Assembly: GCF_039645975.1 (NCBI RefSeq)
Contig: NZ_CP147918.1
Location: 1,984,001 to 2,048,000 of the forward strand
DNA from: Sulfurimonas sp. HSL-1716
Lineage (GTDB): Bacteria > Campylobacterota > Campylobacteria > Campylobacterales > Sulfurimonadaceae
DNA length: 64,000 nucleotides
Direction of reading: 5' to 3'
The notes under the pieces are model-generated. The model had not been told where the DNA came from. It ran no database searches and saw nothing but the letters and a program-made list of their open reading frames with translations. The position numbers and the translations under genes were made by a program. Positions within the stretch are counted from its first letter, which is position 1, and each line of letters starts with the position of its first letter. This document shows, piece after piece, positions 1 through 64,000 of the stretch.

Positions 1-1393
1 GACGTCCTTCATCAGGGAATACTTCACGCTCGAATTTATATGCTTGGTATGTATCGATAAACGTTTCTGTAAATACCGGTTTTAAGAAATCGTTATCACG
101 GATAAGCGCTTCGAGTGAACCACGCAATGTATGAGGCATTTGCGGGATACCTTTTTCACGAATCTCATCTAAAGTAAGTTCGAAAAGATCCTCATCCATC
201 GGTCCTACAGGAATATATTTGTTTTGAATACCGTCAAGTCCGGCCATCATCATTGCAGCAAATGCAAGATATGGACAAGCAGTTGAGTCAGGGAATCTCA
301 TCTCGATACGGGTAGCTTTCTCACCTGCACCATACGGGATACGGCAAGATGCAGAACGGTTTTGAGAAGAGTAAGTTAAGATACTTGGAGCTTCGAAACC
401 TGGGATAAGTCTTTTGTATGAGTTCGTAGAAGCGTTTGTAAACGCAGCAACGGCACGCGCATGCTTAAAGATACCGCCGATATAGTGAAGAGCTGTTTCA
501 CTTAGGTTTCCGTACTCACCCTCTTTGTAGAAAAGGTTTTTACCGTTTTTCCAAAGTGATTGGTGCGTGTGCATACCGTTTCCGTTATCTCCGTAAAGAG
601 GTTTTGGCATGAAAGTAGCAGTTTTACCGTTAAGGTGGGCAACCATTTTAACAACGTATTTATATTTTTGAACATTATCCGCTGCTCCGATGATATCAGA
701 GAAAACAATACCGATCTCACCTTGAGCTTGAGCAACTTCGTGGTGACCAAGAACAACCTCAAGACCGACTTGCTCTAGAATCTGCATCATCTCTGCACGA
801 AGATCGACCATAGAGTCTGTAGGCTGAACCGGGAAGTAACCGCCTTTAGTACCCGGGCGGTGTGCAGTGTTGTACATATCTTCATAAGAGGTGTTAGAGT
901 TCCACTCACCCTCTTCACTGTCGACTTTGTAACCGGATTCATTGATGTTGTCGACGAATTTTACGTCATCGAAAACAAAGAATTCGTTTTCAGGTCCGAA
1001 GTATGCAGCATCAGCAATACCTAAAGACTCTGCATGCGCAAGTGCTTTTTTCGCGATAGAACGCGGACATTTTTCGTATAGTTCACCTTTATAGATGTCA
1101 TATACATCACAGAAAATAATGATCGTAGGGTCTGCAGTGAACGGATCTAAGAAAGCTGTCGGCACGTCAGCCTTAAGTAACATATCTGATCTGTTGATCG
1201 GCTGCCATGCTTCGATAGACGAACCGTCAAACGGGAAACCGTTTTCCAAGTTACTTTCGTTTACCGCGCTCATACGGTAAGTAAGATGATGCCAAGCACC
1301 TTTAATGTCTGTAAAACGAAGATCCACAAATTGAACTTCGTTCTCTTTACAAAAAGAGAAAAACTCCTCTACGTTATTAACAAATTTTCCCAT
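1..1393 (-). CDS. glnA: Glutamine synthetase type I, 3' end cut by window
   Basis: Makes glutamine from glutamate, ammonia and ATP in the cytoplasm. About 464 residues are visible from ATG 1393, behind an AGGAGAG ribosome binding site; the last dozen or so codons lie outside the left edge. The catalytic features are present: [11 protein letters not shown] near residue 52, the ENEFFVFDD metal segment, [12 protein letters not shown], and [19 protein letters not shown]. Where enterobacterial enzymes have NLYDLP with the adenylylated Tyr, this one reads DLFELT, so the target Tyr is Phe. This matches what is known of Helicobacter-type GlnA and implies control by expression or feedback rather than adenylylation. 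The gene lies 116 nt downstream of the RND transporter gene and probably has its own promoter. Confidence 0.97.
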
Positions 1394-1509
1394 CAAATCT
1401 CTCCTGATCTTAATTATATATTGCCCGTATTGTACCGAAGATTTCCTGATTAAAATAATTATCTTTGATTAAAAAATAAGCAATTTTATCTTTTGTTTCA
1501 GAAAGTTAA

Positions 1510-3945
1510 CTATTTTTTGTACGGTTTGACCAATAAGAGCAATGCAGGAAGCAGTAAAAGGTCCGTCACAAGAGCACTGAACATAGCCAAGACCGTAAGA
1601 AGCCCGAAATATATCGTAGGCGTAAATTCGGAAAGTACCAAAACCAAAAAACCGATCATAATGGTAATGGAAGTATAATACATCGCATACCCGACACTTT
1701 GATGCGATCTTTTCATCGCTTGGACATAGTCATGGTCTTTTGCATACTCTTTTTTATACCTGTGAAGATAATGGATGGTATCATCCACGGCGATACCGAT
1801 GGCGATGGATGCGATGGTGATGCTCATCATGTCCAGCGGTATATCAAGATAGCCCATAACACCGAAAATAAGCGATATCGGTATAACATTTACTATCATA
1901 GCGATCAGCATGACCTTCCAAGAGCGAAACAGAATAAAAAACACGATCCCCAGTAAAACAAGCATCAACCCAAGCGTCTTGATCTGGGAGTTGAACAGCG
2001 ACTGGAGCATATTGTTGTACAGTACCATCAGATTGGAAAGATGGACATTTTCCTTTTTTAATCCCAGTTTGTGTACCAGATCGTACTTAATCTTTTTCAA
2101 AAGACGGTCGCGTTTTAGTTTCGGGTTTGAATCTACTATGCGCATGGAAAATCTGACCTGATTGGCTTTGATATTGACGTACGGGGAGAGCACGATCTTA
2201 CGGAATCTCTGCGGAAGCTCGTTATACAGCATGGCAAGAGCAAAATCATCCAGATCTTTGTTGTCGTTGAGACTGCGCCCGAGTTCCAAAACACTTCCCA
2301 AAGACAAAACTTTACCGATCTCGGGAATCGATTCAAGATAACTGTGAACCTTTCTTACCACATCCATCTTATCGGCACTGAACCAGTACTGATTTTGATT
2401 CTTGATGGCATTGTATTCATCTTCAAACTCATCGAACTCGTCTTCGGTTGCGTTCTTCTTCACGGTTTTTTTAGGAGTGTCTTTAGGCTTTGGAAAATCG
2501 ATGATGACGTCTAAAGGCGTCGTTCCGCCCAAGGATCTGTCGATGACCTCCATCCCTTTATATATCTCGGTCGATTTTTTAAAATAGTTGATGAAACTGT
2601 TCTCTACCCGTATATCAAATGTATAGAGTATGCTTATACCAAAGATGAGCATACTGAAAAAGACGACCGATTTTTTATGTTTTTCCACCAGATGCGAACA
2701 AAGAGCAGTCAATGAGACCCTCGTTTTAAAATATACTTTTTTATCGGATTTTTTCATTAAAACGAGCATCGCCGGAAAACTTAAAAATATAACTATCAAA
2801 GAAACCGTAATGGCGAGACTCATCATCCAGCCAAGCATAATGACCGGCAATATTCCCGAAAAGACAAGAGAGCTGAATCCCGCTATCGTGGTGATGATGG
2901 CAAAGAAAGAGGGTTTTAGTATGGATGTGACCGTCTGCAGAATCAGCTCCTCTTGGGAGAGTTCGTTTCGGGTAATAAAAAGCTCCCTGTACCTGACCAT
3001 AAGATGTATGATTATCGATATGGTCACAATCAGCTGCAGCGAGATAAAATTCGACGATACGACGGTGACTTCAAACCCGAGCAGACCGAAAAGGCCCGTC
3101 GATGCAACAATGGAAGCCGTGGAGATAACGATAGGAATAACTACCCATTTCAGCTCCCGAAATACGATGTAAAGCATCAAAAGTAAAATGACAAGGACGA
3201 TCGAACCGTACGTCTTTATATCGCTCTTTACATAGGTGATCATATCATCGGCTATCATATCCACGCCGCCTAAAAAAAGCTGTGCGTCGTAAGAATGCTT
3301 TTGCATAACGTCTCTTATCTCTTGAAGATTGAGATGTTCTCTGGCGCGTTGTATCTCTCTGTAGTCTTTAAACGCTTTGATATCGCTTGCTTTTTTTGTC
3401 GCGTTCTTTTTATCTAAAAGCGTTTTGTACCTTTTGTCCTCTTTGAGATTGACGACGACTGCAGTGGTTATAAAATCTTTTCCGACCAGATTGTTCTTAT
3501 ATATGGGATTTGACAGAAATTCCGCTTTTGCCAGGTTCCTGTCCGTCGAGTTCGATTCCAGCGTAGGTATATTTTGTATTAGCTCTTTTAAGGGTTTTGA
3601 AGGGCTTTTAAAAAGAGGAACATCAAGGATGGAAACCACGTTGTCGACGAAGTTCAAAGACTGTAGATCTTTTTTCAGACTTTTCAGGTTTTTTAGGCTT
3701 TTCTCGCTTAAGAGAGGCGCATCGGGAGTATAGGTGATGACCAGAAAATCCGGCGCATCGTAACGGCTGTTTATCTCTCTGGTATATATAAGGTCTTTGT
3801 CATTTTCCAAAAGCAGTGTTTCCGCGGATGCATCGACACTGAGCCGCGGAATGTAAAACGCCAGAAACGTGACGATACAAAAAAGGACGAACAGCGTGAT
3901 CTTGGGAAACTTGATGATCCTGTTCTTATAGAAATTTTCTATCAT
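1510..3945 (-). CDS. RND/MMPL-family transporter of a Mla-type lipid transport operon
   Basis: An 811-residue inner-membrane protein of the RND superfamily (MMPL/HpnN-like). One membrane segment lies near residues 15-33, followed by a large periplasmic loop, a bundle of segments around residues 240-400, a second loop, and a final bundle from about 650. The typical RND motif GIAVDDTIH lies in the C-terminal bundle. Its ATG overlaps the stop of the mlaC-like gene by one base (TAATG), so translation is coupled. The order mlaA-mlaC-RND, as I recall, matches C. jejuni Cj1371-Cj1373, where the RND protein stands in for the MlaFEDB ABC importer. I infer movement of phospholipid or another lipid across the envelope, powered by proton-motive force; direction is not shown by the sequence. 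Confidence 0.85.
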   Translation of the reverse strand: MIENFYKNRIIKFPKITLFVLFCIVTFLAFYIPRLSVDASAETLLLENDKDLIYTREINSRYDAPDFLVITYTPDAPLLSEKSLKNLKSLKKDLQSLNFVDNVVSILDVPLFKSPSKPLKELIQNIPTLESNSTDRNLAKAEFLSNPIYKNNLVGKDFITTAVVVNLKEDKRYKTLLDKKNATKKASDIKAFKDYREIQRAREHLNLQEIRDVMQKHSYDAQLFLGGVDMIADDMITYVKSDIKTYGSIVLVILLLMLYIVFRELKWVVIPIVISTASIVASTGLFGLLGFEVTVVSSNFISLQLIVTISIIIHLMVRYRELFITRNELSQEELILQTVTSILKPSFFAIITTIAGFSSLVFSGILPVIMLGWMMSLAITVSLIVIFLSFPAMLVLMKKSDKKVYFKTRVSLTALCSHLVEKHKKSVVFFSMLIFGISILYTFDIRVENSFINYFKKSTEIYKGMEVIDRSLGGTTPLDVIIDFPKPKDTPKKTVKKNATEDEFDEFEDEYNAIKNQNQYWFSADKMDVVRKVHSYLESIPEIGKVLSLGSVLELGRSLNDNKDLDDFALAMLYNELPQRFRKIVLSPYVNIKANQVRFSMRIVDSNPKLKRDRLLKKIKYDLVHKLGLKKENVHLSNLMVLYNNMLQSLFNSQIKTLGLMLVLLGIVFFILFRSWKVMLIAMIVNVIPISLIFGVMGYLDIPLDMMSITIASIAIGIAVDDTIHYLHRYKKEYAKDHDYVQAMKRSHQSVGYAMYYTSITIMIGFLVLVLSEFTPTIYFGLLTVLAMFSALVTDLLLLPALLLLVKPYKK

Positions 3946-4526
3946 TATTGCGATTTATCTTTATCCAGTTCTTCTAAAAACTGTTCGAAACTCTTTGTTT
4001 TTAATGCTGCTGAAAATTGGTTTCTATATGTCTGAACTATACTGACACCGAAGATATCGACATCGTAGATAAGCCATTTTTTTTCGTCGTTTTCATAGAA
4101 CTTGTAGATGACAGGCTTCTTTTCCGTCTTTGTTATAAGATAGCTCAGCAGAGTGATCCGCGTTTTTCTGATCCTTTTGGCTTTTTCAAATTCGAGCTTT
4201 TCATCCGTATAGAGATGCAGTTTGTTTATATACGACTCTTTGATTTTTCTGTTAAACACGACATGAAATTCGCTTTTCTGCTTCTTTGTAAGAGAGGTAT
4301 AGATAGTTTTCCCAAGACAAAGTTTACCCATAAGATAAAAATCGAAAAGAGGATCGACAAGCCTGACTATCTCCTTGTCCTGTTCCGCTTTTGGCATCGA
4401 TTTATCTTTCAATATGGACGTTACTTTTTCGCTGTTTTGAACGATCATATTCGTAATATCATCTTCTACGTTCGCATGCAGCGTAAAAAAAACTCCAAAA
4501 ATCAAAATCATCAAAAATGACTTCAC
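3945..4526 (-). CDS. mlaC: MlaC-like periplasmic lipid-binding protein
   Basis: A 193-residue protein of the MlaC/Ttg2D family. It has a signal peptide (hydrophobic residues 4-17, likely cleavage after HANA-type sequence near residue 19) followed by the single soluble domain that carries phospholipid between membranes. Family features are the alternating charged helices near residues 40-100 and the C-terminal beta segment with KKWLIYDVDIFGVS. It sits between mlaA (2-nt gap) and the RND gene (1-nt overlap), so it should shuttle lipid between the MlaA outer-membrane component and the RND pump. The MlaC assignment is firm by fold-level pattern; the exact partner chemistry is inference. Confidence 0.85.
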   Translation of the reverse strand: MKSFLMILIFGVFFTLHANVEDDITNMIVQNSEKVTSILKDKSMPKAEQDKEIVRLVDPLFDFYLMGKLCLGKTIYTSLTKKQKSEFHVVFNRKIKESYINKLHLYTDEKLEFEKAKRIRKTRITLLSYLITKTEKKPVIYKFYENDEKKWLIYDVDIFGVSIVQTYRNQFSAALKTKSFEQFLEELDKDKSQ

Positions 4527-4528
4527 CG

Positions 4529-5254
4529 TTACTCCTTAATCAACATCTCACGGTTCTGTTCATAAGCATCGCGTATAAACGGATAGAGATCGATAGCATC
4601 TTTTCTAAACTCTTTATACTCTTTGGCTTTTAGCGAACCTTCATTGAATTGTTTGTATGAGATTATACCCCAAGATTGATATTTATTATCGACCGCGTTA
4701 TATTTTCTGTAATCGTCATAATAAAGAGGATCGGCCGCCGCATCCACATAAACTCCCGCCAGATCTCTGAGGTTGTACTGTCCAAAAAACGGCAGGGTTA
4801 TCGGGAATCCGCCGCCTACTCCGTAATGACCGAGCGTCTGTCCGAAATCCTCATTGCTTTTATCCAATTTCAGCCACGTATATGCAGGATCGAAAAAACC
4901 GAAAAGTCCGACCGTCGTATTGATACCGAATCTCTCGACATCTATCCATGCTCTTTTAAACTTCAATTGAAGCAGGTTGTTTATAAACGTAATAGGAAAT
5001 TTCAGGTTATCGAAAAAGCACTGTATGGACGAACGAACCGTTCTTGGAGCGACATAATCATAGCCTTTGAACAGATACGGGTCCAGCACATGCATATACA
5101 GATAATCGTTAAAATTCGTCATAACGCGGTTATAACCGCTAAGAGGGTCAAAAGGTTCATGTTTTTTTTCTACGAATTCATCATTAAAATCATCAATATT
5201 ATCCGCATAAGAATATACATTAAAAATCAGAAATACTAACAACAAAAAACGCAT
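4529..5254 (-). CDS. mlaA: MlaA/VacJ outer-membrane lipid transport protein
   Basis: A 241-residue VacJ/MlaA homologue. The family hallmarks are DPLSGYNRVMTNFND near residue 38, FFDNLKFPITFINNLLQLK, the FGINTTVGLFGFFDPA segment, and YGVGGGFPITLPFFG followed by RDLAGVYVD. ATG 5254 is chosen because a GAGG box ends 5 nt upstream; a GTG six bases earlier is also open. Unusually there is no lipobox Cys after the signal peptide (the segment ends ...VYSYADNIDD), so it does not look like the lipoprotein known from E. coli. It is first gene of the mlaA-mlaC-RND operon and is divergent from ilvE across 150 nt. MlaA removes or delivers outer-leaflet phospholipid at the outer membrane. Confidence 0.92.
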   Translation of the reverse strand: MRFLLLVFLIFNVYSYADNIDDFNDEFVEKKHEPFDPLSGYNRVMTNFNDYLYMHVLDPYLFKGYDYVAPRTVRSSIQCFFDNLKFPITFINNLLQLKFKRAWIDVERFGINTTVGLFGFFDPAYTWLKLDKSNEDFGQTLGHYGVGGGFPITLPFFGQYNLRDLAGVYVDAAADPLYYDDYRKYNAVDNKYQSWGIISYKQFNEGSLKAKEYKEFRKDAIDLYPFIRDAYEQNREMLIKE

Positions 5255-5403
5255 TTGCACCTCACAACTATATCAAAATAGTATCTTTATACTTCTTTTA
5301 ATTACCTTATTGTTCGCCATATATCCAAATTTAATAAAATACAAATGGCTATTTTGGTAAAATATCTGACTTTTAACTTTGGCAACAACGGAGACAACAT
5401 AAT

Positions 5404-6324
5404 ATGGATAAAGCCAAATATATTTGGATGAACGGAAAATTTGTAAACTGGGACGACGCACAAGTACACGTTCTCTCTCATACAATTCACTACGGAAACG
5501 GCGTAATCGAAGGAACAAAAGCATATAAAACCGATAAAGGATACGCTATTTTCCGCTTAAACGACCATACGAAAAGATTAAAAGAGTCTGCAAAGATGAC
5601 TCTTATAAACATCCCGTACAGTGTCGAAGAGCTTAACAAAGCGCAGATACAACTCATAAAAGACAATGGGTTCACCGGTGACAACGTTTATATCCGTCCA
5701 TTCGCATTTTTAGGATACGGGGTCATGGGCGTTTATCATGTAAATGCTCCGGTAGAAACCGTACTTGCCGCATGGGAATGGGGCGCATACCTCGGTGAAG
5801 AAGGAATGAAAAAAGGGATCAAACTGAAAATAGTTTCTATGACCCGCCCTGCCAATACTTCTAACATGGGTAAAGCAAAAGCCACGGCAAACTATCTGAA
5901 CTCGCAAATGGCAAAGTATGAAGCGATCGACTGCGGTTACGACGAAGCACTTTTGCTTGACGATCAAGGGTATGTAGCCGAAGCAAGCGGTGCGAGTTTT
6001 TTTATGCTAAAAGAGGGTAAACTGATAACTCCGCCAAACGACAATTCACTGGAATCGATCACTCAAAAAACAGTGATAGAAATGGCACAGGACCTCGGCA
6101 TCGAAGTTGTACGCAAACGTATCTCAAGAGAGGATGTCTATATAGCCGACGAAGCGTTCTTGACAGGAACTGCGGCCGAGATAACACCAGTACGCAACGT
6201 GGATGCAAGGGTCATAGGCGGCGGCGCACGCGGAGAAGTAACAGAAAAACTGCAATCGATGTATTTTGATATCGTTTTTGGACGTAACAAGAAGTACGAA
6301 CACTATTTGACGTATATCGATTAA
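5404..6324 (+). CDS. ilvE: Branched-chain amino acid aminotransferase
   Basis: A 306-residue PLP fold-type IV aminotransferase catalysing the last step of Val, Ile and Leu synthesis (keto acid plus glutamate). The family signatures are HTIHYGNGVIEGTKAY near residue 26, the expected PLP-lysine at about K159 in AKATANYLNS, and EASGASFFM near residue 197. Length is normal for IlvE. It is transcribed divergently from mlaA; a TAAAAT -10-like box lies at 5358-5363. A stem-loop follows the stop, and the SPFH gene begins 62 nt on, so the two may be partly co-transcribed. Confidence 0.96.
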   Translation: MDKAKYIWMNGKFVNWDDAQVHVLSHTIHYGNGVIEGTKAYKTDKGYAIFRLNDHTKRLKESAKMTLINIPYSVEELNKAQIQLIKDNGFTGDNVYIRPFAFLGYGVMGVYHVNAPVETVLAAWEWGAYLGEEGMKKGIKLKIVSMTRPANTSNMGKAKATANYLNSQMAKYEAIDCGYDEALLLDDQGYVAEASGASFFMLKEGKLITPPNDNSLESITQKTVIEMAQDLGIEVVRKRISREDVYIADEAFLTGTAAEITPVRNVDARVIGGGARGEVTEKLQSMYFDIVFGRNKKYEHYLTYID

Positions 6325-6331
6325 TTTAGAA

Positions 6332-6353
6332 TTTACCGTTGCAATACGGTAAA
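6332..6353 (+). terminator. Stem-loop after ilvE
   Basis: Perfect 8-bp stem TTTACCGT / ACGGTAAA with a 6-nt loop, 8 nt after the ilvE stop. It lacks a T-tract, so it may be a weak terminator or an mRNA-end stabiliser rather than a strong intrinsic terminator. Confidence 0.45.
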
Positions 6354-6386
6354 TAAAACAAAACTCATATAAAGGAACAAACTGAC

Positions 6387-7466
6387 ATGGCATCAGATAT
6401 GAACGATTACTTTAACAAGAAAAAAAGCCAAGGCGGTGGATTCGGCGGCGGAGACGGTTCTTCGCCAAAAGCACCCAAACCTCCAAAGATCGATTTTAAT
6501 CTCGGCGGCGGCAAATCGATCATACTCTATTTTATTATCGGTCTTGTTCTGCTTTTGATCATAGCCAAACCTTTCGTGATCATTCAAGAGGGTGAACGCG
6601 GTATTCTCTCTACAAACGGAAAATACCAAGAGCAATCGCTTCTTCCTGGACTTCACTTTATTATTCCTCTTATCCAAAAGGTCTATACGGTCGATACGAA
6701 AGTACGTATCATCAACTATGCAAGCGGATTGGAGAGAACAGACAAGGGTGACGGTATCCTTACAAAACCTGCTGTTACCGTTCTGGACCGCCGCGGTCTT
6801 CCTGTTGCCATCGAGCTGACAGTCCAGTACAGACTCAATGCTCAATTTGCCGCACAGACAATCTCCAACTGGGGATTCAGCTGGGAAGACAAGATCATCA
6901 ATCCGGTCGTACGTGACGTTGTGAGAAATGTTGTAGGAAACTATGATGCAGAATCTCTGCCAAATGAGAGAAATACCATAGCAACCAAGATCGAAGCGGG
7001 GATCAGTGAAAACGTAAAAGCCCTGCCGAACTCTCCTGCAATTTTACAATCCGTTCAACTGCGCGAGATCGTCCTGCCGCAAAAAGTAAAAGATCAGATC
7101 GAACGTGTGCAGATAGCAAAACAAGAGGTACAGCGTGCAGAGCAAGAGGTATCACGTGCAAAACAAGAGGCTTTAAAACGTGCCGCTGAAGCGCAAGGTA
7201 AAGCAGATGCCGTTAGAATCGAAGCACAAGGTAAAGCACAGGCTATAACGATAGAAGCCGATGCAAATGCAAAAGCGAATATGCTTATATCAAAATCATT
7301 GACTTCTAAACTTCTGCAGTTAGAGCAGATCAAAGTACAAGGTAAGTTCAACGAAGCGCTTCAAACGAACAAAGATGCGAAAATATTCCTAACACCGGGA
7401 GGTTCGACTCCAAATATCTGGGTTGATATGAAAGAATCCCGCAACAAGGTTACATCGATTAAATAA
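6387..7466 (+). CDS. SPFH/prohibitin-family membrane protein
   Basis: A 359-residue protein of the SPFH (stomatin/prohibitin/flotillin/HflK) family. A Gly- and Pro-rich cytoplasmic head covers residues 1-40, followed by one membrane segment at about 46-65. The SPFH domain, about 66-260, contains EGERGILSTNGKY, LLPGLHFIIPL and RDVVRNVVGNYDAE. Then comes a long Ala/Glu/Lys-rich coiled coil (about 225-300, many QEVxRAxQE repeats) and a C-terminal tail with FLTPGGSTPNIWVDMK. Such proteins form large membrane rings that scaffold proteases or lipid domains; HflK/HflC regulate FtsH. No second hflC-like gene is adjacent, so this is closer to single prohibitin-type proteins. It ends at a strong terminator. 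Confidence 0.85.
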   Translation: MASDMNDYFNKKKSQGGGFGGGDGSSPKAPKPPKIDFNLGGGKSIILYFIIGLVLLLIIAKPFVIIQEGERGILSTNGKYQEQSLLPGLHFIIPLIQKVYTVDTKVRIINYASGLERTDKGDGILTKPAVTVLDRRGLPVAIELTVQYRLNAQFAAQTISNWGFSWEDKIINPVVRDVVRNVVGNYDAESLPNERNTIATKIEAGISENVKALPNSPAILQSVQLREIVLPQKVKDQIERVQIAKQEVQRAEQEVSRAKQEALKRAAEAQGKADAVRIEAQGKAQAITIEADANAKANMLISKSLTSKLLQLEQIKVQGKFNEALQTNKDAKIFLTPGGSTPNIWVDMKESRNKVTSIK

Positions 7467-7489
7467 AAAGTTCCTCCCGGAACTTTTTT
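7465..7489 (+). terminator. Rho-independent terminator after SPFH gene
   Basis: Stem AAAAAGTTCC / GGAACTTTTTT around the TCCC loop, with six T bases in its right arm, immediately after the SPFH stop codon and 15 nt before hisIE. Confidence 0.8.
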
Positions 7490-7504
7490 AGCTTAAGGAA
7501 ACGA

Positions 7505-8185
7505 ATGCAGAACATACTTGATCGCGTTGATTGGAAAAAACAGGAACTGCTGCCGGTGATCGTTCAAGACGTTGTTAATAACGAGGTCTTGATGATGGCT
7601 TATATGAACAAAGAAGCTCTTGAACTTTCTTTAAAGACAGGCATCGCCCACTATTTCTCACGCTCTAAACAGCGTATCTGGAAGAAGGGTGAGAGCAGCG
7701 GACATATCCAGACGATCCGCTCTTTTCATATCGACTGCGATAACGACACTCTGCTTATAAAAGTGACTCAAGAGGGCGTAGCTTGCCATACGGGCAGACG
7801 TTCCTGCTTTTTTACCGAACTTAAATCCGGAGAGATACAAACGGAAGTTGAAGTAGATACCGACGCGGTATACGGAGTCATAGACACTCTGTATCATACG
7901 ATCCAAGAAAGAAAAAATGCCGACCCTTCCACATCCTGGACAGCAAAACTTTTCAGTAAAGGCGAAAACACCATACTAAAAAAAGTGATCGAAGAATCAG
8001 GTGAGTTCACCTTTGCGTTTAAAGACGATGACGAAGCGGAGATGATCTATGAAGCAGCCGACCTGACATACCATATGCTGGTCGCTCTTGCATATAAAGA
8101 TATCTCCCCCGACCGTATCAAACAAGAGCTTGCACGCAGATTCGATATAAGCGGAATAGCGGAAAAGAACTCCAGAGAATCATGA
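7505..8185 (+). CDS. hisIE: Bifunctional phosphoribosyl-AMP cyclohydrolase / phosphoribosyl-ATP pyrophosphatase
   Basis: Carries out steps 2 and 3 of histidine synthesis. The N-terminal HisI domain (about 1-110) shows the metal motif HIDCDNDTLL and the Cys-containing VACHTGRRSCFF segment. The C-terminal HisE domain (about 120-226) shows the MazG-like helix motif EESGEFTFAF and EAADLTYHMLVAL. The 226-residue length fits a fused HisIE. The start at 7505 follows an AAGGAA box. Its stop overlaps the next gene's start (ATGA). Confidence 0.97.
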   Translation: MQNILDRVDWKKQELLPVIVQDVVNNEVLMMAYMNKEALELSLKTGIAHYFSRSKQRIWKKGESSGHIQTIRSFHIDCDNDTLLIKVTQEGVACHTGRRSCFFTELKSGEIQTEVEVDTDAVYGVIDTLYHTIQERKNADPSTSWTAKLFSKGENTILKKVIEESGEFTFAFKDDDEAEMIYEAADLTYHMLVALAYKDISPDRIKQELARRFDISGIAEKNSRES

Positions 8186-8694
8186 AAGAGAAACTGCTCG
8201 CATTCATTCATGGGCTGACCAATTACGATTATGCCCTGTTTGGCGGTATATTTATTGTCTTTTTGCTTCTGCTTCTTACAGCACTCCTGCTGAGAAAAAA
8301 ACATCTTTTATCCATTATAATTCTTCTATTAAGCATGATAACCATCTTTATCGGACCCGTCGTAGGATATATACAACTCCATAAAACTTTATATAAGCAC
8401 AGTTGTAAGATCACCGATGTCAAAGAGCTGCAGTTTACTCCCGCAGTCGTAGTAACGGGAACCCTCACAAACGAATCAAAAAGAGATTTTCATACCTGCA
8501 AAATCACCGTAAAGCTGTATAAAGTTTCCCATAATGCGATACTAGACAGATTGTTCATGCTTAATCCATTTCAAAAAATGTCGATTATTGAAAAAGACAT
8601 TCTAAAAAATGAAACAAGAGCCGTGAAGATAATAGTCGAGCCTTTTGACTACAAAAACGATTATAACGTCTCTATGGGAGCTGATTGCAGATGA
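8182..8694 (+). CDS. DUF2393-like membrane protein
   Basis: A 170-residue protein with two hydrophobic segments (about residues 14-38 and 44-66) and a C-terminal domain likely outside the membrane. That domain includes VVVTGTLTNESKRDFHTCKITVKL, reminiscent of the FxLyD-type beta domains of DUF2393 proteins; this is an assignment by pattern only. It is translationally coupled to hisIE and to the next gene, which has the same architecture, suggesting a duplicated pair. Function is unknown. Confidence 0.65.
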   Translation: MKEKLLAFIHGLTNYDYALFGGIFIVFLLLLLTALLLRKKHLLSIIILLLSMITIFIGPVVGYIQLHKTLYKHSCKITDVKELQFTPAVVVTGTLTNESKRDFHTCKITVKLYKVSHNAILDRLFMLNPFQKMSIIEKDILKNETRAVKIIVEPFDYKNDYNVSMGADCR

Positions 8695-9239
8695 GCACAT
8701 ATCTAACTATTTGGCACTATCTTATCATTTTGCTCGGGATCATACTAATTATTCTCGGAGTTTTTCTGGCTTTCAGGCAGCAAGAAAAAAAGATCATTGC
8801 GCCTATGATATTTTCCATCTCGCTAATAGTCGTTCTTGTAGTCGGTTTTACCCTTGTAGCGATTGACAAATATACAAAAAAAGTACACTTAAGCAATGTA
8901 CACAATCACAGAATCCTTTCTATTGAGAAGATCGTGTATACTGGAATCGTAAAAAACGTCGGCAACCATACCATCGGAAAAGTGACATTTGAAGTGAAGC
9001 TCGTAAACAAAGCGCATGCAGGCGGAAAAGTCAAAGCCGGAAGCTTCTACAGCCCGAGCGGATTTGCCGAATTTTTCAGCGGAGGGATGAATATCTTGTA
9101 TAAACCTCAGACCGTAACGAAAAAATTCGTAGTCGCCAAGGACCTTAAACCCAACAAAGCAAAAAGCTTTAGAGTCATGTTCGATTATCCTCCCTATTTT
9201 GAAAACGTCTCACAATTCACAAGCGTTACAGCCCACTAA
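8691..9239 (+). CDS. DUF2393-like membrane protein, second copy
   Basis: A 182-residue protein built like its upstream neighbour: two membrane segments (about 8-28 and 38-60), then a beta-rich domain with YTGIVKNVGNHTIGKVTFEVKL. The ATG at 8691 overlaps the preceding stop as ATGA and is preferred over an in-frame TTG at 8685. The shared pattern in both partners (T-G-x-x-x-N followed by K-x-T-x-x-V-K-L) points to a tandem duplication. Its stop overlaps the convergent radical SAM gene by four bases. Function is unknown. Confidence 0.65.
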   Translation: MSTYLTIWHYLIILLGIILIILGVFLAFRQQEKKIIAPMIFSISLIVVLVVGFTLVAIDKYTKKVHLSNVHNHRILSIEKIVYTGIVKNVGNHTIGKVTFEVKLVNKAHAGGKVKAGSFYSPSGFAEFFSGGMNILYKPQTVTKKFVVAKDLKPNKAKSFRVMFDYPPYFENVSQFTSVTAH

Positions 9240-10201
9240 TATTTAAATCCTATTCTTTTTAAAGAGCTGTTTATATTTCTAACCTGCTGGTTCTTATCTC
9301 TGCACCAAGCCGGTGCGATCAGGGAATCGTCATTCATCCCTGCGGTGATCCTCTGCACACTTACATGCTCAGGCTTCATCTTAATAGCTTCGTTCAAGAC
9401 TTCAAGATAATCTTCTTCACCGATAGGAGTGAACTCGCCTCTGGCATACTCATTTGCGAGCGCGGTCTTTTTCACGACATAAAGAGGATGGTATTTTACG
9501 GAGTCTATTCCCCATTCATACGCCTGTTTTGCAGTCTCAAGCATCATCTTTTTGTCTTCGCCCGGCAATCCAAAGATCAGATGTCCGCAGACGTTAAGTC
9601 CGGCTGCTTTTGCTTTTAATATCCACTCTTTGACGTTTGCACTGCTATGACCACGGTTAATGCGTTTGAGCGTTTCATCATAGACCGATTGTATACCGAA
9701 CTCTATCCATATCTCTTTATCTTTAGCCAGCTTTCCCAAGTACTCAAGTGTTTCGTCTGTGATACTGTCACTTCTTGTACCTATGCTGAGTCCTACGACA
9801 TCTTCAAAGGAAAGCGCTTTGTCATATAGGGCTTTTAATGTTTCAAACGGGGCATAAGTGTTTGTAAACGATTGAAAATAGACGAGATATTTATCTATGC
9901 CGTATTCTTTTCTTTGATAGGAGCTAAGAGCATTGAACTGCGTCTCCAATTGAAGAAGCTGTTTCTCAAGAAAAGGATTTTCGTCCGAATTCAAATTCAG
10001 GTAAAAACCTTTTAATGGTTTTGCACTGTCCAAACTCGGGCTGAAAGAATCGTTTTCGCAGAAAGTACACCCGCCTTTTGCGACCGTTCCGTCTATATTG
10101 GGACAGGTAAAACCGGATATCGATACTGCGGTTTTATAAACTTTTACACCAAATTTATCTTTTAAGTACTTCCCAAAAGTATATATCTGTTTTATTTCCA
10201 T
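9236..10201 (-). CDS. Radical SAM protein, TIGR01212/YhcC family
   Basis: A 321-residue radical SAM enzyme. The cluster-binding Cys pattern is the family-specific CPNIDGTVAKGGCTFC near residues 33-48 (C-x11-C-x2-C). It is followed by FQSFTNTYAP, GTRSDSITDETLEYL, WIEFGIQSVYDETLKRINRGH and GHLIFGLPGEDKKMM, all typical of YhcC-like proteins. These are distant relatives of the Elp3-type enzymes; substrate is not established. It lies just downstream of purF (3-nt gap), and its 3' end overlaps the plus-strand DUF2393 gene. Confidence 0.9.
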   Translation of the reverse strand: MEIKQIYTFGKYLKDKFGVKVYKTAVSISGFTCPNIDGTVAKGGCTFCENDSFSPSLDSAKPLKGFYLNLNSDENPFLEKQLLQLETQFNALSSYQRKEYGIDKYLVYFQSFTNTYAPFETLKALYDKALSFEDVVGLSIGTRSDSITDETLEYLGKLAKDKEIWIEFGIQSVYDETLKRINRGHSSANVKEWILKAKAAGLNVCGHLIFGLPGEDKKMMLETAKQAYEWGIDSVKYHPLYVVKKTALANEYARGEFTPIGEEDYLEVLNEAIKMKPEHVSVQRITAGMNDDSLIAPAWCRDKNQQVRNINSSLKRIGFKY

Positions 10202-10204
10202 AAC

Positions 10205-11563
10205 CTATACTATGTACTTACCTGTAAAACAAGCCGTACAATATCGATCTTCAGTGTCGGCGTTCACACTTTTGAGCAGGGCCTCTTCACTAAGATACGC
10301 CAAAGAATCGGCCTCTATGAAATCACATATCTCGTCTATGGACATATTCGAGGCGATAAGTTTATCTTTGTCTGGAGTATCCACACCGTAAAAACATGGA
10401 TCGGTCGTAGGAGGAGAGGATATCCTCATATGAACTTCTCTTGCCCCTGCATCTTTGAGCATCCTAACTATTCTTCTTGAGGTTGTTCCGCGGACAATCG
10501 AATCATCCACCACGATTATCGATTTGCCTTTTATGATCTCCTGCATAGGTGAAAGCTTCATCTTCACTTTGAGATCCCTCATCTCCTGCGTAGGTTCGAT
10601 GAAAGTACGTCCGATATAGTGGTTTCTCATGATTCCCATCTCATACGGAATTCCGCTTCCTTGAGAATATCCGATAGCCGCAGGAACACCGCCGTCGGGA
10701 ACAGGAATGACCATATCCGCATCGACGGGTTTTATTTTGGAGAGCTCGACACCCATGTTCTTTCGCATCTGATAGACGCTTTGTCCGTATATACTTGAAT
10801 CGGGACGGGCAAAATACACATATTCGAAGATACAGTGTTTTGGAGTAGGCTCGAATATCCGTATACTCTGGGGTGCCTTATCTTCTTCAAATATGAGGAG
10901 CTCGCCGGGCTCTACGTCACGTATATACTTGGCACCGATAAGATCAAATGCGCAGGTTTCGCTCGCTACGACATATCCGCCGTTGGCTATTCTTCCAAGA
11001 CTTAAAGGACGAAAACCGAATCTGTCGCGCATAGCAAACATTTTCGTGCGGCTTAAAAAAACTAATGAAAATGCGCCCTCTATTCGTTTTACGCCGTCGA
11101 TTATACGGTCTACAAGATGCTCTTTTTCACTTTTTGCGATCAAATGAATAAGGTTCTCCGTATCCATAAAAGTTTGAAAAATCGCCCCTTTTTCGATCAA
11201 CGCATCACGAACCTCTTTGGCATTGGTCAAGTTACCGTTGTGAACGATGGCCATCTCTCCGAGATCGTATCTTGCAAAAACAGGCTGGGCATCAAGAATG
11301 GAATCATCTCCAGCCGTAGAATATCTCGTATGTCCTATCGCGTTCTTGCCTTTGAGCGTTTCAAGTTTTTTCTCGTCAAAGACGGTGGTTACCAATCCTC
11401 TGTCTTTGATAGTATGAAGTTTTTTTCCGTCGGCAGAAGATATTCCGGCGGCTTCCTGACCGCGGTGCTGCAGCGCATGCAGTGAAAAGTATGCCAGCTT
11501 AGAAGCCTCTTTATGACCAAATATTCCGACGACCGCACACTTTTCATTCATATTTTCAAGCAA
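10205..11563 (-). CDS. purF: Amidophosphoribosyltransferase, Fe-S type
   Basis: First committed step of purine synthesis: PRPP plus glutamine to phosphoribosylamine. The N-terminal Ntn glutaminase has its catalytic Cys at residue 9 (CAVVGIFGH), so a short propeptide must be removed. The phosphoribosyltransferase motif is VVDDSIVRGTTSRR near residue 352. Four Cys match the Bacillus-type [4Fe-4S] ligands: one in HCIFEYVYF, one in DPCFYG and two in CTAC near the C-terminus. The TTG start at 11563 is preferred because AAGGA lies 7 nt upstream; an ATG at 11551 lacks a good site. A terminator separates it from dapB. Confidence 0.96.
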   Translation of the reverse strand: MLENMNEKCAVVGIFGHKEASKLAYFSLHALQHRGQEAAGISSADGKKLHTIKDRGLVTTVFDEKKLETLKGKNAIGHTRYSTAGDDSILDAQPVFARYDLGEMAIVHNGNLTNAKEVRDALIEKGAIFQTFMDTENLIHLIAKSEKEHLVDRIIDGVKRIEGAFSLVFLSRTKMFAMRDRFGFRPLSLGRIANGGYVVASETCAFDLIGAKYIRDVEPGELLIFEEDKAPQSIRIFEPTPKHCIFEYVYFARPDSSIYGQSVYQMRKNMGVELSKIKPVDADMVIPVPDGGVPAAIGYSQGSGIPYEMGIMRNHYIGRTFIEPTQEMRDLKVKMKLSPMQEIIKGKSIIVVDDSIVRGTTSRRIVRMLKDAGAREVHMRISSPPTTDPCFYGVDTPDKDKLIASNMSIDEICDFIEADSLAYLSEEALLKSVNADTEDRYCTACFTGKYIV

Positions 11564-11654
11564 GATAGAATCCTTGTAAATGTTAAATATATTTATAAAA
11601 ACTATAAGATTTTGTTTTGAAATGGTTTTTATAAATTTATTTTGGAATTATACT

Positions 11655-11681
11655 AAAAAAGAGCTAAAACGGCTCTTTTTT
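11655..11681 (-). terminator. Intrinsic terminator after dapB
   Basis: Perfect 10-bp stem AAAAAAGAGC / GCTCTTTTTT with a 7-nt loop, ten bases beyond the dapB stop. On the minus strand the right arm ends in six T bases. Being symmetric, it could work in both directions. Confidence 0.85.
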
Positions 11682-11690
11682 AATATATCG

Positions 11691-12458
11691 TCAAAGCTCC
11701 AGACAATCTGCAATATTATAGAGTCCCGCAGGCTTGTCCACAAGCCATCTTGCAGCGCGAAGCGCACCTTTAGAAAAAGTATTTCTACTTGTCGCCGTAT
11801 GATTTAGTTCGATAAATTCACCGTCGTTATAAAAACCTACGGTATGACGTCCGACGATATCGCCGCCGCGAAGCGCCATAACGGCGATCTCATCTTTCGT
11901 TCTCTCGCCGATATTACCGTTTCTGCCGCTTACTCTGACTTTATCCAGATCAAGGTCTCTGGCTTCCGCCGCACTATACGCCAACGTAAGCGCCGTACCG
12001 CTCGGAGCGTCTTTTTTATGTCTATGGTGCTGTTCGACTATCTCTATATCAAACCCTTCTAAAGTCTGAGACGCAATATGGACCAGTTTATTTAAAAGAG
12101 CGACACCAAGCGACATGTTCGTAGCATAAAGAATCGGCATGACTTCACTCGCATCTTTTAAAAGGTTCATTTGGTGCAGATCAAGCCCCGTCGTACCGAT
12201 GACCAAAGGTTTCGGAGCTTTGACGGCCTCTTCTAAAAGCCATTGACATGCCTCCGGCAAAGAAAAATCCACTACAATGTCGCAAGCACTCAAAAAAGTG
12301 TGCAGATCGTTTGTCACTAAAACCGAAGGATCGATAGAAAAATCAAGACTCTCTCTTACATACACCGTAGACAGCGACATATTTTCCTCTAATTTCAGAT
12401 CTTCCAATAGTAAACGGCCTACTCTTCCGCTCGCGCCAAAGACTCCAACTTTAATCAT
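11691..12458 (-). CDS. dapB: 4-hydroxy-tetrahydrodipicolinate reductase
   Basis: Reduces the cyclic dipicolinate precursor in lysine and meso-diaminopimelate synthesis, feeding peptidoglycan. The 255-residue protein begins with the Rossmann nucleotide motif [13 protein letters not shown]. The conserved catalytic and substrate stretch [19 protein letters not shown] lies near residue 140, and the C-terminal [28 protein letters not shown] motif is intact. It lies in the dapB-trxB-(thioredoxin-fold)-trxA direction on the minus strand with a 21-nt gap after trxB, so it can share the trxA promoter. Confidence 0.96.
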
Positions 12459-12479
12459 AATATCTATTCCTTATTTTAT

Positions 12480-13445
12480 TTAATCTTTTTGATGGCTTAA
12501 TTTTTCATCTACGTATGAGATCGCTTTAAGCGCTGCCACTGCACCGTCGCCCGCAGCACTGACGACCTGTTTTGGGGCTTCTACTCTCATATCGCCCGCA
12601 GCGAACAATCCTTCGACCGAGGTTCTCATACTCAAATCCACGATAACTTCGCCAAAACTGTTGAGCTCACATAAAAATGTTCCGTCTTCTTGCAAAAGCA
12701 CCTGATTGTTCACGTTGTTCCCGACAAATGTAAATACGCCGGGCACTGCGATATCTCTGCTTTGTCCCTCATTGTTTACGACTCTGATACCAGTTACACC
12801 CATTGCATCACCGAACACTTCATCGGGAACGGCGTTTAAAACAAGCTCTATATTTGCGGTGGATTTTACGCGTTCAACGGTATTTGGCGCCGAGCGGAAC
12901 GTATCTCTGCGATGTATAAGGTAGACTTTTGTACAGATCTTTGCTAGGTAAAGAGCCTCTTCCAAAGCAGTGTCTCCGCCGCCGATGACCGCAACTTCTT
13001 TGCCTTTATAGAAAAATCCGTCGCATGTCGCACAGGTACTTACGCCTCTTCCGAAGAATTCATCTTCTTTTTTAAAGCCGGCACGGCGGGGAGTCGAACC
13101 CGTACAAACGATGACACTGTAAGCTTCTTGTGATTTACCGTCGCCTCTGTGTATGATAAAATTGCCGTTTTCTTTGCGTGAAACACGCGTTACTTCGACC
13201 ATCTCATGTTTTAATCCAAACTTCTGACACTGTTCGGGCCACGGTATCATCAGGTCCATACCCGTGATCTCGCCCGTTATGCCCGGATAATTCTCGATCT
13301 CGCTGCTTTGCGTTATCTGACCGCCGGGCATACCTTTTTCAAACATCACTACGTTCGCAAGACCGCCGCGCGTCGTATAAAGTCCCGCTGTAAGACCTGC
13401 CGGACCACCGCCTATAATAGCACAATCTAAAATATTATTTTCCAT
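12480..13445 (-). CDS. trxB: Thioredoxin reductase
   Basis: NADPH-dependent flavoprotein that reduces thioredoxin. The 321 residues show the FAD motif [12 protein letters not shown] near residue 12, the redox-active disulfide CATC at about 138-141, the NADPH motif [11 protein letters not shown], and the C-terminal FAD segment [24 protein letters not shown]. It directly follows a thioredoxin-fold membrane protein and trxA, forming a redox operon trxA-x-trxB on the minus strand. Confidence 0.97.
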
Positions 13446-13934
13446 CTATAACTCTTTTATTTTTTTATCGATCTGTTCTAATGTATCTAATTCTCGTATC
13501 ATACTATCTTGTTTATAAAGAGTGTCTTTGATTTTTTTTATAATGAAAATAGATGGAGAATGATAGATATTAAATCTCTGAATAAATTTTAGATTCGTAT
13601 TGGTACCCGAACGCAGAAATATCGTATTTTTCGTATTTTCAAAGCTGTTTTGATAAAAATCTATCGCTATTACTTTGTACGGGGCATTGACGTTTGAGAT
13701 TACGTCTTGCGTGTTTTTATCTTTTGAACTGTACAAAACTACGATGTATTTATCGTCGGCCGGTCTGAAAATATCGCTTTTTTCATAAAAGACCCACTCA
13801 CCGAAATCTATGAACTTATACTCTGAAAACTTATAATTGAAGTACGCAAAAGCCCCCGCAATAAGAGCCGCACCGAAGAAAGAAGCAAAAACGGTAGTGA
13901 CGCTAAAAAGGCTTCTGCCTCCTTTAGCCATCAA
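13446..13934 (-). CDS. Membrane-anchored thioredoxin-fold protein lacking CxxC
   Basis: A 162-residue protein with one N-terminal membrane segment (about residues 9-32), so the rest should face the periplasm. The soluble part resembles a thioredoxin fold. A beta strand YIVVLYSS leads into the position of the active-site helix, but this reads SSKDKNT, with no Cys. A cis-Pro-like segment HSPSIFII follows near residue 130. I see no Cys in the protein, so it cannot do thiol chemistry. It sits exactly between trxA and trxB with 0-9 nt gaps, implying a linked role such as binding rather than catalysis. The fold call is from pattern only. Confidence 0.6.
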   Translation of the reverse strand: MMAKGGRSLFSVTTVFASFFGAALIAGAFAYFNYKFSEYKFIDFGEWVFYEKSDIFRPADDKYIVVLYSSKDKNTQDVISNVNAPYKVIAIDFYQNSFENTKNTIFLRSGTNTNLKFIQRFNIYHSPSIFIIKKIKDTLYKQDSMIRELDTLEQIDKKIKEL

Positions 13935-13943
13935 CTCTCCCTA

Positions 13944-14261
13944 TTATAAAAGAGAGTTTAGTTTATCTTCAAAAGCCTGTTTTGAAGCAGCACCGACCAT
14001 CTGTTCTACCATTTCACCGTTTTTAAAGAAAAGGATAGTCGGAATGGAACGAATACCGAACTTGACTGCGATATCTTGTTCTTCGTCAGTGTTTACTTTA
14101 CAAATTTTTGCTTTTCCGTCGAAATCTTCTGCCAACTCTTCAATAACAGGCGCGATCATACGACAAGGTCCACACCATGGAGCCCAAAAATCCACTAATA
14201 CCACACCTTCGTTAATTGTCTCTTCAAAATTCGCTGAAGTAAGTTCTATATATCTACCCAT
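13944..14261 (-). CDS. trxA: Thioredoxin
   Basis: A 105-residue cytoplasmic thioredoxin with the active site WCGPCR near residues 31-36, the buried Asp in VDFWAPWC and the cis-Pro in IRSIPTILFF. It is the first gene of the minus-strand redox operon with the thioredoxin-fold membrane protein and trxB, and is divergent from the Tsx-like porin gene. Length and motifs match TrxA closely. Confidence 0.98.
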   Translation of the reverse strand: MGRYIELTSANFEETINEGVVLVDFWAPWCGPCRMIAPVIEELAEDFDGKAKICKVNTDEEQDIAVKFGIRSIPTILFFKNGEMVEQMVGAASKQAFEDKLNSLL

Positions 14262-14486
14262 TATCTTTAGTTCCTTTTTTATGTTATCTAGTTGCTGTAT
14301 TATACAAATGAAATCTTTAAACTATCTTATAATATCTTTCTTATTTAAACATATCGTAATTTAATTTTTTGCCCTTTTCGTTGATGCGTACATTCATAGA
14401 AAAATAGATATTTTACAAACGTTCTGCGACTTTAAAGATATCATATGATATCATCCTCGAACCAAAAAACAAAGGCTGCTTTAGTA

Positions 14487-15281
14487 ATGCATAATTTGAA
14501 AAAATATAAAAAAATGATCTTTGCTTTTTTAGTAGTATTTTTGACCTGTTCCTCTCTTTTTGCCGACGATTCTCTTTTGAAAACAAACTACTCTTTTTTA
14601 AACGTCAGCGCTAACTATCTTGATTGGACGAAAAGCACAGAAAAAAGCTCGCCGCAAAGAGATTTTGCCTATCTGGAGCTAGAAGGCGGAGCCGGATTTG
14701 AGTGGGGAGACGTCTATGGCTATTTTGACATAGAAAACCCTTCAAGAGGATATGACAATACACCTCAAGACAACAGAAGATACGCTTTCAAACCCGCAAT
14801 GGATATCAGGCTTTTTCACAGTAACTGGTATATATATTCTCAGGATTTCAACCTTTATTCAAAAGATTACCATATCTCAAACCTCATCGCCGGTATCTCG
14901 TATAAAATGGTAAAAGAGGATCTGCTCTTTCAGCCTTTTTTGGCTCCGCACTATCAGGAAAGCACCTATTACAGCGGTTTTAACGGCTATATGTTCGGCT
15001 GGATATTAAACTATGATTTTACGATGCACAAGGAAAAATTTACCATCTTTCAATGGCATGAGCAAGAGTTCGCAAGAGATAAAAAACACTACCTTGCAGC
15101 CGACGGTTCACGCACAGGAGACGGAGAATCTTACGGCATTCAAGGCTCTTTTGAACTTTGGTGGCATATGACAAAAAGAGTAAAAGCGGGGCTGCAGTAC
15201 CGTTACGCACTGAACAAACTCGGCTACTACGGATATCAAGACGGATTTATTTACTCTTTAAGATACTATTTTAAAAGGTGA
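14487..15281 (+). CDS. Tsx/OmpK-like outer-membrane channel protein
   Basis: Probable outer-membrane beta barrel of the nucleoside-specific channel (Tsx/OmpK) family, 264 residues from ATG 14487. A signal peptide covers about residues 1-27 (MIFAFLVVFLTCSSLFA then DDS). The start of the barrel, YSFLNVSANYLDW, is followed by alternating Tyr/Trp-rich strands, the EWGDVYGYFDIENPS family segment and a C-terminal YSLRYYFKR end. An ATG 42 nt upstream is open too, but would give an odd signal peptide. Transported solute is uncertain; nucleosides are the family precedent. Its 3' end overlaps convergent yraN by 11 nt. Confidence 0.75.
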   Translation: MHNLKKYKKMIFAFLVVFLTCSSLFADDSLLKTNYSFLNVSANYLDWTKSTEKSSPQRDFAYLELEGGAGFEWGDVYGYFDIENPSRGYDNTPQDNRRYAFKPAMDIRLFHSNWYIYSQDFNLYSKDYHISNLIAGISYKMVKEDLLFQPFLAPHYQESTYYSGFNGYMFGWILNYDFTMHKEKFTIFQWHEQEFARDKKHYLAADGSRTGDGESYGIQGSFELWWHMTKRVKAGLQYRYALNKLGYYGYQDGFIYSLRYYFKR

Positions 15282-15600
15282 TGTTTTCGATCATATCGAT
15301 CGAGGCGGGCGTGACGATGATTGCATCGTACACATAAGCACACTCAAGTGCATTTTTCTTTATATAAACGTCTGCCGTTCTCAAAACTCTACTCATCTTC
15401 TGAGGCGTGATGTTTTGTACTGCGGATTCATACTCTTCACCGCTTTTCACTTCTACGAAATGCAGAACTTCATCCTTAAAAGCTATGATATCTATCTCAC
15501 CGAACCTGCTGTAAAAATTCCTCTGCACTATCGTATACCCGTTAGTAGAGAGATATTCACAGGCCCTGCTCTCCGCAGCATCGCCTTTTGCTCTGCTCAT
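15271..15600 (-). CDS. yraN: UPF0102 (YraN) nuclease-fold protein
   Basis: A 109-residue YraN/UPF0102 protein. It shows the Holliday-junction-resolvase-like endonuclease core: GDAAESRACEYL, RNFYSRFGEIDIIAF with the conserved Asp, and HFVEVKSG with the E-x-K pair. Biochemical function in this phylum is not settled. Its start overlaps the stop of the upstream molybdoenzyme gene by four bases, so it is translationally coupled; this neighbour has no evident functional link. Confidence 0.85.
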   Translation of the reverse strand: MSRAKGDAAESRACEYLSTNGYTIVQRNFYSRFGEIDIIAFKDEVLHFVEVKSGEEYESAVQNITPQKMSRVLRTADVYIKKNALECAYVYDAIIVTPASIDMIENITF

Positions 15601-17663
15601 TGCACAGGAAGTATCTCTACTTTTACGGATTTAAAAGCCGCCGTTAAAATAAGCTCGTCGCTTTTGTCTCCAAAAAGAGAGTTTATCTTCGATTTTGCAT
15701 GATGGAAAGTACAAAAAAGCGTCTTCGGCTGTATTTTTTCCGTAAACTGCACGCTTAAAGGGGTAGTCTCTCCAAATTCAGATCTCAGTATGACTTTTTC
15801 CGTCGTAAAATCACCTCTGTCTCCCTCATGCACAAGCAGAATATCTTCATCATAGCGTTTGTTCAGTTTTTCACTGCGCGAAGTCTGAGAGGCATTGTTG
15901 TATTGGGCAATCGTGCGTCCCGTGGTGAAATGGTATCCCGTGAGTTCTTTATTGACAATCTCTTCTATCATTCCTCTTAGTTTATACTGATGGTAATGAA
16001 ACTCTCCCAGCCCGTCTTCGGTTCTAAAGTCAAGCTGATGTAAAATAGGCGTGTCTTCGGTGTGAACCGGCCATTGAAGCCCTCTTTTTCTGTGACGCTC
16101 GAGCCTTACGTAAGAAGCGCCGCTGAAGCGGTGGTAAGCGACCTCTCTTACTTCGTCCCAGACATCTTTTGAACTTGCATAGTTTGCATTTCCGCCCATC
16201 TTGTTGTCAAGAATCTGCAGCACTTCCCAGTCGTCAGGCAGATCCGATTTTACAAGCGGCTGTGAAAGGTGCAGTCTTCTCATCGCGTTAACGTAGACTC
16301 CGGTCTTCTCGTACGCCGACTTCACCCCTACGACGATATCCGCACGGGAAGCGACATCGGTCATAAAAAGTTCCTGCACAAAAAGAAGCTCCAGCCGTTC
16401 AAAGGCTTTATCTATTTTATTGAGATTCGGATGGATATGCGTGATATCCTCTCCCACGTTAAGCACCGCTTTTATGCGGTCTTGAAGCATCTCATCGACC
16501 AGCTGAGGGGTCATCAGTCCGATCTCTTTTGGTTCCTGATAGTCGGGCGCATAATATGGAAGCATACCCATGTCGCAGGCTCCTTGAACATTATTCTGCC
16601 CCCTTAAAGGCATAAGCCCGGCACCCTCTTTGCCTACATTTCCAGTCATTAACGCCAGATGCGTTATGGCCATGACCGCATATGAGCCGTCCAGATGTTC
16701 GGTAACTCCAAGCCCCCAGAAGATCATCGATTTTTTAAGCGCATACTCGCGAGCTATCTTCGGTATCATCTTTGAGAGATATTCATATCCCTCTATCTCT
16801 TCGAAGTATTTCGGATTTGCATACGGATCGTTTAATATCTTCTCTTTAAACTCGGCAAATCCTTTTGTCCTGTCGGCGATGAAACTCTCATGATAAAGTT
16901 CCTCGTCGATGATCGTATAAGCAAGCATGTTCAAAACTAAAAGATTTGCTTCATGCGGGATAATCGCTTTATATTTAGAGAATCTGTGAAGTTTGATCTC
17001 TCTGACGTCAAATACCGCCAGGTTGTCATGTTTTTGCGCCATATCGACGATGCGGTTTGCGATGATAGGATGAGCTTCGGTCGTATTCGAACCGATGACG
17101 ATCATAAATTCACAGTTATAGATATCGTTGTACGGGTTTGTCGCAGCACCTTCGCCTATGGTAGTTCTCATCCCTTTTAGACTCGGGCTGTGGCAGACTC
17201 TCGCACAGTTGTCCACATGCGGAGAGTTCAGAGTATGACGCGTAAACTTTTGAAAAAAGTATGAGCTTTCGCATGACGTCCTTGCTCCGCCGATGGAGCA
17301 GACGCTTTTTTCACCGTATTTCGTCTGGATATCCTGAAGTTTCATTGCCGCCGCGGTAGTCGCGCTCTCAAGCGTGGTCTCATACCATATATCGTCAAGA
17401 TCGATCAGAGTCGAAACGATGCTCTCTTTTATATACGGGTTCTTTTCTAGAAAAGATTTACGGATACGTGGAGTCTGCAGCCTGTCCTGCGCTTCTATGA
17501 AATCAAAGCCGTACTTTCCTTTGATGCACAGTTTTCCTTGTGAAACAACACCGTCGGGATGAGCAAAAATCTTTTGTATCTTGTTATCTTTTACATTCGC
17601 TGCTATATCACATCCGACCCCGCAGTATGTACACACACTGTCTATAGTTTCAACATTTTCCAT
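15597..17663 (-). CDS. Formate-dehydrogenase-like molybdopterin oxidoreductase
   Basis: A 688-residue Mo/W-bis-MGD enzyme. A [4Fe-4S] domain opens the protein (CTYCGVGC at 11-18, with a fourth Cys in KLCIKGKYG). The Mo ligand is Cys157 within CARVCHSPS, the context of formate dehydrogenases, where E. coli FdhF has Sec. Further support is GSNTTEAHPI, WGLGVTEH and RGQNNVQGACDMG, plus the C-terminal HYHQYKLRGMIEE to FHHAKSKINSLFGD dinucleotide-binding domain. No twin-arginine signal is seen, so it is likely cytoplasmic. No iron-sulfur or membrane subunit genes are adjacent, so the electron partner is unknown. The reaction is inferred as formate oxidation or CO2 reduction; a nitrate-reductase-like role is less likely. 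Confidence 0.82.
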   Translation of the reverse strand: MENVETIDSVCTYCGVGCDIAANVKDNKIQKIFAHPDGVVSQGKLCIKGKYGFDFIEAQDRLQTPRIRKSFLEKNPYIKESIVSTLIDLDDIWYETTLESATTAAAMKLQDIQTKYGEKSVCSIGGARTSCESSYFFQKFTRHTLNSPHVDNCARVCHSPSLKGMRTTIGEGAATNPYNDIYNCEFMIVIGSNTTEAHPIIANRIVDMAQKHDNLAVFDVREIKLHRFSKYKAIIPHEANLLVLNMLAYTIIDEELYHESFIADRTKGFAEFKEKILNDPYANPKYFEEIEGYEYLSKMIPKIAREYALKKSMIFWGLGVTEHLDGSYAVMAITHLALMTGNVGKEGAGLMPLRGQNNVQGACDMGMLPYYAPDYQEPKEIGLMTPQLVDEMLQDRIKAVLNVGEDITHIHPNLNKIDKAFERLELLFVQELFMTDVASRADIVVGVKSAYEKTGVYVNAMRRLHLSQPLVKSDLPDDWEVLQILDNKMGGNANYASSKDVWDEVREVAYHRFSGASYVRLERHRKRGLQWPVHTEDTPILHQLDFRTEDGLGEFHYHQYKLRGMIEEIVNKELTGYHFTTGRTIAQYNNASQTSRSEKLNKRYDEDILLVHEGDRGDFTTEKVILRSEFGETTPLSVQFTEKIQPKTLFCTFHHAKSKINSLFGDKSDELILTAAFKSVKVEILPVQ

Positions 17664-17679
17664 TACGAACGATCCTGTA

Positions 17680-18405
17680 TTATTTATATAGGGAGTTTAC
17701 AATTCTTTCTCTTAAAAACTGTGGAAGCAGACCGAGAGTTTTTATGATTAAATAAAATCTAAGAGGAAAAGCGTAGATCCTTTTTCTCTTTTCTATCGCT
17801 TTTTCTATCCTTTTGCTTCCCTCTTCCAAACTCATCAAAAACGGCATAGAAAAATCATTCTTTTGCGTAAGCGGCGTATCTATAAATCCGGGCAGGATAT
17901 TGACGACATTGATCCCATGCGGCTTATATTTATATCTTATCCCCTCTGCATACGCGTTGAGGGCTCTTTTTGAAGAGCTGTAAGCCACGGAGCTGGGCAT
18001 CGTGATAAGCGAGGCAAGAGAGGAGATAAACACGATAGTACCGCTCTTTTTCTCTTTAAATTTCGGCAGAAGCGGTTCAAGGAGGGCATGATAAGAAAGA
18101 AGATTCGTATCGTAGAGTTTTTTAAAATCATCAAACGGGGTGATTTCAAGGGAGTGTCCTATAGAGATCCCGGCATTGAGTATGACCATATCGATCGAAT
18201 CTATCTCTTTTATCCTTTTTTGCAAAAGCTCGAAATCACATATATCTATATCTATGATATCGGTTTTGCATGACAGGGAGCGTTGAAGGTCTTGAAGTCT
18301 GTTTTTATCTCTGGAGAGCAGGATAAGGTGGTTGCCATCTTTTGCGTAGCGGTGCGCCAGCGCAGCACCGATGCCGCTGCTTGCGCCTGTTATGAGTATC
18401 TTCAC
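17680..18405 (-). CDS. Short-chain dehydrogenase/reductase
   Basis: A 241-residue classical SDR with the NAD(P) motif TGASSGIGAAL at residues 6-16, NAG in ILNAGISIG, and the catalytic Ser/Tyr/Lys triad (ISSLASL and YSSSK near residue 148). The C-terminal third has a hydrophobic, basic tail (RFYLIIKTLGLLPQFL) typical of the DltE/YqjQ-like membrane-associated SDRs. It abuts hom (stop and start adjacent). Substrate is unknown. Confidence 0.88.
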   Translation of the reverse strand: MKILITGASSGIGAALAHRYAKDGNHLILLSRDKNRLQDLQRSLSCKTDIIDIDICDFELLQKRIKEIDSIDMVILNAGISIGHSLEITPFDDFKKLYDTNLLSYHALLEPLLPKFKEKKSGTIVFISSLASLITMPSSVAYSSSKRALNAYAEGIRYKYKPHGINVVNILPGFIDTPLTQKNDFSMPFLMSLEEGSKRIEKAIEKRKRIYAFPLRFYLIIKTLGLLPQFLRERIVNSLYK

Positions 18406-19665
18406 TTATACGATACGGATCATAACCGGTTTTGAGTTCACAAAATCAAGAACCTCTATGCTCTTGATCATGTTTTGTATATCTTTTTCGACGGCCATGT
18501 GTGTCGAGATAAGAAGATTCGCGCTTCCCTCACGCGATGGGCGCTGTAAAATCGTTTCGATAGATATCTCGTTGTTTGCAAAGATATTTGTCAGTTTTGC
18601 CAAAACTCCCGCTTTGTCAGAGACATTGATGCGAAGATAGTATTTGGATTCGATATCGCCGGCAGGCTTTAGCTTCAACCCTCTTTCCAGCGGTTTGTCA
18701 AACCCGAGCATCGGCTTGCTTTTTCCGCTTCTGGCGATATCTATGATATTTGCTATGACCGCGCTTGCAGTTGCGTCTCCGCCCGCACCCGGTCCGTAGT
18801 AAAGCGTTTCTCCGACTTTATCGCCTACGACGCTGATGCCGTTCATGACGCCGTCTATCTTGGCGATCATTTCGGTGTTGTCTATCAGCGCCGCATGCAC
18901 ACGGAGTTCGACTTCGTTATTGACACGCTTTGCGATACCAAGCAGTTTCACACTGTAGCCGAACTCTTTTGCAAATGCGATATCGTCTTGCGTGATCTCC
19001 TGAATCCCTTCGATAAGGATATCTTCGGGTTTTGCATCGATACCGTATGCGATACTGGCAAGAATGAGAAGTTTATGAGCCGCATCGAATCCACCGATAT
19101 CAAAAGTAGGATCTGCTTCGGCATATCCCAGTTCCTGGGCTTCTTTAAGAATAACGTCAAAAGCCACGCCTTCATTTATCATCTTGGTCAGCATATAGTT
19201 ACAAGTGCCGTTCATTATGCCCATGATTGATTTGATATGGTTCGCAGAAAGACCGTCGCGAAGAGCGTTAATGATAGGGATACCTCCTGCGACACTCGCT
19301 TCATATTCAAACGGAAGATCACCCGCCATATCCTGGAGTTCGTAACGATGGTACGCTAAAAGTGCTTTGTTTGCAGTGACCACTGCCTTACCGTTTTCTA
19401 AAGCGCGCTTTACCACTACAAATGCATCGTCAACGCCGCCCATCAATTCGACGACGATATCTATCTCCGGATCTTCCAATACATCACGGGCATTGTCTGT
19501 CAAAATGATATCAAGACCTCTGTGCTTGGCAAGATTCCTGACCACCCCGCTTTTTACTTTTATCTCGTCACCCGCACGCGCCGAGATGATCTCTTGATTG
19601 TCTTTTAAGATATTTACTACTGACGTTCCTACTGTTCCGACACCAATAATCCCTACTGTAATCAC
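18406..19665 (-). CDS. hom: Homoserine dehydrogenase
   Basis: Reduces aspartate semialdehyde to homoserine for threonine and methionine synthesis. The 419-residue monofunctional enzyme has an N-terminal NAD(P) motif (GVGTVGTSVV), the catalytic core EASVAGGIPIINALRDGL and ELGYAEADPTFDIGGFDAAHKL, and a C-terminal ACT domain (about 345-419, starting YYLRINVSDKAGVLA) for feedback by threonine. Its start overlaps the aminotransferase stop by one base. Confidence 0.97.
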   Translation of the reverse strand: MITVGIIGVGTVGTSVVNILKDNQEIISARAGDEIKVKSGVVRNLAKHRGLDIILTDNARDVLEDPEIDIVVELMGGVDDAFVVVKRALENGKAVVTANKALLAYHRYELQDMAGDLPFEYEASVAGGIPIINALRDGLSANHIKSIMGIMNGTCNYMLTKMINEGVAFDVILKEAQELGYAEADPTFDIGGFDAAHKLLILASIAYGIDAKPEDILIEGIQEITQDDIAFAKEFGYSVKLLGIAKRVNNEVELRVHAALIDNTEMIAKIDGVMNGISVVGDKVGETLYYGPGAGGDATASAVIANIIDIARSGKSKPMLGFDKPLERGLKLKPAGDIESKYYLRINVSDKAGVLAKLTNIFANNEISIETILQRPSREGSANLLISTHMAVEKDIQNMIKSIEVLDFVNSKPVMIRIV

Positions 19666-20888
19666 TATTTATCCTTAGATTCTTCAAACTGTTTTAAAAA
19701 CACCTTGATATTTTTTGCGGCCTGACGGATACGCTTATCATTTTCGATCAGCGCAATACGGACATATCCCTCGCCGTATTCACCAAATCCGATCCCCGGA
19801 GCAACTGCCACGTGCGCTTCGCGAAGCAGTTTTTTCGAAAACTCCAAAGATCCCAGATCTATAGCACACTCCGGAATCTTTGCCCATACAAACATACTCG
19901 CCTGATTTCTTCTCATCGGCCATCCCGCTTTATTAAACGCATCAAGCAGGACATTTTGACGATGATCGTATTTATCGGTGATCTCTTTAACACACTGCTG
20001 ATCGCCGTTTAAAGCGATAGTTGCGGCAACTTGTATAGGCGTAAACATACCGTAGTCAAGCCATGATTTTATTTTTTGAAGCGCTCCTATGAGTTTTTTG
20101 TTCCCTACAAAGAAACCTACACGCCATCCTGCCATATTATAGCTTTTAGAGAGCGTAAACGATTCGACGGCTACATCTTTTGCGCCCGGAACGCTCATAA
20201 TAGACGGGGTAACGTAACCGTCAAACGTGATATCTCCGTAAGCGATATCTGAGATCACATAAAATCTCTCTTTTTTTGCCATATTGACCAGTCTTACGTA
20301 AAAATCCTGCGTGACCGTCGCAGTCGTCGGATTGTGCGGGAAATTTACAAGCACATATTTCGGTCTCGGAGAGTTCTCTTTAAAGACACGTTCGAGATCT
20401 TCGAAAAACTTGTCCTCATCGATCTTATAATCCTCATCGAACGAAAGACCGAACTTAACGACGTTTCCTCCCGCCAATATAAAAGCGTAGGAGTGGATCG
20501 GATAGGTCGGATCCGGAACGACGGCGACATCGCCGGGATTCGTAATAGCATACGCCAGATGAGCGTACCCCTCTTTGCTTCCCATCGTAGCGACACACTC
20601 TGTTTGAGGATCAAGATCGACGCCGTAACGGCGTTTATACCAGTCGGCTATCGCTTGAAGAAGTTTAGGGATGCCTTTTGACGTCGAATACCCATGCGTC
20701 TTTGTTTTTTTGGCAGATTCGATAAGTTTTTCTCTAATGTGCAAAGGAGTATCGCCGTCCGGATTTCCCATACTGAAATCGATGACGTCCGCGCCTGCGC
20801 GGCGCTCTTTCATTTTAAGTTCATTGACCTCCGCAAAAACATACTTCGGAAGTCTTTCCATTCTATCAAATTTTATTTCATCAAACAT
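19665..20888 (-). CDS. Class I/II PLP aminotransferase (aspartate/LL-DAP aminotransferase type)
   Basis: A 407-residue fold-type I aminotransferase. The PLP lysine is in SFTLSKSYNMAGWRVGF near residue 238, with NFPHNPT for the cofactor-binding Asn and SDIAYGDI for the Asp. The nearest-looking subfamily is often labelled LL-diaminopimelate or alanine/aspartate aminotransferase; the amino-acid substrate is not resolved here. Coupling to hom fits a role in aspartate-family synthesis. The gene pair recalls C. jejuni Cj0150-Cj0149. Confidence 0.88.
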   Translation of the reverse strand: MFDEIKFDRMERLPKYVFAEVNELKMKERRAGADVIDFSMGNPDGDTPLHIREKLIESAKKTKTHGYSTSKGIPKLLQAIADWYKRRYGVDLDPQTECVATMGSKEGYAHLAYAITNPGDVAVVPDPTYPIHSYAFILAGGNVVKFGLSFDEDYKIDEDKFFEDLERVFKENSPRPKYVLVNFPHNPTTATVTQDFYVRLVNMAKKERFYVISDIAYGDITFDGYVTPSIMSVPGAKDVAVESFTLSKSYNMAGWRVGFFVGNKKLIGALQKIKSWLDYGMFTPIQVAATIALNGDQQCVKEITDKYDHRQNVLLDAFNKAGWPMRRNQASMFVWAKIPECAIDLGSLEFSKKLLREAHVAVAPGIGFGEYGEGYVRIALIENDKRIRQAAKNIKVFLKQFEESKDK

Positions 20889-20940
20889 CGGTCTACCTGC
20901 CTAAATAAATTGTGGAATTTTAACATAAATATTCACGTAT

Positions 20941-21783
20941 TTATCTAGAACCTATCGCTTCTATATTGAGGCCGTTTTTTATATTTTTGAGTGTGTAGAG
21001 ATCGCTTATTTTGATATATACGGTATCTGCGGGGATATCTACGCTCAGTCTCGTCGTTTTACTGTCCGTTTTGTTAACCTTGAGGATACGCAGGGATCTG
21101 TCGTAAAACGAGATGTAAGGATACCAGCTGTTACCGTAGTTCGAACTTATCACTATCTTTTTTATCGCCGAAACGTCAAGCCATTTTTCATAAATGGAAC
21201 GTTCCAGATTTATGATATCCGTGGATGTAAGCTTAAGGACATTGAGATGCGCATTTTTCATATCGATCTGATAACTCCATGAAGCCGGATTTTGCGTTGA
21301 GATATCGACAATATCGCATCCGCGCTTGTTCAGCTCTTTTCTGAATATCGTAGGGTCGATCGCATATTCGCTCGTGAGTTCTATGCTCCATACGAACTCC
21401 GAAGGGTTCATATGCGATTCTTTCGTTATATACCTGTAGTAGCCGATCGAACGGAGCGTATCTTCTAAAAGCTTTACAAAAAATATCGGTGAACCGTCTG
21501 TCGAAAAGTTCATCGTTATGGTTTGGGGTTTATTAAAAAAAAGGTTTAACAGTCCGTTGTCTTTTAGCGTTTGGACGACCTTTACGATATCGAGTCTGTT
21601 GTCGTTGTAGTAGGCACTTTTCGGCTCAAAGATAATATTTATGAAATCTTTGTTGGCGTTATAGGTCTTGCTGCCAAGTATCGATTCTATCTTGGTGTCA
21701 ATAGAAAGCGTTTGGTTGTTATCCTGATTTGCAGCAAAAAGAGAGAAACACGCCAATAAAGTTACAAAAACAAACTTTACCAA
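20941..21783 (-). CDS. Periplasmic protein of unknown function
   Basis: A 280-residue protein with a clear signal peptide (FVFVTLLACFSLFAA, cleavage near residue 18). The rest is soluble, with many beta strands, repeated Ile/Asp-rich segments and a C-terminal SVDIPADTVYIKISDLYTLK. I recognise no domain. It overlaps the upstream membrane-anchored gene by 7 nt and stands in the position of C. jejuni Cj0151 in the conserved hom-rsmE run. An envelope role is likely. Confidence 0.75.
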   Translation of the reverse strand: MVKFVFVTLLACFSLFAANQDNNQTLSIDTKIESILGSKTYNANKDFINIIFEPKSAYYNDNRLDIVKVVQTLKDNGLLNLFFNKPQTITMNFSTDGSPIFFVKLLEDTLRSIGYYRYITKESHMNPSEFVWSIELTSEYAIDPTIFRKELNKRGCDIVDISTQNPASWSYQIDMKNAHLNVLKLTSTDIINLERSIYEKWLDVSAIKKIVISSNYGNSWYPYISFYDRSLRILKVNKTDSKTTRLSVDIPADTVYIKISDLYTLKNIKNGLNIEAIGSR

Positions 21784-22565
21784 GTATTCCCTTTGTTCAA
21801 TTTTTTAAACTCTTTTTTTGTAAGTTCCGTCAGCTCGCCGTCTTCAAATTTGAAATATTTTTTATTCGCATCATGATACTCTTTAAGCTCTATACCCAGA
21901 TCTATCTTTAGCATCCCGTGACCAAAGACCAGCAGATAGTTTTTTGAAGGGTCCAGTTCGAGATTGTTCTGAATAATGATCTGTTTCTTTTTAAAATCGC
22001 TCATATCTATATAACCGACCCACAGCGATCTTTTAGTCAGTATCTCAAGTCTTGTCGCCGCAAGACTCTCTTTCGTATCGTTTTTATCGGTCACGTTTTG
22101 ATCATGGATCACACTGGTGTCCGCCGGTACGACCGTAACGTTTTTTTCCGTGGTGTTTAGGTCCAGATGTACTTTTGCGGATTCTATCTGAGAGTTGTTC
22201 AGCTCCAGATCTTCCGTGTTATCGTTTAATATGTTCGATATCAGAAAATATCCGACCGCAAGCATAGCTATCAGAATCAAAATAATCAGTTTTTTATCGG
22301 GTTTGCTCTTCTCTTTTTTATCTATCGTAGGTTCAAGCGGATCTTGTTCATCAGAGGTATGCTGCTGTTCATATTCATCCAAAAGTTCGCTCAGGTCCAG
22401 ATGATATTCGCGTTCCAAGATAGAGATAAACCCGCGAAACTGGATCTTTGGAATCTTGTCAAATGATTTCGTGAGAATATACTCCACATTTTTACGAGCT
22501 ATATGAGTCTTTTCATATATCTTCTGTGCACCTATTGCCTTTAACTTTTCAAAATCTTCATTCAT
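21777..22565 (-). CDS. Membrane-anchored protein with possible helix-turn-helix N-terminus
   Basis: A 262-residue protein. Residues 1-65 are helical and charged, compatible with a cytoplasmic helix-turn-helix (AQKIYEKTHIARKNVEYIL, then FRGFISILEREY). One membrane segment lies at about 92-112 (LIILILIAMLAVGYFLI), then a linker rich in Asn, Asp and Thr, and a periplasmic domain with RSLWVGYIDM. The layout resembles RodZ-type proteins but I see no RodZ signature. It overlaps both neighbours (the SpoU methylase by 4 nt, the periplasmic protein by 7 nt), so the two envelope proteins probably work together. Confidence 0.7.
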   Translation of the reverse strand: MNEDFEKLKAIGAQKIYEKTHIARKNVEYILTKSFDKIPKIQFRGFISILEREYHLDLSELLDEYEQQHTSDEQDPLEPTIDKKEKSKPDKKLIILILIAMLAVGYFLISNILNDNTEDLELNNSQIESAKVHLDLNTTEKNVTVVPADTSVIHDQNVTDKNDTKESLAATRLEILTKRSLWVGYIDMSDFKKKQIIIQNNLELDPSKNYLLVFGHGMLKIDLGIELKEYHDANKKYFKFEDGELTELTKKEFKKLNKGNTW

Positions 22566-23260
22566 ACACGCATCCTATCCATCAAAATAGCTCCCGCAAC
22601 ACTAACATTTAAAGAATCAAATCCATTCTCCATTTTTATGGAGATCTTTTTATCGAGACGGCTTTCCGCTTTGGGAGGTATTCCCGCAGATTCGCTCCCG
22701 AGTATGATCGCACGTTTTTTAGAAGGCTTCACATCACGTATGTCTTCTCCGTCCATGACGGCGCCGTAGATCGTAAATCCTGATGTCTTCAGATCGTTTA
22801 TGACATCATAGATATTTGAGACAAGAGCAAACGGCATATCCGATAAAGCCCCCGTAGAGCTTCTCATGACAGGTTCCATACTCAGCTGTTTAATCCCCGT
22901 GGCAATAACACCCTCAACGCCAAAAGCATAGGCGCTTCTTACAATTGCACCGATATTTCCGACATCGGTGATCGATGCCAAAACGACTACAAAATCTTTA
23001 TCTAAAAAAGATTTCAAAGGCGTATACTCAAAATCCTCTATCTCGGCTAAAAAGCCTTGATGGTTCGAGCTTTTGCACATCTTGTCAGCGGCATCGGACG
23101 GAATGCGTTTGACCTCAAAACCGGACTTCATCAGTTTTGAGTAATCTTTCTTATCTATATCCTTTGCAAGGTACAGTTTGCTTACAAGGTGAGGATGATT
23201 TTGCAGTATATAATATACCGGCTGTTTCCCATAAATTAACATGGCGTACATTTTAGCCAA
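22562..23260 (-). CDS. SpoU/TrmH-family RNA 2'-O-methyltransferase
   Basis: A 232-residue SPOUT methyltransferase of the TrmH/RlmB type. A short N-terminal substrate-binding domain (1-75) precedes the knot domain with its motifs: DVGNIGAIVRSAYAFG (motif 1), ILGSESAGIP (motif 2) and SLNVSVAGAILM (motif 3). It likely methylates a 2'-OH in 23S rRNA or tRNA; which one is not resolved. It leads the run with two envelope-protein genes and sits next to rsmI. Confidence 0.9.
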   Translation of the reverse strand: MAKMYAMLIYGKQPVYYILQNHPHLVSKLYLAKDIDKKDYSKLMKSGFEVKRIPSDAADKMCKSSNHQGFLAEIEDFEYTPLKSFLDKDFVVVLASITDVGNIGAIVRSAYAFGVEGVIATGIKQLSMEPVMRSSTGALSDMPFALVSNIYDVINDLKTSGFTIYGAVMDGEDIRDVKPSKKRAIILGSESAGIPPKAESRLDKKISIKMENGFDSLNVSVAGAILMDRMRV

Positions 23261-23293
23261 AAATTCTTAAAAAATCGGAATAATTATATTTTT

Positions 23294-24130
23294 TTAGTCA
23301 ATGTTTGAGGAGGATTTCTGTAGTTCGAGCAGCCTGTTGTAACAGCTCTTTGGATTTTCACCCGTTATCTTGGCGATAAGTTTTGATGCCGTTTTGATCG
23401 GAATATCGAGTGCCAGTATATCATTTTGGCTTATATTTGAGCTTACCGCTTCGCCCGCCTCGACGATAACAACCCATTCGCCTTTGAAGTTGCCTTCAAG
23501 TTTTTTAAGCATATCGCCGGCCGTCCCTCTCATATATCTTTGAAACTTTTTCGTCAGCTCTTTTGCCAAAAATATCTCTCGTTGGGGCACCTCTTTAGCA
23601 AGTTCGTTCAAAAGTTTTTCCAGTCTGTGCGGAGATTCGTACAAGATGGTCGTATAGCCGTTATAAAGCGCTTTTTGCAAAGCTTTGTCGCGGTCTGCAC
23701 CTTTATGCGGCAAAAAACCGAAAAATAAAAACGAAGTCTCGTTGAAACCGCTGGCAGCATAAGAGGTAAGAACCGCATTCGCACCGGGAAGCACATCGTA
23801 TTCTATCTCATTTTCTATGCAGTAGCGAACCAACATGGCGCCGGGATCGCTGATACCGGGCATCCCTGCATCGCTTGCATAAACAACGTTTTTTTCAAAA
23901 AAATCGGGTGAGAGGTTTTGAACAAAACGGTGTTCATTGTGCGAATGAAGCGAAATAAAATCCTGCTTCTCTTTACAAGTAAGATTATAGCGTTCTTTGA
24001 GTATCTGGAGTAATTTTTTTGTAACGCGGGTGTCTTCGCAAAGAAGGGTATCGGCAGACCCAAGAGCCTCCATGGCTCTTAGGGTCATATCGCCGATGTT
24101 TCCAATCGGAGTTGGAACAAGAGTCAGCAA
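23294..24130 (-). CDS. rsmI: 16S rRNA C1402 2'-O-methyltransferase
   Basis: A 278-residue RsmI. It begins with VPTPIGNIGDMTLRA and has CEDTRVTKKLL, the SDAGMPGISDPGA SAM-binding loop, VLPGANAVLTSYAASG and YESPHRLEKLL. It methylates the ribose of C1402 in the decoding centre of 16S rRNA. It lies between rpmE (15-nt gap) and the SpoU methylase gene, in a translation-related cluster with rsmE. Confidence 0.96.
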   Translation of the reverse strand: MLTLVPTPIGNIGDMTLRAMEALGSADTLLCEDTRVTKKLLQILKERYNLTCKEKQDFISLHSHNEHRFVQNLSPDFFEKNVVYASDAGMPGISDPGAMLVRYCIENEIEYDVLPGANAVLTSYAASGFNETSFLFFGFLPHKGADRDKALQKALYNGYTTILYESPHRLEKLLNELAKEVPQREIFLAKELTKKFQRYMRGTAGDMLKKLEGNFKGEWVVIVEAGEAVSSNISQNDILALDIPIKTASKLIAKITGENPKSCYNRLLELQKSSSNID

Positions 24131-24145
24131 AAAAGTGACTCCTGA

Positions 24146-24346
24146 TTAGTTCATATTGTAACGTTTTTTGAATTTATCAATACGTCCGGCAGTATCGACC
24201 ATACGCTCTGAACCTGTAAAGAACGGGTGACATTCGTTACAGATATCTATAATCATTTCGCTTTTTTGGCTTTTTGTCACGAACGTGTTGCCGCATGAAC
24301 ATGTTACCGTACAATCTACTAGTACCGGGTGGATATCTTTTTTCAT
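24146..24346 (-). CDS. rpmE: Ribosomal protein L31
   Basis: A 66-residue L31 of the zinc-ribbon type: CSCG near residues 16-19 and [10 protein letters not shown] near 36-45. ATG 24346 follows an AAGGA box at normal spacing; a TTG just before it is open but needless. The zinc-containing form is usually replaced by a Cys-less paralogue under zinc limitation. No such paralogue is seen in this window. Confidence 0.97.
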
Positions 24347-24395
24347 CAATTTTCCTTGTGATACACGTTTGCGTGCGTATATCTATATATTTTTT

Positions 24396-24417
24396 AAATC
24401 CGTATGGGGGCGGATTT
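24396..24417. terminator. Small stem-loop between rsmE and rpmE
   Basis: Seven-bp stem AAATCCG / CGGATTT with an 8-nt G-rich loop in the 104-nt gap between rsmE and rpmE. The T-tract lies on the plus-strand side, where no gene needs it. It may therefore be a processing or leader structure for the minus-strand rpmE transcript rather than a terminator. Confidence 0.35.
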
Positions 24418-24450
24418 TTGAAATCGGATTATACCTAAAAATAGATTTAT

Positions 24451-25134
24451 TTACAATAACATCTTAGACGCGACGGCAACAACTGCCGTTTCGGAACGCA
24501 GAACCATCGGAGTGTCGAGCCTGTAGACTTTTTGTTTAGAAAGTATCTCTTTTTCATCTTTGGAAAAACCGCCTTCGCTTCCGATAAGTATAGTCTTGAA
24601 CTTTTCGTCACCGCTCAAGACGGTATCGCAAAAATCAAAAACGGCGCTGTCGGGATATTTTGTGATAAACTCGCCGATGTTTTTGAGTGTCTCGAACTCC
24701 ATAACATCCGTTCTTCCGCATTGTGAAGAGGAACTTTCCAAGATACGCTTGAAACGGCTGAAGTCGGGTTTGAAGTTTTTTTGAGAGCGGTCACAGTAGA
24801 TAAAGCTTATCTTTTTTACGCCGAGTTCGTTTAGCATCGGCAATACTTTCTCGACGGATTTGGTATCGATGACGCACCAGCCTACATGTAGGATCTTTGA
24901 TGCTTCGACCTTTTCTTCAGCCGATCCCAGAAGTCTTGCATGCAAAGCTCTTGGGTCTATCGATTCAATGACATAGGTATGCGCAACTGCAAGATCGCCG
25001 CCGGAACGAAACATCAGTCTGTCGCCTTCTTTATGGCGTCTTACCTTTACAAGGTACTTATAAAGTTCGCCTTTTATGCTGAGGCTTTCACGTCCTGCGT
25101 CATCATCGACTACGTATATCAAATCCACATCCAA
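24451..25134 (-). CDS. rsmE: 16S rRNA U1498 N3-methyltransferase
   Basis: A 227-residue RsmE with an N-terminal PUA-like domain (1-70, including HLF-like KYLVKVRRHKEGD) and a SPOUT knot domain. The knot carries the SAM motifs LIGSEGGFSKDE near residue 183 and LRSETAVVAVASKML at the end. It methylates N3 of U1498 in helix 44 of 16S rRNA. It overlaps the upstream membrane-protein gene by 16 nt. Confidence 0.94.
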   Translation of the reverse strand: MDVDLIYVVDDDAGRESLSIKGELYKYLVKVRRHKEGDRLMFRSGGDLAVAHTYVIESIDPRALHARLLGSAEEKVEASKILHVGWCVIDTKSVEKVLPMLNELGVKKISFIYCDRSQKNFKPDFSRFKRILESSSSQCGRTDVMEFETLKNIGEFITKYPDSAVFDFCDTVLSGDEKFKTILIGSEGGFSKDEKEILSKQKVYRLDTPMVLRSETAVVAVASKMLL

Positions 25135-25523
25135 ACGGCTATGATCATGACGATGATAAGCTCCGCAGAGATTATTTTTTTCGCATAATCCCTGTACGCG
25201 GGTATGGCATGGGGAACATTTTTCAAATACTTCAGAGGTTTTACCCTTTTGACTTCCAAAACGATAAACGTGGTCCCGATGATTATCATAGCGATATTGG
25301 CCAAAGTGAAATGCAGATGTTTAGACGCCATCATAATGGTCCCGGTGAAAAGTATCGAAGCCAATACAATGGCAATAAGCGGCGTCATATATGCCATCTT
25401 CTTTCTATATGGAAGAAGTTCTTCGGCTTTAAAAAGCAACACAAAATTAAGCCCGATCAAAACTAAAAGCGAGATCACGCTATAGTTATGAAAAATTATA
25501 CTTAGATTATACATGTAATTCAT
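25119..25523 (-). CDS. Small four-helix membrane protein, unknown
   Basis: A 134-residue protein with about four hydrophobic segments (near 13-32, 45-64, 72-92 and 112-133) and basic loops. I recognise no motif. Its 3' end overlaps rsmE by 16 nt, so co-expression is likely. It is divergent from moeA with 47 nt between starts. Confidence 0.7.
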   Translation of the reverse strand: MNYMYNLSIIFHNYSVISLLVLIGLNFVLLFKAEELLPYRKKMAYMTPLIAIVLASILFTGTIMMASKHLHFTLANIAMIIIGTTFIVLEVKRVKPLKYLKNVPHAIPAYRDYAKKIISAELIIVMIIAVWMWI

Positions 25524-25536
25524 AAGCGAATTTTAC

Positions 25537-25542
25537 TATAAT
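25537..25542 (+). promoter_or_regulatory. -10 box upstream of moeA
   Basis: Consensus TATAAT 29 nt before the moeA ATG, with no clear -35, as is usual for sigma-70 promoters in this phylum. Confidence 0.5.
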
Positions 25543-25570
25543 ATGTTTAAAAACAGAGGATGTTTACAAA

Positions 25571-26788
25571 ATGGCCGTATCAGTTGAAGAAGCATTGAAA
25601 CTTATCTATGACAACGTCATACCTAAAACTACCAAGATCTTACCGCTTGAATCCGCACTTAACCATGTGATAGCAGAAGACATCATAGCTACGCATAATC
25701 TCCCTCCTTACGACAACTCCGCAATGGACGGATATGCCGTGAATTGCGATATACAAGGCAAAACAGTGGAAGTATTGCATACGATCTTTGCAGGAGATAA
25801 GGATGAGTTTATCATAAACGGCGATACGGTCTACAAAATAATGACGGGCGCAAAGATCCCTGCCGGCTGCGAAGCTATCGTCCCTATAGAGGATGTCACA
25901 GTCGAGGGCAGCTGCGTGACGTTTAGCAAAAATATAAAGCATGGCGCACATATAAGGCTCGCGGGAGAAGATATAGAGATAGATGACAAGATCATCTCAA
26001 AATCGACATATCTAAACGCACACCATATAACGCTTCTGGCATCTCAGGGTATCTCGCATGTCAATGTCTACGACAAGCCGCGTATCGCGCTTTTTGCTTC
26101 TGGAAGCGAGCTGAAGATGCACTGGCAAAAACTTGAAGAGCATCAGCTCTACAATACAAACACGCCTACATTTCTAGCGCGCGCCATGGAACTCGGATGT
26201 GATGCACAGTTTATCGGAACCGCAAAAGACTCTCTGGAGAACATACGCGAAATGATACAAGCGGCACTTGACTTCGATCTTATCATAACTTCGGGAGGCG
26301 TAAGTGTCGGAGACGCGGATTTTACAAAAGAGGCATTTTCCTATTTTGGTTTTGAGACCATTTTTGAAAAAGTGAACATAAAACCGGGGAAACCGACTAC
26401 TTTTGGACGGATCGGCGATACATTCATACTCAATCTTCCGGGAAATCCGCTTGCAGCTACTCTTAATTTCGAACTTTTTGCAAAAGCCGCCATTTTGGCG
26501 ATGAGCGGAAACGAAGCAAAATATATCAATGCGATCGAAACGAAGATGAAAGATGATTACAAATTAAAACCGGGGAAAAGAACTCTGCTGCCGGGATATT
26601 TCGACGGTTCGGATTTTACCCCGAACGAAAAGTTCGCGCCGGGGATGGTCTCGCCGATGTCGACCGCAAACGGATTTATCATGGTCGATGAGAGCATAAG
26701 CGAATTGCAATCGGGATCAAGCGTAAAATTCATCCCCACGAGATTTCAGTTCACAAGCAACCAGATCAAAGACCTGGTTACCCGCTAA
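25571..26788 (+). CDS. moeA: Molybdopterin molybdenumtransferase
   Basis: Inserts molybdate into adenylylated molybdopterin to finish Moco. The 405-residue protein has the MoeA domain order: an N-terminal segment with LPPYDNSAMDGYAV, then GAKIPAGCEAIVPIEDV, the MPT-binding domain with NTNTPTFLARAMELG, the SGGVSVGDADF motif near residue 239, LPGNPLAATLNFELF, and a C-terminal beta domain. It belongs to a local pterin cluster with moaA, queD and queE and supplies cofactor for the formate-dehydrogenase-like enzyme nearby. Its stop overlaps convergent queD by 4 nt. Confidence 0.96.
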   Translation: MAVSVEEALKLIYDNVIPKTTKILPLESALNHVIAEDIIATHNLPPYDNSAMDGYAVNCDIQGKTVEVLHTIFAGDKDEFIINGDTVYKIMTGAKIPAGCEAIVPIEDVTVEGSCVTFSKNIKHGAHIRLAGEDIEIDDKIISKSTYLNAHHITLLASQGISHVNVYDKPRIALFASGSELKMHWQKLEEHQLYNTNTPTFLARAMELGCDAQFIGTAKDSLENIREMIQAALDFDLIITSGGVSVGDADFTKEAFSYFGFETIFEKVNIKPGKPTTFGRIGDTFILNLPGNPLAATLNFELFAKAAILAMSGNEAKYINAIETKMKDDYKLKPGKRTLLPGYFDGSDFTPNEKFAPGMVSPMSTANGFIMVDESISELQSGSSVKFIPTRFQFTSNQIKDLVTR

Positions 26789-27366
26789 ACGCTTTTTGGA
26801 TTTGTCAGAGTTTTTTTGCTTTTTATCTTTTCAAAAAGATCGGGATCGGCAAACCCTTCTTTTACTGCATCGCTGAATATGATGTCATTGAGATCTATGT
26901 CGCCCATGCTGTTTGAATAGGCATCATCTTCAAAACACTGTGCATATCCGGTATCGGTCTCATGTACGATGATACTGTAAAGTTTTACCTCTTTTTCACC
27001 GTTCACTTTGCGGGTAAGCGCCAAAAGAGCATCCACCATGACAAATATGACGCGGCTGAACTGCTCGGCCGAAGGCGATACGGGAAGCTCTATCCATCTT
27101 GCGGAATGTTTTTTCATATCTGCCAGATACTCTTTGGAATCACCGCTCCACAAAGTGATGGCATGATCGAAGCTCTCTACAAGAGACTTCATGTTCTGCT
27201 TCATCAAACCAAAATCATAAACCATCTGTCCGTTATCCAAAAAATTCGACTCAAACAGAACTTCGACCTTGTAAGAATGTCCATGAATGGAACTTCTGCA
27301 TCTGATAGAGCTGCATCCTCTGACGATATGCGCATTTTCAAATTTAAAAAGTTTTCTTATTATCAT
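26785..27366 (-). CDS. queD: 6-carboxytetrahydropterin synthase (QueD/PTPS family)
   Basis: Converts dihydroneopterin triphosphate to 6-carboxytetrahydropterin for queuosine. The 193-residue protein, longer than the 120-residue E. coli QueD but usual in this phylum, has the zinc His set in FENAHIV and SIHGHSYKVEV and a Cys-rich CSSIRC segment. HETDTG carries the catalytic Glu/His region. ATG 27366 is chosen because GGAGAAAGG lies just upstream. A longer open frame from 27411 adds 15 residues unlike the family. That ribosome binding site lies inside the inverted repeat at 27370-27406. queE is the next gene upstream. Confidence 0.93.
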   Translation of the reverse strand: MIIRKLFKFENAHIVRGCSSIRCRSSIHGHSYKVEVLFESNFLDNGQMVYDFGLMKQNMKSLVESFDHAITLWSGDSKEYLADMKKHSARWIELPVSPSAEQFSRVIFVMVDALLALTRKVNGEKEVKLYSIIVHETDTGYAQCFEDDAYSNSMGDIDLNDIIFSDAVKEGFADPDLFEKIKSKKTLTNPKSV

Positions 27367-27403
27367 ATTTAGAACCTTTCTCCAAAATCTTAGTATAGGT
27401 AAA

Positions 27404-27498
27404 TAGCACATAAAAAGAGCACTTGCTTCGTTAAAATTCTTTGACTTAGTTTACTAAGTCTTCAAAATTTTGCCTTGCGATCATCTTTTTATGTGCTA
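27404..27498. repeat. Nested 95-bp palindromic repeat
   Basis: Outer arms TAGCACATAAAAAGA and TCTTTTTATGTGCTA are a perfect 15-bp inverted repeat. Inside, AAAATT, a short bulge and GACTTAGT pair with ACTAAGTC and AATTTT around a TT loop (27433-27471). As RNA it would fold as a long stem. Similar AT-rich palindromes, as I recall, are scattered in related genomes, but no second copy is seen here. Confidence 0.6.
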
Positions 27499-27506
27499 CC
27501 TTTCAG

Positions 27507-27532
27507 GCAGAGTGGTTTTTGTCTCACTCTGC
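27507..27532. terminator. 8-bp stem-loop inside the queE-queD gap
   Basis: GCAGAGTG / CACTCTGC with a 10-nt loop. On the plus strand a run of T bases follows a few bases later (about 27538-27545), giving it terminator-like form for plus-strand transcripts. No plus-strand gene ends just before it, so it may serve the repeat element instead. Confidence 0.4.
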
Positions 27533-27635
27533 GTTAGTTTTTTTTACCTTAACGTTAGCTAGGGCTTCAAAAAACTGCCTTGATTGAACCAAAAATCATC
27601 TCTGTTTACCCCTGCTAAGATTTTTGAGATAGGTT

Positions 27636-28394
27636 CTACACTCCATGATTTTGGTCCCATATGCGGATATGCAATCTATCCGAATAAGTATAGCCTTTTG
27701 TCTTGCAAAACTCTATAAGGGGCTCCGAGTTTTTCTCTATCTCTTTTTTGCTGCCGCCAAGAGGCATACAGTAGACCTGCAAAAACGGCGCATATGAGAT
27801 GATCTCGTCGATCTCGTCGTCAAGCCCGAGGTCTATGGATGCTTCATCTATGGAAAACTTGAAAAATGCCTCTTTTGCGTTTTGCGCGTAGGAGAAGATC
27901 GCATCGGGTTTTACACGCTTTGAAAAGCTCTCATGAGAGTTCGAAAGCTTTACTGACAAAGCATAAACACACTCCTTGTAAACCGGATACTTTTCAAAAT
28001 CGATGTTTATCGTCGCATTCGTCTCGAAAGTCACGCGAAAACCGTTTTCTCTCAAGTATTTTATAAACTCCAAAAAGATCTCATCGTTATAGTTTAAAAG
28101 CGGTTCTCCGCCTGTTAGAACGACATCCACATTATCCGGAAGCTCATACATATCCATTATGTGTAAAAGCTGCTCTGTCTTGGTTATGGGTATCCATTTT
28201 GAAGAGAAATACTCTTTATTGACCGCATAAACGGTATCGCATCCCAGCACTTCCACTCCCTCATGCGAAGTCTGTACGCAGCCGAATCCTTCACAGCGCA
28301 TATTGCAGCCGCCGAATCTAAAAAAAAGCGACGGTACTCCCGTGTAGCGTCCTTCGCCCTGTATGGAGTAAAAATGTTCTACCAGATACAGCAT
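27636..28394 (-). CDS. queE: 7-carboxy-7-deazaguanine synthase, Campylobacter-type
   Basis: Radical SAM enzyme that contracts 6-carboxytetrahydropterin to 7-carboxy-7-deazaguanine for queuosine. The 252-residue protein starts YLVEHFYSIQGEGRYTGVPS, the usual QueE opening. The cluster Cys lie in CNMRCEGFGC, an unusual C-x3-C-x4-C spacing instead of the canonical CxxxCxxC. TGGEPLLNY and FETNATI follow. The start overlaps the moaA stop by one base, so moaA-queE-queD read as one unit interrupted by the repeat element. Confidence 0.93.
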   Translation of the reverse strand: MLYLVEHFYSIQGEGRYTGVPSLFFRFGGCNMRCEGFGCVQTSHEGVEVLGCDTVYAVNKEYFSSKWIPITKTEQLLHIMDMYELPDNVDVVLTGGEPLLNYNDEIFLEFIKYLRENGFRVTFETNATINIDFEKYPVYKECVYALSVKLSNSHESFSKRVKPDAIFSYAQNAKEAFFKFSIDEASIDLGLDDEIDEIISYAPFLQVYCMPLGGSKKEIEKNSEPLIEFCKTKGYTYSDRLHIRIWDQNHGV

Positions 28395-29359
28395 CAGCCG
28401 CCGGTCTCATAAAAAGCACGGGTGGAGACTTCATCGTCCGATTCGCTCCAGCGGTTCTTTTCCGGTTTTGTACGTACCACCTCTTTTAAGACAAGAGCAG
28501 CACCTTTTATATCTTTGCGCTGAATAGCCTCTTTTATGCTCATTGCCTCATCGAAGTACAGACACGGTATGAGCTGCCCTTCGGCGGTCAGGCGGATACG
28601 GTTGCACTTCTTGCAAAAATCGTCCTCATAAGGTTCTATGATACCGAATCTGTATCCGTCTTGCATCTTGAAGTAATGCGAAGGAGAGTGTCCGTCGAAC
28701 CCTTCGTCCGTAAAGTCGTAATGTTCTTTTAGCAGTGAAAGAAGCTCGGGGCTTTTCATCCCTTTGATATCTGCTGAAGCATGGGAGTTTTGCATATACT
28801 CTATAAAGCGTATGCTCATACCGCGCTCTTTACAGTATTGCAGCACGTCTACTATCTCCTGAGCGTTTACGCCTTTCATAGGCACCATATTGACTTTTAC
28901 CTTCAGTCCGACCTTTAAAGCCTCCTCGACTCCGGCAAGTACGTTTGCAAGTACATCTTTTCCTGCTATGCGCTGTGCCACTTCGGGTTTTAAAGAATCG
29001 ATAGAGACGTTGAGGCGTTTTAATCCTGCGTCTTTAAGTCTTTGTGCGACGCCTTTTAAAAGATACCCGTTGGTTGTCATCGCCAGATCTATATCGCTCT
29101 TGTAGTCGTATATCATCTTGATGAACTTGTCCAGGTCTTCTCTAAGCAGAGGTTCGCCTCCGGTTATGCGAATCTTCTTTACGCCCTCATCGATCGCTAT
29201 CTTTAAAAACTCGAACAGCTCTTCAAATGAAAGCAGGCTCTCTTTTGGAACCCAGGAAAAAGGTTTCTCCGGCATACAGTATTGACATCTGAAATTGCAT
29301 CTCTCCGTTACCGATACCCGGATATAATCCACTACTCTCTCATAACTGTCTTTTAACAA
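28394..29359 (-). CDS. moaA: GTP 3',8-cyclase (molybdopterin synthesis)
   Basis: Radical SAM enzyme that starts Moco synthesis by converting GTP to 3',8-cyclo-GTP. The 321 residues carry both [4Fe-4S] clusters: CNFRCQYC near residues 21-28 and the C-terminal [18 protein letters not shown]. The protein ends with the catalytic GG (YETGG). The start is TTG 29359, supported by AAAGGA six bases upstream and by family alignment ([21 protein letters not shown] is the normal opening). Confidence 0.97.
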
Positions 29360-29491
29360 ATAGGTCCTTTGTCTTTATAAGTAAAAGATTATATCAATAT
29401 GATGTTTGTAAATAGTTGATGTTTTATGAAATAGGATTGTTTTTAATAATGAATATAGAAAATGTAACAGGAAAGAAAATCGAGAAGTGTG

Positions 29492-29518
29492 CAGCTAAAG
29501 GGGTTATCCCTTTAGCTG
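29492..29518 (-). terminator. Strong stem-loop after the bc1 operon
   Basis: Perfect 11-bp stem CAGCTAAAGGG / CCCTTTAGCTG with a 5-nt loop, six bases beyond the cytochrome c1 stop codon. No long T-tract follows directly on the minus strand, so it may end or protect the petABC mRNA. Confidence 0.65.
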
Positions 29519-29523
29519 ACGAA

Positions 29524-30465
29524 TTAGTGTAGGTCTCTCCACACTGAACGTTTCCATAGATATGCAAAGATAGCAAAAATGATTAAGAAGAACATAACAT
29601 TTTTACCGACTTCTGCACGCTCTACGCGTTTTGTATCACCACTGTCAGCTAAATGTTCGATAACTTTTTCAGCTGCTTCTGCAGTAACACCGACACGAGG
29701 CATCGCCGTACCTTCAAGCAAGTTTTGCGGATCTTCGACAAACGTACTTAGGTAGTGCTCACCGCGTGAACGGATATACATAGATAGATCCGGAGGAAGT
29801 TTACCCATATATTTTGTTAGAGCATCTTGATAAGTAAGAACTTGGATATCGAAAGCCAACTCATCTTTTTTATGTTTGAACTTAGGTTTTTCACCGATTT
29901 GTGTCCATTTTTCATACTTCATAGCATGACAACGTCCACAAGCCGTTTCAAATGCCATTTTAGGAGTAAGCTCCTCTTTTTTCACTGCGATAGACTGTAG
30001 ATAAGCTACCATATCGGCTACTTCTTGGTCTATATCTCCGCCTGCACCGTAAAACTGTGCCATCGGGTGAACTTTTCCTGTAGACTCATTGTATTTATGC
30101 TCCAGCATTAAAGCGTGAGCAGGATTTTTAATAAGTGCTGCCAAGAATTTAGGATCGTAAATGACACCCGCATTACTTAAGTCAGGTGTATCAACACCGT
30201 AAGTTTGTGCAGTCGCTACAGGATCCATAGGAGCAGGAACGCTTGCAACTTTAATAGAGTGACAACCAGTACATGCGCCGGCACCCATAACTAAATCTTT
30301 ACCACGTGCCGCATCACCTGTTTTTGTAAGTGCAGGCAGATCCGCGTATACGAATTTTTCGCTCTCTACATGCTTATGCATCTTTGAGTGTGCAAAAGGT
30401 TCGACCAGGTAATATGTAACAAGCGTAAAGACTGTAACTATTGCTAATATAAATAATTCTTTCAT
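29524..30465 (-). CDS. petC: Di-haem cytochrome c1 of the bc1 complex
   Basis: A 313-residue membrane-anchored cytochrome c with two haem sites, CTGCH near residue 65 and CGRCH near residue 174. Each sits in its own c-type domain, and Met-containing distal segments (HPMAQFYGAG and GTAMPRVG) follow. An N-terminal anchor (residues 4-24) and a C-terminal anchor (about 288-306) frame the protein. Duplicated haem domains are typical of the bc1 complex in Campylobacterota. It carries electrons from the Rieske centre to periplasmic cytochromes. It is last of petA-petB-petC. Confidence 0.92.
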   Translation of the reverse strand: MKELFILAIVTVFTLVTYYLVEPFAHSKMHKHVESEKFVYADLPALTKTGDAARGKDLVMGAGACTGCHSIKVASVPAPMDPVATAQTYGVDTPDLSNAGVIYDPKFLAALIKNPAHALMLEHKYNESTGKVHPMAQFYGAGGDIDQEVADMVAYLQSIAVKKEELTPKMAFETACGRCHAMKYEKWTQIGEKPKFKHKKDELAFDIQVLTYQDALTKYMGKLPPDLSMYIRSRGEHYLSTFVEDPQNLLEGTAMPRVGVTAEAAEKVIEHLADSGDTKRVERAEVGKNVMFFLIIFAIFAYLWKRSVWRDLH

Positions 30466-30479
30466 TTTTCTCTTTCTCC

Positions 30480-31694
30480 TTACGCTTTTTTCTCTAGTTT
30501 AGTGATAATCGGAAGGACTATCCATAAACCGATAAACGTCAACGCGGCAAAGAATCCTACTGTACCGTACGGTTCGATCGGAGGTACTTTACCCATTGCC
30601 GTCAATACAATCATGTCTATAAGCATAGCCCAGAACCAAACAGCGAATAATCCGCGGCGGTTTGCAGGAACAGCATTCGGACTTTTGTCTAGGAACGGAA
30701 GCAAGAAGAAGATAACTTGCGCAAAACCGAATGCCATTAGACCGACATTTGTAGAGAACGGACGAAGGATCTCATAAGACCATAGGAAATACCACTCAGG
30801 ATAGATGTGAGTCGGTGTTTTAAGACCGTCAGCAGGGTCGAAGTTGACCGGATCCATCGCAAAATCATAATGATAGAACACAAGGTAGAAGAAAAAGATC
30901 AGGAATATTGAAACAACAAACATATCTTTACTCATAAAGTCGTTAGCAAACGCAATAACTTTAGAACCTGCTTTATTTCCGCTTTTATATTTTTTAGCTT
31001 CAGCTTCGAAATCGATCTCTTCACCGTCTTGGTTGTTTACGTGAGGAATACGAAGTGTTCCGAAGTGTAAACCGATAAGTCCGATGATCGCCAAAGGAAG
31101 AAGAAGTACATGCAGCATAAAGAAACGATCAAGGAATGCTTGCGCAGGAACGTAGTCACCGCGGATCCATTCAACTAAACCGTTTGCGTGCAATCCACCA
31201 AGGCTGAAGATATTTGTAATAACCATACCTGCCCAGTAGCTCATTTGTCCCCATGGAAGCATATAGCCACTGAAAGCTTCAGCAGAGAATGTTACAAATA
31301 AAAGCATACCTGAGATCCAGATCATCTCACGCCCTTTTTTATACGAACCGTAATAGATACCCGTAAACATGTGGATATATATAACCAAGAATACTACCGA
31401 TGCAGCTACACCGTGAATATGTCTCCATAACCATCCAAACTCAACCTCACGCATAATAGTGTAGTTAACACTGTCAAATGCCGTATGGATGTTTGGTTGA
31501 TAATACATCAATAAAAAGATTCCCGAAACCAATAATAGAGCAAAAGTAATAGCCAATACCATACCCATTGCCCATAAAAAGTTAATATTTTTTGGAATCC
31601 AATACTCAGTTGCCATAACACGACGAACGGTATCAATGCCAAGACGCTGATTTACCCAATCGTGAACACTTGTAGCTTTTGTAAAATGTGCCAT
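30480..31694 (-). CDS. petB: Cytochrome b of the bc1 complex
   Basis: A 404-residue, roughly eight-helix cytochrome b that oxidises menaquinol. The two haem-b His pairs lie in HIHGVAASVVFLVIYIHMF and HVLLLPLAIIGLIGLHFG. The Qo-site PEWY motif is present as IYPEWYFLWSYEILR. It lies between the Rieske gene (12-nt gap) and the cytochrome c1 gene (14-nt gap), each with a good ribosome binding site, as one operon. Confidence 0.96.
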   Translation of the reverse strand: MAHFTKATSVHDWVNQRLGIDTVRRVMATEYWIPKNINFLWAMGMVLAITFALLLVSGIFLLMYYQPNIHTAFDSVNYTIMREVEFGWLWRHIHGVAASVVFLVIYIHMFTGIYYGSYKKGREMIWISGMLLFVTFSAEAFSGYMLPWGQMSYWAGMVITNIFSLGGLHANGLVEWIRGDYVPAQAFLDRFFMLHVLLLPLAIIGLIGLHFGTLRIPHVNNQDGEEIDFEAEAKKYKSGNKAGSKVIAFANDFMSKDMFVVSIFLIFFFYLVFYHYDFAMDPVNFDPADGLKTPTHIYPEWYFLWSYEILRPFSTNVGLMAFGFAQVIFFLLPFLDKSPNAVPANRRGLFAVWFWAMLIDMIVLTAMGKVPPIEPYGTVGFFAALTFIGLWIVLPIITKLEKKA

Positions 31695-31706
31695 CTATTT
31701 TTCTCC

Positions 31707-32234
31707 TTAAACTCTCAGCGTAGTGCCGTTTTCTACCATTTTTTTGTATTCCGGTCCCTCTTCACCTAAAACCAACTTGTTACCGTCGATTTTAAAAGGA
31801 GGAATATCAAGACCACGCGGAGGTGGAGCTTTTGTTACCATACCAGTTGCATCGTACATACCCCCATGACATGCACATAAGAAGCTTTCTTTTTTGTTAT
31901 CATATCCTGGAATACATCCAAGGTGAGTACAAAGACCTATACAAACCACGTAGTGGCTTCCGTTGATAACGATGTTACGAGCTTTATCAGCTTCATTTTG
32001 TTTTGCTACCATCTCTGCCGATTGTTTCAAGACAAAGATAGGTTTCCCCCTCCACTTTTCAACTACAAGTTCATTCTCTTTATATACAGACATATCAAGA
32101 GTCGTGAAACCTGCAGAACGTACGCTTGGAAGTGGATCCCAAGTTTTTTTCATAGCATAAAGGGAAGCAACAGCTCCGACACCCGTAACGGCGCCGAAAG
32201 CTTTACCCATAAACCCTCTTCTTCCATTTTTCAT
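31707..32234 (-). CDS. petA: Rieske iron-sulfur protein
   Basis: A 175-residue Rieske subunit. The [2Fe-2S] ligands are in CTHLGC (near residue 109) and CACHGG (near 126). A twin-arginine-like start (NGRRGFMGKAF) is followed by a hydrophobic anchor with GAVTGVGAVASLYA. It moves electrons from menaquinol at cytochrome b to cytochrome c1. It is the first gene of petABC; the promoter must lie in the 63-nt gap before it or farther upstream. Confidence 0.97.
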   Translation of the reverse strand: MKNGRRGFMGKAFGAVTGVGAVASLYAMKKTWDPLPSVRSAGFTTLDMSVYKENELVVEKWRGKPIFVLKQSAEMVAKQNEADKARNIVINGSHYVVCIGLCTHLGCIPGYDNKKESFLCACHGGMYDATGMVTKAPPPRGLDIPPFKIDGNKLVLGEEGPEYKKMVENGTTLRV

Positions 32235-32297
32235 AGTATTTTCCTCATTACTTTGTAGAATCGTAGGCTTTATGTTATATCAACAACTCTTAAAAAT

Positions 32298-33164
32298 CTA
32301 TAAATACAACTTATCTTTAAGATAATTTACAACTTTGTTACAATTTTGTTGTAATTTATTATATTTTTGTGATGAAACCATGGACAAAACGGTATCAAAT
32401 TCGGCTCTATTAAAATCGTTAATTATTGGTATTTTTAGTGTTTCGAACAGTTTTACAAAATCTTTGTTATAGTCTTTTCTCTGCATGTAGACGGGCTTTC
32501 CGCCGCTTGCAAGACTTTCCAAAACGGCTTGAGGAGATGAAGTAACCAATATTTTTGTCGACGTAATAAACGTGTCGTATTCTTCAAACTCAAAAGTGCT
32601 GTCAAATCTGCCCGTTAACATCTCTTCATAATCCAAAAAATAATAAAATCCACTCAAAAAAGCGACATTCAATCCGTCAAAAAACTTAAGGTTCTTTTCT
32701 ATATCTTTTTCATAATCATCATCACCGAAAAAAAATCCCAACTCGATGTTTTTTTCAAACTCGCCGAAATATTTGTCATCTACGACAACGGATGTACATG
32801 TACGATCATCTTCATAATACGGCGATATTAAAAACTCGTTGTTCATACGTTTGTCATCGGGATCGTCGCTCACTCGGATAAAAGTCGAAAAATAGGAGCG
32901 CATATCTTCAAGCATCAAGGGATTTGCTTCTGCGCTGTCAAAGATGATCTTGTCTCCTTTATGCGCTATGTTTACGATGTTTCTTACCATATCTATGCCG
33001 ACACTGTTTTTTATACCGAAGTGTCTGGCTTCATGCGCTATGCGGAAATCCGAACAAAGAAGAGTCATCTCGTCATCGTCCAAAGCGTTTAAGATCGCAG
33101 CTGCGCGCCTAAATCTGTCAAGCCCTACCCTGTGCCCAGTATCTACATAATAAAATTTTCTCAC
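32298..33164 (-). CDS. Glycosyltransferase-like protein (GT-B / PseG-like), unknown
   Basis: A 288-residue cytoplasmic protein. The opening KFYYVDTGHRVGLDRFRRA and the later LVTSSPQAVLESLASGGKPVYM segment resemble the two Rossmann halves of GT-B glycosyltransferases such as PseG/MurG, where the second segment binds the nucleotide sugar. This is a pattern-level guess; no catalytic residue is certain. It is upstream of and in line with petABC, with no functional link apparent. Confidence 0.5.
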   Translation of the reverse strand: MRKFYYVDTGHRVGLDRFRRAAAILNALDDDEMTLLCSDFRIAHEARHFGIKNSVGIDMVRNIVNIAHKGDKIIFDSAEANPLMLEDMRSYFSTFIRVSDDPDDKRMNNEFLISPYYEDDRTCTSVVVDDKYFGEFEKNIELGFFFGDDDYEKDIEKNLKFFDGLNVAFLSGFYYFLDYEEMLTGRFDSTFEFEEYDTFITSTKILVTSSPQAVLESLASGGKPVYMQRKDYNKDFVKLFETLKIPIINDFNRAEFDTVLSMVSSQKYNKLQQNCNKVVNYLKDKLYL

Positions 33165-33230
33165 CTGTTACTCACTTCTTTACTATAATAATGGGGTGAT
33201 TATAACTACTGTAGGCTTTACATTGGATTT

Positions 33231-33620
33231 CTACTCTCTTTTGAGTTTCTCCAAGAGTTCTTTTTTTGTAAAATGTCCTGATAACGAAGGTGTCAAAAAT
33301 GTCTCGTCTTTTCCCGATACGAAAAAAAGTGCAGGAAACTGCTGCGTATAAAACATCTCGATGGGATAACTGTTCTCATCTTCATAAAAAGCGATAGCAG
33401 CCACATACTTTTCGTTTATCTCGTCTTGAACCCTTTTTTTATTGAAAATGTCGACAAAAACCGTCTTGCATCTTGGAGAGTCTTTTTTTAGCAGCAAGAG
33501 CAGTATGTCTTTGTTTTGCTCTTTTGCTTTTGCCAATGCACTATCATAACTGCTCTGCCACTGGATATGTCCGCCAAAAGCAAATGCGGCAAACAGCATC
33601 AGACTTAAAAAGATTTTCAT
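33231..33620 (-). CDS. Periplasmic thioredoxin-like protein
   Basis: A 129-residue protein with a signal peptide (IFLSLMLFAAFAFGG) and a thioredoxin-7-like fold. The cis-Pro region QQFPALFFVSG is present. The active-site position has a lone Cys in SPRCKTV, in place of CxxC, which may permit disulfide isomerase-like or binding functions only. It lies 12 nt after a SHOCT-domain gene in the same direction. Confidence 0.65.
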   Translation of the reverse strand: MKIFLSLMLFAAFAFGGHIQWQSSYDSALAKAKEQNKDILLLLLKKDSPRCKTVFVDIFNKKRVQDEINEKYVAAIAFYEDENSYPIEMFYTQQFPALFFVSGKDETFLTPSLSGHFTKKELLEKLKRE

Positions 33621-33632
33621 ATATTCCCTTTT

Positions 33633-33839
33633 TTAACGTAAATTCTCTTTTTTTCTTTTATATTCTTCTTCGTCTATTTCTCCGTTCGCATATCTTTTAT
33701 CCAAGATATCCTTAGCGGAAGGCTCATCATTTTTAGAGCTGTTGTTCATAAAATAAACCACACCCACGATCGCCAAAATAAAAATCAGCCAGCCAAATCC
33801 CATCATAAACCCCCATCCACTCATCATATATCCGTTCAT
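33633..33839 (-). CDS. Small SHOCT-domain membrane protein
   Basis: A 68-residue protein with one membrane segment (about 8-30, GFMMGFGWLIFILAIVGVVYF) and a C-terminal SHOCT motif (AKDILDKRYANGEIDEEEYKRKK). SHOCT tails are short oligomerisation modules at the ends of many small membrane proteins. Its role is unknown; it shares direction and probable transcript with the periplasmic thioredoxin-like protein. Confidence 0.75.
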   Translation of the reverse strand: MNGYMMSGWGFMMGFGWLIFILAIVGVVYFMNNSSKNDEPSAKDILDKRYANGEIDEEEYKRKKENLR

Positions 33840-33892
33840 GAGTTTTTCCTGTAGTTTTTATTTCTGCAAACATTATACTATTTCTTTGTGAG

Positions 33893-34561
33893 GTGTTTGT
33901 GATACAATACCGCATGGATTGGAAAACACTTATTGAAAATGAGCGTCACAAAGAGTATTTCAAAAAGCTCAAAGCTATCATCGATGAAAAATATGAAACG
34001 ACGACCGTCTACCCGCCAAAAGAAAAAATTTTCAACGCATTTAGCAAAACAAAATATGAAGAGCTCAAAGTAGTCATCCTCGGGCAAGACCCGTACCACG
34101 GAGCGGGACAGGCGCAGGGGCTTTGCTTCTCCACACCCGCAAACATTCAAAACCCGCCCTCGATGCAAAACATACTTAAAGAGATAGCTGCCGACACAGG
34201 CAAACAGCCTCAGGCAATTGACGGCGACCTTACCCCGTGGGCAACGCAGGGAGTTTTGCTTTTAAACACTACTTTAACGGTCGAAGCAGGTAAACCAAAA
34301 TCGCACTTTGGTTTAGGATGGGAGATCTTCACCGACACCGTCATAAAACATATCTCCGATAATTTTGAGGGAATCATCTTTTTGCTCTGGGGCTCACCTG
34401 CCATAGCCAAGTCAAACCTCATCGACAAGAACAAACATTTCATCCTCACCGCCCCGCACCCAAGCCCCCTTTCGGCATACCGAGGATTTTTCGGCTGTAA
34501 ACACTTTAGTAAAACAAATGAGATACTAAAAAAAGAGGGTAAAAAAGAGATAGTATGGTAG
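33893..34561 (+). CDS. ung: Uracil-DNA glycosylase, family 1
   Basis: Removes uracil from DNA. The protein has the catalytic motif GQDPYHGAGQAQGL near residue 64 and the HPSPLSAYRGFFGC motif near the C-terminus, matching family 1 UDG. Length is about 216-222 residues. The start is uncertain: GTG 33893 and GTG 33899 lie close to a GAGG box, whereas ATG 33914 gives the neat MDWK opening but has no visible ribosome binding site. It is the last ordinary-composition gene before the AT-rich island. Confidence 0.95.
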   Translation: MFVIQYRMDWKTLIENERHKEYFKKLKAIIDEKYETTTVYPPKEKIFNAFSKTKYEELKVVILGQDPYHGAGQAQGLCFSTPANIQNPPSMQNILKEIAADTGKQPQAIDGDLTPWATQGVLLLNTTLTVEAGKPKSHFGLGWEIFTDTVIKHISDNFEGIIFLLWGSPAIAKSNLIDKNKHFILTAPHPSPLSAYRGFFGCKHFSKTNEILKKEGKKEIVW

Positions 34562-34702
34562 TTTTGAGGGAAATTCTTGCAATATCGTAAACTCAATAAT
34601 GAAACTTTAATTAAAATTAAATCATAATTATTATTTCATTTAATAATTTACTACTAAAGAAAATATTAAAATATTGGCAAGTTAACTACTGGGATAAAGA
34701 GA

Positions 34703-35818
34703 ATGATACAATTTATAGAAAGTCTTCATAGGCCTGCTAATACAAGATTAAAATCTTGTGTTCACTTATGTAAGTTTATGAAAAATGAAAAGTATGATAA
34801 ACAAACATTTAGAGCAGAGTTCTTTCTATATATTTTAAATGAACTTAATCATTCATATGAAAACAATTTAACAAAAGACACATTTGGGATAACAAGTAAG
34901 GAATCTTTAGGGGTTATCAATAATTTATTTCAGAACAAAACAAAAAAAGAAAAAATTAGTTTTTTAACTACTTTCAACCTTGCAAAAAAAGATAAAACAG
35001 ATGAAGAAAAAAAAATTTTCTCACTATTTAAAACTGTAGGATATTATATAAAATTATCCGCAATATTTGATTTAATTTATAAAGACAGTTTAACAGATTT
35101 AGGTTTGGAGTTGGCTTCCTACCCATCTAAAAAAGATTTTACTAATTTAAGTTCAAAACAAAAATCCTTCTTCTTTAATCGAATAATTGAAAAAGATTTA
35201 CTATTCATATTGCCTTTGATATTTTGGCGAACCATATTAATAAAACATCCAAAAATAGTTAGTGGTTATGGTGATAAAGCCAAGTATGAAAACTCTATAA
35301 AGTTTATATCAGAAGCATTGTCACATAAAAAGTTTGTATATACTGCAATTAGTTGGAACAACTACATTGTTGTTAGAAATCAGTGGCTAAAAGACATAGA
35401 CTGTATAGGTTCAAATGGTAATATAAAACCTTCATTTAAATTAAAATTACTTGATACAGAAGAAAGTAAAAACTATTATAATCAAGTCGCATTACAAGCT
35501 AAACAATATATTAAAACAAAAGTAACACCTTTAGAAAAATATTTAGAAAGTTTAAAAACTATCAATAAAACATATAAACAATTAGTTAAAGAACAGGATA
35601 GAAAAAATTACGCTTTTATAAACTTATACGACATCGCACAAGAAGCAAAGTTTTCATATAATAAAATGCAAGATTTTTTGAATCATCTAGTATTAGATAA
35701 AGAAAACTGGCAAAGAGTAAAATTAAATAACGTAATTGGTGGAGCTGATTCTAGAAAAAGGTTTTTTATTAGACGAAAGCCTATATTAAATATTAAAATT
35801 TTAGAGGATTTAAAATGA
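34703..35818 (+). CDS. Island gene 1: unknown protein, possible winged-helix DNA-binding segment
   Basis: A 371-residue basic, Lys/Asn-rich protein I do not recognise. Residues 128-176 (LTDLGLELASYP, then a helix ending FFFNRIIEKDLLFILPLIFWR) resemble the wing-helix stretch seen in some restriction-enzyme and BREX-associated recognition proteins. The C-terminal third, with KQLVKEQDRKNYAFINLYDIAQEAKFSYNKMQDFLNHL, has a second helix-turn-helix-like pattern. Such a layout would suit a DNA-sensing subunit, but this is inference. Its ribosome binding site is weak (AAGAGA). The stop overlaps the ATPase start as ATGA. The first 11 bases of genes 1 and 2 are identical. Confidence 0.7.
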   Translation: MIQFIESLHRPANTRLKSCVHLCKFMKNEKYDKQTFRAEFFLYILNELNHSYENNLTKDTFGITSKESLGVINNLFQNKTKKEKISFLTTFNLAKKDKTDEEKKIFSLFKTVGYYIKLSAIFDLIYKDSLTDLGLELASYPSKKDFTNLSSKQKSFFFNRIIEKDLLFILPLIFWRTILIKHPKIVSGYGDKAKYENSIKFISEALSHKKFVYTAISWNNYIVVRNQWLKDIDCIGSNGNIKPSFKLKLLDTEESKNYYNQVALQAKQYIKTKVTPLEKYLESLKTINKTYKQLVKEQDRKNYAFINLYDIAQEAKFSYNKMQDFLNHLVLDKENWQRVKLNNVIGGADSRKRFFIRRKPILNIKILEDLK

Positions 35819-37347
35819 TACAATTAGAAAATTTATGGGAAGATTTAGTTCTTAGTAAATCAAACTTAAAAAGACTTGTAAAAGCTTATAATGCTGGGTT
35901 GGTACCCGAACTTCCTTACTTCATTGTAGGCCAAACTCATTTAAAAAATGCAGTAACAAAAAGATTAGAAAAACTTGATGAACAAAATTTTGATAGATTG
36001 ATTTTGACTAGTAATTATGGGAATGGAAAAACAAACCTTTTAAAATATTTAAAACTATATTTTAAAAATAACTCTAATATCAAGAATTTTGATATTCATT
36101 TCGAATATATAACAGCAGATATAGATCTAGTGAATATCTCTTCAATGCTTTTAGATGTATTAAATAATAGACATTATGAACAACTTATAGAAGCTATTCA
36201 AAATTTTGATGAAAATGAAGTTGATGAATTATATGAAGATTTTGAAGATATTCCACAATACATTAAACAATTGTTTCAAAATAAAAATAATGACAAAAAA
36301 CTAGATGAATTAGTTCAAATGGGTACAGGACACTTATATTACAAATCTTATTTCCATAATTATAAAATAAAACCTTTCACTGAACATGCAATGACTCAAA
36401 TACTCGCCCTATTTTTAAATTTACTTTATGAAAATAATAAATTATTTATTTTTGCAATTGACGAAATTGAAAAATTATATGATAAATCCAAAACTAGGTT
36501 AAGAAATTTTTTGACCTCTTATAGAGAATTAATTGATATATCAAATAAGGTAAATGGCCATTTATTACTAACTGCTATGACAGCTGGAGATCAACAAGCA
36601 AGAGAGATCTTAGATGAAAATCCAGCATTTAGATCTAGGATAGATAAAGACAGAATAGAGATTAGTCCAATAAATGAAGATGACATAGAAGAGCTAGTAA
36701 ATAAAATTATTTCTTTGCTTGAAAACAATAATATTTCTGTAAATACGACATCTGCCAAAGTTGTATCTAGAGTTAAAAGTGCTCGTCAATCAGGATTAAT
36801 AGAAGAAACTAATAGAGCATTACTACAAGAGATTATGGAAATTTTACAGAATAATGAAGATTATGAATCAATAGAAAATATTATTGATCAATTTGCATTA
36901 AAAGAGTATGTTAAAGAAAAAGAATCTCAATTAGAACTTGAGGATTTATTTAAAAGTATATATGTAAATATTTTCACTCCATTAACAACTTTTATCACAT
37001 CTACATACGATAATATAGAAGTAAATAAACAGAATAGAAGATTACTCACTTCAAATAAAGACATATACTTCTTCTTTAAAAACACATCATTAGAAAATCA
37101 AATTATAAATTGTAAAAAATCGATTCAAAATGGCAAAGAAATCACTTTATTAATACCAAATCAAATGGACTTCTCAATAGAGGAAAACTTTGGCGATGAT
37201 GATCAAACAACTGATAAAATTGACTTAGTAAGATATAATCCTAAACAGCTATTTACATTATTAGAACTCTATTTAGATTCCGATTACTTTGAGCAAGAAG
37301 ACGAAGTTCTAAAAGCCTTAATGAAGTTCTTTGACGGAGTATTATAA
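35815..37347 (+). CDS. Island gene 2: P-loop (AAA/STAND-like) ATPase
   Basis: A 510-residue ATP-binding protein. The Walker A motif is SNYGNGKT at residues 66-73, with K72 conserved though the first Gly is Ser. Walker B is LFIFAIDEIE at 210-219 with acidic D216/E217. A sensor-1-like strand follows (LLLTAMTAGD, 250-259), then Arg-rich AFRSRIDKDR (271-280) that could supply sensor or finger residues. The later part is helical, with a winged-helix-like SARQSGLIEETNRALLQEIMEIL. The pattern recalls ORC/BrxD-type ATPases, but I cannot place it in a named family. It probably couples ATP use to the adjacent nuclease. A GAGGA box precedes its ATG inside gene 1. Confidence 0.8.
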   Translation: MIQLENLWEDLVLSKSNLKRLVKAYNAGLVPELPYFIVGQTHLKNAVTKRLEKLDEQNFDRLILTSNYGNGKTNLLKYLKLYFKNNSNIKNFDIHFEYITADIDLVNISSMLLDVLNNRHYEQLIEAIQNFDENEVDELYEDFEDIPQYIKQLFQNKNNDKKLDELVQMGTGHLYYKSYFHNYKIKPFTEHAMTQILALFLNLLYENNKLFIFAIDEIEKLYDKSKTRLRNFLTSYRELIDISNKVNGHLLLTAMTAGDQQAREILDENPAFRSRIDKDRIEISPINEDDIEELVNKIISLLENNNISVNTTSAKVVSRVKSARQSGLIEETNRALLQEIMEILQNNEDYESIENIIDQFALKEYVKEKESQLELEDLFKSIYVNIFTPLTTFITSTYDNIEVNKQNRRLLTSNKDIYFFFKNTSLENQIINCKKSIQNGKEITLLIPNQMDFSIEENFGDDDQTTDKIDLVRYNPKQLFTLLELYLDSDYFEQEDEVLKALMKFFDGVL

Positions 37348-39071
37348 TGTTTAAATCTAATGAACAATATGCTTGCTATGAAATTATTATTAAAGATGAT
37401 TTAGAAGAAAAAATACATGAATTTAACCATTTGTTAATGACAGCTATTAATTTAATGCCCTGCCTACCTAAAGGAAGAATAAAAAAGAAACTCAAGACAT
37501 TTCTAAATGTCTCTGATGAAGAATTATTATTAGAAAAACTAGATAATAAAATAAAACTTATTTTAAAAGAAAGCTTATTTGAAAAAATTGAAAGTATATT
37601 GCACACTACTAGTAAGTGTGAAGTGATTATTCCAGATAAAAAAGTATTTGTGATGAGTAACATGAAAAATGATTTGGACAAAAAAATTATTAGGAAGATA
37701 AATCATAAAATACTAAGTGAATTATTTGAAAGTTCATATGCGAAATTAGATCTCGATAATAAAGATTTAGAAACAATTATTCAGAAGTTTGCAGATACCC
37801 AGAAAATTGTTGATGAAATCAACTTCCATAAAATAAGTTATGTAGATTTTGTAGGTATTCAACTTGAAGATATTAATAAAGAGTTGGACTTTGAAAATGT
37901 CAATAGTATTAATATAAAATATTTTGAAAACTATGTGCATATTAAAAAGTGCTATGTGAATTTTGAAAGAATAGAAGAAATCAGGTTGGACTACCTTAAT
38001 AAATGTGATTTAGACTATATAATAATAGGAGATTTTATATTTCCATTTAAGTATGAAAAATTTAGATCGTATATCAAGCAAGAAAAACAAGCTCATTATG
38101 ATTTTCAATATATAAAAATAAATCTTGACCATACAACAGCTGATGAAAGACATATTGGTAATTTAAAACGAAAGACTATAAAGGAAGCCTTTTTAAAATA
38201 TTTTAGAAAAGATGGGAATAATACTGCAAAAATATTAGCAAGTTTAGAAAATAACTTTTATATAAAAAATACAGAAAAAGAAGAAGATTTTTTTGAAAAA
38301 TCATATTTAATCAAAAAAAATATACCAAAAGATGACCATTCACTGGCTAGTTTAAAACATTTTCAATTTATTGTACCTTATTTTGATAAAGATAAAAATA
38401 AAGCTTTTTTTGGAATTTATAATGATAATAAGAGTAGAAATCATGAAGATCAATCTCAAAGAGGCTTAAGTAGTTGGATTAATAAAAATGGTGTAACATG
38501 CAATTATAGTAACAATAAAGACAGTAGAGATGAAGTTTGTGAGGTTATGACATTAGAACCTAAATATAGTTTTTATTATCAACAACACTTTTTTGAAGAT
38601 TTATTAGATGAGCTTTTTAAAGAAATGAAAGGTTCATCAAAAATTACAGATATACTTTACAGTGTGAAACTTAATGAAAAAGAATTTGACTTTATACTAC
38701 TCACAGATGACAATAAGATTTTTGTAGTAGAAGCAAAAACCAAACTAACAGGATATTACATAGAAAGACAACTTAAAAAATTTAATGATTTACACAAAAT
38801 TTCTTCAAAATATGAATCTGATTCAACTAAAACTTTACTTGATGAGTATATAATTATTGGCTTTAATAGTGATGAAACTTGCAAAGATAAATTTAACTTT
38901 TTTATTGAAAAATACCCTATAAATGGGAATGCCTTACAAGAGCATGACAAAGCGTATAGTTTTAAAGTACCCATTTCAGGGCAAAAAGACAAAGAACTTT
39001 ATTGTATAGCTGATATTTATTATGATAATTTGAAAAGTAAAATTGAAGAAAGCTTAAAAGCAAGCTCTTGA
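37347..39071 (+). CDS. Island gene 3: large protein with C-terminal PD-(D/E)XK nuclease-like domain
   Basis: A 574-residue protein. Residues 1-400 match nothing I know; they are helical, with a charged core. The last third has the pattern of a PD-(D/E)XK nuclease: a helix with Glu (FFEDLLDELF, about 415-424), the strand EFDFILL with D448, then FVVEAKTK with E462 and K464, followed by a Gln-bearing helix (YIERQLKKF). This is the catalytic D-x13-E-x-K arrangement of restriction enzymes and NERD-like nucleases. Its ATG overlaps the ATPase stop (TAATG), so production is linked. It is likely the cleaving subunit; activity is inferred. Confidence 0.75.
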   Translation: MFKSNEQYACYEIIIKDDLEEKIHEFNHLLMTAINLMPCLPKGRIKKKLKTFLNVSDEELLLEKLDNKIKLILKESLFEKIESILHTTSKCEVIIPDKKVFVMSNMKNDLDKKIIRKINHKILSELFESSYAKLDLDNKDLETIIQKFADTQKIVDEINFHKISYVDFVGIQLEDINKELDFENVNSINIKYFENYVHIKKCYVNFERIEEIRLDYLNKCDLDYIIIGDFIFPFKYEKFRSYIKQEKQAHYDFQYIKINLDHTTADERHIGNLKRKTIKEAFLKYFRKDGNNTAKILASLENNFYIKNTEKEEDFFEKSYLIKKNIPKDDHSLASLKHFQFIVPYFDKDKNKAFFGIYNDNKSRNHEDQSQRGLSSWINKNGVTCNYSNNKDSRDEVCEVMTLEPKYSFYYQQHFFEDLLDELFKEMKGSSKITDILYSVKLNEKEFDFILLTDDNKIFVVEAKTKLTGYYIERQLKKFNDLHKISSKYESDSTKTLLDEYIIIGFNSDETCKDKFNFFIEKYPINGNALQEHDKAYSFKVPISGQKDKELYCIADIYYDNLKSKIEESLKASS

Positions 39072-39090
39072 TCACTCAAATTTTATTCAA

Positions 39091-40143
39091 GTGAGACAGA
39101 GATTGAAAAAATTACCAGTCACAAGATATTATGGTTCAAAAAGAAAAATCATTTTAGATATATGGAACTTAATAGAACAAGAGAAAATTCAATTTGATTC
39201 TGTACTTGACCTCTTTGGTGGAACTGGTACTTTTGCATATAAAGCAAAACTTGAAGGTAAACAAGTTATTTATAATGATATTTTTAAGTTTAATTACTTA
39301 TTCGGCAAAGCTTTACTTCAAAACAACACTACTAAGTTAACACAAAAAGATGTTAACTTTTTAATAACAAAACAACACGGTATTGATTACAAATATTATG
39401 TAAAGGAACATTATAAAGATATCTATTTTTTAGATCATGAAAATGAACTTATTGATATAATCGTGCAAAATATTTCTCATTTAAAAAGCCCTTATAAAAG
39501 AGCCATGGCATTTTATGCATTATCTCAAACAGCAATTATTAAAAGACCTTTTAATAGCTTTCACCGTAAAAATCTTTCTTTAAGAACTCGGGATGTTAAA
39601 AGGAAATTTGGGAATAAAACTACTTGGGAAAAAGATCTTGTCAATACCTTTAAAGTTTTTTGTAAAGATATAAATCAATATATTATATCAAATGGTTTAA
39701 AGAATAAAGCATTAAATTACCAAGCTTTAAAATGTCAAGAAACAGCTGATCTTATTTATATTGATCCTCCATATATAAGCGAAAGAGGTTATCATTTAAG
39801 ATATCATGAACGTTATCATTTTTTGGAAGCTTTAGCCCATTATGATAGTTTCCTTGATTTTATTAATCCTAATAAAAAAAATAAAGAAGTTTTGATAAAT
39901 AACTCAGATGAATTTGAAAATAAGCATACAATACATACACAAATAGATAAACTTATCAAAAAGTATCATGATAAAGTCATTGTTTTTTCATATCGAAATT
40001 TAGGTATCCCTTCTGCAACAGAATTACGAAAAATTTTTGAAAAAAACAACAAGAGCTGTAAAGAGTATCACTTACATAATCATTTTTATGCGCTAAACCG
40101 TTCTAATGATAAGTTACATGAAATAGTTTTTATTTTGCAATAA
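39091..40143 (+). CDS. Island gene 4: D12-class DNA adenine-N6 methyltransferase
   Basis: A 350-residue methyltransferase. Near the N-terminus is the opening VTRYYGSKRK (residues 10-19) and the SAM motif DLFGGTGTFAY (40-50). Acidic motif II is YNDIF, and the catalytic motif IV DPPY lies at 225-228. This order (SAM motif before DPPY) and YxGSK opening put it in the Dam-like D12 class (COG3392-type). It modifies adenine N6; target sequence cannot be read from the protein. GTG 39091 is given, but TTG 39103 (MKKLPVTRYY) may be the true start. It likely protects host DNA from the upstream nuclease genes. Confidence 0.88.
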   Translation: MRQRLKKLPVTRYYGSKRKIILDIWNLIEQEKIQFDSVLDLFGGTGTFAYKAKLEGKQVIYNDIFKFNYLFGKALLQNNTTKLTQKDVNFLITKQHGIDYKYYVKEHYKDIYFLDHENELIDIIVQNISHLKSPYKRAMAFYALSQTAIIKRPFNSFHRKNLSLRTRDVKRKFGNKTTWEKDLVNTFKVFCKDINQYIISNGLKNKALNYQALKCQETADLIYIDPPYISERGYHLRYHERYHFLEALAHYDSFLDFINPNKKNKEVLINNSDEFENKHTIHTQIDKLIKKYHDKVIVFSYRNLGIPSATELRKIFEKNNKSCKEYHLHNHFYALNRSNDKLHEIVFILQ

Positions 40144-40153
40144 AAACTATTTG

Positions 40154-42022
40154 TTATCGTTTCGATATTTTTATATAGATATGCAGTATTTCTAAAGCTG
40201 CGGGGGTTACTCCGCTTATTTGCGAAGCGGCCTGTAGCGTTGGCGGGTTGAACTTTTCTAGTTTCTCCACGATCTCTTTTGAAAGTCCGCTTACTTTTTT
40301 GAAGTCAAAACCCTCAGGGATCTCGATGGTGAGATATTTTTTCATCTTCTCGATCTCTTGGCTTTGTTTTTCTACATAGCGGGAGTATTTTGCCTCTACT
40401 AAGATCTCCTCTTTGATGTAGTCTGAGAATTTTTCCAGCTCAGGCACTATGGCAACCATTTTTTCTACCGTAAATGTTTTACGCGCTGCAAGCTGCTCTG
40501 CGTAGATGGTGTCTGTTATTTTGTCCTCGCCCATGCTTTCAAGCAGTGCTATGAACTCTTTGTTCGGTGTGAACTTTGTCTCTTTTAAAAGTTGTACACC
40601 CTGGGCTATCTGCTCTTTTTTTGCAAGCATCTTTTCATATGCATCTTGCGGGAGAAGTCCAAGTTCGTGACCGTAACCGCTTAAGCGAACGTCTGCTGAC
40701 TCTTCACGAAGAAGCAGACGGTATTCGGCACGGGATGTAAACATTCTATACGGCTCTTTTGTTCCTTTTGTTACAAGGTCGTCTATGAGCACGCCTATGT
40801 ACGCTTCATCACGGCGAAGGACTAGCGGCTCTTTTCCTTGGAGTGAAAGAGAAGCGTTGATGCCCGCCATTAGCCCTTGTGCTGCAGCTTCTTCGTAACC
40901 TGTCGTACCGTTTATCTGCCCTGCCAGGAAAAGGTTTTTTATCTTTTTAGTTTCAAGAGAGTGTTTGAGTTCTGTCGGGTCTACGTAGTCGTACTCAATG
41001 GCATAACCGTAACGCACGATGCGCGCATTTTCCATCCCCTTAACGGAGTGGATCATCTCCTCTTGTACGTCAACAGGTAAAGATGTGCTCATACCGTTTA
41101 TGTAGCACTCTGTGTTGTCAAAGGTCTGCGGTTCGATGAAAAGATGGTGCTGGTCTTTGTCGCGAAAACGGTTTATCTTGTCTTCGATGCTCGGGCAGTA
41201 ACGCGGCCCTACTCCCTCGATCTGCCCCGTAAAAAGAGGAGCTCTATGAAAGTTACCCTCGATGATGGCGTGAGTTTCAGGGTTTGTGTAGGCGATGTAG
41301 CACGGCAGCTGTTTTTTTGTGCGTGCAAACTCTTCACGGTCCGTTCTAAAACTAAACGGTGTCGGTACGTCATCGCCGGGTTGTTCTTCCATTACGCTAA
41401 AGTCGATGCTTGAGCTGTCGATGCGCGCACATGTTCCCGTTTTTAAACGTCCCACACGTACGTCTCTACTTTTTAAAGACTCCGAGAGGTTTTCTGCACT
41501 AAACTCTCCAAAACGCCCTGCACTCTTTTGGTATTCGCCGATGTGGATAACACCTTTTAAGAATGTTCCCGTCGTAAGGATTACGCGTTTTGCCATGTAT
41601 TCGTGGAAAAGCTCCGTTCTTACACCAACGACCGTGTCGCCATCAAAGATGAGTGCTTCTACAGTCTCTTGTTTAAGCTCCATATTCGGTGTGTGGAGGA
41701 TCTTGTTTCTGGCGATGATACGGTACTTGTCCATATCTATCTGCGCGCGGGTTCCGCGAACTGCTGGTCCTTTTGTCTGGTTGAGTATGCGAAACTGTAT
41801 GCCCGCTTCATCGGTAATGAGTCCCATCTCGCCGCCAAGAGCGTCAAGCTCGCGCACCAAGTGACCTTTTGCAAGACCGCCCACGGCGGGGTTACAGCTT
41901 GTTGCTCCCACTTGTTCGGCAAGCATAGTAAGTAAAAGGGTTTTATGCCCCATTCTTGCAGCGGCAAGGGAAGCTTCTACACCTGCATGTCCCGCGCCGA
42001 CCACGATTACGTCATAATTCAT
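40154..42022 (-). CDS. mnmG: tRNA uridine-34 5-carboxymethylaminomethyl modification enzyme, FAD subunit
   Basis: A 622-residue MnmG (GidA) that, with MnmE, modifies U34 of several tRNAs. It starts [16 protein letters not shown] (FAD motif). Then come [29 protein letters not shown] with the catalytic Cys, [13 protein letters not shown], and the C-terminal helical domain ending [16 protein letters not shown]. The length is complete, so the island next to its 3' end did not damage it: its stop lies 10 nt from the island methyltransferase stop, convergently. Confidence 0.98.
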
Positions 42023-42052
42023 CTGTTTTCCGTAATGTAAAATAATAATGGA

Positions 42053-42058
42053 ATTATA
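42053..42058 (-). promoter_or_regulatory. -10 box of mnmG
   Basis: TATAAT on the minus strand, 31 nt before the mnmG start codon. It is one of two divergent -10 boxes in this 91-nt gap. Confidence 0.5.
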
Positions 42059-42086
42059 CCCTTTTATCTTTGCATAGAGAATAAGA

Positions 42087-42092
42087 TATAAT
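42087..42092 (+). promoter_or_regulatory. -10 box of ppnP
   Basis: Consensus TATAAT 22 nt before the ppnP ATG, followed by an A-rich leader and an AAAGG ribosome binding site. Confidence 0.55.
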
Positions 42093-42113
42093 TGCGCAAA
42101 AAAAAGGTTACAT

Positions 42114-42428
42114 ATGTCAAAGTTTACAAACGTCGATGTCGTTAAAGAAGCAAATATCTATTTTGACGGAAAAGTCACAAGCCGTACCGTTGAATTTTCA
42201 AACGGAGAGAAAAAAACTCTTGGGATCATGCAAGTAGGTGAGTACACTTTCGGCACGGGTGATGCAGAGATAATGGAAATTTTACAGGGAGAGTTCTCTG
42301 TAAAACTACCGGGTAGCGACGCATTCGTAGATATGAGCGCACCGTGCGAGTTTAACGTACCTGCAAACAGCTCGTTCGATATCAAAGTAAAAACCATTAC
42401 GGATTACTGCTGCTCATACATAAAATAG
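42114..42428 (+). CDS. ppnP: Pyrimidine/purine nucleoside phosphorylase (PpnP, DUF1255)
   Basis: A 104-residue single-domain cupin of the PpnP family. It phosphorolyses several nucleosides to base plus ribose-1-phosphate, as characterised in E. coli PpnP. Typical are the opening [37 protein letters not shown] and the final [16 protein letters not shown]. It stands alone on the plus strand, with its own -10 box, and is convergent with the diguanylate cyclase gene 11 nt away. Confidence 0.94.
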
Positions 42429-42439
42429 TCATACTCTTT

Positions 42440-45067
42440 TTATGAGTTAAAGATGTAGTATCTGTTCTTACCCGCCTGTTTTGCCACGTACATCGCCTGA
42501 TCGGCCTGGCGGATAAGCTGATCGCCGTCAAGTTCGCTGTCTTGCGGATAAAAAGTAACTCCTATACTTGCAGATACCTGCAGGTCTAACTTACCGATGA
42601 GTATAGGTTCGTTCGCGGCATTTAAAAGACGCTCAAGCACGGGCGATGCAACCGATCTGTCGTTCATATCGGCGATGATCGCCACAAACTCATCTCCGCC
42701 GAGCCTTGAGAGGGTATCTTCGTTGCGCAGTGCGAACTTCATACGTTTTGACACCTCGATGAGGACCTTGTCCCCGATCTCATGTCCGTAAGTGTCGTTG
42801 ATCTCTTTAAATCCGTCCAGATCAAGATATACGACCGCAAGATAGCCTCCGTTTCTCTGTACATGAAGCATCGCTTGATTGAGCCTGTCGGATTTTAAAA
42901 TACGGTTCGGCAGACCGGTCAAGGAGTCGTAATGAGCTATAAATTCAAGCTCTTTTTCATATTTTTTCATCTCCGTTATATCTTTTGTGGTTACGAGCAG
43001 CCTTTTATTGTCGGGCATCATAGATATTGACATATTCACAAAAAGCTTTTTGCCGTTTTTGACTATGCAGGTTTTGTTAAAAGATTTTAGATACCCCTCT
43101 TTTTTTACGATCTCTACCGCTTCTAGTGCATGCTCGTAATCCTCCGGTGCAGTCAGCTCCAGACATGACTTGCTTAAAAGCTCCTCTTTTGTAAAGCCGG
43201 TCATCTCCAGGTAGGCTTTGTTGCAGTCGAGAAAATTGGTCTGCAAATCCAAGATCGCTATGCCGTCTTTTGAAACACTAAAAATAGCTTCGAGTTCATC
43301 TTTTTGACTATTGATGAGCTTTTGCTGCTCTTTTTCTTTCGTGATATCTATGAAAACACCCAAAGCTTCGCTATCCGAATGTTTAAGCGCGGTGAGGCTG
43401 ACACGAAGCACTATAGGCGTAGAGTCTTTTTTGACACACTCTATCTCTCCCGTGTAGACACCGGCTTCAGCCAAAGTTTCATACGCCTCTTTTCCGTACT
43501 CTAAGTACGTCTGCTCATCAGCATATATTATGCGCGCATCTTTACCCTGCAGCTCTCCCTTAGCATATCCGAACATCTCGTCAAATATTTCGTTGGTCCA
43601 TAAAAAACGTCTGTTTTTCAAATGCACGAAACCCGTGGTTTTTATCTGCATCAGTGCTTCTTGCTGATTTAAAAGCTTTTTGAGACTGCGTTCATATTTT
43701 TTCTCTTTTGTTATATCATGAAACGTTCCATAGAGATACGTCATGCCGTCAAGCATTATGGTTACCGCATTTACGTTTACATCTTTTTCAAGCCCGTTCT
43801 TTGTTCTGTGCTTTGTTACAAACGTGTTCCACCCTTTTTCAAAGATGCGCTCTTGTCGTTTTTTGATCTCATCGTCCGTATCGTTTACTTCCAGATCCCT
43901 GACGGTTATGTTTTTAAACTCCTCTTTCGTGTACCCGTACATATCCAAAGTCTTTTGATTGAACTCTATAAATTTCTGCGTAGCCGGATCGATCAAAACG
44001 ATCGCATCTAAAGACTCTTTAAAAAGAGTAAAAAATTTTAGTTGGGATTTTTCCAGCTTTTTATTGAGTTCATTGTAGAGTTTTCCGACACTTGAAGACA
44101 AAAAGACGCTTGTAATAGCCGCGAGGAAAAATACTATCAACACGATAAACAGATACAAAGTCGATCTTTGCTCGCTCGTATCCTGCTGATATTTGTGTTT
44201 TAACTGCATTATCAGTATCAGGCCGTCTTTGATCGGCAGATCCAATCTTTTTGAGATAAAGTTCTCATGTATCGTTATGCTGCCGGAGAGTATTTTGTCT
44301 GCGGAGTTCGCAAAATCGCTTTTTATATTGTACTTGGGATGCCGATAAAACCCCCAGCTTTTTGAATTGTCATAATGAGACAACGGGTATCCTTGGTCAT
44401 TTATCAGGATCATATCGTATAAAGGCGCATTCAAAAATCTCTGCAAAAAACCCTTCATAAAATAGTTGATGATGAGTATACCGTCAAAATGTCCGTTTTT
44501 TTCGATGGGAAGGACGGCTCTTAAGGTCGGTTTGTAAGGGATCTCGACTTTTTTATGTTCGATGTTGAGATCAAGCGCGGAAAACCATACTTTTTCCAGA
44601 GGTTTGTTTTTTGAGTCGAAGAAGTAGTACCTGTTAGATTTGTTTTGCAGATCTGCTTGATGAATAAAAAACGGTTCGCTGTTTTCCTTTTCTCGATCGA
44701 TTCTTATCCTTTCATATCCCTCTTTGTCTATATACCTCAACTGCATCAAGGAGAGATCGTCTTTTGCTATTATCTTGAACATATCCTTCATATCTTCGAT
44801 AGCTTCTCCGTTTTGTTGTGTAAGAAACTCGTTAAAGGCTCTGGATTTTCTGACGGTATGAAGCGTATTTGAAGCATGATCGAGAAAATTTTTAAAGAAA
44901 AGTTCTCTCTCTTTTGTTTTTTTTACCGCATTTTCAAGCGATATCTTATTTGCCTGATTGCCCAAAAAAAGATTTTCAAGAGAGATGAATGAAAAGATGA
45001 GAGCAATAGCGAAAATTATAAATATCAGTGAAACTTTTTTATTGACTTTGTTGGCACTTTGAATCAT
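42440..45067 (-). CDS. dCache/PAS sensor diguanylate cyclase
   Basis: An 875-residue membrane receptor that should make cyclic di-GMP. A first membrane segment (about 13-33) and a second (about 305-325) enclose a periplasmic sensory domain resembling dCache. Three PAS regions follow (about 345-455, 470-590 and 600-710), each starting with a short linker helix. The GGDEF domain covers about 715-875, with GGDEF intact near residues 788-792. The inhibitory I-site RNED is present five residues before it, so product feedback is expected. There is no EAL domain. A hairpin-rich gap separates it from the upstream rubredoxin gene. The signal sensed is unknown. Confidence 0.93.
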   Translation of the reverse strand: MIQSANKVNKKVSLIFIIFAIALIFSFISLENLFLGNQANKISLENAVKKTKERELFFKNFLDHASNTLHTVRKSRAFNEFLTQQNGEAIEDMKDMFKIIAKDDLSLMQLRYIDKEGYERIRIDREKENSEPFFIHQADLQNKSNRYYFFDSKNKPLEKVWFSALDLNIEHKKVEIPYKPTLRAVLPIEKNGHFDGILIINYFMKGFLQRFLNAPLYDMILINDQGYPLSHYDNSKSWGFYRHPKYNIKSDFANSADKILSGSITIHENFISKRLDLPIKDGLILIMQLKHKYQQDTSEQRSTLYLFIVLIVFFLAAITSVFLSSSVGKLYNELNKKLEKSQLKFFTLFKESLDAIVLIDPATQKFIEFNQKTLDMYGYTKEEFKNITVRDLEVNDTDDEIKKRQERIFEKGWNTFVTKHRTKNGLEKDVNVNAVTIMLDGMTYLYGTFHDITKEKKYERSLKKLLNQQEALMQIKTTGFVHLKNRRFLWTNEIFDEMFGYAKGELQGKDARIIYADEQTYLEYGKEAYETLAEAGVYTGEIECVKKDSTPIVLRVSLTALKHSDSEALGVFIDITKEKEQQKLINSQKDELEAIFSVSKDGIAILDLQTNFLDCNKAYLEMTGFTKEELLSKSCLELTAPEDYEHALEAVEIVKKEGYLKSFNKTCIVKNGKKLFVNMSISMMPDNKRLLVTTKDITEMKKYEKELEFIAHYDSLTGLPNRILKSDRLNQAMLHVQRNGGYLAVVYLDLDGFKEINDTYGHEIGDKVLIEVSKRMKFALRNEDTLSRLGGDEFVAIIADMNDRSVASPVLERLLNAANEPILIGKLDLQVSASIGVTFYPQDSELDGDQLIRQADQAMYVAKQAGKNRYYIFNS

Positions 45068-45112
45068 ATTAAATCGATACTTTTTCTAATGTTATAGCCA
45101 AAATTATAACAT

Positions 45113-45129
45113 CCTACTTTTAAAGTAGG
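45113..45129 (-). terminator. Perfect palindrome downstream of rubredoxin gene
   Basis: CCTACTTT and AAAGTAGG around a single T in the gap between rubredoxin and the diguanylate cyclase gene. It shares two bases with the next stem (45128-45171), so the two could be alternative structures. Confidence 0.45.
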
Positions 45130-45171
45130 TTGTTGCATAACTATTTGGGCATAAAAGAGATGGCAACAACC
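45128..45171 (-). promoter_or_regulatory. 9-bp stem-loop in rubredoxin-cyclase leader
   Basis: GGTTGTTGC at 45128-45136 pairs perfectly with GCAACAACC at 45163-45171 across a 26-nt loop, 22 nt after the rubredoxin stop. It may end rubredoxin transcription or regulate read-through into the cyclase. Confidence 0.4.
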
Positions 45172-45192
45172 TTGTATGTAACAAAAAAGTTA

Positions 45193-45357
45193 TTAATCCT
45201 CCAAAGGCTCGAAAACTTCCTTCGAATCACCGCAGTCCGGACAGACCCAGTCATCCGGCAGATCTTCAAAAACGGTTCCGGGAGGGATGCCTCCCTCTTC
45301 ATCACCGATCTCTGGGTCGTAAATATAATCACAGGTGGTACAGATATATTTTTTCAC
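45193..45357 (-). CDS. Rubredoxin
   Basis: A 54-residue rubredoxin with both iron-binding knuckles, CTTC near residue 5 and CPDCG near residue 38, and the usual [13 protein letters not shown] segment. GTG 45357 is taken as the start because AAAGGAG lies 6 nt upstream and the resulting length is standard. A longer frame from 45387 adds 10 atypical residues. It probably gives electrons to an oxygen- or peroxide-reducing enzyme elsewhere in the genome. Confidence 0.94.
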
Positions 45358-45464
45358 GATATCTCCTTTGACAAGATAATATTTCAAGATTATAAAACAG
45401 CAATGTTAACAGAAGCTCTTTATCATCTAATTAGTCGAATTTATTAAGTTTTTATGATACTCTG

Positions 45465-45472
45465 TATAAAAT
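45465..45472 (+). promoter_or_regulatory. -10 box adjoining the start codon at 45480
   Basis: TATAAAAT ending 8 nt before the ATG; no Shine-Dalgarno sequence lies between, implying a very short or absent 5' leader. Confidence 0.4.
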
Positions 45473-45479
45473 ACATTTT

Positions 45480-45671
45480 ATGAGTAATAACAAAGATAAA
45501 AAAGAAGATCTGTTCAAAGATTGGGTTCCTGAAGTAGTTGAGTATGACGAAGAGGTTGACGGCGGCGGAGAGCATCTTGTACGTCATGAGCTTTTAGCAA
45601 AAAAAGAGGAGCTGGTAGACACTATCGTGAAGATGAAGAACAAACGCCGTATAAACAAACTCAGGCGTTAA
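45480..45671 (+). CDS. Small hypothetical protein, possibly leaderless transcript
   Basis: A 63-residue soluble, highly charged protein with an acidic middle (EVVEYDEEVDGGGEH) and a basic, helical tail (KMKNKRRINKLRR). No family is recognised. There is no ribosome binding site. A TATAAAAT box lies at 45465-45472, only 8 nt before the ATG, so transcription would start at or near the ATG. The codon usage looks normal, and 87 nt separate it from the Sel1 gene. Confidence 0.55.
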   Translation: MSNNKDKKEDLFKDWVPEVVEYDEEVDGGGEHLVRHELLAKKEELVDTIVKMKNKRRINKLRR

Positions 45672-45758
45672 CTTTATGATCGTATTTAGCTTTTTTCATT
45701 TATCGTAAGCTAACGATATATCAAATACAATTAGAAAAATTCAATAAAAAGACAAACC

Positions 45759-46445
45759 ATGCTAAAACAGGCACATGAAGCTTATAACAAACAAGATTTC
45801 AAGACTGCGTTTGATATGTATACGAAACTAAGCCAAGAAGGGGACGCGGAAGCGCAGACTTCGCTGGCTTTCATGTACCAAAATGCACAAGGGTGCGAAC
45901 AGGATCTGCAAAAAGCCGTAGAACTTTATACGCAGGCAGCAGAAAACAAACAGCCTTATGCCCTGTACAACCTCGCACTTTTTTATGCGAACGGTCTTCA
46001 CGGCGTACCCTTTGACCAATACAAAGCGCATCAGCTTTTCTTAGAAGCAGCCGTCAGGGAAGTTCCGCCTGCGATGTATGAAGCGGCGGTCATGCTCGAA
46101 AAAGGGGTCGGCTGCGTCGGCAACTTCAGCGAAGCAGCGTTTTGGTATGAAGAAGCGGCAAAACGCGGACATCTGGAAGCCTTTAACAATCTAGGCGTCT
46201 TGTACAAAGACGGCCATGGGGTGATGAAAGACGACAGAAGAGCTTTCATCTGTTTTTCACGCGCGGCAGAAGGGGAGCTTAAAGAGGGTCTTTACAACCT
46301 CGGACTTCTTTATGATCAGGGTATCGGATGCGAAGAGGACCACGACAAAGCACTTGACCTGTGCAGAAAAGCGGCATACAAAGGGCATCCAAAAGCAAAA
46401 GAGATCATCAAATCCCTTCAAGAAGACGGAAAGATAGTCTTTTAA
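45759..46445 (+). CDS. Sel1-repeat (TPR-like) protein
   Basis: A 228-residue solenoid of about six Sel1-like repeats of 36 residues, each with the A-x2-LG/ALFYANGxGV and A-x3-Y-x-x-AA pattern. Paired Cys recur (CEQDL, GCVGN, GCEED and others), as in Helicobacter cysteine-rich Hcp proteins, but there is no signal peptide, so it is probably cytoplasmic. Repeats of this kind mediate protein binding. Its 3' end lies 24 nt before the ribE start, so they may be co-transcribed. Confidence 0.85.
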   Translation: MLKQAHEAYNKQDFKTAFDMYTKLSQEGDAEAQTSLAFMYQNAQGCEQDLQKAVELYTQAAENKQPYALYNLALFYANGLHGVPFDQYKAHQLFLEAAVREVPPAMYEAAVMLEKGVGCVGNFSEAAFWYEEAAKRGHLEAFNNLGVLYKDGHGVMKDDRRAFICFSRAAEGELKEGLYNLGLLYDQGIGCEEDHDKALDLCRKAAYKGHPKAKEIIKSLQEDGKIVF

Positions 46446-46468
46446 ACCAGACACGGCAAAGGAAACAT

Positions 46469-47080
46469 TTGTTTACAGGACTCATACGCGAAATGGCAGA
46501 AGTCAAAAGCCTCTCGGGAAGCACTCTTACGCTCCGCGCAAAATATAAAGCCGGTATCGGCGACTCTATCGCTATAAACGGTGCCTGTCTCACTGTCACA
46601 AAGGTGAACAGCGACGGTTTTAGCGTAGAGCTTTCCCCCGAAAGCCAAAAGATACTGGCGATGGAAAACTACAAAAGCAGAGTCCATATAGAGCCTGCCA
46701 TGAGCATGGGCGACAAATTTGAAGGGCATATCGTACAGGGCCATGTCGACACCGTAGGAACGATAAAATCCATCAAAAACAACGGCAACAGCTATGACGT
46801 CTTTATAGATATCGACAAAAAATTTATCTCTTACGTCGTTCCAAAAGGTTCCATCACGATCGACGGAGTAAGTCTTACGATAAACGAAGTGTTCAAAGAC
46901 TCCTTCAGACTTACGATCATACCCCATACGATGAAAGAAACCCTGTTTGCAACCTACAAAACCGGCTCACACGTAAACATAGAAACGGATATGTTCGCAC
47001 GCTACGTCGCGCATATACTCAAACATCAAGCGTCCTCTCCTTCCTGGGACGACTTCGACAAGATAAGTTCGCTCTACTAA
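46469..47080 (+). CDS. ribE: Riboflavin synthase alpha chain
   Basis: Dismutates two 6,7-dimethyl-8-ribityllumazines to riboflavin. The 203-residue protein shows the two homologous lumazine-binding halves: the FTGLIREMAEV opening, INGACLTV near residue 39, VQGHVDTVG, then SLTINEV and TIIPHT in the second half. TTG 46469 is the start: AAAGGA lies 5 nt upstream and the family begins with (M)FTGLI. A longer frame reaching back over the Sel1 gene is spurious. The FlhB-like gene begins 2 nt after its stop. Confidence 0.95.
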   Translation: MFTGLIREMAEVKSLSGSTLTLRAKYKAGIGDSIAINGACLTVTKVNSDGFSVELSPESQKILAMENYKSRVHIEPAMSMGDKFEGHIVQGHVDTVGTIKSIKNNGNSYDVFIDIDKKFISYVVPKGSITIDGVSLTINEVFKDSFRLTIIPHTMKETLFATYKTGSHVNIETDMFARYVAHILKHQASSPSWDDFDKISSLY

Positions 47081-47081
47081 G

Positions 47082-47348
47082 ATGAACAGCGATAAAGCCG
47101 TAGCACTCAAATACGACAAAAAAGATACGGCCCCAAAAGTAGTAGCTTCGGGAAAAGGCGAACTCGCACAAAAAATAATCCAAAAAGCAAAAGAGTATAA
47201 CGTTCCCATTTTTTCAAATCCGGAGCTTGCCTCCTCTTTGATAAATCTGGAGCTGGATCACGAGATACCCGTGCAGTTATATCAGGCGGTAGCCGATGTA
47301 TTTATATGGCTGATGAAAAACGAATCCAAAGCGCAGGCACCGTCATGA
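47082..47348 (+). CDS. Stand-alone FlhB C-terminal-domain protein (FlhX/YlqH-like)
   Basis: An 88-residue protein equal to the cytoplasmic C-terminal domain of the flagellar export switch FlhB. It matches at AVALKYDKKDTAPKVVASGKGELAQKI and VPIFSNPELASSL. The autocleavage motif NPTH of FlhB is replaced by NSDK, so no self-cleavage is expected. In Helicobacter and Campylobacter FlhX-type proteins can stand in for the cleaved FlhB fragment. Here it sits between ribE and the RimK-type operon, away from other flagellar genes, with an ATGA overlap to the protease gene. A flagellar export role is inferred. Confidence 0.85.
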   Translation: MNSDKAVALKYDKKDTAPKVVASGKGELAQKIIQKAKEYNVPIFSNPELASSLINLELDHEIPVQLYQAVADVFIWLMKNESKAQAPS

Positions 47349-47767
47349 CCGATAAAAAGATAGTGGGAAGAAAAGAGCTGATCTCGATCATCGATCTACA
47401 ACTCTATGATCTGGACGCAAAGGTCGATACGGGCGCGGATTCAAACGCTCTGCATTGCGACGACATTTTTATCGATGAAGACAACTTCGTGCATTTCACG
47501 CTCTTGGACGAAGTTCATCCCTCCTATCATGGCAAAAAAATGAAGATGCCAGTTCATAAAATAAAAAAAGTAAAAAGCTCTAACGGCATCATACAAGAAA
47601 GAGCATCCATAAAGGTCTCGGTCAAATTCTTCGGCAAAAGATACAAGACCGTAATATCTCTGACAAACCGTGCAGATATGAAATATCCGATGCTCATAGG
47701 CAGAAAATTTTTGACGAACAAATTTTTAGTCGACGTCTCCAAAGAGTACCTGACACAACAAGCATAA
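47345..47767 (+). CDS. RimK-associated retropepsin-like protease
   Basis: A 140-residue protein of the ATP-dependent zinc protease/RimB-like family (PF05618 type). The active site [10 protein letters not shown] near residue 31 resembles retroviral aspartyl proteases, and [15 protein letters not shown] is the family C-terminal motif. Members sit beside RimK ligases and are thought to trim or remove the added amino acids. ATG 47345 overlaps the FlhX-like stop (ATGA); an earlier in-frame ATG at 47306 gives no better match. It leads into rimK 11 nt later. Confidence 0.85.
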
Positions 47768-47778
47768 AAAGGAAAAAC

Positions 47779-48711
47779 ATGAGAGTCTATATATTATCGA
47801 GAAACAAAAAACTTTACTCTACAAAAAGACTTGTGGAAGCTGCACAGCAAAGAGGGTGGGAAGTAAGAGTCATCGACTACCTGAAGTGCAGTATCGAGAT
47901 CATGAAGGGGCATCTCAGAATCAACTATCTGGGAGAAGAGCTTCCCGTTCCCGATGCCATCATTCCGCGTATCGGTGCGAGCAGGACGTTTTACGGTACG
48001 GCTATGGTAAGACACTTTGAGATGATGGAGTGTTTCAGCGTCACGGGAAGTCTTGCGATCAAAAGAAGCAGAGACAAACTAAGAAGTCTTCAGATCCTCT
48101 CTAAAAACGGCGTGGATATGCCCCGTACCGTCTTTGCATCGAACAAATCAAGCGCCAAAGACGTTATAGCACTCAGCGGAGGCGCACCGCTTATCCTTAA
48201 AATACTCGAAGGTACGCAGGGAGTCGGCGTAGTTCTGGTAGACAGTGAAAAAGCGGCAAAATCCGTCCTTGACGCATTTTACGGTATGGAAGTAAACCTG
48301 CTGGTTCAAGAATACATAGAAGAAGCGGGCGGAGCAGATATCAGAGCCTTCATCGTCGGCGGCGAAGTCGTAGGTGCTATGAAACGACAGGGAGCCGAAG
48401 GAGACTTCAGATCGAACCTGCATCAGGGCGGAAGCGCGAGTGCACATAAGCTCTCGCGCAAAGAGAAGGCTGTCGCGCTTGCGGCGGCCAAATCGATGGG
48501 TCTTGGCGTATGCGGAGTGGATATGATCCCTTCATCCCGCGGTCCGCTTGTCATGGAGGTGAATTCATCTCCTGGTCTTGAGGGAATAGAAAAATCTACG
48601 AATATAGATATCGCGAGTAAGATAATGGATTATATAGCAAAGAACGTGACTCCTAAAAGCGACACCGTTTCCAAAAAGAAAAAGCTGAAAAAGGACAGCA
48701 TAGGAGCATAG
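47779..48711 (+). CDS. rimK: RimK-family ATP-grasp ligase
   Basis: A 310-residue alpha-L-glutamate ligase-type ATP-grasp enzyme. The N-terminal RimK domain has [14 protein letters not shown] near residue 75, then an ATP-grasp fold with [56 protein letters not shown] and metal site [15 protein letters not shown]. coli RimK adds glutamates to ribosomal protein S6; relatives modify other peptides or make F420-like tails. The surrounding protease, deacylase and peptidase suggest a peptide-modification cycle; the substrate here is not known. It abuts the AstE-like gene (0-nt gap). Confidence 0.9.
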
Positions 48712-49761
48712 ATGTCCGGTGTGAAATTTATCATAGGATCTCAGGAGATCCCAAAAAATTCCAATGTCGTTATCAATCTTGAACTGCCCAAACTCTACAA
48801 CACGCCTACAAACCTGCCCATAAGGGTTATACGGGGTAAAAAAGAGGGACCGGTCGTTTTTATCAGCGCCGCGGTGCACGGCGACGAACTTAACGGCATA
48901 GAGATCATAAGAAGATTTAAAAAGCTCGAGATCCTGCAAAAGCTCAAAGGAACCGTTATTCTCGTTCCTATCGTAAACGTTTACGGGATAATGACGCTCT
49001 CGCGATATCTGCCCGACAGAAGAGACCTTAACAGAAGTTTTCCGGGAAGTTCCAAAGGCTCTTTGACAAGCAGGGTAGCAAAGATATTTTTCCAAGAGAT
49101 AGTAAAAAAATGCGATCTGGGAATAGACCTGCACACGGCGTCCATCCATAAATCGAACCTTCCTCAGATCAGGACGAATCTGGACAACGAGTATACATTC
49201 AAGCTTGCAAAAGCATTTCAGGCACCCGTGATTCTGCACTCAGAGCTCAGGGACGGATCACTCAGAGCAGCCGCTCAGGAAAACGGCGTGCCGATACTGC
49301 TGTATGAAGCGGGAGAAGCACTCCGATTTGATGAAACAAGTATCAGAATAGGCGTAAAAGGACTTGTAAACGTACTGAGAGAAAACGGAATGCTGCCAAA
49401 AAAAGGGATGAAAAAAAGTATGAAGATCCCCATCATAAGCAAAACCAGTCAATGGATCCGTGCCGGAGAAAGCGGGATACTAAGAACTATCAAGGCACTT
49501 GGAGATACGGTAAAAAAAGAGGAGACAATCGCATATATCGACAATCCTTTAGAAGACGGAAATTTTGAGATAAAAGCCGTCTTTGACGGCGTTATCATCG
49601 GAAAATCGGAAATCCCGCTGGTTCAGGAAGGAGATGCGGTATTTCACATCGCAAAGTTCAGAAACCTTGAGGCGGCCGAAGACAAGATAGAGTATTTCAA
49701 CGAAGACGCGTTTGAACAAAGCGAGTTCATAGAATTAAACGAAGAGGACACGATAGAGTAG
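48712..49761 (+). CDS. Succinylglutamate desuccinylase/aspartoacylase-family metallohydrolase
   Basis: A 349-residue AstE/AspA-like zinc amidohydrolase. The zinc motif is AVHGDEL (H-x-x-E) near residue 58; the third ligand His lies in DLHTAS about 85 residues on. The catalytic Glu is probably the one in YEAGEALR. A C-terminal region (about 240-349) resembles a lipoyl/biotinyl-like beta fold (RAGESGILRTIKALGDTVKK). Family members cleave acyl or glutamyl amides. With RimK and the retropepsin-like protein it could remove added groups; this is inference. It starts directly at the rimK stop. Confidence 0.82.
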   Translation: MSGVKFIIGSQEIPKNSNVVINLELPKLYNTPTNLPIRVIRGKKEGPVVFISAAVHGDELNGIEIIRRFKKLEILQKLKGTVILVPIVNVYGIMTLSRYLPDRRDLNRSFPGSSKGSLTSRVAKIFFQEIVKKCDLGIDLHTASIHKSNLPQIRTNLDNEYTFKLAKAFQAPVILHSELRDGSLRAAAQENGVPILLYEAGEALRFDETSIRIGVKGLVNVLRENGMLPKKGMKKSMKIPIISKTSQWIRAGESGILRTIKALGDTVKKEETIAYIDNPLEDGNFEIKAVFDGVIIGKSEIPLVQEGDAVFHIAKFRNLEAAEDKIEYFNEDAFEQSEFIELNEEDTIE

Positions 49762-49763
49762 CC

Positions 49764-50801
49764 ATGGAACAGTTCTACGATATTTTAAAACAATTGATAC
49801 GCATACCGAGCGTCGTAGGGGCCGAGCACCCGTTTTTTATGTTCGTCAAGCGCGAGCTCGAAGAGATAGGCGTTACCGTCGAATACTATGACGGCGTTTT
49901 GGTCGCAAAAGGAGATGACCCCTCAAGCGGATACCTCTCTGCTCATTCGGATAGAAACGGGCTTATCTGCACCGGACACAACGAGTTTCAGTATGCGGCA
50001 TTCATAGCAAAAAACAGAGCCGATCTGACGGGAAACTCAAACTCTGAGCAAATGCTAAACAACTTTACGAGCCGTTTCGTGGATGAAAAGGTCCAGGCGT
50101 ATCAGCCGTGGTCGGGAAGCTATCTGGGTCTTGGCGTCATCAAGGAAGCATATCTTTGTACAAGACGAAACAACATCATCTTCAAAGTCGAAGGGTTCGA
50201 CCATCTTTTTCCCGGAACACCGATCGCTTTTATGGACAAGCTGGAGATCAAAGACGACCTCATCAGCGCGCAGCTTGACAACGTTCTCTCGGTCGCCATC
50301 ATCATCTATATGTACCAGATAGGATACCGGGGAACGGCATTTTTCACATCTTCTGAAGAAGCGGGAAAAAGCTGGAGATTTTTGCTCGAATGGTTCAAGC
50401 GGTTCGATATTTCGACCGATGAACTGCTTGTTTTAGATACCAGTCCCTACAAGACGCTTGAAGAGTTAAAAAATATAGATATAGTACTCAGACACAGAGA
50501 TGCAAATGCCGTTTTCCGATCATCGCTAAAAGAGAAGATCAAAAAGATCGCGATAAAAGAGAAGATACGTTACCAGTTCAAAGACACCTATCTCAAAAAC
50601 AAAATGGCTCAAAACGGAACTAAAGGCTCGATCGGCGTCACCGAGCTGGGAAGGCTTATCCATGCCACAAAGGGAGCTATACAGGGTACGACCCTTCAGA
50701 TACCGACGATCGGGTACCATACCGTCAATGAGACTACATCGGACAAAGCGGTGCAAAGCATCATCACCGTTTTAAAGAGACTGTATATCGGCGTCGCTTA
50801 A
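49764..50801 (+). CDS. M20/M42-like metallopeptidase
   Basis: A 345-residue co-catalytic metallopeptidase resembling the M42 aminopeptidases (tet/FrvX type). Expected ligands are seen as SAHSDRNG (His/Asp near 71), AQLDNVLS (Asp near 173), TSSEEAG (adjacent Glu pair near 196), VLDTSP (Asp near 222) and GYHTVNE (His near 322). The N-terminal half is longer and less conserved than in usual M42 enzymes. It is 2 nt after the AstE-like gene and so closes the protease-RimK-deacylase-peptidase operon. Its end overlaps the convergent methyltransferase gene by 30 nt. Confidence 0.75.
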   Translation: MEQFYDILKQLIRIPSVVGAEHPFFMFVKRELEEIGVTVEYYDGVLVAKGDDPSSGYLSAHSDRNGLICTGHNEFQYAAFIAKNRADLTGNSNSEQMLNNFTSRFVDEKVQAYQPWSGSYLGLGVIKEAYLCTRRNNIIFKVEGFDHLFPGTPIAFMDKLEIKDDLISAQLDNVLSVAIIIYMYQIGYRGTAFFTSSEEAGKSWRFLLEWFKRFDISTDELLVLDTSPYKTLEELKNIDIVLRHRDANAVFRSSLKEKIKKIAIKEKIRYQFKDTYLKNKMAQNGTKGSIGVTELGRLIHATKGAIQGTTLQIPTIGYHTVNETTSDKAVQSIITVLKRLYIGVA

Positions 50802-51536
50802 AGCTTTTGCACCGGGATTGCAAAGGATCTTATGAGGCATATCTACCACCTCATATCCTTCAATTGGCGAAGGAGAAGCGATCGTGGAGCTTCTGCACCC
50901 TTTAGGTGTCGCAAGGTAAATATTAAACCCGTTTTGATGCAAAGCGAGTCTTGTCGCCAAAGAGACAGAGTACGTCGTCAGCACACCGTCATCTTTAATA
51001 AGCTTTTTAATATCTTTGAAATACTCTTTGGTCCAAAGAAGCGGATTAGCAGCAGGTGAAAAAGCGTCCTGATACACGATGTCGAACTTTTCCTTACATA
51101 TGAGAAGATACTCTCTTGCATCACCGAGGTAGAGGCTTACATGCAGGTCATCGTCTTTATACTCGCCCGTCGTTGAAAGCGAGACGATGATCTTTTTAAG
51201 ATCATCGAAAATATCGGGATATTGAAAGTATTGTAAAGAATTGATAAGCTCTCTATCAAACTCAGGTGAATAGACAGAAAGTTTTTTTTGTATCCCCTCG
51301 CGTTTCATGTAGTAAAGTGTCGCAAGCGTATTGAACCCTAAACCGAAGCAGATATCAAGGATCGTCAGCTCACTTTTGTTTTTTGAAAGCTCAAATGCCG
51401 GGATGACATGTTTTTGCAGGGACTCCGTAAGCGCGCCGTCCTTTGTAGAATGATAATGCTCACCGAACTCTTTTGAAAAGGCGGTAAACGTGCCGTCTTC
51501 GCTTTGCACCGTCGTATGTTTTTGAGAACTCGGCAT
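50772..51536 (-). CDS. MnmD-like tRNA U34 methyltransferase (DUF752)
   Basis: A 254-residue SAM methyltransferase related to the MnmD domain of MnmC. It has TVQSEDGTFTAFSKEFGEHYHSTKDGAL near the start, the SAM motif ICFGLGFNTL at about 63-72, the catalytic YQDAFSPAANPLLW near residue 141, and CRSSTIASP. In MnmC this domain methylates the aminomethyl side chain on U34, the step after MnmEG, for which mnmG is nearby. The FAD-oxidase half of MnmC is absent. It overlaps the upstream small gene by one base. Confidence 0.85.
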   Translation of the reverse strand: MPSSQKHTTVQSEDGTFTAFSKEFGEHYHSTKDGALTESLQKHVIPAFELSKNKSELTILDICFGLGFNTLATLYYMKREGIQKKLSVYSPEFDRELINSLQYFQYPDIFDDLKKIIVSLSTTGEYKDDDLHVSLYLGDAREYLLICKEKFDIVYQDAFSPAANPLLWTKEYFKDIKKLIKDDGVLTTYSVSLATRLALHQNGFNIYLATPKGCRSSTIASPSPIEGYEVVDMPHKILCNPGAKALSDADIQSL

Positions 51537-52021
51537 TACAGACCGTTACCCCACATATGCATCTTCTTTGCCATAATAAGATCATAACCGTCGATGATCT
51601 CTATCTCGTTGGCCGCGCGAAACTCTCGCTCATACAGCCATGATTTTACTTCATCGATATCCATTACGCCCTTTTTTTCCATAATGATTATCTGCGCCGC
51701 ATTTGCCAGGGTCATATAAGCGTTTTTAAGCATCCGTTCTTTATCGGAGTGTTTTGCAAGCACGTCTTGCAAGATGACGATATCGTTGTCTCTTGGCAGT
51801 GCACGGAACACTTTGTCGTAGTTTTCCACATACTGTACTTTTACGTTGTCGTCAAACTCTTCTGCCTCGTTTTTTGGCTCATATATCGCAAGATTCAGCG
51901 TTCCGCCCGCTTCTTGAAGCATACTGCTGAGTATCGGCGTCAACGCATCTTCTTCTGCTCTTGCATGCAAGATAGTAAAACCGGGCAAGGGGGAAATGAG
52001 CTCTTTAATACGCGAGTTCAT
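51536..52021 (-). CDS. Unknown 161-residue protein, SAM-fold-like
   Basis: A soluble acidic protein with an alternating strand-helix pattern (GFTILHAR, TLNLAIYEP, NDIVILQDVL, AAQIIIMEKKG) like half of a Rossmann methyltransferase, but with no SAM-binding GxGxG. I recognise no family. It is coupled on both sides: TAATG with the MnmD-like gene and a 17-nt overlap with the upstream gene, so the three likely function together. Confidence 0.65.
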   Translation of the reverse strand: MNSRIKELISPLPGFTILHARAEEDALTPILSSMLQEAGGTLNLAIYEPKNEAEEFDDNVKVQYVENYDKVFRALPRDNDIVILQDVLAKHSDKERMLKNAYMTLANAAQIIIMEKKGVMDIDEVKSWLYEREFRAANEIEIIDGYDLIMAKKMHMWGNGL

Positions 52022-52307
52022 GAAGTTCTTTAAACAGATATGCTTCTACGATGTCGTCGATATATCTCTGGGTATGAGCCACAAGAACCTGCATCTGCTC
52101 CTCCATAAAAGGCCAGACATATTCGTTGTCGTCAAATACGACGGCCGTTTCGGCAAAAATCTTGAAATCTCCTCTGTTTTCTTCAAAGAAGACTTCGACG
52201 ATCTCACCCTCTTCCACTACGACCAAAGCCCATTTTTTAACGTCGTTTATTCTGCAAAGTTTTGCTTCTTCGACATCGTCACTGTCCATTGCGAGTAAAA
52301 TATTCAT
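52005..52307 (-). CDS. Unknown 100-residue protein, weakly NifX-like
   Basis: A small acidic protein that begins MNILLAMDSDDVEEAKLCRIN, suggesting the dinitrogenase cofactor-binding (NifX/NifB C-terminal) fold, but without its conserved residues. I treat it as unknown. It is the first gene of a three-gene minus-strand unit with the 161-residue protein and the MnmD-like methyltransferase. Confidence 0.6.
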   Translation of the reverse strand: MNILLAMDSDDVEEAKLCRINDVKKWALVVVEEGEIVEVFFEENRGDFKIFAETAVVFDDNEYVWPFMEEQMQVLVAHTQRYIDDIVEAYLFKELHELAY

Positions 52308-52440
52308 ATTATCATTCCTATTTTTCTTGTGATTTTACCATTATTTTTCCATTACCGTAACTTGGAGAAAGCGTTAATATTTTATTTTAAAGAAGTCAAA
52401 AAGGAAAAGGTCAAAAAGTTTTAGATTTAGTGTAGATTGT

Positions 52441-52540
52441 GTCCAAGTCGGACTGAGGTAGCACTAACAGTGCACCGACGTCCGATTTGGACGCAAGTGC
52501 GTGCCCGACCGAAGGGACAATTGCCCTTGGGGCTACTGAA
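52441..52540. repeat. GC-rich multi-hairpin element
   Basis: Four small hairpins follow one another: GTCC/GGAC (52441-52453), GCACT/AGTGC (52461-52473), CGTCC/GGACG (52479-52493) and AAGGG/CCCTT (52512-52528). GTAGC near 52458 can pair with GCTAC near 52532 to close the last three into a branched fold. The segment is visibly richer in GC than its AT-rich flanks. It lies between the porB stop and the 100-residue gene, so it could be a dispersed REP-like repeat, a small RNA or a transcript end. I cannot decide between them. Confidence 0.55.
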
Positions 52541-52553
52541 GATGAAGCTTTTA

Positions 52554-53510
52554 TTATACGCGTGCTTCTTCGCGGCGTTGCAGATACGCCCACTGAGCAT
52601 CGATACGCTCTTGCCACTCTTTGATAAGATATTTGTACTCATCTTTGAATAGATGTTTAAAACGTCCTTGTGCTGCAAGATATTCCTCTACAGGAACGAT
52701 GTTTTTAGGACGGTAAGTGATGTTTAGTTCATGACCGTCGATTATTTCGTAAAGAGGGAATACCAAAGAATCCGTCGCCAGATCAGAGATACTCATAGTA
52801 TCTTTCGGATCAAATTTCCACTCTGTCGTACAAGCACTCATCGCGTTGATAAATACAGGTCCGTCCACAGCTAGACCGTGCTGGATCTTTTTCACCATGT
52901 CTTTCCATTTGTTTGGAGCGACCTGCGCTACATATGGAACCTGATGAGCCGCCATGATAGAAAGCATATCTTTTTTGTTTTTCTTTTCACCGTAGCTTAT
53001 ACGTCCAGCAGGAGAAGTAGTAGCGCTTGAACCGATAGGAGTAGAGCTTGAACGCTGTCCTCCCGTATTTGCATATACTTCGTTATCAAGTACGACGTGC
53101 ATGATGTTGTGACCGCGTTCCATACATCCCGAGATCCATTGGAAACCGATATCGTAAGACGCACCGTCACCTGCGAAAGAAACGAACTTAGGCTCACGAT
53201 CAGGCTGCTTTAGACGCCCTTTTCTTTTTAGCGCTTTGTGCATTGCCTCTGCACCTGCAACTGCAGTCGAACCGTTCTCAAAACCGATATGTATCCAAGA
53301 AGCATCCCAAGACGTATATGGATAAACTGCCGTACACACTTCCAGACATCCCGTAGACGCCGAAAGGATAAGATCATCGTTTGTCGCATTTAAGATTTCA
53401 CGAACAATGATAGAGTGAGCACAACCGGGACAAAGAAGGTTTGCCCCCTCAAAGCGATCCGCCGATGTTGAAAACTCTTTTAAGTTTTTAATTTTTTTCA
53501 TTTCACTCAT
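52554..53510 (-). CDS. porB: Pyruvate:ferredoxin oxidoreductase, beta subunit
   Basis: A 318-residue thiamine-diphosphate subunit. The [4Fe-4S] Cys are at CPGCAHS near the start, with others in STGCLEVC and SACTTEW. The ThDP motif is GDGASYDIGF...NEVYANTGGQRSS, with Mg ligands, and TSWDAS lies before it. With the gamma, delta and alpha subunits it converts pyruvate and CoA to acetyl-CoA, CO2 and reduced ferredoxin, or the reverse in the reductive TCA cycle. It is last in the por operon. Confidence 0.95.
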   Translation of the reverse strand: MSEMKKIKNLKEFSTSADRFEGANLLCPGCAHSIIVREILNATNDDLILSASTGCLEVCTAVYPYTSWDASWIHIGFENGSTAVAGAEAMHKALKRKGRLKQPDREPKFVSFAGDGASYDIGFQWISGCMERGHNIMHVVLDNEVYANTGGQRSSSTPIGSSATTSPAGRISYGEKKNKKDMLSIMAAHQVPYVAQVAPNKWKDMVKKIQHGLAVDGPVFINAMSACTTEWKFDPKDTMSISDLATDSLVFPLYEIIDGHELNITYRPKNIVPVEEYLAAQGRFKHLFKDEYKYLIKEWQERIDAQWAYLQRREEARV

Positions 53511-53522
53511 AAGAATCTCCTT

Positions 53523-54746
53523 TTATAAAAATGCCAGTTTCGGACCGCGAACGCCGATAAACTGCTGTAATTGAGTTGTTACTTTACCTGCGTCTGCATT
53601 TGCTTGAAGCTCTTTATACAGGTCTCTTAGATGTGTTTTTGTCAAGTCACGACCTCCAAGACCGTATACATAACCTGAAAGCAGAGCTTTGGAACCGGTG
53701 TTGTAAAGCGCACCCGCAATCTCGTTGAACAGCATACCCGCCGCTCCGTTTGGAGATGAACGGTCAAGTGCCGCTATCGCTTTTACGTCTTTAAGTGCTT
53801 CTGCGATCTGCATGAAAGGGAACGGTCTTAAAACACGGATACCGACGACACCCGCTTTGATTCCGTTTTCTCTCATCTCTTTTGCAACCTCGCGTGCAGT
53901 TTCTACCGATGTTCCCAGACATACGACTGCAACATCTGCATCATCCATGTCATATTTTTCTACGATATTGTATTTACGTCCGCTTAATTTCTCAAACTCA
54001 TCGAACACCGCTTCAATTTTCGGGATCACCTTTGTCATAAGGTCTCTATGCTGACGAGCTTTATGCTCGAAATGCCAATCCTCTTCCGTTTGAACACCAT
54101 GAGTTACAGGGTGGTCAAGGTCAAGCATATCGTTCATAGGCTTAAATTCGCCGACAAATCCGTAAGCTACGTCATCGCTTAGAGTTTTTACGCCCTGTGC
54201 GGTATGAGACGTCATGAAACCGTCTTGATTGACGATAGCCGGCAAACGGATATCATGATCTTCGGCTACTTTAAAAGCGATGAAGTTCAAGTCATACGCC
54301 TCTTGCGGATTGTATGCATCGAACTGTATCCAGCCGCTGTCTCTGACCATATACATGTCAGAGTGGTCACCGTTAACGTTAAGCGGAGAAGCAAGCGCAC
54401 GGTTGACAAGGTTCAAAATGATCGGTAAACGCATACCTGAAGCTTGATAAAGCGTTTCAGACATAAGCGCAAGACCTTGAGACGAAGTCGCAGTCGCAAC
54501 ACGTCCACCTGCGGCAGAAGCACCGATACACCCTGACATCGCAGCATGCTCGGATTCGACCATAACAAATTCGCCTTCCACATAACCGTCTGCTAAAAAC
54601 TTAGCATAACCCTCGACGATAGGAGTCGATGGGGTAATAGGATATGCGGCAACAACATCTATCTGACATTGTCTCAAAGCTTGAGCAGCAGCAAAGTTAC
54701 CGTCCCAAACTTCAATGTCTCGTAGTTCCATTTTATCAAATGCCAT
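53523..54746 (-). CDS. porA: Pyruvate:ferredoxin oxidoreductase, alpha subunit
   Basis: A 407-residue subunit with the N-terminal pyrimidine-binding domain (AYPITPSTPIVEG near residue 35; EHAAMSGCIGASAAGGR) and the C-terminal transketolase-like domain (VAVVCLGTSVETAREVAKEM). It pairs with the beta subunit to form the ThDP active site. The start overlaps the delta stop by one base; the beta gene follows after 12 nt. Confidence 0.95.
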   Translation of the reverse strand: MAFDKMELRDIEVWDGNFAAAQALRQCQIDVVAAYPITPSTPIVEGYAKFLADGYVEGEFVMVESEHAAMSGCIGASAAGGRVATATSSQGLALMSETLYQASGMRLPIILNLVNRALASPLNVNGDHSDMYMVRDSGWIQFDAYNPQEAYDLNFIAFKVAEDHDIRLPAIVNQDGFMTSHTAQGVKTLSDDVAYGFVGEFKPMNDMLDLDHPVTHGVQTEEDWHFEHKARQHRDLMTKVIPKIEAVFDEFEKLSGRKYNIVEKYDMDDADVAVVCLGTSVETAREVAKEMRENGIKAGVVGIRVLRPFPFMQIAEALKDVKAIAALDRSSPNGAAGMLFNEIAGALYNTGSKALLSGYVYGLGGRDLTKTHLRDLYKELQANADAGKVTTQLQQFIGVRGPKLAFL

Positions 54747-55144
54747 TAGTTTTCTCCTTCATCTTTACTAGGCCAAGCAGCAAGTGCTTCTTCCTCATCT
54801 GTCTGTTCTGAATACATAAGAAGCGATTTCGGATTTGTAGGACACACCTCGACACAAATCCCGCATCCTTTACAGTGATCCATATCGACACCTACCATCT
54901 TTTTGTCACGAGAGATAATAGAGATATCCGGACAATATATCCAACAAAATTGACAATCGATACAAAAGTCTTTGTTAAACACCGGTTTTTCTATACGCCA
55001 GTCTGCGACACTTGCAGTAAAAGAGTTATTTTCCGAATAAGCTCTATCTTCTTGATGAATTAATGCAACATCTTTAACAGGACCGTTAAACGAACGAAGC
55101 ATCGCACCGATTTCGAATTCATCCCACCCTTTATTTGCCATCAT
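54746..55144 (-). CDS. porD: Pyruvate:ferredoxin oxidoreductase, delta (ferredoxin) subunit
   Basis: A 132-residue subunit with two [4Fe-4S] clusters, CIDCQFCWIYCPD near residue 60 and CKGCGICVEVCPTNP near residue 91. It passes electrons from the ThDP site toward ferredoxin. An N-terminal extension of about 55 residues precedes the clusters, as is usual in this four-subunit type. Confidence 0.94.
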   Translation of the reverse strand: MMANKGWDEFEIGAMLRSFNGPVKDVALIHQEDRAYSENNSFTASVADWRIEKPVFNKDFCIDCQFCWIYCPDISIISRDKKMVGVDMDHCKGCGICVEVCPTNPKSLLMYSEQTDEEEALAAWPSKDEGEN

Positions 55145-55151
55145 TCACTCC

Positions 55152-55709
55152 TTATTTCACTTCATCGTATGCACGCTGGATAGCCAGCATATTTGCATCA
55201 ATGATTTTTTGAGGTAACTTACCCAGGATACGTTTCATATTCTCTTTAAAGAACTCTATGTCGTACATATTCGAGATTTTCATAAACGCGCCGAGCATCG
55301 GCGTATTTGGAATAGCACGTCCGATAGTCTCTTGAGCGATTTTGATACAATCGACCGTGTAGACTTTTTTACCTGCAAGCTTAGGCTGTGCAGCCACAAG
55401 CTCATCGGTGTTCATATGAGTAGTAACGATATAGACCGTACTTTCTTTATCGTTGATAGTAACGTCTGTCGTAAAAACCAAAGCCGGATCTATAACAAAA
55501 ACATAATCCGGACTCATATATTTTTCGTGATTCATTATCGGTTTATCGTCAACACGATTATACGCAGTCATCGCTGCTCCACGTTTGGCAGATCCGTAAA
55601 ATGCGAAAGCCTGCACCTCTTTTCCTGTCGTTGAAACAACGTCTGCCAAGCCTTTTGCACCAGTAACAGCACCCTGTCCCGCACGGCTGTGCCATCTGAT
55701 TTCTAGCAT
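55152..55709 (-). CDS. porC: Pyruvate:ferredoxin oxidoreductase, gamma subunit
   Basis: A 185-residue gamma subunit with the RWHSRAGQGAVTGAKGLADV opening and RGAAMTAYNRVDDKPI. It binds near the CoA site. It is the first gene of the operon porC-porD-porA-porB, the four-subunit layout common in Campylobacterota; the promoter must lie in the 133-nt gap before it. Confidence 0.94.
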   Translation of the reverse strand: MLEIRWHSRAGQGAVTGAKGLADVVSTTGKEVQAFAFYGSAKRGAAMTAYNRVDDKPIMNHEKYMSPDYVFVIDPALVFTTDVTINDKESTVYIVTTHMNTDELVAAQPKLAGKKVYTVDCIKIAQETIGRAIPNTPMLGAFMKISNMYDIEFFKENMKRILGKLPQKIIDANMLAIQRAYDEVK

Positions 55710-55842
55710 TAAAGTCCCCTTACATATTGAAATTCAAAAAAGAATTGTTTTTACGTTTGGAGTATTTTATGAAACTTGCTCTTAAATATAGCTTGTTTGA
55801 AGAATGTTATTTATGAAGATGATAAAGTTGTGTTATATCTAC

Positions 55843-56472
55843 CTATTTTAGGATACTTCGGACGGCTTCCAGTGCATTACTTTTTATTATATTCGTATGC
55901 TTTTTCAATTCCTCTACAGCTTCGTATTCACTTATCACTGCGACACTTTTTATGCCTGCATTTTTTGCTGAAATCAAATCCATTCTCGTGTCTCCGATCA
56001 TCCAGCAATCTTCCTTGTCGACCCTTAAAAAATCTATCGCTTTTTGTATGGGCTCGGCATGCGGTTTCGGGTTTTTTACATCTTCTCTGCCGATTAATAT
56101 TTCAAAATGTTTCATTACGTTAAAATGCTCCATCAAAAGCTTGGAATATTTGCCGGTTTTTGTCGTAACGACACCGACTCTTGCATTTTTACTTGCAAGT
56201 TCCACGGCCTCTCTTGCAAACGGCAAAAGCACCGTCTTTTGCGTCGATATCTCTCTATAATGCTCTTTATAAGCATCTACCAGATCCCAAACGATCTTTT
56301 CTTCGACTCCGAGTTCTTTATACATAACATCAAGCGGATGTCCCACCAAAGCTTTTATATCCGCTTCCTTTGGGAAAGGAAGATCGAATATTTCAAATGT
56401 TTTGTAAAAACTCTCCAATATGGCTTCTGTCGAATCTATAAGGGTTCCGTCCAGATCAAAGAGTATCGTCAT
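55843..56472 (-). CDS. HAD-family phosphatase (phosphoglycolate phosphatase-like)
   Basis: A 209-residue haloacid-dehalogenase hydrolase. Motif I is FDLDGTLIDS near residue 5, motif II is VVTTKTGKY, Lys motif III is in KNPKPHAEP and motif IV is MIGDTRMDLISAKNAG. The helical cap (LVGHPLDVMYKELG) matches Gph/PpaX-type enzymes. It could clear 2-phosphoglycolate or pyrophosphate-linked substrates; the true substrate is unknown. Its start overlaps the SAM methyltransferase stop as ATGA. Confidence 0.88.
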   Translation of the reverse strand: MTILFDLDGTLIDSTEAILESFYKTFEIFDLPFPKEADIKALVGHPLDVMYKELGVEEKIVWDLVDAYKEHYREISTQKTVLLPFAREAVELASKNARVGVVTTKTGKYSKLLMEHFNVMKHFEILIGREDVKNPKPHAEPIQKAIDFLRVDKEDCWMIGDTRMDLISAKNAGIKSVAVISEYEAVEELKKHTNIIKSNALEAVRSILK

Positions 56473-57068
56473 CTTCTTGCCGTCAGCAAAAAGATGCCGT
56501 AAGGATTTTTGCCCTCTTTTTCCACTTCAAATATCTTTTCATAGCGCACCTCTTTAAAGCCGTGCTTTTTTGCTATATGGACAAGCTCATCTTCATCGAA
56601 CCCGAAATGATGCACTCCTTCGTTATCCGGATGAAAAGTCCCGTCTTCGCTCATAAGATCGGCGATCGCGATGAAGCCGCCCTCTTTTAAAAGTTCATGC
56701 ATCTTTGTAAAGAGTTTGTCCAGTTCCTTGATATGATGCATCGTCATGGAACTTACGATCCCGTCATACTTCTTCACGCTCTTAAACTCGCAGAAATCGC
56801 CGTAACAGGAAACGACGTTGTCCATCTCCAAAGCATCGAGTTTTTCAAGCATTCCCCGCGAAGTATCTATGCCCAGCAAAGAATTTACATGTAAAGCGAT
56901 ATTTCTGCTCAAAAGCCCGGTCCCCGCGCCGAAATCGATAACATCCATATCGTCTTTCAGCGGTATCTCTTTTACGATCGCATTGTAAGTATTTTGCGCA
57001 AGCTGCACGCGCATGCTTGAACTGTCCCAGCCTTCGGCTCTATTGTCAAATGTACTTTTTTCACTCAT
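56469..57068 (-). CDS. Class I SAM-dependent methyltransferase
   Basis: A 199-residue class I methyltransferase. The SAM motif VIDFGAGTGLLSRN lies near residue 44; LLGIDTSRGMLEKL, GIVSSMTMHHIKE and GGFIAIADLM complete the Rossmann core. The subtype is the general methyltransferase-11/25 family, with no clear substrate. It lies between the peptide-binding protein gene (8-nt overlap) and the HAD phosphatase gene (4-nt overlap). Confidence 0.85.
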   Translation of the reverse strand: MSEKSTFDNRAEGWDSSSMRVQLAQNTYNAIVKEIPLKDDMDVIDFGAGTGLLSRNIALHVNSLLGIDTSRGMLEKLDALEMDNVVSCYGDFCEFKSVKKYDGIVSSMTMHHIKELDKLFTKMHELLKEGGFIAIADLMSEDGTFHPDNEGVHHFGFDEDELVHIAKKHGFKEVRYEKIFEVEKEGKNPYGIFLLTARR

Positions 57069-58569
57069 CTGTGATCTCCCAGTCTTTGTAGTTATACCAG
57101 ATCCCGCTAGGGCTCGGCTCGATATTTTTTATTTTTTTGTTGGCTACGGCTATGTTATTGGGGATGAACAAAAACAGATACGGGTTGTCGGCTGTGATAT
57201 CGGCAAAGATACTCTGCCAGATATGTGCCAGCTTCTTTCTATCCACCACATTTTGCATCACGTCGATCTCATGGTCAACTTTTTTGTTATGATACCCTAT
57301 AAAATTAAACCCGCCTTTTTTATCGTTGTCACTATGCCACAAAAGATAGGGATCGGGCGTAGATGAGAGTGACCAGCCCAAAAGTACGGTATCAAACTTT
57401 CTTGGAAAGACCACCATATTTAAAAATGCCTGCCACTCCATAACGCGCAGCGTTACTTTGACTCCCGCTTTGTGAAGCTGATACTGCAGTATCTGCGCGG
57501 CATAAGGACGTACGGAGCTGGAGTTTGACGTCGTTATCTCAAAAGAGAGGGGATGCTTTTGATCATATCCGGCTTCGCGTAAAAGCTCTTTGGCTCTTTT
57601 TATGTTCTGTTTTGGCGCTTTGACATCCTTGTTAAAAGCGGCTCCCGTCGGTAAAAAAGGACCTGTACAGACTCTCGCATGTCCCAAAAACAGGATATTT
57701 ACCAGCTCTTCTCTGTCGATAGCCAACGAGAGAGCTTCGCGGACACGCGGATCTTGAAACTTTTTCTTTCTTAAATTAAATCCGAGATACGTATAGGAGT
57801 GAGCAATATCTTCATATTTGTTAAAAATCTTGAAAAAGTTCTTGTTCACCTGTCTTTCAAGCTCCATCGGTTCAAGCGAGCCGACATCTATCTTTGCCGA
57901 CTTTAGCATCAAAAAACGCGTCATAGGGTCGGGGATGACATGAAAGACGATCTTGTCTATCTTCGGACGTCCTAAAAAATAGTTCTCGTTCGCACTCAAG
58001 ACTATATCTTTTGAGTATTCAAGACGCTCTAGTTTATACGCTCCTGTTCCTATGGGATGCGTGTTAAAAGAGGAGTTCATAAGATTTTTTTCGTCTTTTA
58101 GTATATGATAGGGCAAAATACCCATCATCCATGTTTCCAGTGCTTTAAAATAGGGTTTTTTATAGGTAACCCTTACGGTATCCTTGTCGAGGGCTTCGAC
58201 GCTTTTGACCATGCGAAAAGTCGCGCTGTAGGGTGAAACTACGTTTTTTGAATTTATAAGATCGTACGTAAAGACCACATCCTTGGAACTAAAGGGAGCT
58301 CCGTCCTGCCACTTTACGTTTGGATGAAGTTTGAAAATAAGCGTCGTGTTGTTTTCAAAATAGAACTTCTCCGCCAGATCGCCGATGATGGTAGATGAGT
58401 CTTTATCGTATTTTACAAGACCGTTAAATATAAAATCAGCTATTTCCGATGAGCTTGAATCCGTCGCCAAAATAGGATTTAAACGCGAAGGATTCGCGGA
58501 GGTAGCAAGATGCAGCGTCGATGCGTGCAATGAGATAAAGATGATCAAAAGATAGAAATAGCGTATCAT
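57061..58569 (-). CDS. Peptide/nickel-type ABC transporter substrate-binding protein
   Basis: A 502-residue SBP_bac_5 (DppA/OppA/NikA-type) periplasmic protein with a signal peptide (FYLLIIFISLHASTLH). The family signatures are VTYKKPYF, HPIGTGAYKLERLE, REALSLAIDREELV and LLREAGYDQKHPLSFEI. Ligand type is not shown. No ABC permease or ATPase genes are adjacent, so its partners lie elsewhere or it acts as an orphan. The two genes after it overlap, so it leads a three-gene unit. Confidence 0.9.
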   Translation of the reverse strand: MIRYFYLLIIFISLHASTLHLATSANPSRLNPILATDSSSSEIADFIFNGLVKYDKDSSTIIGDLAEKFYFENNTTLIFKLHPNVKWQDGAPFSSKDVVFTYDLINSKNVVSPYSATFRMVKSVEALDKDTVRVTYKKPYFKALETWMMGILPYHILKDEKNLMNSSFNTHPIGTGAYKLERLEYSKDIVLSANENYFLGRPKIDKIVFHVIPDPMTRFLMLKSAKIDVGSLEPMELERQVNKNFFKIFNKYEDIAHSYTYLGFNLRKKKFQDPRVREALSLAIDREELVNILFLGHARVCTGPFLPTGAAFNKDVKAPKQNIKRAKELLREAGYDQKHPLSFEITTSNSSSVRPYAAQILQYQLHKAGVKVTLRVMEWQAFLNMVVFPRKFDTVLLGWSLSSTPDPYLLWHSDNDKKGGFNFIGYHNKKVDHEIDVMQNVVDRKKLAHIWQSIFADITADNPYLFLFIPNNIAVANKKIKNIEPSPSGIWYNYKDWEITDE

Positions 58570-58633
58570 ATAAAATCTTTTTAGAGGAATTATAGCAGTT
58601 AAAAGGTGAAAATTGTTTTTTGAAGAGAAAAAC

Positions 58634-58658
58634 GGAAAAACCCCAAAGGGCTTTTTCC
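58634..58658 (-). terminator. Intrinsic terminator after rpsI
   Basis: Stem GGAAAAA / TTTTTCC, one C-C mismatch, then CCC / GGG around an AAA loop. On the minus strand it is followed by a T-rich stretch. It lies ten nt after the rpsI stop, closing the rplM-rpsI operon. Confidence 0.8.
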
Positions 58659-58667
58659 ATGAAACGA

Positions 58668-59060
58668 TTAACGTTTAGAGAATTGCGGTGAACGGCGTGC
58701 TTTTCTAAGACCCGGTTTCTTACGTTCAACAGTACGTGAATCACGAGTCATCATGCCTTCTGGTTTAAGGATCGCTCTAAACGATGCGTCGAACTTAACC
58801 AGTGCACGAGAGATACCGTGGCGTAATGCATCGGATTGTCCACCGAAACCACCGCCTAATGTAGTAGCTACGATATCAACCGATGTATCTTGTTTTGTTA
58901 ATGCAAGTGGTTGTTTTACACGAAGTTTTTTCGCTTCAAGACCACCTAACCATGCGTCTAATGAAAGACCGTTGATTGTGATTTTACCAGTCCCCGGAGT
59001 TAACCACACTTTTGCTATTGAAGACTTACGACGTCCTGTTGCATATATTTTATTAGCCAT
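58668..59060 (-). CDS. rpsI: Ribosomal protein S9
   Basis: A 130-residue S9. It has [20 protein letters not shown] at the start, [18 protein letters not shown] in the middle and the RNA-binding tail ending [14 protein letters not shown], which reaches the P-site tRNA. It is co-transcribed with rplM, 10 nt upstream. Confidence 0.98.
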
Positions 59061-59070
59061 CTATATGTCC

Positions 59071-59493
59071 TTACTTCGCTAATTGAGCAGTATGAGGATG
59101 TTCTGCACCTGCATACACTTTTAGTTTTTTAAGCATTTTAGCACCAAGTTTTGTTTTTGGTAGCATACCGCGAGTCGCCAGTTTGAATAGTTTCTCAGGA
59201 TTGTTTTCTAAAAGCTCGGTCATTTTAACGCTTTTAGTCGATCCAAAGTAACCGCTGTGAGTAAAATACTCTTTACCGGCTATCTTACCTGCACCTTTGA
59301 ATACAGCTTTTGAAGCGTTCACTACAACCACATAATCACCACAATCGAAATTCGGTGTATAACACGGTTTATCTTTACCGCGAAGACGAGTAGCGATCTC
59401 AGTTACGATACGTCCAAACGTCTTCCCTTCAGCATCGATCAAAACCCATTTTTGATCGATTTGTTCAGGAGTTGCAATTTTTGTAAATTTCAT
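59071..59493 (-). CDS. rplM: Ribosomal protein L13
   Basis: A 140-residue L13 with WVLIDAEGKTFGRIVTEIA, GDYVVVVNASK, and the conserved KAVFKGAGKIAGKEYF and RGMLPKTKLG segments. It is first gene of the rplM-rpsI operon. A GAAAGG ribosome binding site precedes it, and a TATACT -10-like box lies about 33 nt before the start on the minus strand. Confidence 0.98.
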   Translation of the reverse strand: MKFTKIATPEQIDQKWVLIDAEGKTFGRIVTEIATRLRGKDKPCYTPNFDCGDYVVVVNASKAVFKGAGKIAGKEYFTHSGYFGSTKSVKMTELLENNPEKLFKLATRGMLPKTKLGAKMLKKLKVYAGAEHPHTAQLAK

Positions 59494-59525
59494 TCTCGAA
59501 CCTTTCGTCGAATTAAAGTGGCGAA

Positions 59526-59531
59526 AGTATA
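59526..59531 (-). promoter_or_regulatory. Possible -10 box for rplM-rpsI
   Basis: TATACT on the minus strand 33 nt before the rplM start codon; no -35 box is recognisable. Confidence 0.35.
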
Positions 59532-59550
59532 TCTATATAAACTTATAATG

Positions 59551-59565
59551 ACCTTAAATTAAGGT
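59551..59565 (-). terminator. Palindrome after the AddA-like gene
   Basis: Perfect 7-bp arms ACCTTAA / TTAAGGT around one A, ten nt beyond the helicase-nuclease stop and just before the rplM promoter region. T-tract is on the plus-strand side, so it is a weak terminator candidate. Confidence 0.4.
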
Positions 59566-59575
59566 TTTTATAAGC

Positions 59576-62293
59576 TCATAAAACCTCTTTTATTTTTGTC
59601 TCGTCTTCATGAAGATAGCAGAGGTATCCTCTCACTTCACACGACGTGATCTCCTGCACCGCTCTTTTGTATCCAAGCACCTGTTTGACATGGTTTTCAC
59701 TAGGGTTTTGGGAGCTTTTATAATCGATGATATTATACCCGCCCTCGACTCGTTTTACAAGCAGGTCCATATATCTGAGCTCGCCCTTTACCAACATCCC
59801 TTTCTCTTTAAAATGCTCACCCTTTACAAGTTCTAAGAAGCGTTCATTTTTTAAAAGCACCTCTATACGTTTTTGAATACCTGCAAGTTCATCCGCATCA
59901 AGAATATTCCCATATCTGTTTAACATTACGCTGTAAGCGCTTTGCAGACTCTCTTTTGTAAATTCCTGCATCATCTCCAGACAGTAGTGAAGAGCCAGAC
60001 CGAAATTGAGAGCACGACGGTCATCTTCCTCCTCTTTGGCAACTGACAAGATATCCGTTTGTATTCCGTAACGCAGTGCTTTGTACTCAAGAGGTGTCTT
60101 TTGTATTTTTTTCACCTGCGCATGTTCTTTTACCTCTAAAACACCGTAACTCACTGCTTCCAGATTCAACGGTTCGAAAACGGAATCTTTTTCCTTGCTA
60201 ACGATAAAAAGATTCTCTCTTGCCCTTGTAAACGCGACATACAGGGCGTTTAGATTATCCTCTGCGACGAGATTTTTCTCTTTTTGAAGGGCCGCTGCAT
60301 AAGAGCTGTCCAAAGCATCGCGGCCGCTCATCCTGAGATAGATGTTACGCAGCTCTACTCCGTCATACTCATAGATGATAGGGGCACGGGAGGGAGGGGC
60401 TTTTTTTAATCTGTCCATCACGATAACATGCGCATACTCCAGCCCTTTTGATTTATGTACGGTAAGTACTCTTACTCCGTTTAGATCAGATGCCGCAGCA
60501 GTCGTATCGTCTCTTTCATACTCAAAAAGAAACTGCTCTATATCCTGATAGTTCTCCAGCATACCCATAAAACGAAGAAGATGAAACTCTCCGTCGAAAA
60601 GATCGTATCTGTCGATGGCATCTTTTACTATCTCTTGCAAAGAAAGAACATTTACATCTACTTTTGCAAGCGCAGAGTTTTCACGTCCGAGCAGCGCAAA
60701 GAAGTTGTGTCCGTATATCTCTTCTTTGAAATAGAGGTATTTCAGATACTCGATAAGCGCTTTTACGACATCCTGATTTATCAGTTTTGTCGTCGTTTCC
60801 GTCACGACATTTATTTCGGCATTTTTCAGTACCGCTTCGATCTCCTGCCCGTCACCGTTGGTTGCCGTAAGTACGGCTATCTCGTTTAAATTCGCTTTAA
60901 GGTCTATTAGCTCTTGAAGTCTGAGAAGCGTCGTTTGTAAGATATCATCGCTTTTAACGACCTCGACATATCCTCCCGCGGCGTCCGTCTTGACGCTTTG
61001 GTCTTTGTAGCCTTTGATCTTCTCTCTAAACACGCTGTTTACAAAATCCACGATCTCTTTTTGAGAACGGTAATTTACTACCAGCGGTTCCACTTCTACA
61101 TCGTTATCCTGACGCACAAAATCAAAAAGGGCACTCACACCGCCGCGAAACCTGTAGATAGATTGTTTGACGTCTCCTACAAAGAAAAAACTTCCGTTTT
61201 TATGCACTCCCTCTCCCGAAGTGATCTCTTTGATAAGCGGACGGAGTATCTCATACTGCCGTACGCTTGTATCTTGAAACTCATCGAGCAGGATATGTTC
61301 TATCTTGGAATCCAGCCTGAAATAGAGAAACTCACTGTCGATCCTGCTGCTTAAAAGTTCATGCACAAGAGCCGAAATATCGTCAAATCCAAGCTCTGCA
61401 ATCTCATAAGCCAGCGCTTTTTTGCTTTTGACATAAGTATCTAAAAGAGCAAAAAGTGAACTGAAAAAACTCTGTTCGCGGGCTTTCATATAGAGTTCTA
61501 CGTTCTCTTTTATAACTCTTAGCTCGCCGTCCATGAAAGGCTGATAACACTTTTTAAACGTCGAATAATCAAGCGTATCCCTTGAAAGCCACGCTTTTGA
61601 CAAGACGGACTCGAACTCTTCTCCCTCGACCGCATTTTTCACGGTAGTCGAAGCATCCCGGCATGCAAGCACCGCCTGACGTATCTTTAAAAACGCATCA
61701 AGTACTTTTTGCTCGTACTCTTTATAAGGCGCATACGCAAATGAGAGCTTGTTTATCTCCGAGAGTTTTGAGTAAAGCTCATCGAGCAGTGAAAAGATGT
61801 CGCTCACGCGCTTGTCCATCATAAGCGAGAGATCGATCAGCGTTTCATCTTTGTAAGCTACGCTTACCTCGTCCAAAAAGCGCGCAAAGAGTTTTTGCTC
61901 ATGCTGCGATGCAAATGTCGTGAAGTTGGGCATCAGTCCTGCGTAAAGTGAAAACTTTCTAAGTATCTTTGCAAAGAATTTATCAAGCGTCATTATCTTC
62001 ACGTCTGCATTTAAGAATTGCTCTAAAACATCTTTTTTCTTTTTAAGTATCTCATCTTTCGGTATTGCGGTAACATCGCAAATGACATCAAGCTCATCTC
62101 TGTTTTGAAGTTCTTTAAGCGTAAGAACAATGCGTTCTTGCATCTCCGAAGCAGCTTTATTCGTAAAGGTGAGTGCCAGCACTTTTGAAGGCGATGCTCC
62201 CATAAAAAGAAGACTCAGATATCTCACGACCAGATTGAAAGTCTTTCCGCTTCCCGCACTCGCCTCGTAGGCCAATTTATTTTTAAACATCAT
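59576..62293 (-). CDS. addA: AddA-like UvrD/RecB helicase-nuclease subunit
   Basis: A 905-residue UvrD-type helicase with C-terminal nuclease, the AddA half of a RecBCD/AddAB-like double-strand-break repair enzyme. Walker A is ASAGSGKTFNL near residue 11; LTFTNKAASEM, LLDEFQDTSVRQYEIL (Walker B), VVNYRSQ and VHKSKGLEYAHVIV are helicase motifs, and YVAFTRARENLFIV is motif VI. The PD-(D/E)XK centre is IIDYKSSQNPSENHV near residue 870. ATG 62293 overlaps the stop of the AddB-like gene (ATGA). The pair processes broken DNA ends and may act at Chi-like sites. Confidence 0.92.
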   Translation of the reverse strand: MMFKNKLAYEASAGSGKTFNLVVRYLSLLFMGASPSKVLALTFTNKAASEMQERIVLTLKELQNRDELDVICDVTAIPKDEILKKKKDVLEQFLNADVKIMTLDKFFAKILRKFSLYAGLMPNFTTFASQHEQKLFARFLDEVSVAYKDETLIDLSLMMDKRVSDIFSLLDELYSKLSEINKLSFAYAPYKEYEQKVLDAFLKIRQAVLACRDASTTVKNAVEGEEFESVLSKAWLSRDTLDYSTFKKCYQPFMDGELRVIKENVELYMKAREQSFFSSLFALLDTYVKSKKALAYEIAELGFDDISALVHELLSSRIDSEFLYFRLDSKIEHILLDEFQDTSVRQYEILRPLIKEITSGEGVHKNGSFFFVGDVKQSIYRFRGGVSALFDFVRQDNDVEVEPLVVNYRSQKEIVDFVNSVFREKIKGYKDQSVKTDAAGGYVEVVKSDDILQTTLLRLQELIDLKANLNEIAVLTATNGDGQEIEAVLKNAEINVVTETTTKLINQDVVKALIEYLKYLYFKEEIYGHNFFALLGRENSALAKVDVNVLSLQEIVKDAIDRYDLFDGEFHLLRFMGMLENYQDIEQFLFEYERDDTTAAASDLNGVRVLTVHKSKGLEYAHVIVMDRLKKAPPSRAPIIYEYDGVELRNIYLRMSGRDALDSSYAAALQKEKNLVAEDNLNALYVAFTRARENLFIVSKEKDSVFEPLNLEAVSYGVLEVKEHAQVKKIQKTPLEYKALRYGIQTDILSVAKEEEDDRRALNFGLALHYCLEMMQEFTKESLQSAYSVMLNRYGNILDADELAGIQKRIEVLLKNERFLELVKGEHFKEKGMLVKGELRYMDLLVKRVEGGYNIIDYKSSQNPSENHVKQVLGYKRAVQEITSCEVRGYLCYLHEDETKIKEVL

Positions 62294-64000
62294 CCACGTC
62301 CACACAGATATACAAATTCACAATACTGACATTTGCTTTCATCTTCGGTTTTGTCAAAACTAAAACTTTTTTGTTCAAGCATCTCTTTTAGATGTCTTTG
62401 TAAAAGCTCCAGTTTCTCTTCAAGGAGTGTTTCGTCCACGATCTTTCCACTGTTTAAATCATAATATCCGCAAGCGTCTACCTTTTTGATCGTCGAGGCC
62501 AGAAGATAGTAAAACTCTAGTTGAAAATCCGTAGCTTTTTGAAGTGTTCTTGTTGTATAGGAAGGATACTTTCCGCTTTTATAGTCAAGTACGAAAAGTT
62601 TTTCCTCTTTTATATCGATCCTGTCTATCTGACCTGTAAGTTCCATACCGGCAAACTTGCATGTAAGCGATTTTTCACAATCATAGACCGCATACCCCTG
62701 CTCAAATCTTTGCATCTCGTTTTCTACGAAAGAATTCAATTTCTTGTTCCAGAGTTTTAATTGGTAGTGCTCCAGAGAACTGCTTCCGCTGATACGTTCG
62801 AGTTCTTTATATATCGCACTTTGCAGCTCCCTTTTGTCCGTGTAAACGGATCTTTTCAAATAAACGTTTCTGAGGGCTTCATGCAGATCCTGTCCTATTT
62901 TGTTTTCTGTCGGAAAATCCTGCGGAAACTCATGTTTTTCAAGCTGCATGATATATCTATTGTAATACCTTCTTCTACACTCCAAAAACGTTTTCAGCGA
63001 TGTCGCAGAAAGTCTTATTTTTGAAAAATCATATTCACCTGTTATCTCTTCATCCGATTCTTTTTTCTCTTGCGGCACGTTTTTATGCAGTATGGCTGCA
63101 AATGCCGCTTCGTTCTCTATCTCTTTTGTTTCTATACCGAGCTGCGTTAAGAATCTTGAGGGCATCGAAGATGTCGAAGCGACGTAAGAGATGCTTACAT
63201 ATTGTGCTCTGTCGATAAGCAGCGCGTAGTAATGTTTTTGCAGGTTTTCCCTGTCGTTTTGCGTCGGCAAATTTGCAAGAGCTCTGATATCCGAGTTTAA
63301 GAACAGATCCTTTTCACTTCTTTTAGGAACATCAGAGTCGTTAAAATCGACCATAATGACACCTTTGTAGCGAACATATCTGCTCTCAAGCACGCCCATC
63401 ACGGTTATCTTTCCTCCTCGAACGTCATCCACGCTTCTTTGGGCAAGTCTTTGCATGAAAAGATGAAGAGTCGACCTAAGATTAAACTCTTCATACAGAT
63501 ATTTTAATCGTACAAAACCGTACAGCTCCTCTTCGATCACCTTTTTATGCGAACTTATCCGTAAAGAGTCTGTATATCTTTCTATCAGCTCTTTAAAATC
63601 CACTTTTTTCATATCGGCGTAATAGATCGGAGACAGGAGCTCGTAAAATGACGATCCGTATCTTTGCACTCTTGCACCGTTTTGTACAGTGGGATTTTCT
63701 ATATATTCGCATACAGCATTTAGATGCATATAGGCTTCGGTTCGTTTGAAATCCTCTCCCATAGCAAAGTTAAAGTTCGTTTGATCGTCATACAGTCTTA
63801 AAATGGATGCAAACGACTCATTGGGAAGTATGACCACGATATCTTCGGGCTTTAAGCCTTTTTGGATATATTCATAAACCTTCTGCTTTACAAAAGCGGC
63901 CTGCAACAGACGCTCACTAAAACCGCTGCATTCGATATCGGTATTTTTAAATATTTTTTGCGCATCTAAAATCTTTTTACCGTTAAAATCCAAAAGATAG
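62290..64000 (-). CDS. addB: AddB-like nuclease, 5' part outside window
   Basis: At least 569 residues are visible; the frame stays open to the right edge, so the N-terminal helicase-like part is cut. The C-terminal half is a RecB-type nuclease with LSATSLKTFLECRRRYYNRYI, then LDYKSGKYPSYTT (PD-(D/E)XK core) and CQYCEFVYLCG. These Cys plus the one in ECRRRYY form the four-ligand iron-sulfur site typical of AddB and related 4Fe-4S nucleases. Together with the downstream AddA-like protein it forms the end-resection enzyme. The name is by pattern; the missing start prevents full comparison. Confidence 0.85.
   Translation of the reverse strand, partial: YLLDFNGKKILDAQKIFKNTDIECSGFSERLLQAAFVKQKVYEYIQKGLKPEDIVVILPNESFASILRLYDDQTNFNFAMGEDFKRTEAYMHLNAVCEYIENPTVQNGARVQRYGSSFYELLSPIYYADMKKVDFKELIERYTDSLRISSHKKVIEEELYGFVRLKYLYEEFNLRSTLHLFMQRLAQRSVDDVRGGKITVMGVLESRYVRYKGVIMVDFNDSDVPKRSEKDLFLNSDIRALANLPTQNDRENLQKHYYALLIDRAQYVSISYVASTSSMPSRFLTQLGIETKEIENEAAFAAILHKNVPQEKKESDEEITGEYDFSKIRLSATSLKTFLECRRRYYNRYIMQLEKHEFPQDFPTENKIGQDLHEALRNVYLKRSVYTDKRELQSAIYKELERISGSSSLEHYQLKLWNKKLNSFVENEMQRFEQGYAVYDCEKSLTCKFAGMELTGQIDRIDIKEEKLFVLDYKSGKYPSYTTRTLQKATDFQLEFYYLLASTIKKVDACGYYDLNSGKIVDETLLEEKLELLQRHLKEMLEQKSFSFDKTEDESKCQYCEFVYLCGRG

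Follow-up and report, generated by a model that had tools for sequence, protein, structure and literature searches.

McrBC-like systems and LlaJI comprise an AAA+ protein and a separate PD-(D/E)XK protein, with methyltransferases in addition in LlaJI, and FokI-type systems associate tandem D12 methyltransferases with a single restriction endonuclease. A survey published in 2026, which covers BREX and its related systems, classes BrxD of type-2 BREX among the ORC/Cdc6 AAA+ ATPases, with a role that is distinct yet uncharacterised, and places a NERD-type nuclease in PglW of type 2 BREX (PMC12839542). The present analysis concerns a cassette of four genes (A to D) that, judging from its sequence, is probably (probability of about 0.6) a rare and mobile ATP-dependent defence system resembling restriction-modification.

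The window, i.e., the whole stretch of 64,000 nucleotides that was analyzed, is part of a 2.26 Mb single-contig Campylobacterota genome. The cassette has ung on one side and the 3′ end of mnmG on the other, and its four genes are all carried by the forward strand. Gene A (34703–35818, 371 aa) encodes a mostly helical protein with a winged-helix-like C-terminal end in its model, presumed to be the DNA-binding or recognition subunit; gene B (35815–37347, 510 aa), an AAA+ ATPase related to BrxC/BrxD (PF10923); gene C (37347–39071, 574 aa), a protein with a putative C-terminal PD-(D/E)XK nuclease domain; and gene D (39091–40143, 350 aa), a D12-class N6-adenine DNA methyltransferase (PF02086, PADLOC MTase_II). 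Genes A and B overlap by four bases and genes B and C by one, and gene D starts 19 bases past the end of gene C. The GC content of the cassette is 25.1%, compared to 42.1% for the remainder of the window. The earlier note had described three coupled genes in an AT-rich insert at 34703–39071, and its coordinates, overlaps and composition hold. All the cassette genes show a codon-position GC of coding type (about 17% at the third position), and the longest open frame found in composition-matched shuffles (n = 300) had a mean of 66 codons and a maximum of 139; the frames of the cassette are longer than what shuffled sequence yields.

Comparison by blastn with a genome of the same genus (G116) revealed colinearity through position 33907 and again from 40164. 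The stretch missing from G116 at this place (33908–40163) includes the cassette as well as ung, and its far limit adjoins the 3′ end of mnmG; G116 carries 2.3 kb of different genes there. In two further relatives, the counterpart of the window gene 32298–33164 comes almost immediately after mnmG, so that the mnmG-side junction varies between genomes. The ung gene adjoining the cassette (33893–34561) shows 46–50% identity with the ung genes of the same genus, which are located elsewhere, the neighboring mnmG showing 80–92%; it is the sole ung match in the genome, and its GC content (44.7%) is not low. Since its identity within the genus is low and the genome has no second ung, it looks like a foreign replacement that arrived with or near the cassette. 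At the other end, a long inverted repeat (AAATAGTTTTTAT...ATAAAAACTATTT, 40120–40155) spans the 3′ end of gene D just before the stop codon of mnmG and is probably a terminator shared by these two converging genes. A promoter scan was uninformative (49 found compared to 40.5 expected).

A search for gene C in 298 genomes of Campylobacterota identified one other carrier, a Sulfurovum MAG with the same A-B-C-D order, and a profile of gene B then led to a Chryseobacterium, a Bacteroidaceae MAG and, within the family of this Chryseobacterium, four additional genomes. In total, the A-B-C-D series was found in identical order and orientation in eight genomes from two distant phyla, i.e., two Campylobacterota, the Bacteroidaceae MAG, and Chryseobacterium with the four genomes of its family. 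The co-occurrence of genes A to C that the earlier note proposed to look for thus exists. The order is otherwise kept at two imperfect loci, one with a partial gene A (L020) and one (G596, L022:10185–11919) where gene C lies in two overlapping frames and genes A, B and D are whole; the latter either has decayed or results from a sequencing error. The cassette is rare, with carriers amounting to two of the 298 genomes in its phylum, five of 323 in the Chryseobacterium family and, for the order that includes the Bacteroidaceae MAG, one of 344. Scans of plasmids, phages and IMG/VR, which reach close to moderate relatives only, did not detect it. Two IMG/VR matches (L008 and L009) proved to be short similarities to another ATPase inside a phage replication region, and a match of G238 to gene B (E = 6e-4) is a different ATP-binding protein.

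The proteins of the window share 21–32% (A), 26–36% (B), 18–29% (C) and 40–71% (D) identity with those of the other loci. The two Campylobacterota copies are 71% identical for D and 37% or less for A, B and C. The stronger divergence of A to C than of D would be consistent with an arms race that affects the attacking components; alternatively, it could reflect the exchange of gene D between cassettes. Despite identities of 18–36%, the catalytic residues of B and C are unchanged.

Gene D matches PF02086 (E = 2.4e-14) and PADLOC MTase_II (7.8e-53), and a D12-class gene D is present at all eight loci. Among 322 genomes of the Chryseobacterium family, the gene D profile gave five matches with E <= 1e-177, in exactly the five genomes that carry gene B, the next-best match (1.7e-57) being a tandem double methyltransferase. 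Such an overlap of five in 322 genomes would arise by chance with a probability of 3.6e-11, a figure that is only rough because the genomes are related. The comparison of loci shows that gene D is a constant fourth member of the cassette and not a mere neighbor: the trio of the earlier note does recur, and the methyltransferase it placed beside the trio belongs with genes A to C, so that the unit has four genes rather than three. Gene D has its closest likeness in the second half of double methyltransferases arranged in tandem. One of these, in G514 (L112:1–4005), is a double D12 enzyme with a D-like second half; its neighbors are a DUF262-like gene on one side and, on the other, a gene that may end in a PD-(D/E)XK domain. 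This locus may be another restriction-modification locus.

Gene B matches the Pfam family BrxC_BrxD (PF10923) above the family cut-off (E = 5.4e-9), and seven of the eight gene B homologues match it at E <= 0.1. In a profile comparison with ten BrxD-type proteins (E = 5e-6), the similarity is confined to the N-terminal Walker A region, over about 71 residues; the BrxD equivalog model of NCBIfam reaches 14.7 of 350 bits, far short of its threshold, and PADLOC gives a single weak BrxD match (4.5e-4). The homologues have 504–511 residues, and the Walker A (residues 66–73, YGNGKT, K72) and Walker B (D216/E217) motifs pointed out earlier are invariant in all eight. R275, also invariant in the alignment of eight, sits at a position suitable for an arginine finger and may act as one. 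On sequence grounds, gene B probably encodes a remote BrxD-type AAA+ ATPase.

The nuclease motif previously noticed at the end of gene C (D448, E462 and K464) is likewise invariant, together with E417 and E446, in the seven unsplit homologues. Two of these seven match NERD (best E = 7.6e-5), CARF_PDDEXK nucleases appear as weak matches among the homologues, and the best match of the family profile in PDB is part of Can2 (E = 0.016); the window copy itself has no family match and none in PADLOC. An AlphaFold2 model built from four sequences had a pLDDT of 34. On the basis of the motif and of these weak profile matches, gene C most likely ends in a PD-(D/E)XK nuclease resembling Can2 and NERD.

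Gene A belongs to no family in Pfam, NCBIfam, PADLOC or PHROGs and has homologues at the seven further loci, including the partial one. Its model (pLDDT 75.5) is helical, with a winged-helix-like unit at the C-terminal end (about 303–366). A fold search of this model against PDB and viral models gave nothing at E <= 0.001; the matches of low significance include several winged-helix proteins. Of the winged-helix segments suggested earlier, this medium-confidence model retains the C-terminal one and no other, and gene A may bind DNA through this end. Relatedness to DUF4007/SspB, considered on account of a vaguely similar N-terminal motif, was rejected (0.5% probability in profile comparison).

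PADLOC-DB 2.0.0 (2023) does not join genes A to C under one named system, as the earlier note had anticipated, and later naming is possible; on the cassette homologues, PADLOC gave only weak and scattered matches. The cassette is also unnamed in NCBIfam, Pfam and PDB, the searched parts of the 2026 survey contain no such gene set (PMC12839542), and literature searches, in a library largely devoid of subscription papers, retrieved no description of it. The cassette resembles BREX, in particular type 2 (Pgl) with its BrxD ATPase, by the membership of gene B in the BrxC/BrxD ATPase family and by an operon that includes an adenine methyltransferase and a putative DNA-binding protein. However, it lacks PglZ (Pfam, NCBIfam and PADLOC on A to D; eight loci), a BrxC of 1200–1300 residues (gene B resembling only the N-terminus of BrxC/BrxD ATPases), a PglX-type methyltransferase, a helicase and BrxL, its methyltransferase is a small D12-class enzyme and its nuclease is a separate protein. 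By its sequence, it is thus BREX-flavored but not BREX, since it has neither PglZ nor a full-length BrxC. The earlier note could match the trio neither to McrBC nor to standard BREX, and this stands for the absence of PglZ and of McrB/McrC but not for gene B: as a remote BrxD-type protein, with the PF10923 match given above, it gives the cassette some relation to BREX.

Other described systems are similar in different respects. Like the cassette, the DUF499-centred BREX-related system Hma combines an ATPase, an N6-adenine methyltransferase and a nuclease function in a short operon, but according to the survey Hma has a DUF499 ATPase together with a helicase to which the nuclease is often fused (PMC12839542), and searches of A to D in Pfam, PADLOC and NCBIfam gave neither DUF499 nor helicase. 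The pairing of an AAA+ protein with a separate, here putative, PD-(D/E)XK protein is shared with McrBC and LlaJI. However, the cassette adds protein A, its methyltransferase is an adenine and not a cytosine enzyme, and neither B nor C has a McrB- or McrC-type (PF10117) match in Pfam at E <= 5. As in Ssp and type-4 BREX, a DNA-binding protein, an ATPase and a modification enzyme would be grouped in one operon, but with methylation instead of phosphorothioation, no DUF4007 alignment for A and no PAPS reductase (Pfam). Finally, gene D resembles the second half of the double methyltransferases of the FokI type but has a single domain, and genes A to C replace the single restriction endonuclease.

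The four genes are co-inherited, and their distribution is patchy, with mobile-element genes among the neighbors. In the Sulfurovum MAG, the cassette is flanked by a TnsE-like gene on one side and by tniQ-tnsC-tnsB-tnsA on the other (L004:5064–17131), with Pfam matches to TnsE_C (3.7e-4, below the cut-off), TniQ (2.5e-21), TniB (6.6e-50) and TnsA (3.3e-10); it is therefore probable cargo of a Tn7-like element. A search for long terminal inverted repeats of this element gave nothing convincing in the AT-rich background. This copy adjoins the 3′ end of mnmG, as the window copy adjoins mnmG, and a literature search found no report of mnmG as neighbor of a Tn7-like element. The cassette of G464 is close to a phage-type integrase and a primase, and that of G549 is 27 bp from a Septu-like PtuA/PtuB pair (L021:3701–7217; PDC-M62A/B in PADLOC, E = 1e-43 and 7e-57). 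These Tn7-like genes, integrase and PtuA/PtuB pair are signs of horizontal spread and of defence-type neighbors, in line with the support that the earlier note had asked for. Such contexts are common for defence cargo (compare PMC8649781), but a recognised defence pair adjoins only one of the eight loci, the other loci that were looked at having mostly ordinary genes as neighbors. In the Bacteroidaceae copy, gene D is directly followed by a small fifth gene (L007:5896–6426, 176 aa) that belongs to no family and has a very weak JetD-like match.

The grounds counted for a defence system are the gene order in eight genomes, the co-occurrence of B and D, the conserved residues, the likeness to BrxD and to NERD/Can2, the PtuA/PtuB, Tn7-like and integrase contexts, and a low-GC insert absent from a relative. 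Counted against it are the assignment of gene C on a motif and weak profiles, the medium-confidence model of gene A with no significant fold match, the short span of the similarity between B and BrxD, and the single locus beside a recognised defence pair. Because the methyltransferase always accompanies the three other genes, the comparison is better accounted for by a restriction-modification-like system than by a trio acting on its own. In such a system, gene D would mark self by adenine methylation at a short site of host DNA, and A, perhaps with B, would recognise the unmodified site or some state of the invader on DNA. B would assemble with A on DNA and use ATP to check it or to move along it, and its ATP cycle would license C, which would then cut DNA with its PD-(D/E)XK domain. 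The working likeness is with McrBC/LlaJI or BREX, where a methyl mark would stand for self, an AAA+ protein would be the gatekeeper and a separate nuclease the effector. We lean, by little more than even odds, towards a so far undescribed class in which a BrxD-type ATPase links a winged-helix protein (A) to a PD-(D/E)XK effector (C), self is marked by a single D12 methyltransferase, and spread between Campylobacterota and Bacteroidota occurs through Tn7-like and other mobile elements.

The BrxD-type ATPase of gene B and the proximity of gene C to Can2 and NERD, families that include nucleases of indiscriminate action, would also suit a BREX-like block or abortive response, in which unmethylated invader DNA would be sensed and held by A and B, self would be marked by D, and the C nuclease would be set off only by infection, maybe attacking the DNA of its own cell, so that stalling or suicide protects rather than site-specific cutting. 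In BREX, according to the survey, NERD/PD-(D/E)XK domains serve as effectors of a backup kind that are in part suicidal (PMC12839542). However, PglZ and other core parts of BREX are missing from the cassette, the likeness of gene C to Can2 is weak, and a constant methyltransferase equally suits ordinary self/non-self cutting; we consider this response a rather unlikely alternative. The location of one copy within a set of Tn7-like genes and of another near an integrase and a primase raises the question of whether the cassette serves the mobile element, by stabilisation, exclusion of rivals or transposition, and not the defence of the cell. This seems improbable since the carriers differ, other copies have no recognised adjoining transposition gene, and Tn7-like elements are known to carry many defence systems as cargo (PMC8649781); besides, a selfish addiction of the restriction-modification type would involve the same biochemistry anyway. 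Lastly, the household genes ung and mnmG that flank the window copy could suggest a host function in methylation-linked DNA repair or gene regulation, devoid of any anti-invader role, but the rarity of the cassette in all three groups searched, its absence at the same place in G116 and its foreign base composition make this very improbable.

If the restriction-modification-like reading is true, the cassette would represent a BREX-related system of small size, devoid of PglZ, full-length BrxC and helicase and equipped with an apparent nuclease. With four genes only, it would be easily moved into a laboratory strain and could reveal what a BrxD-type ATPase does. Furthermore, it would extend the cargo known from Tn7-like elements by a system linked to methylation.
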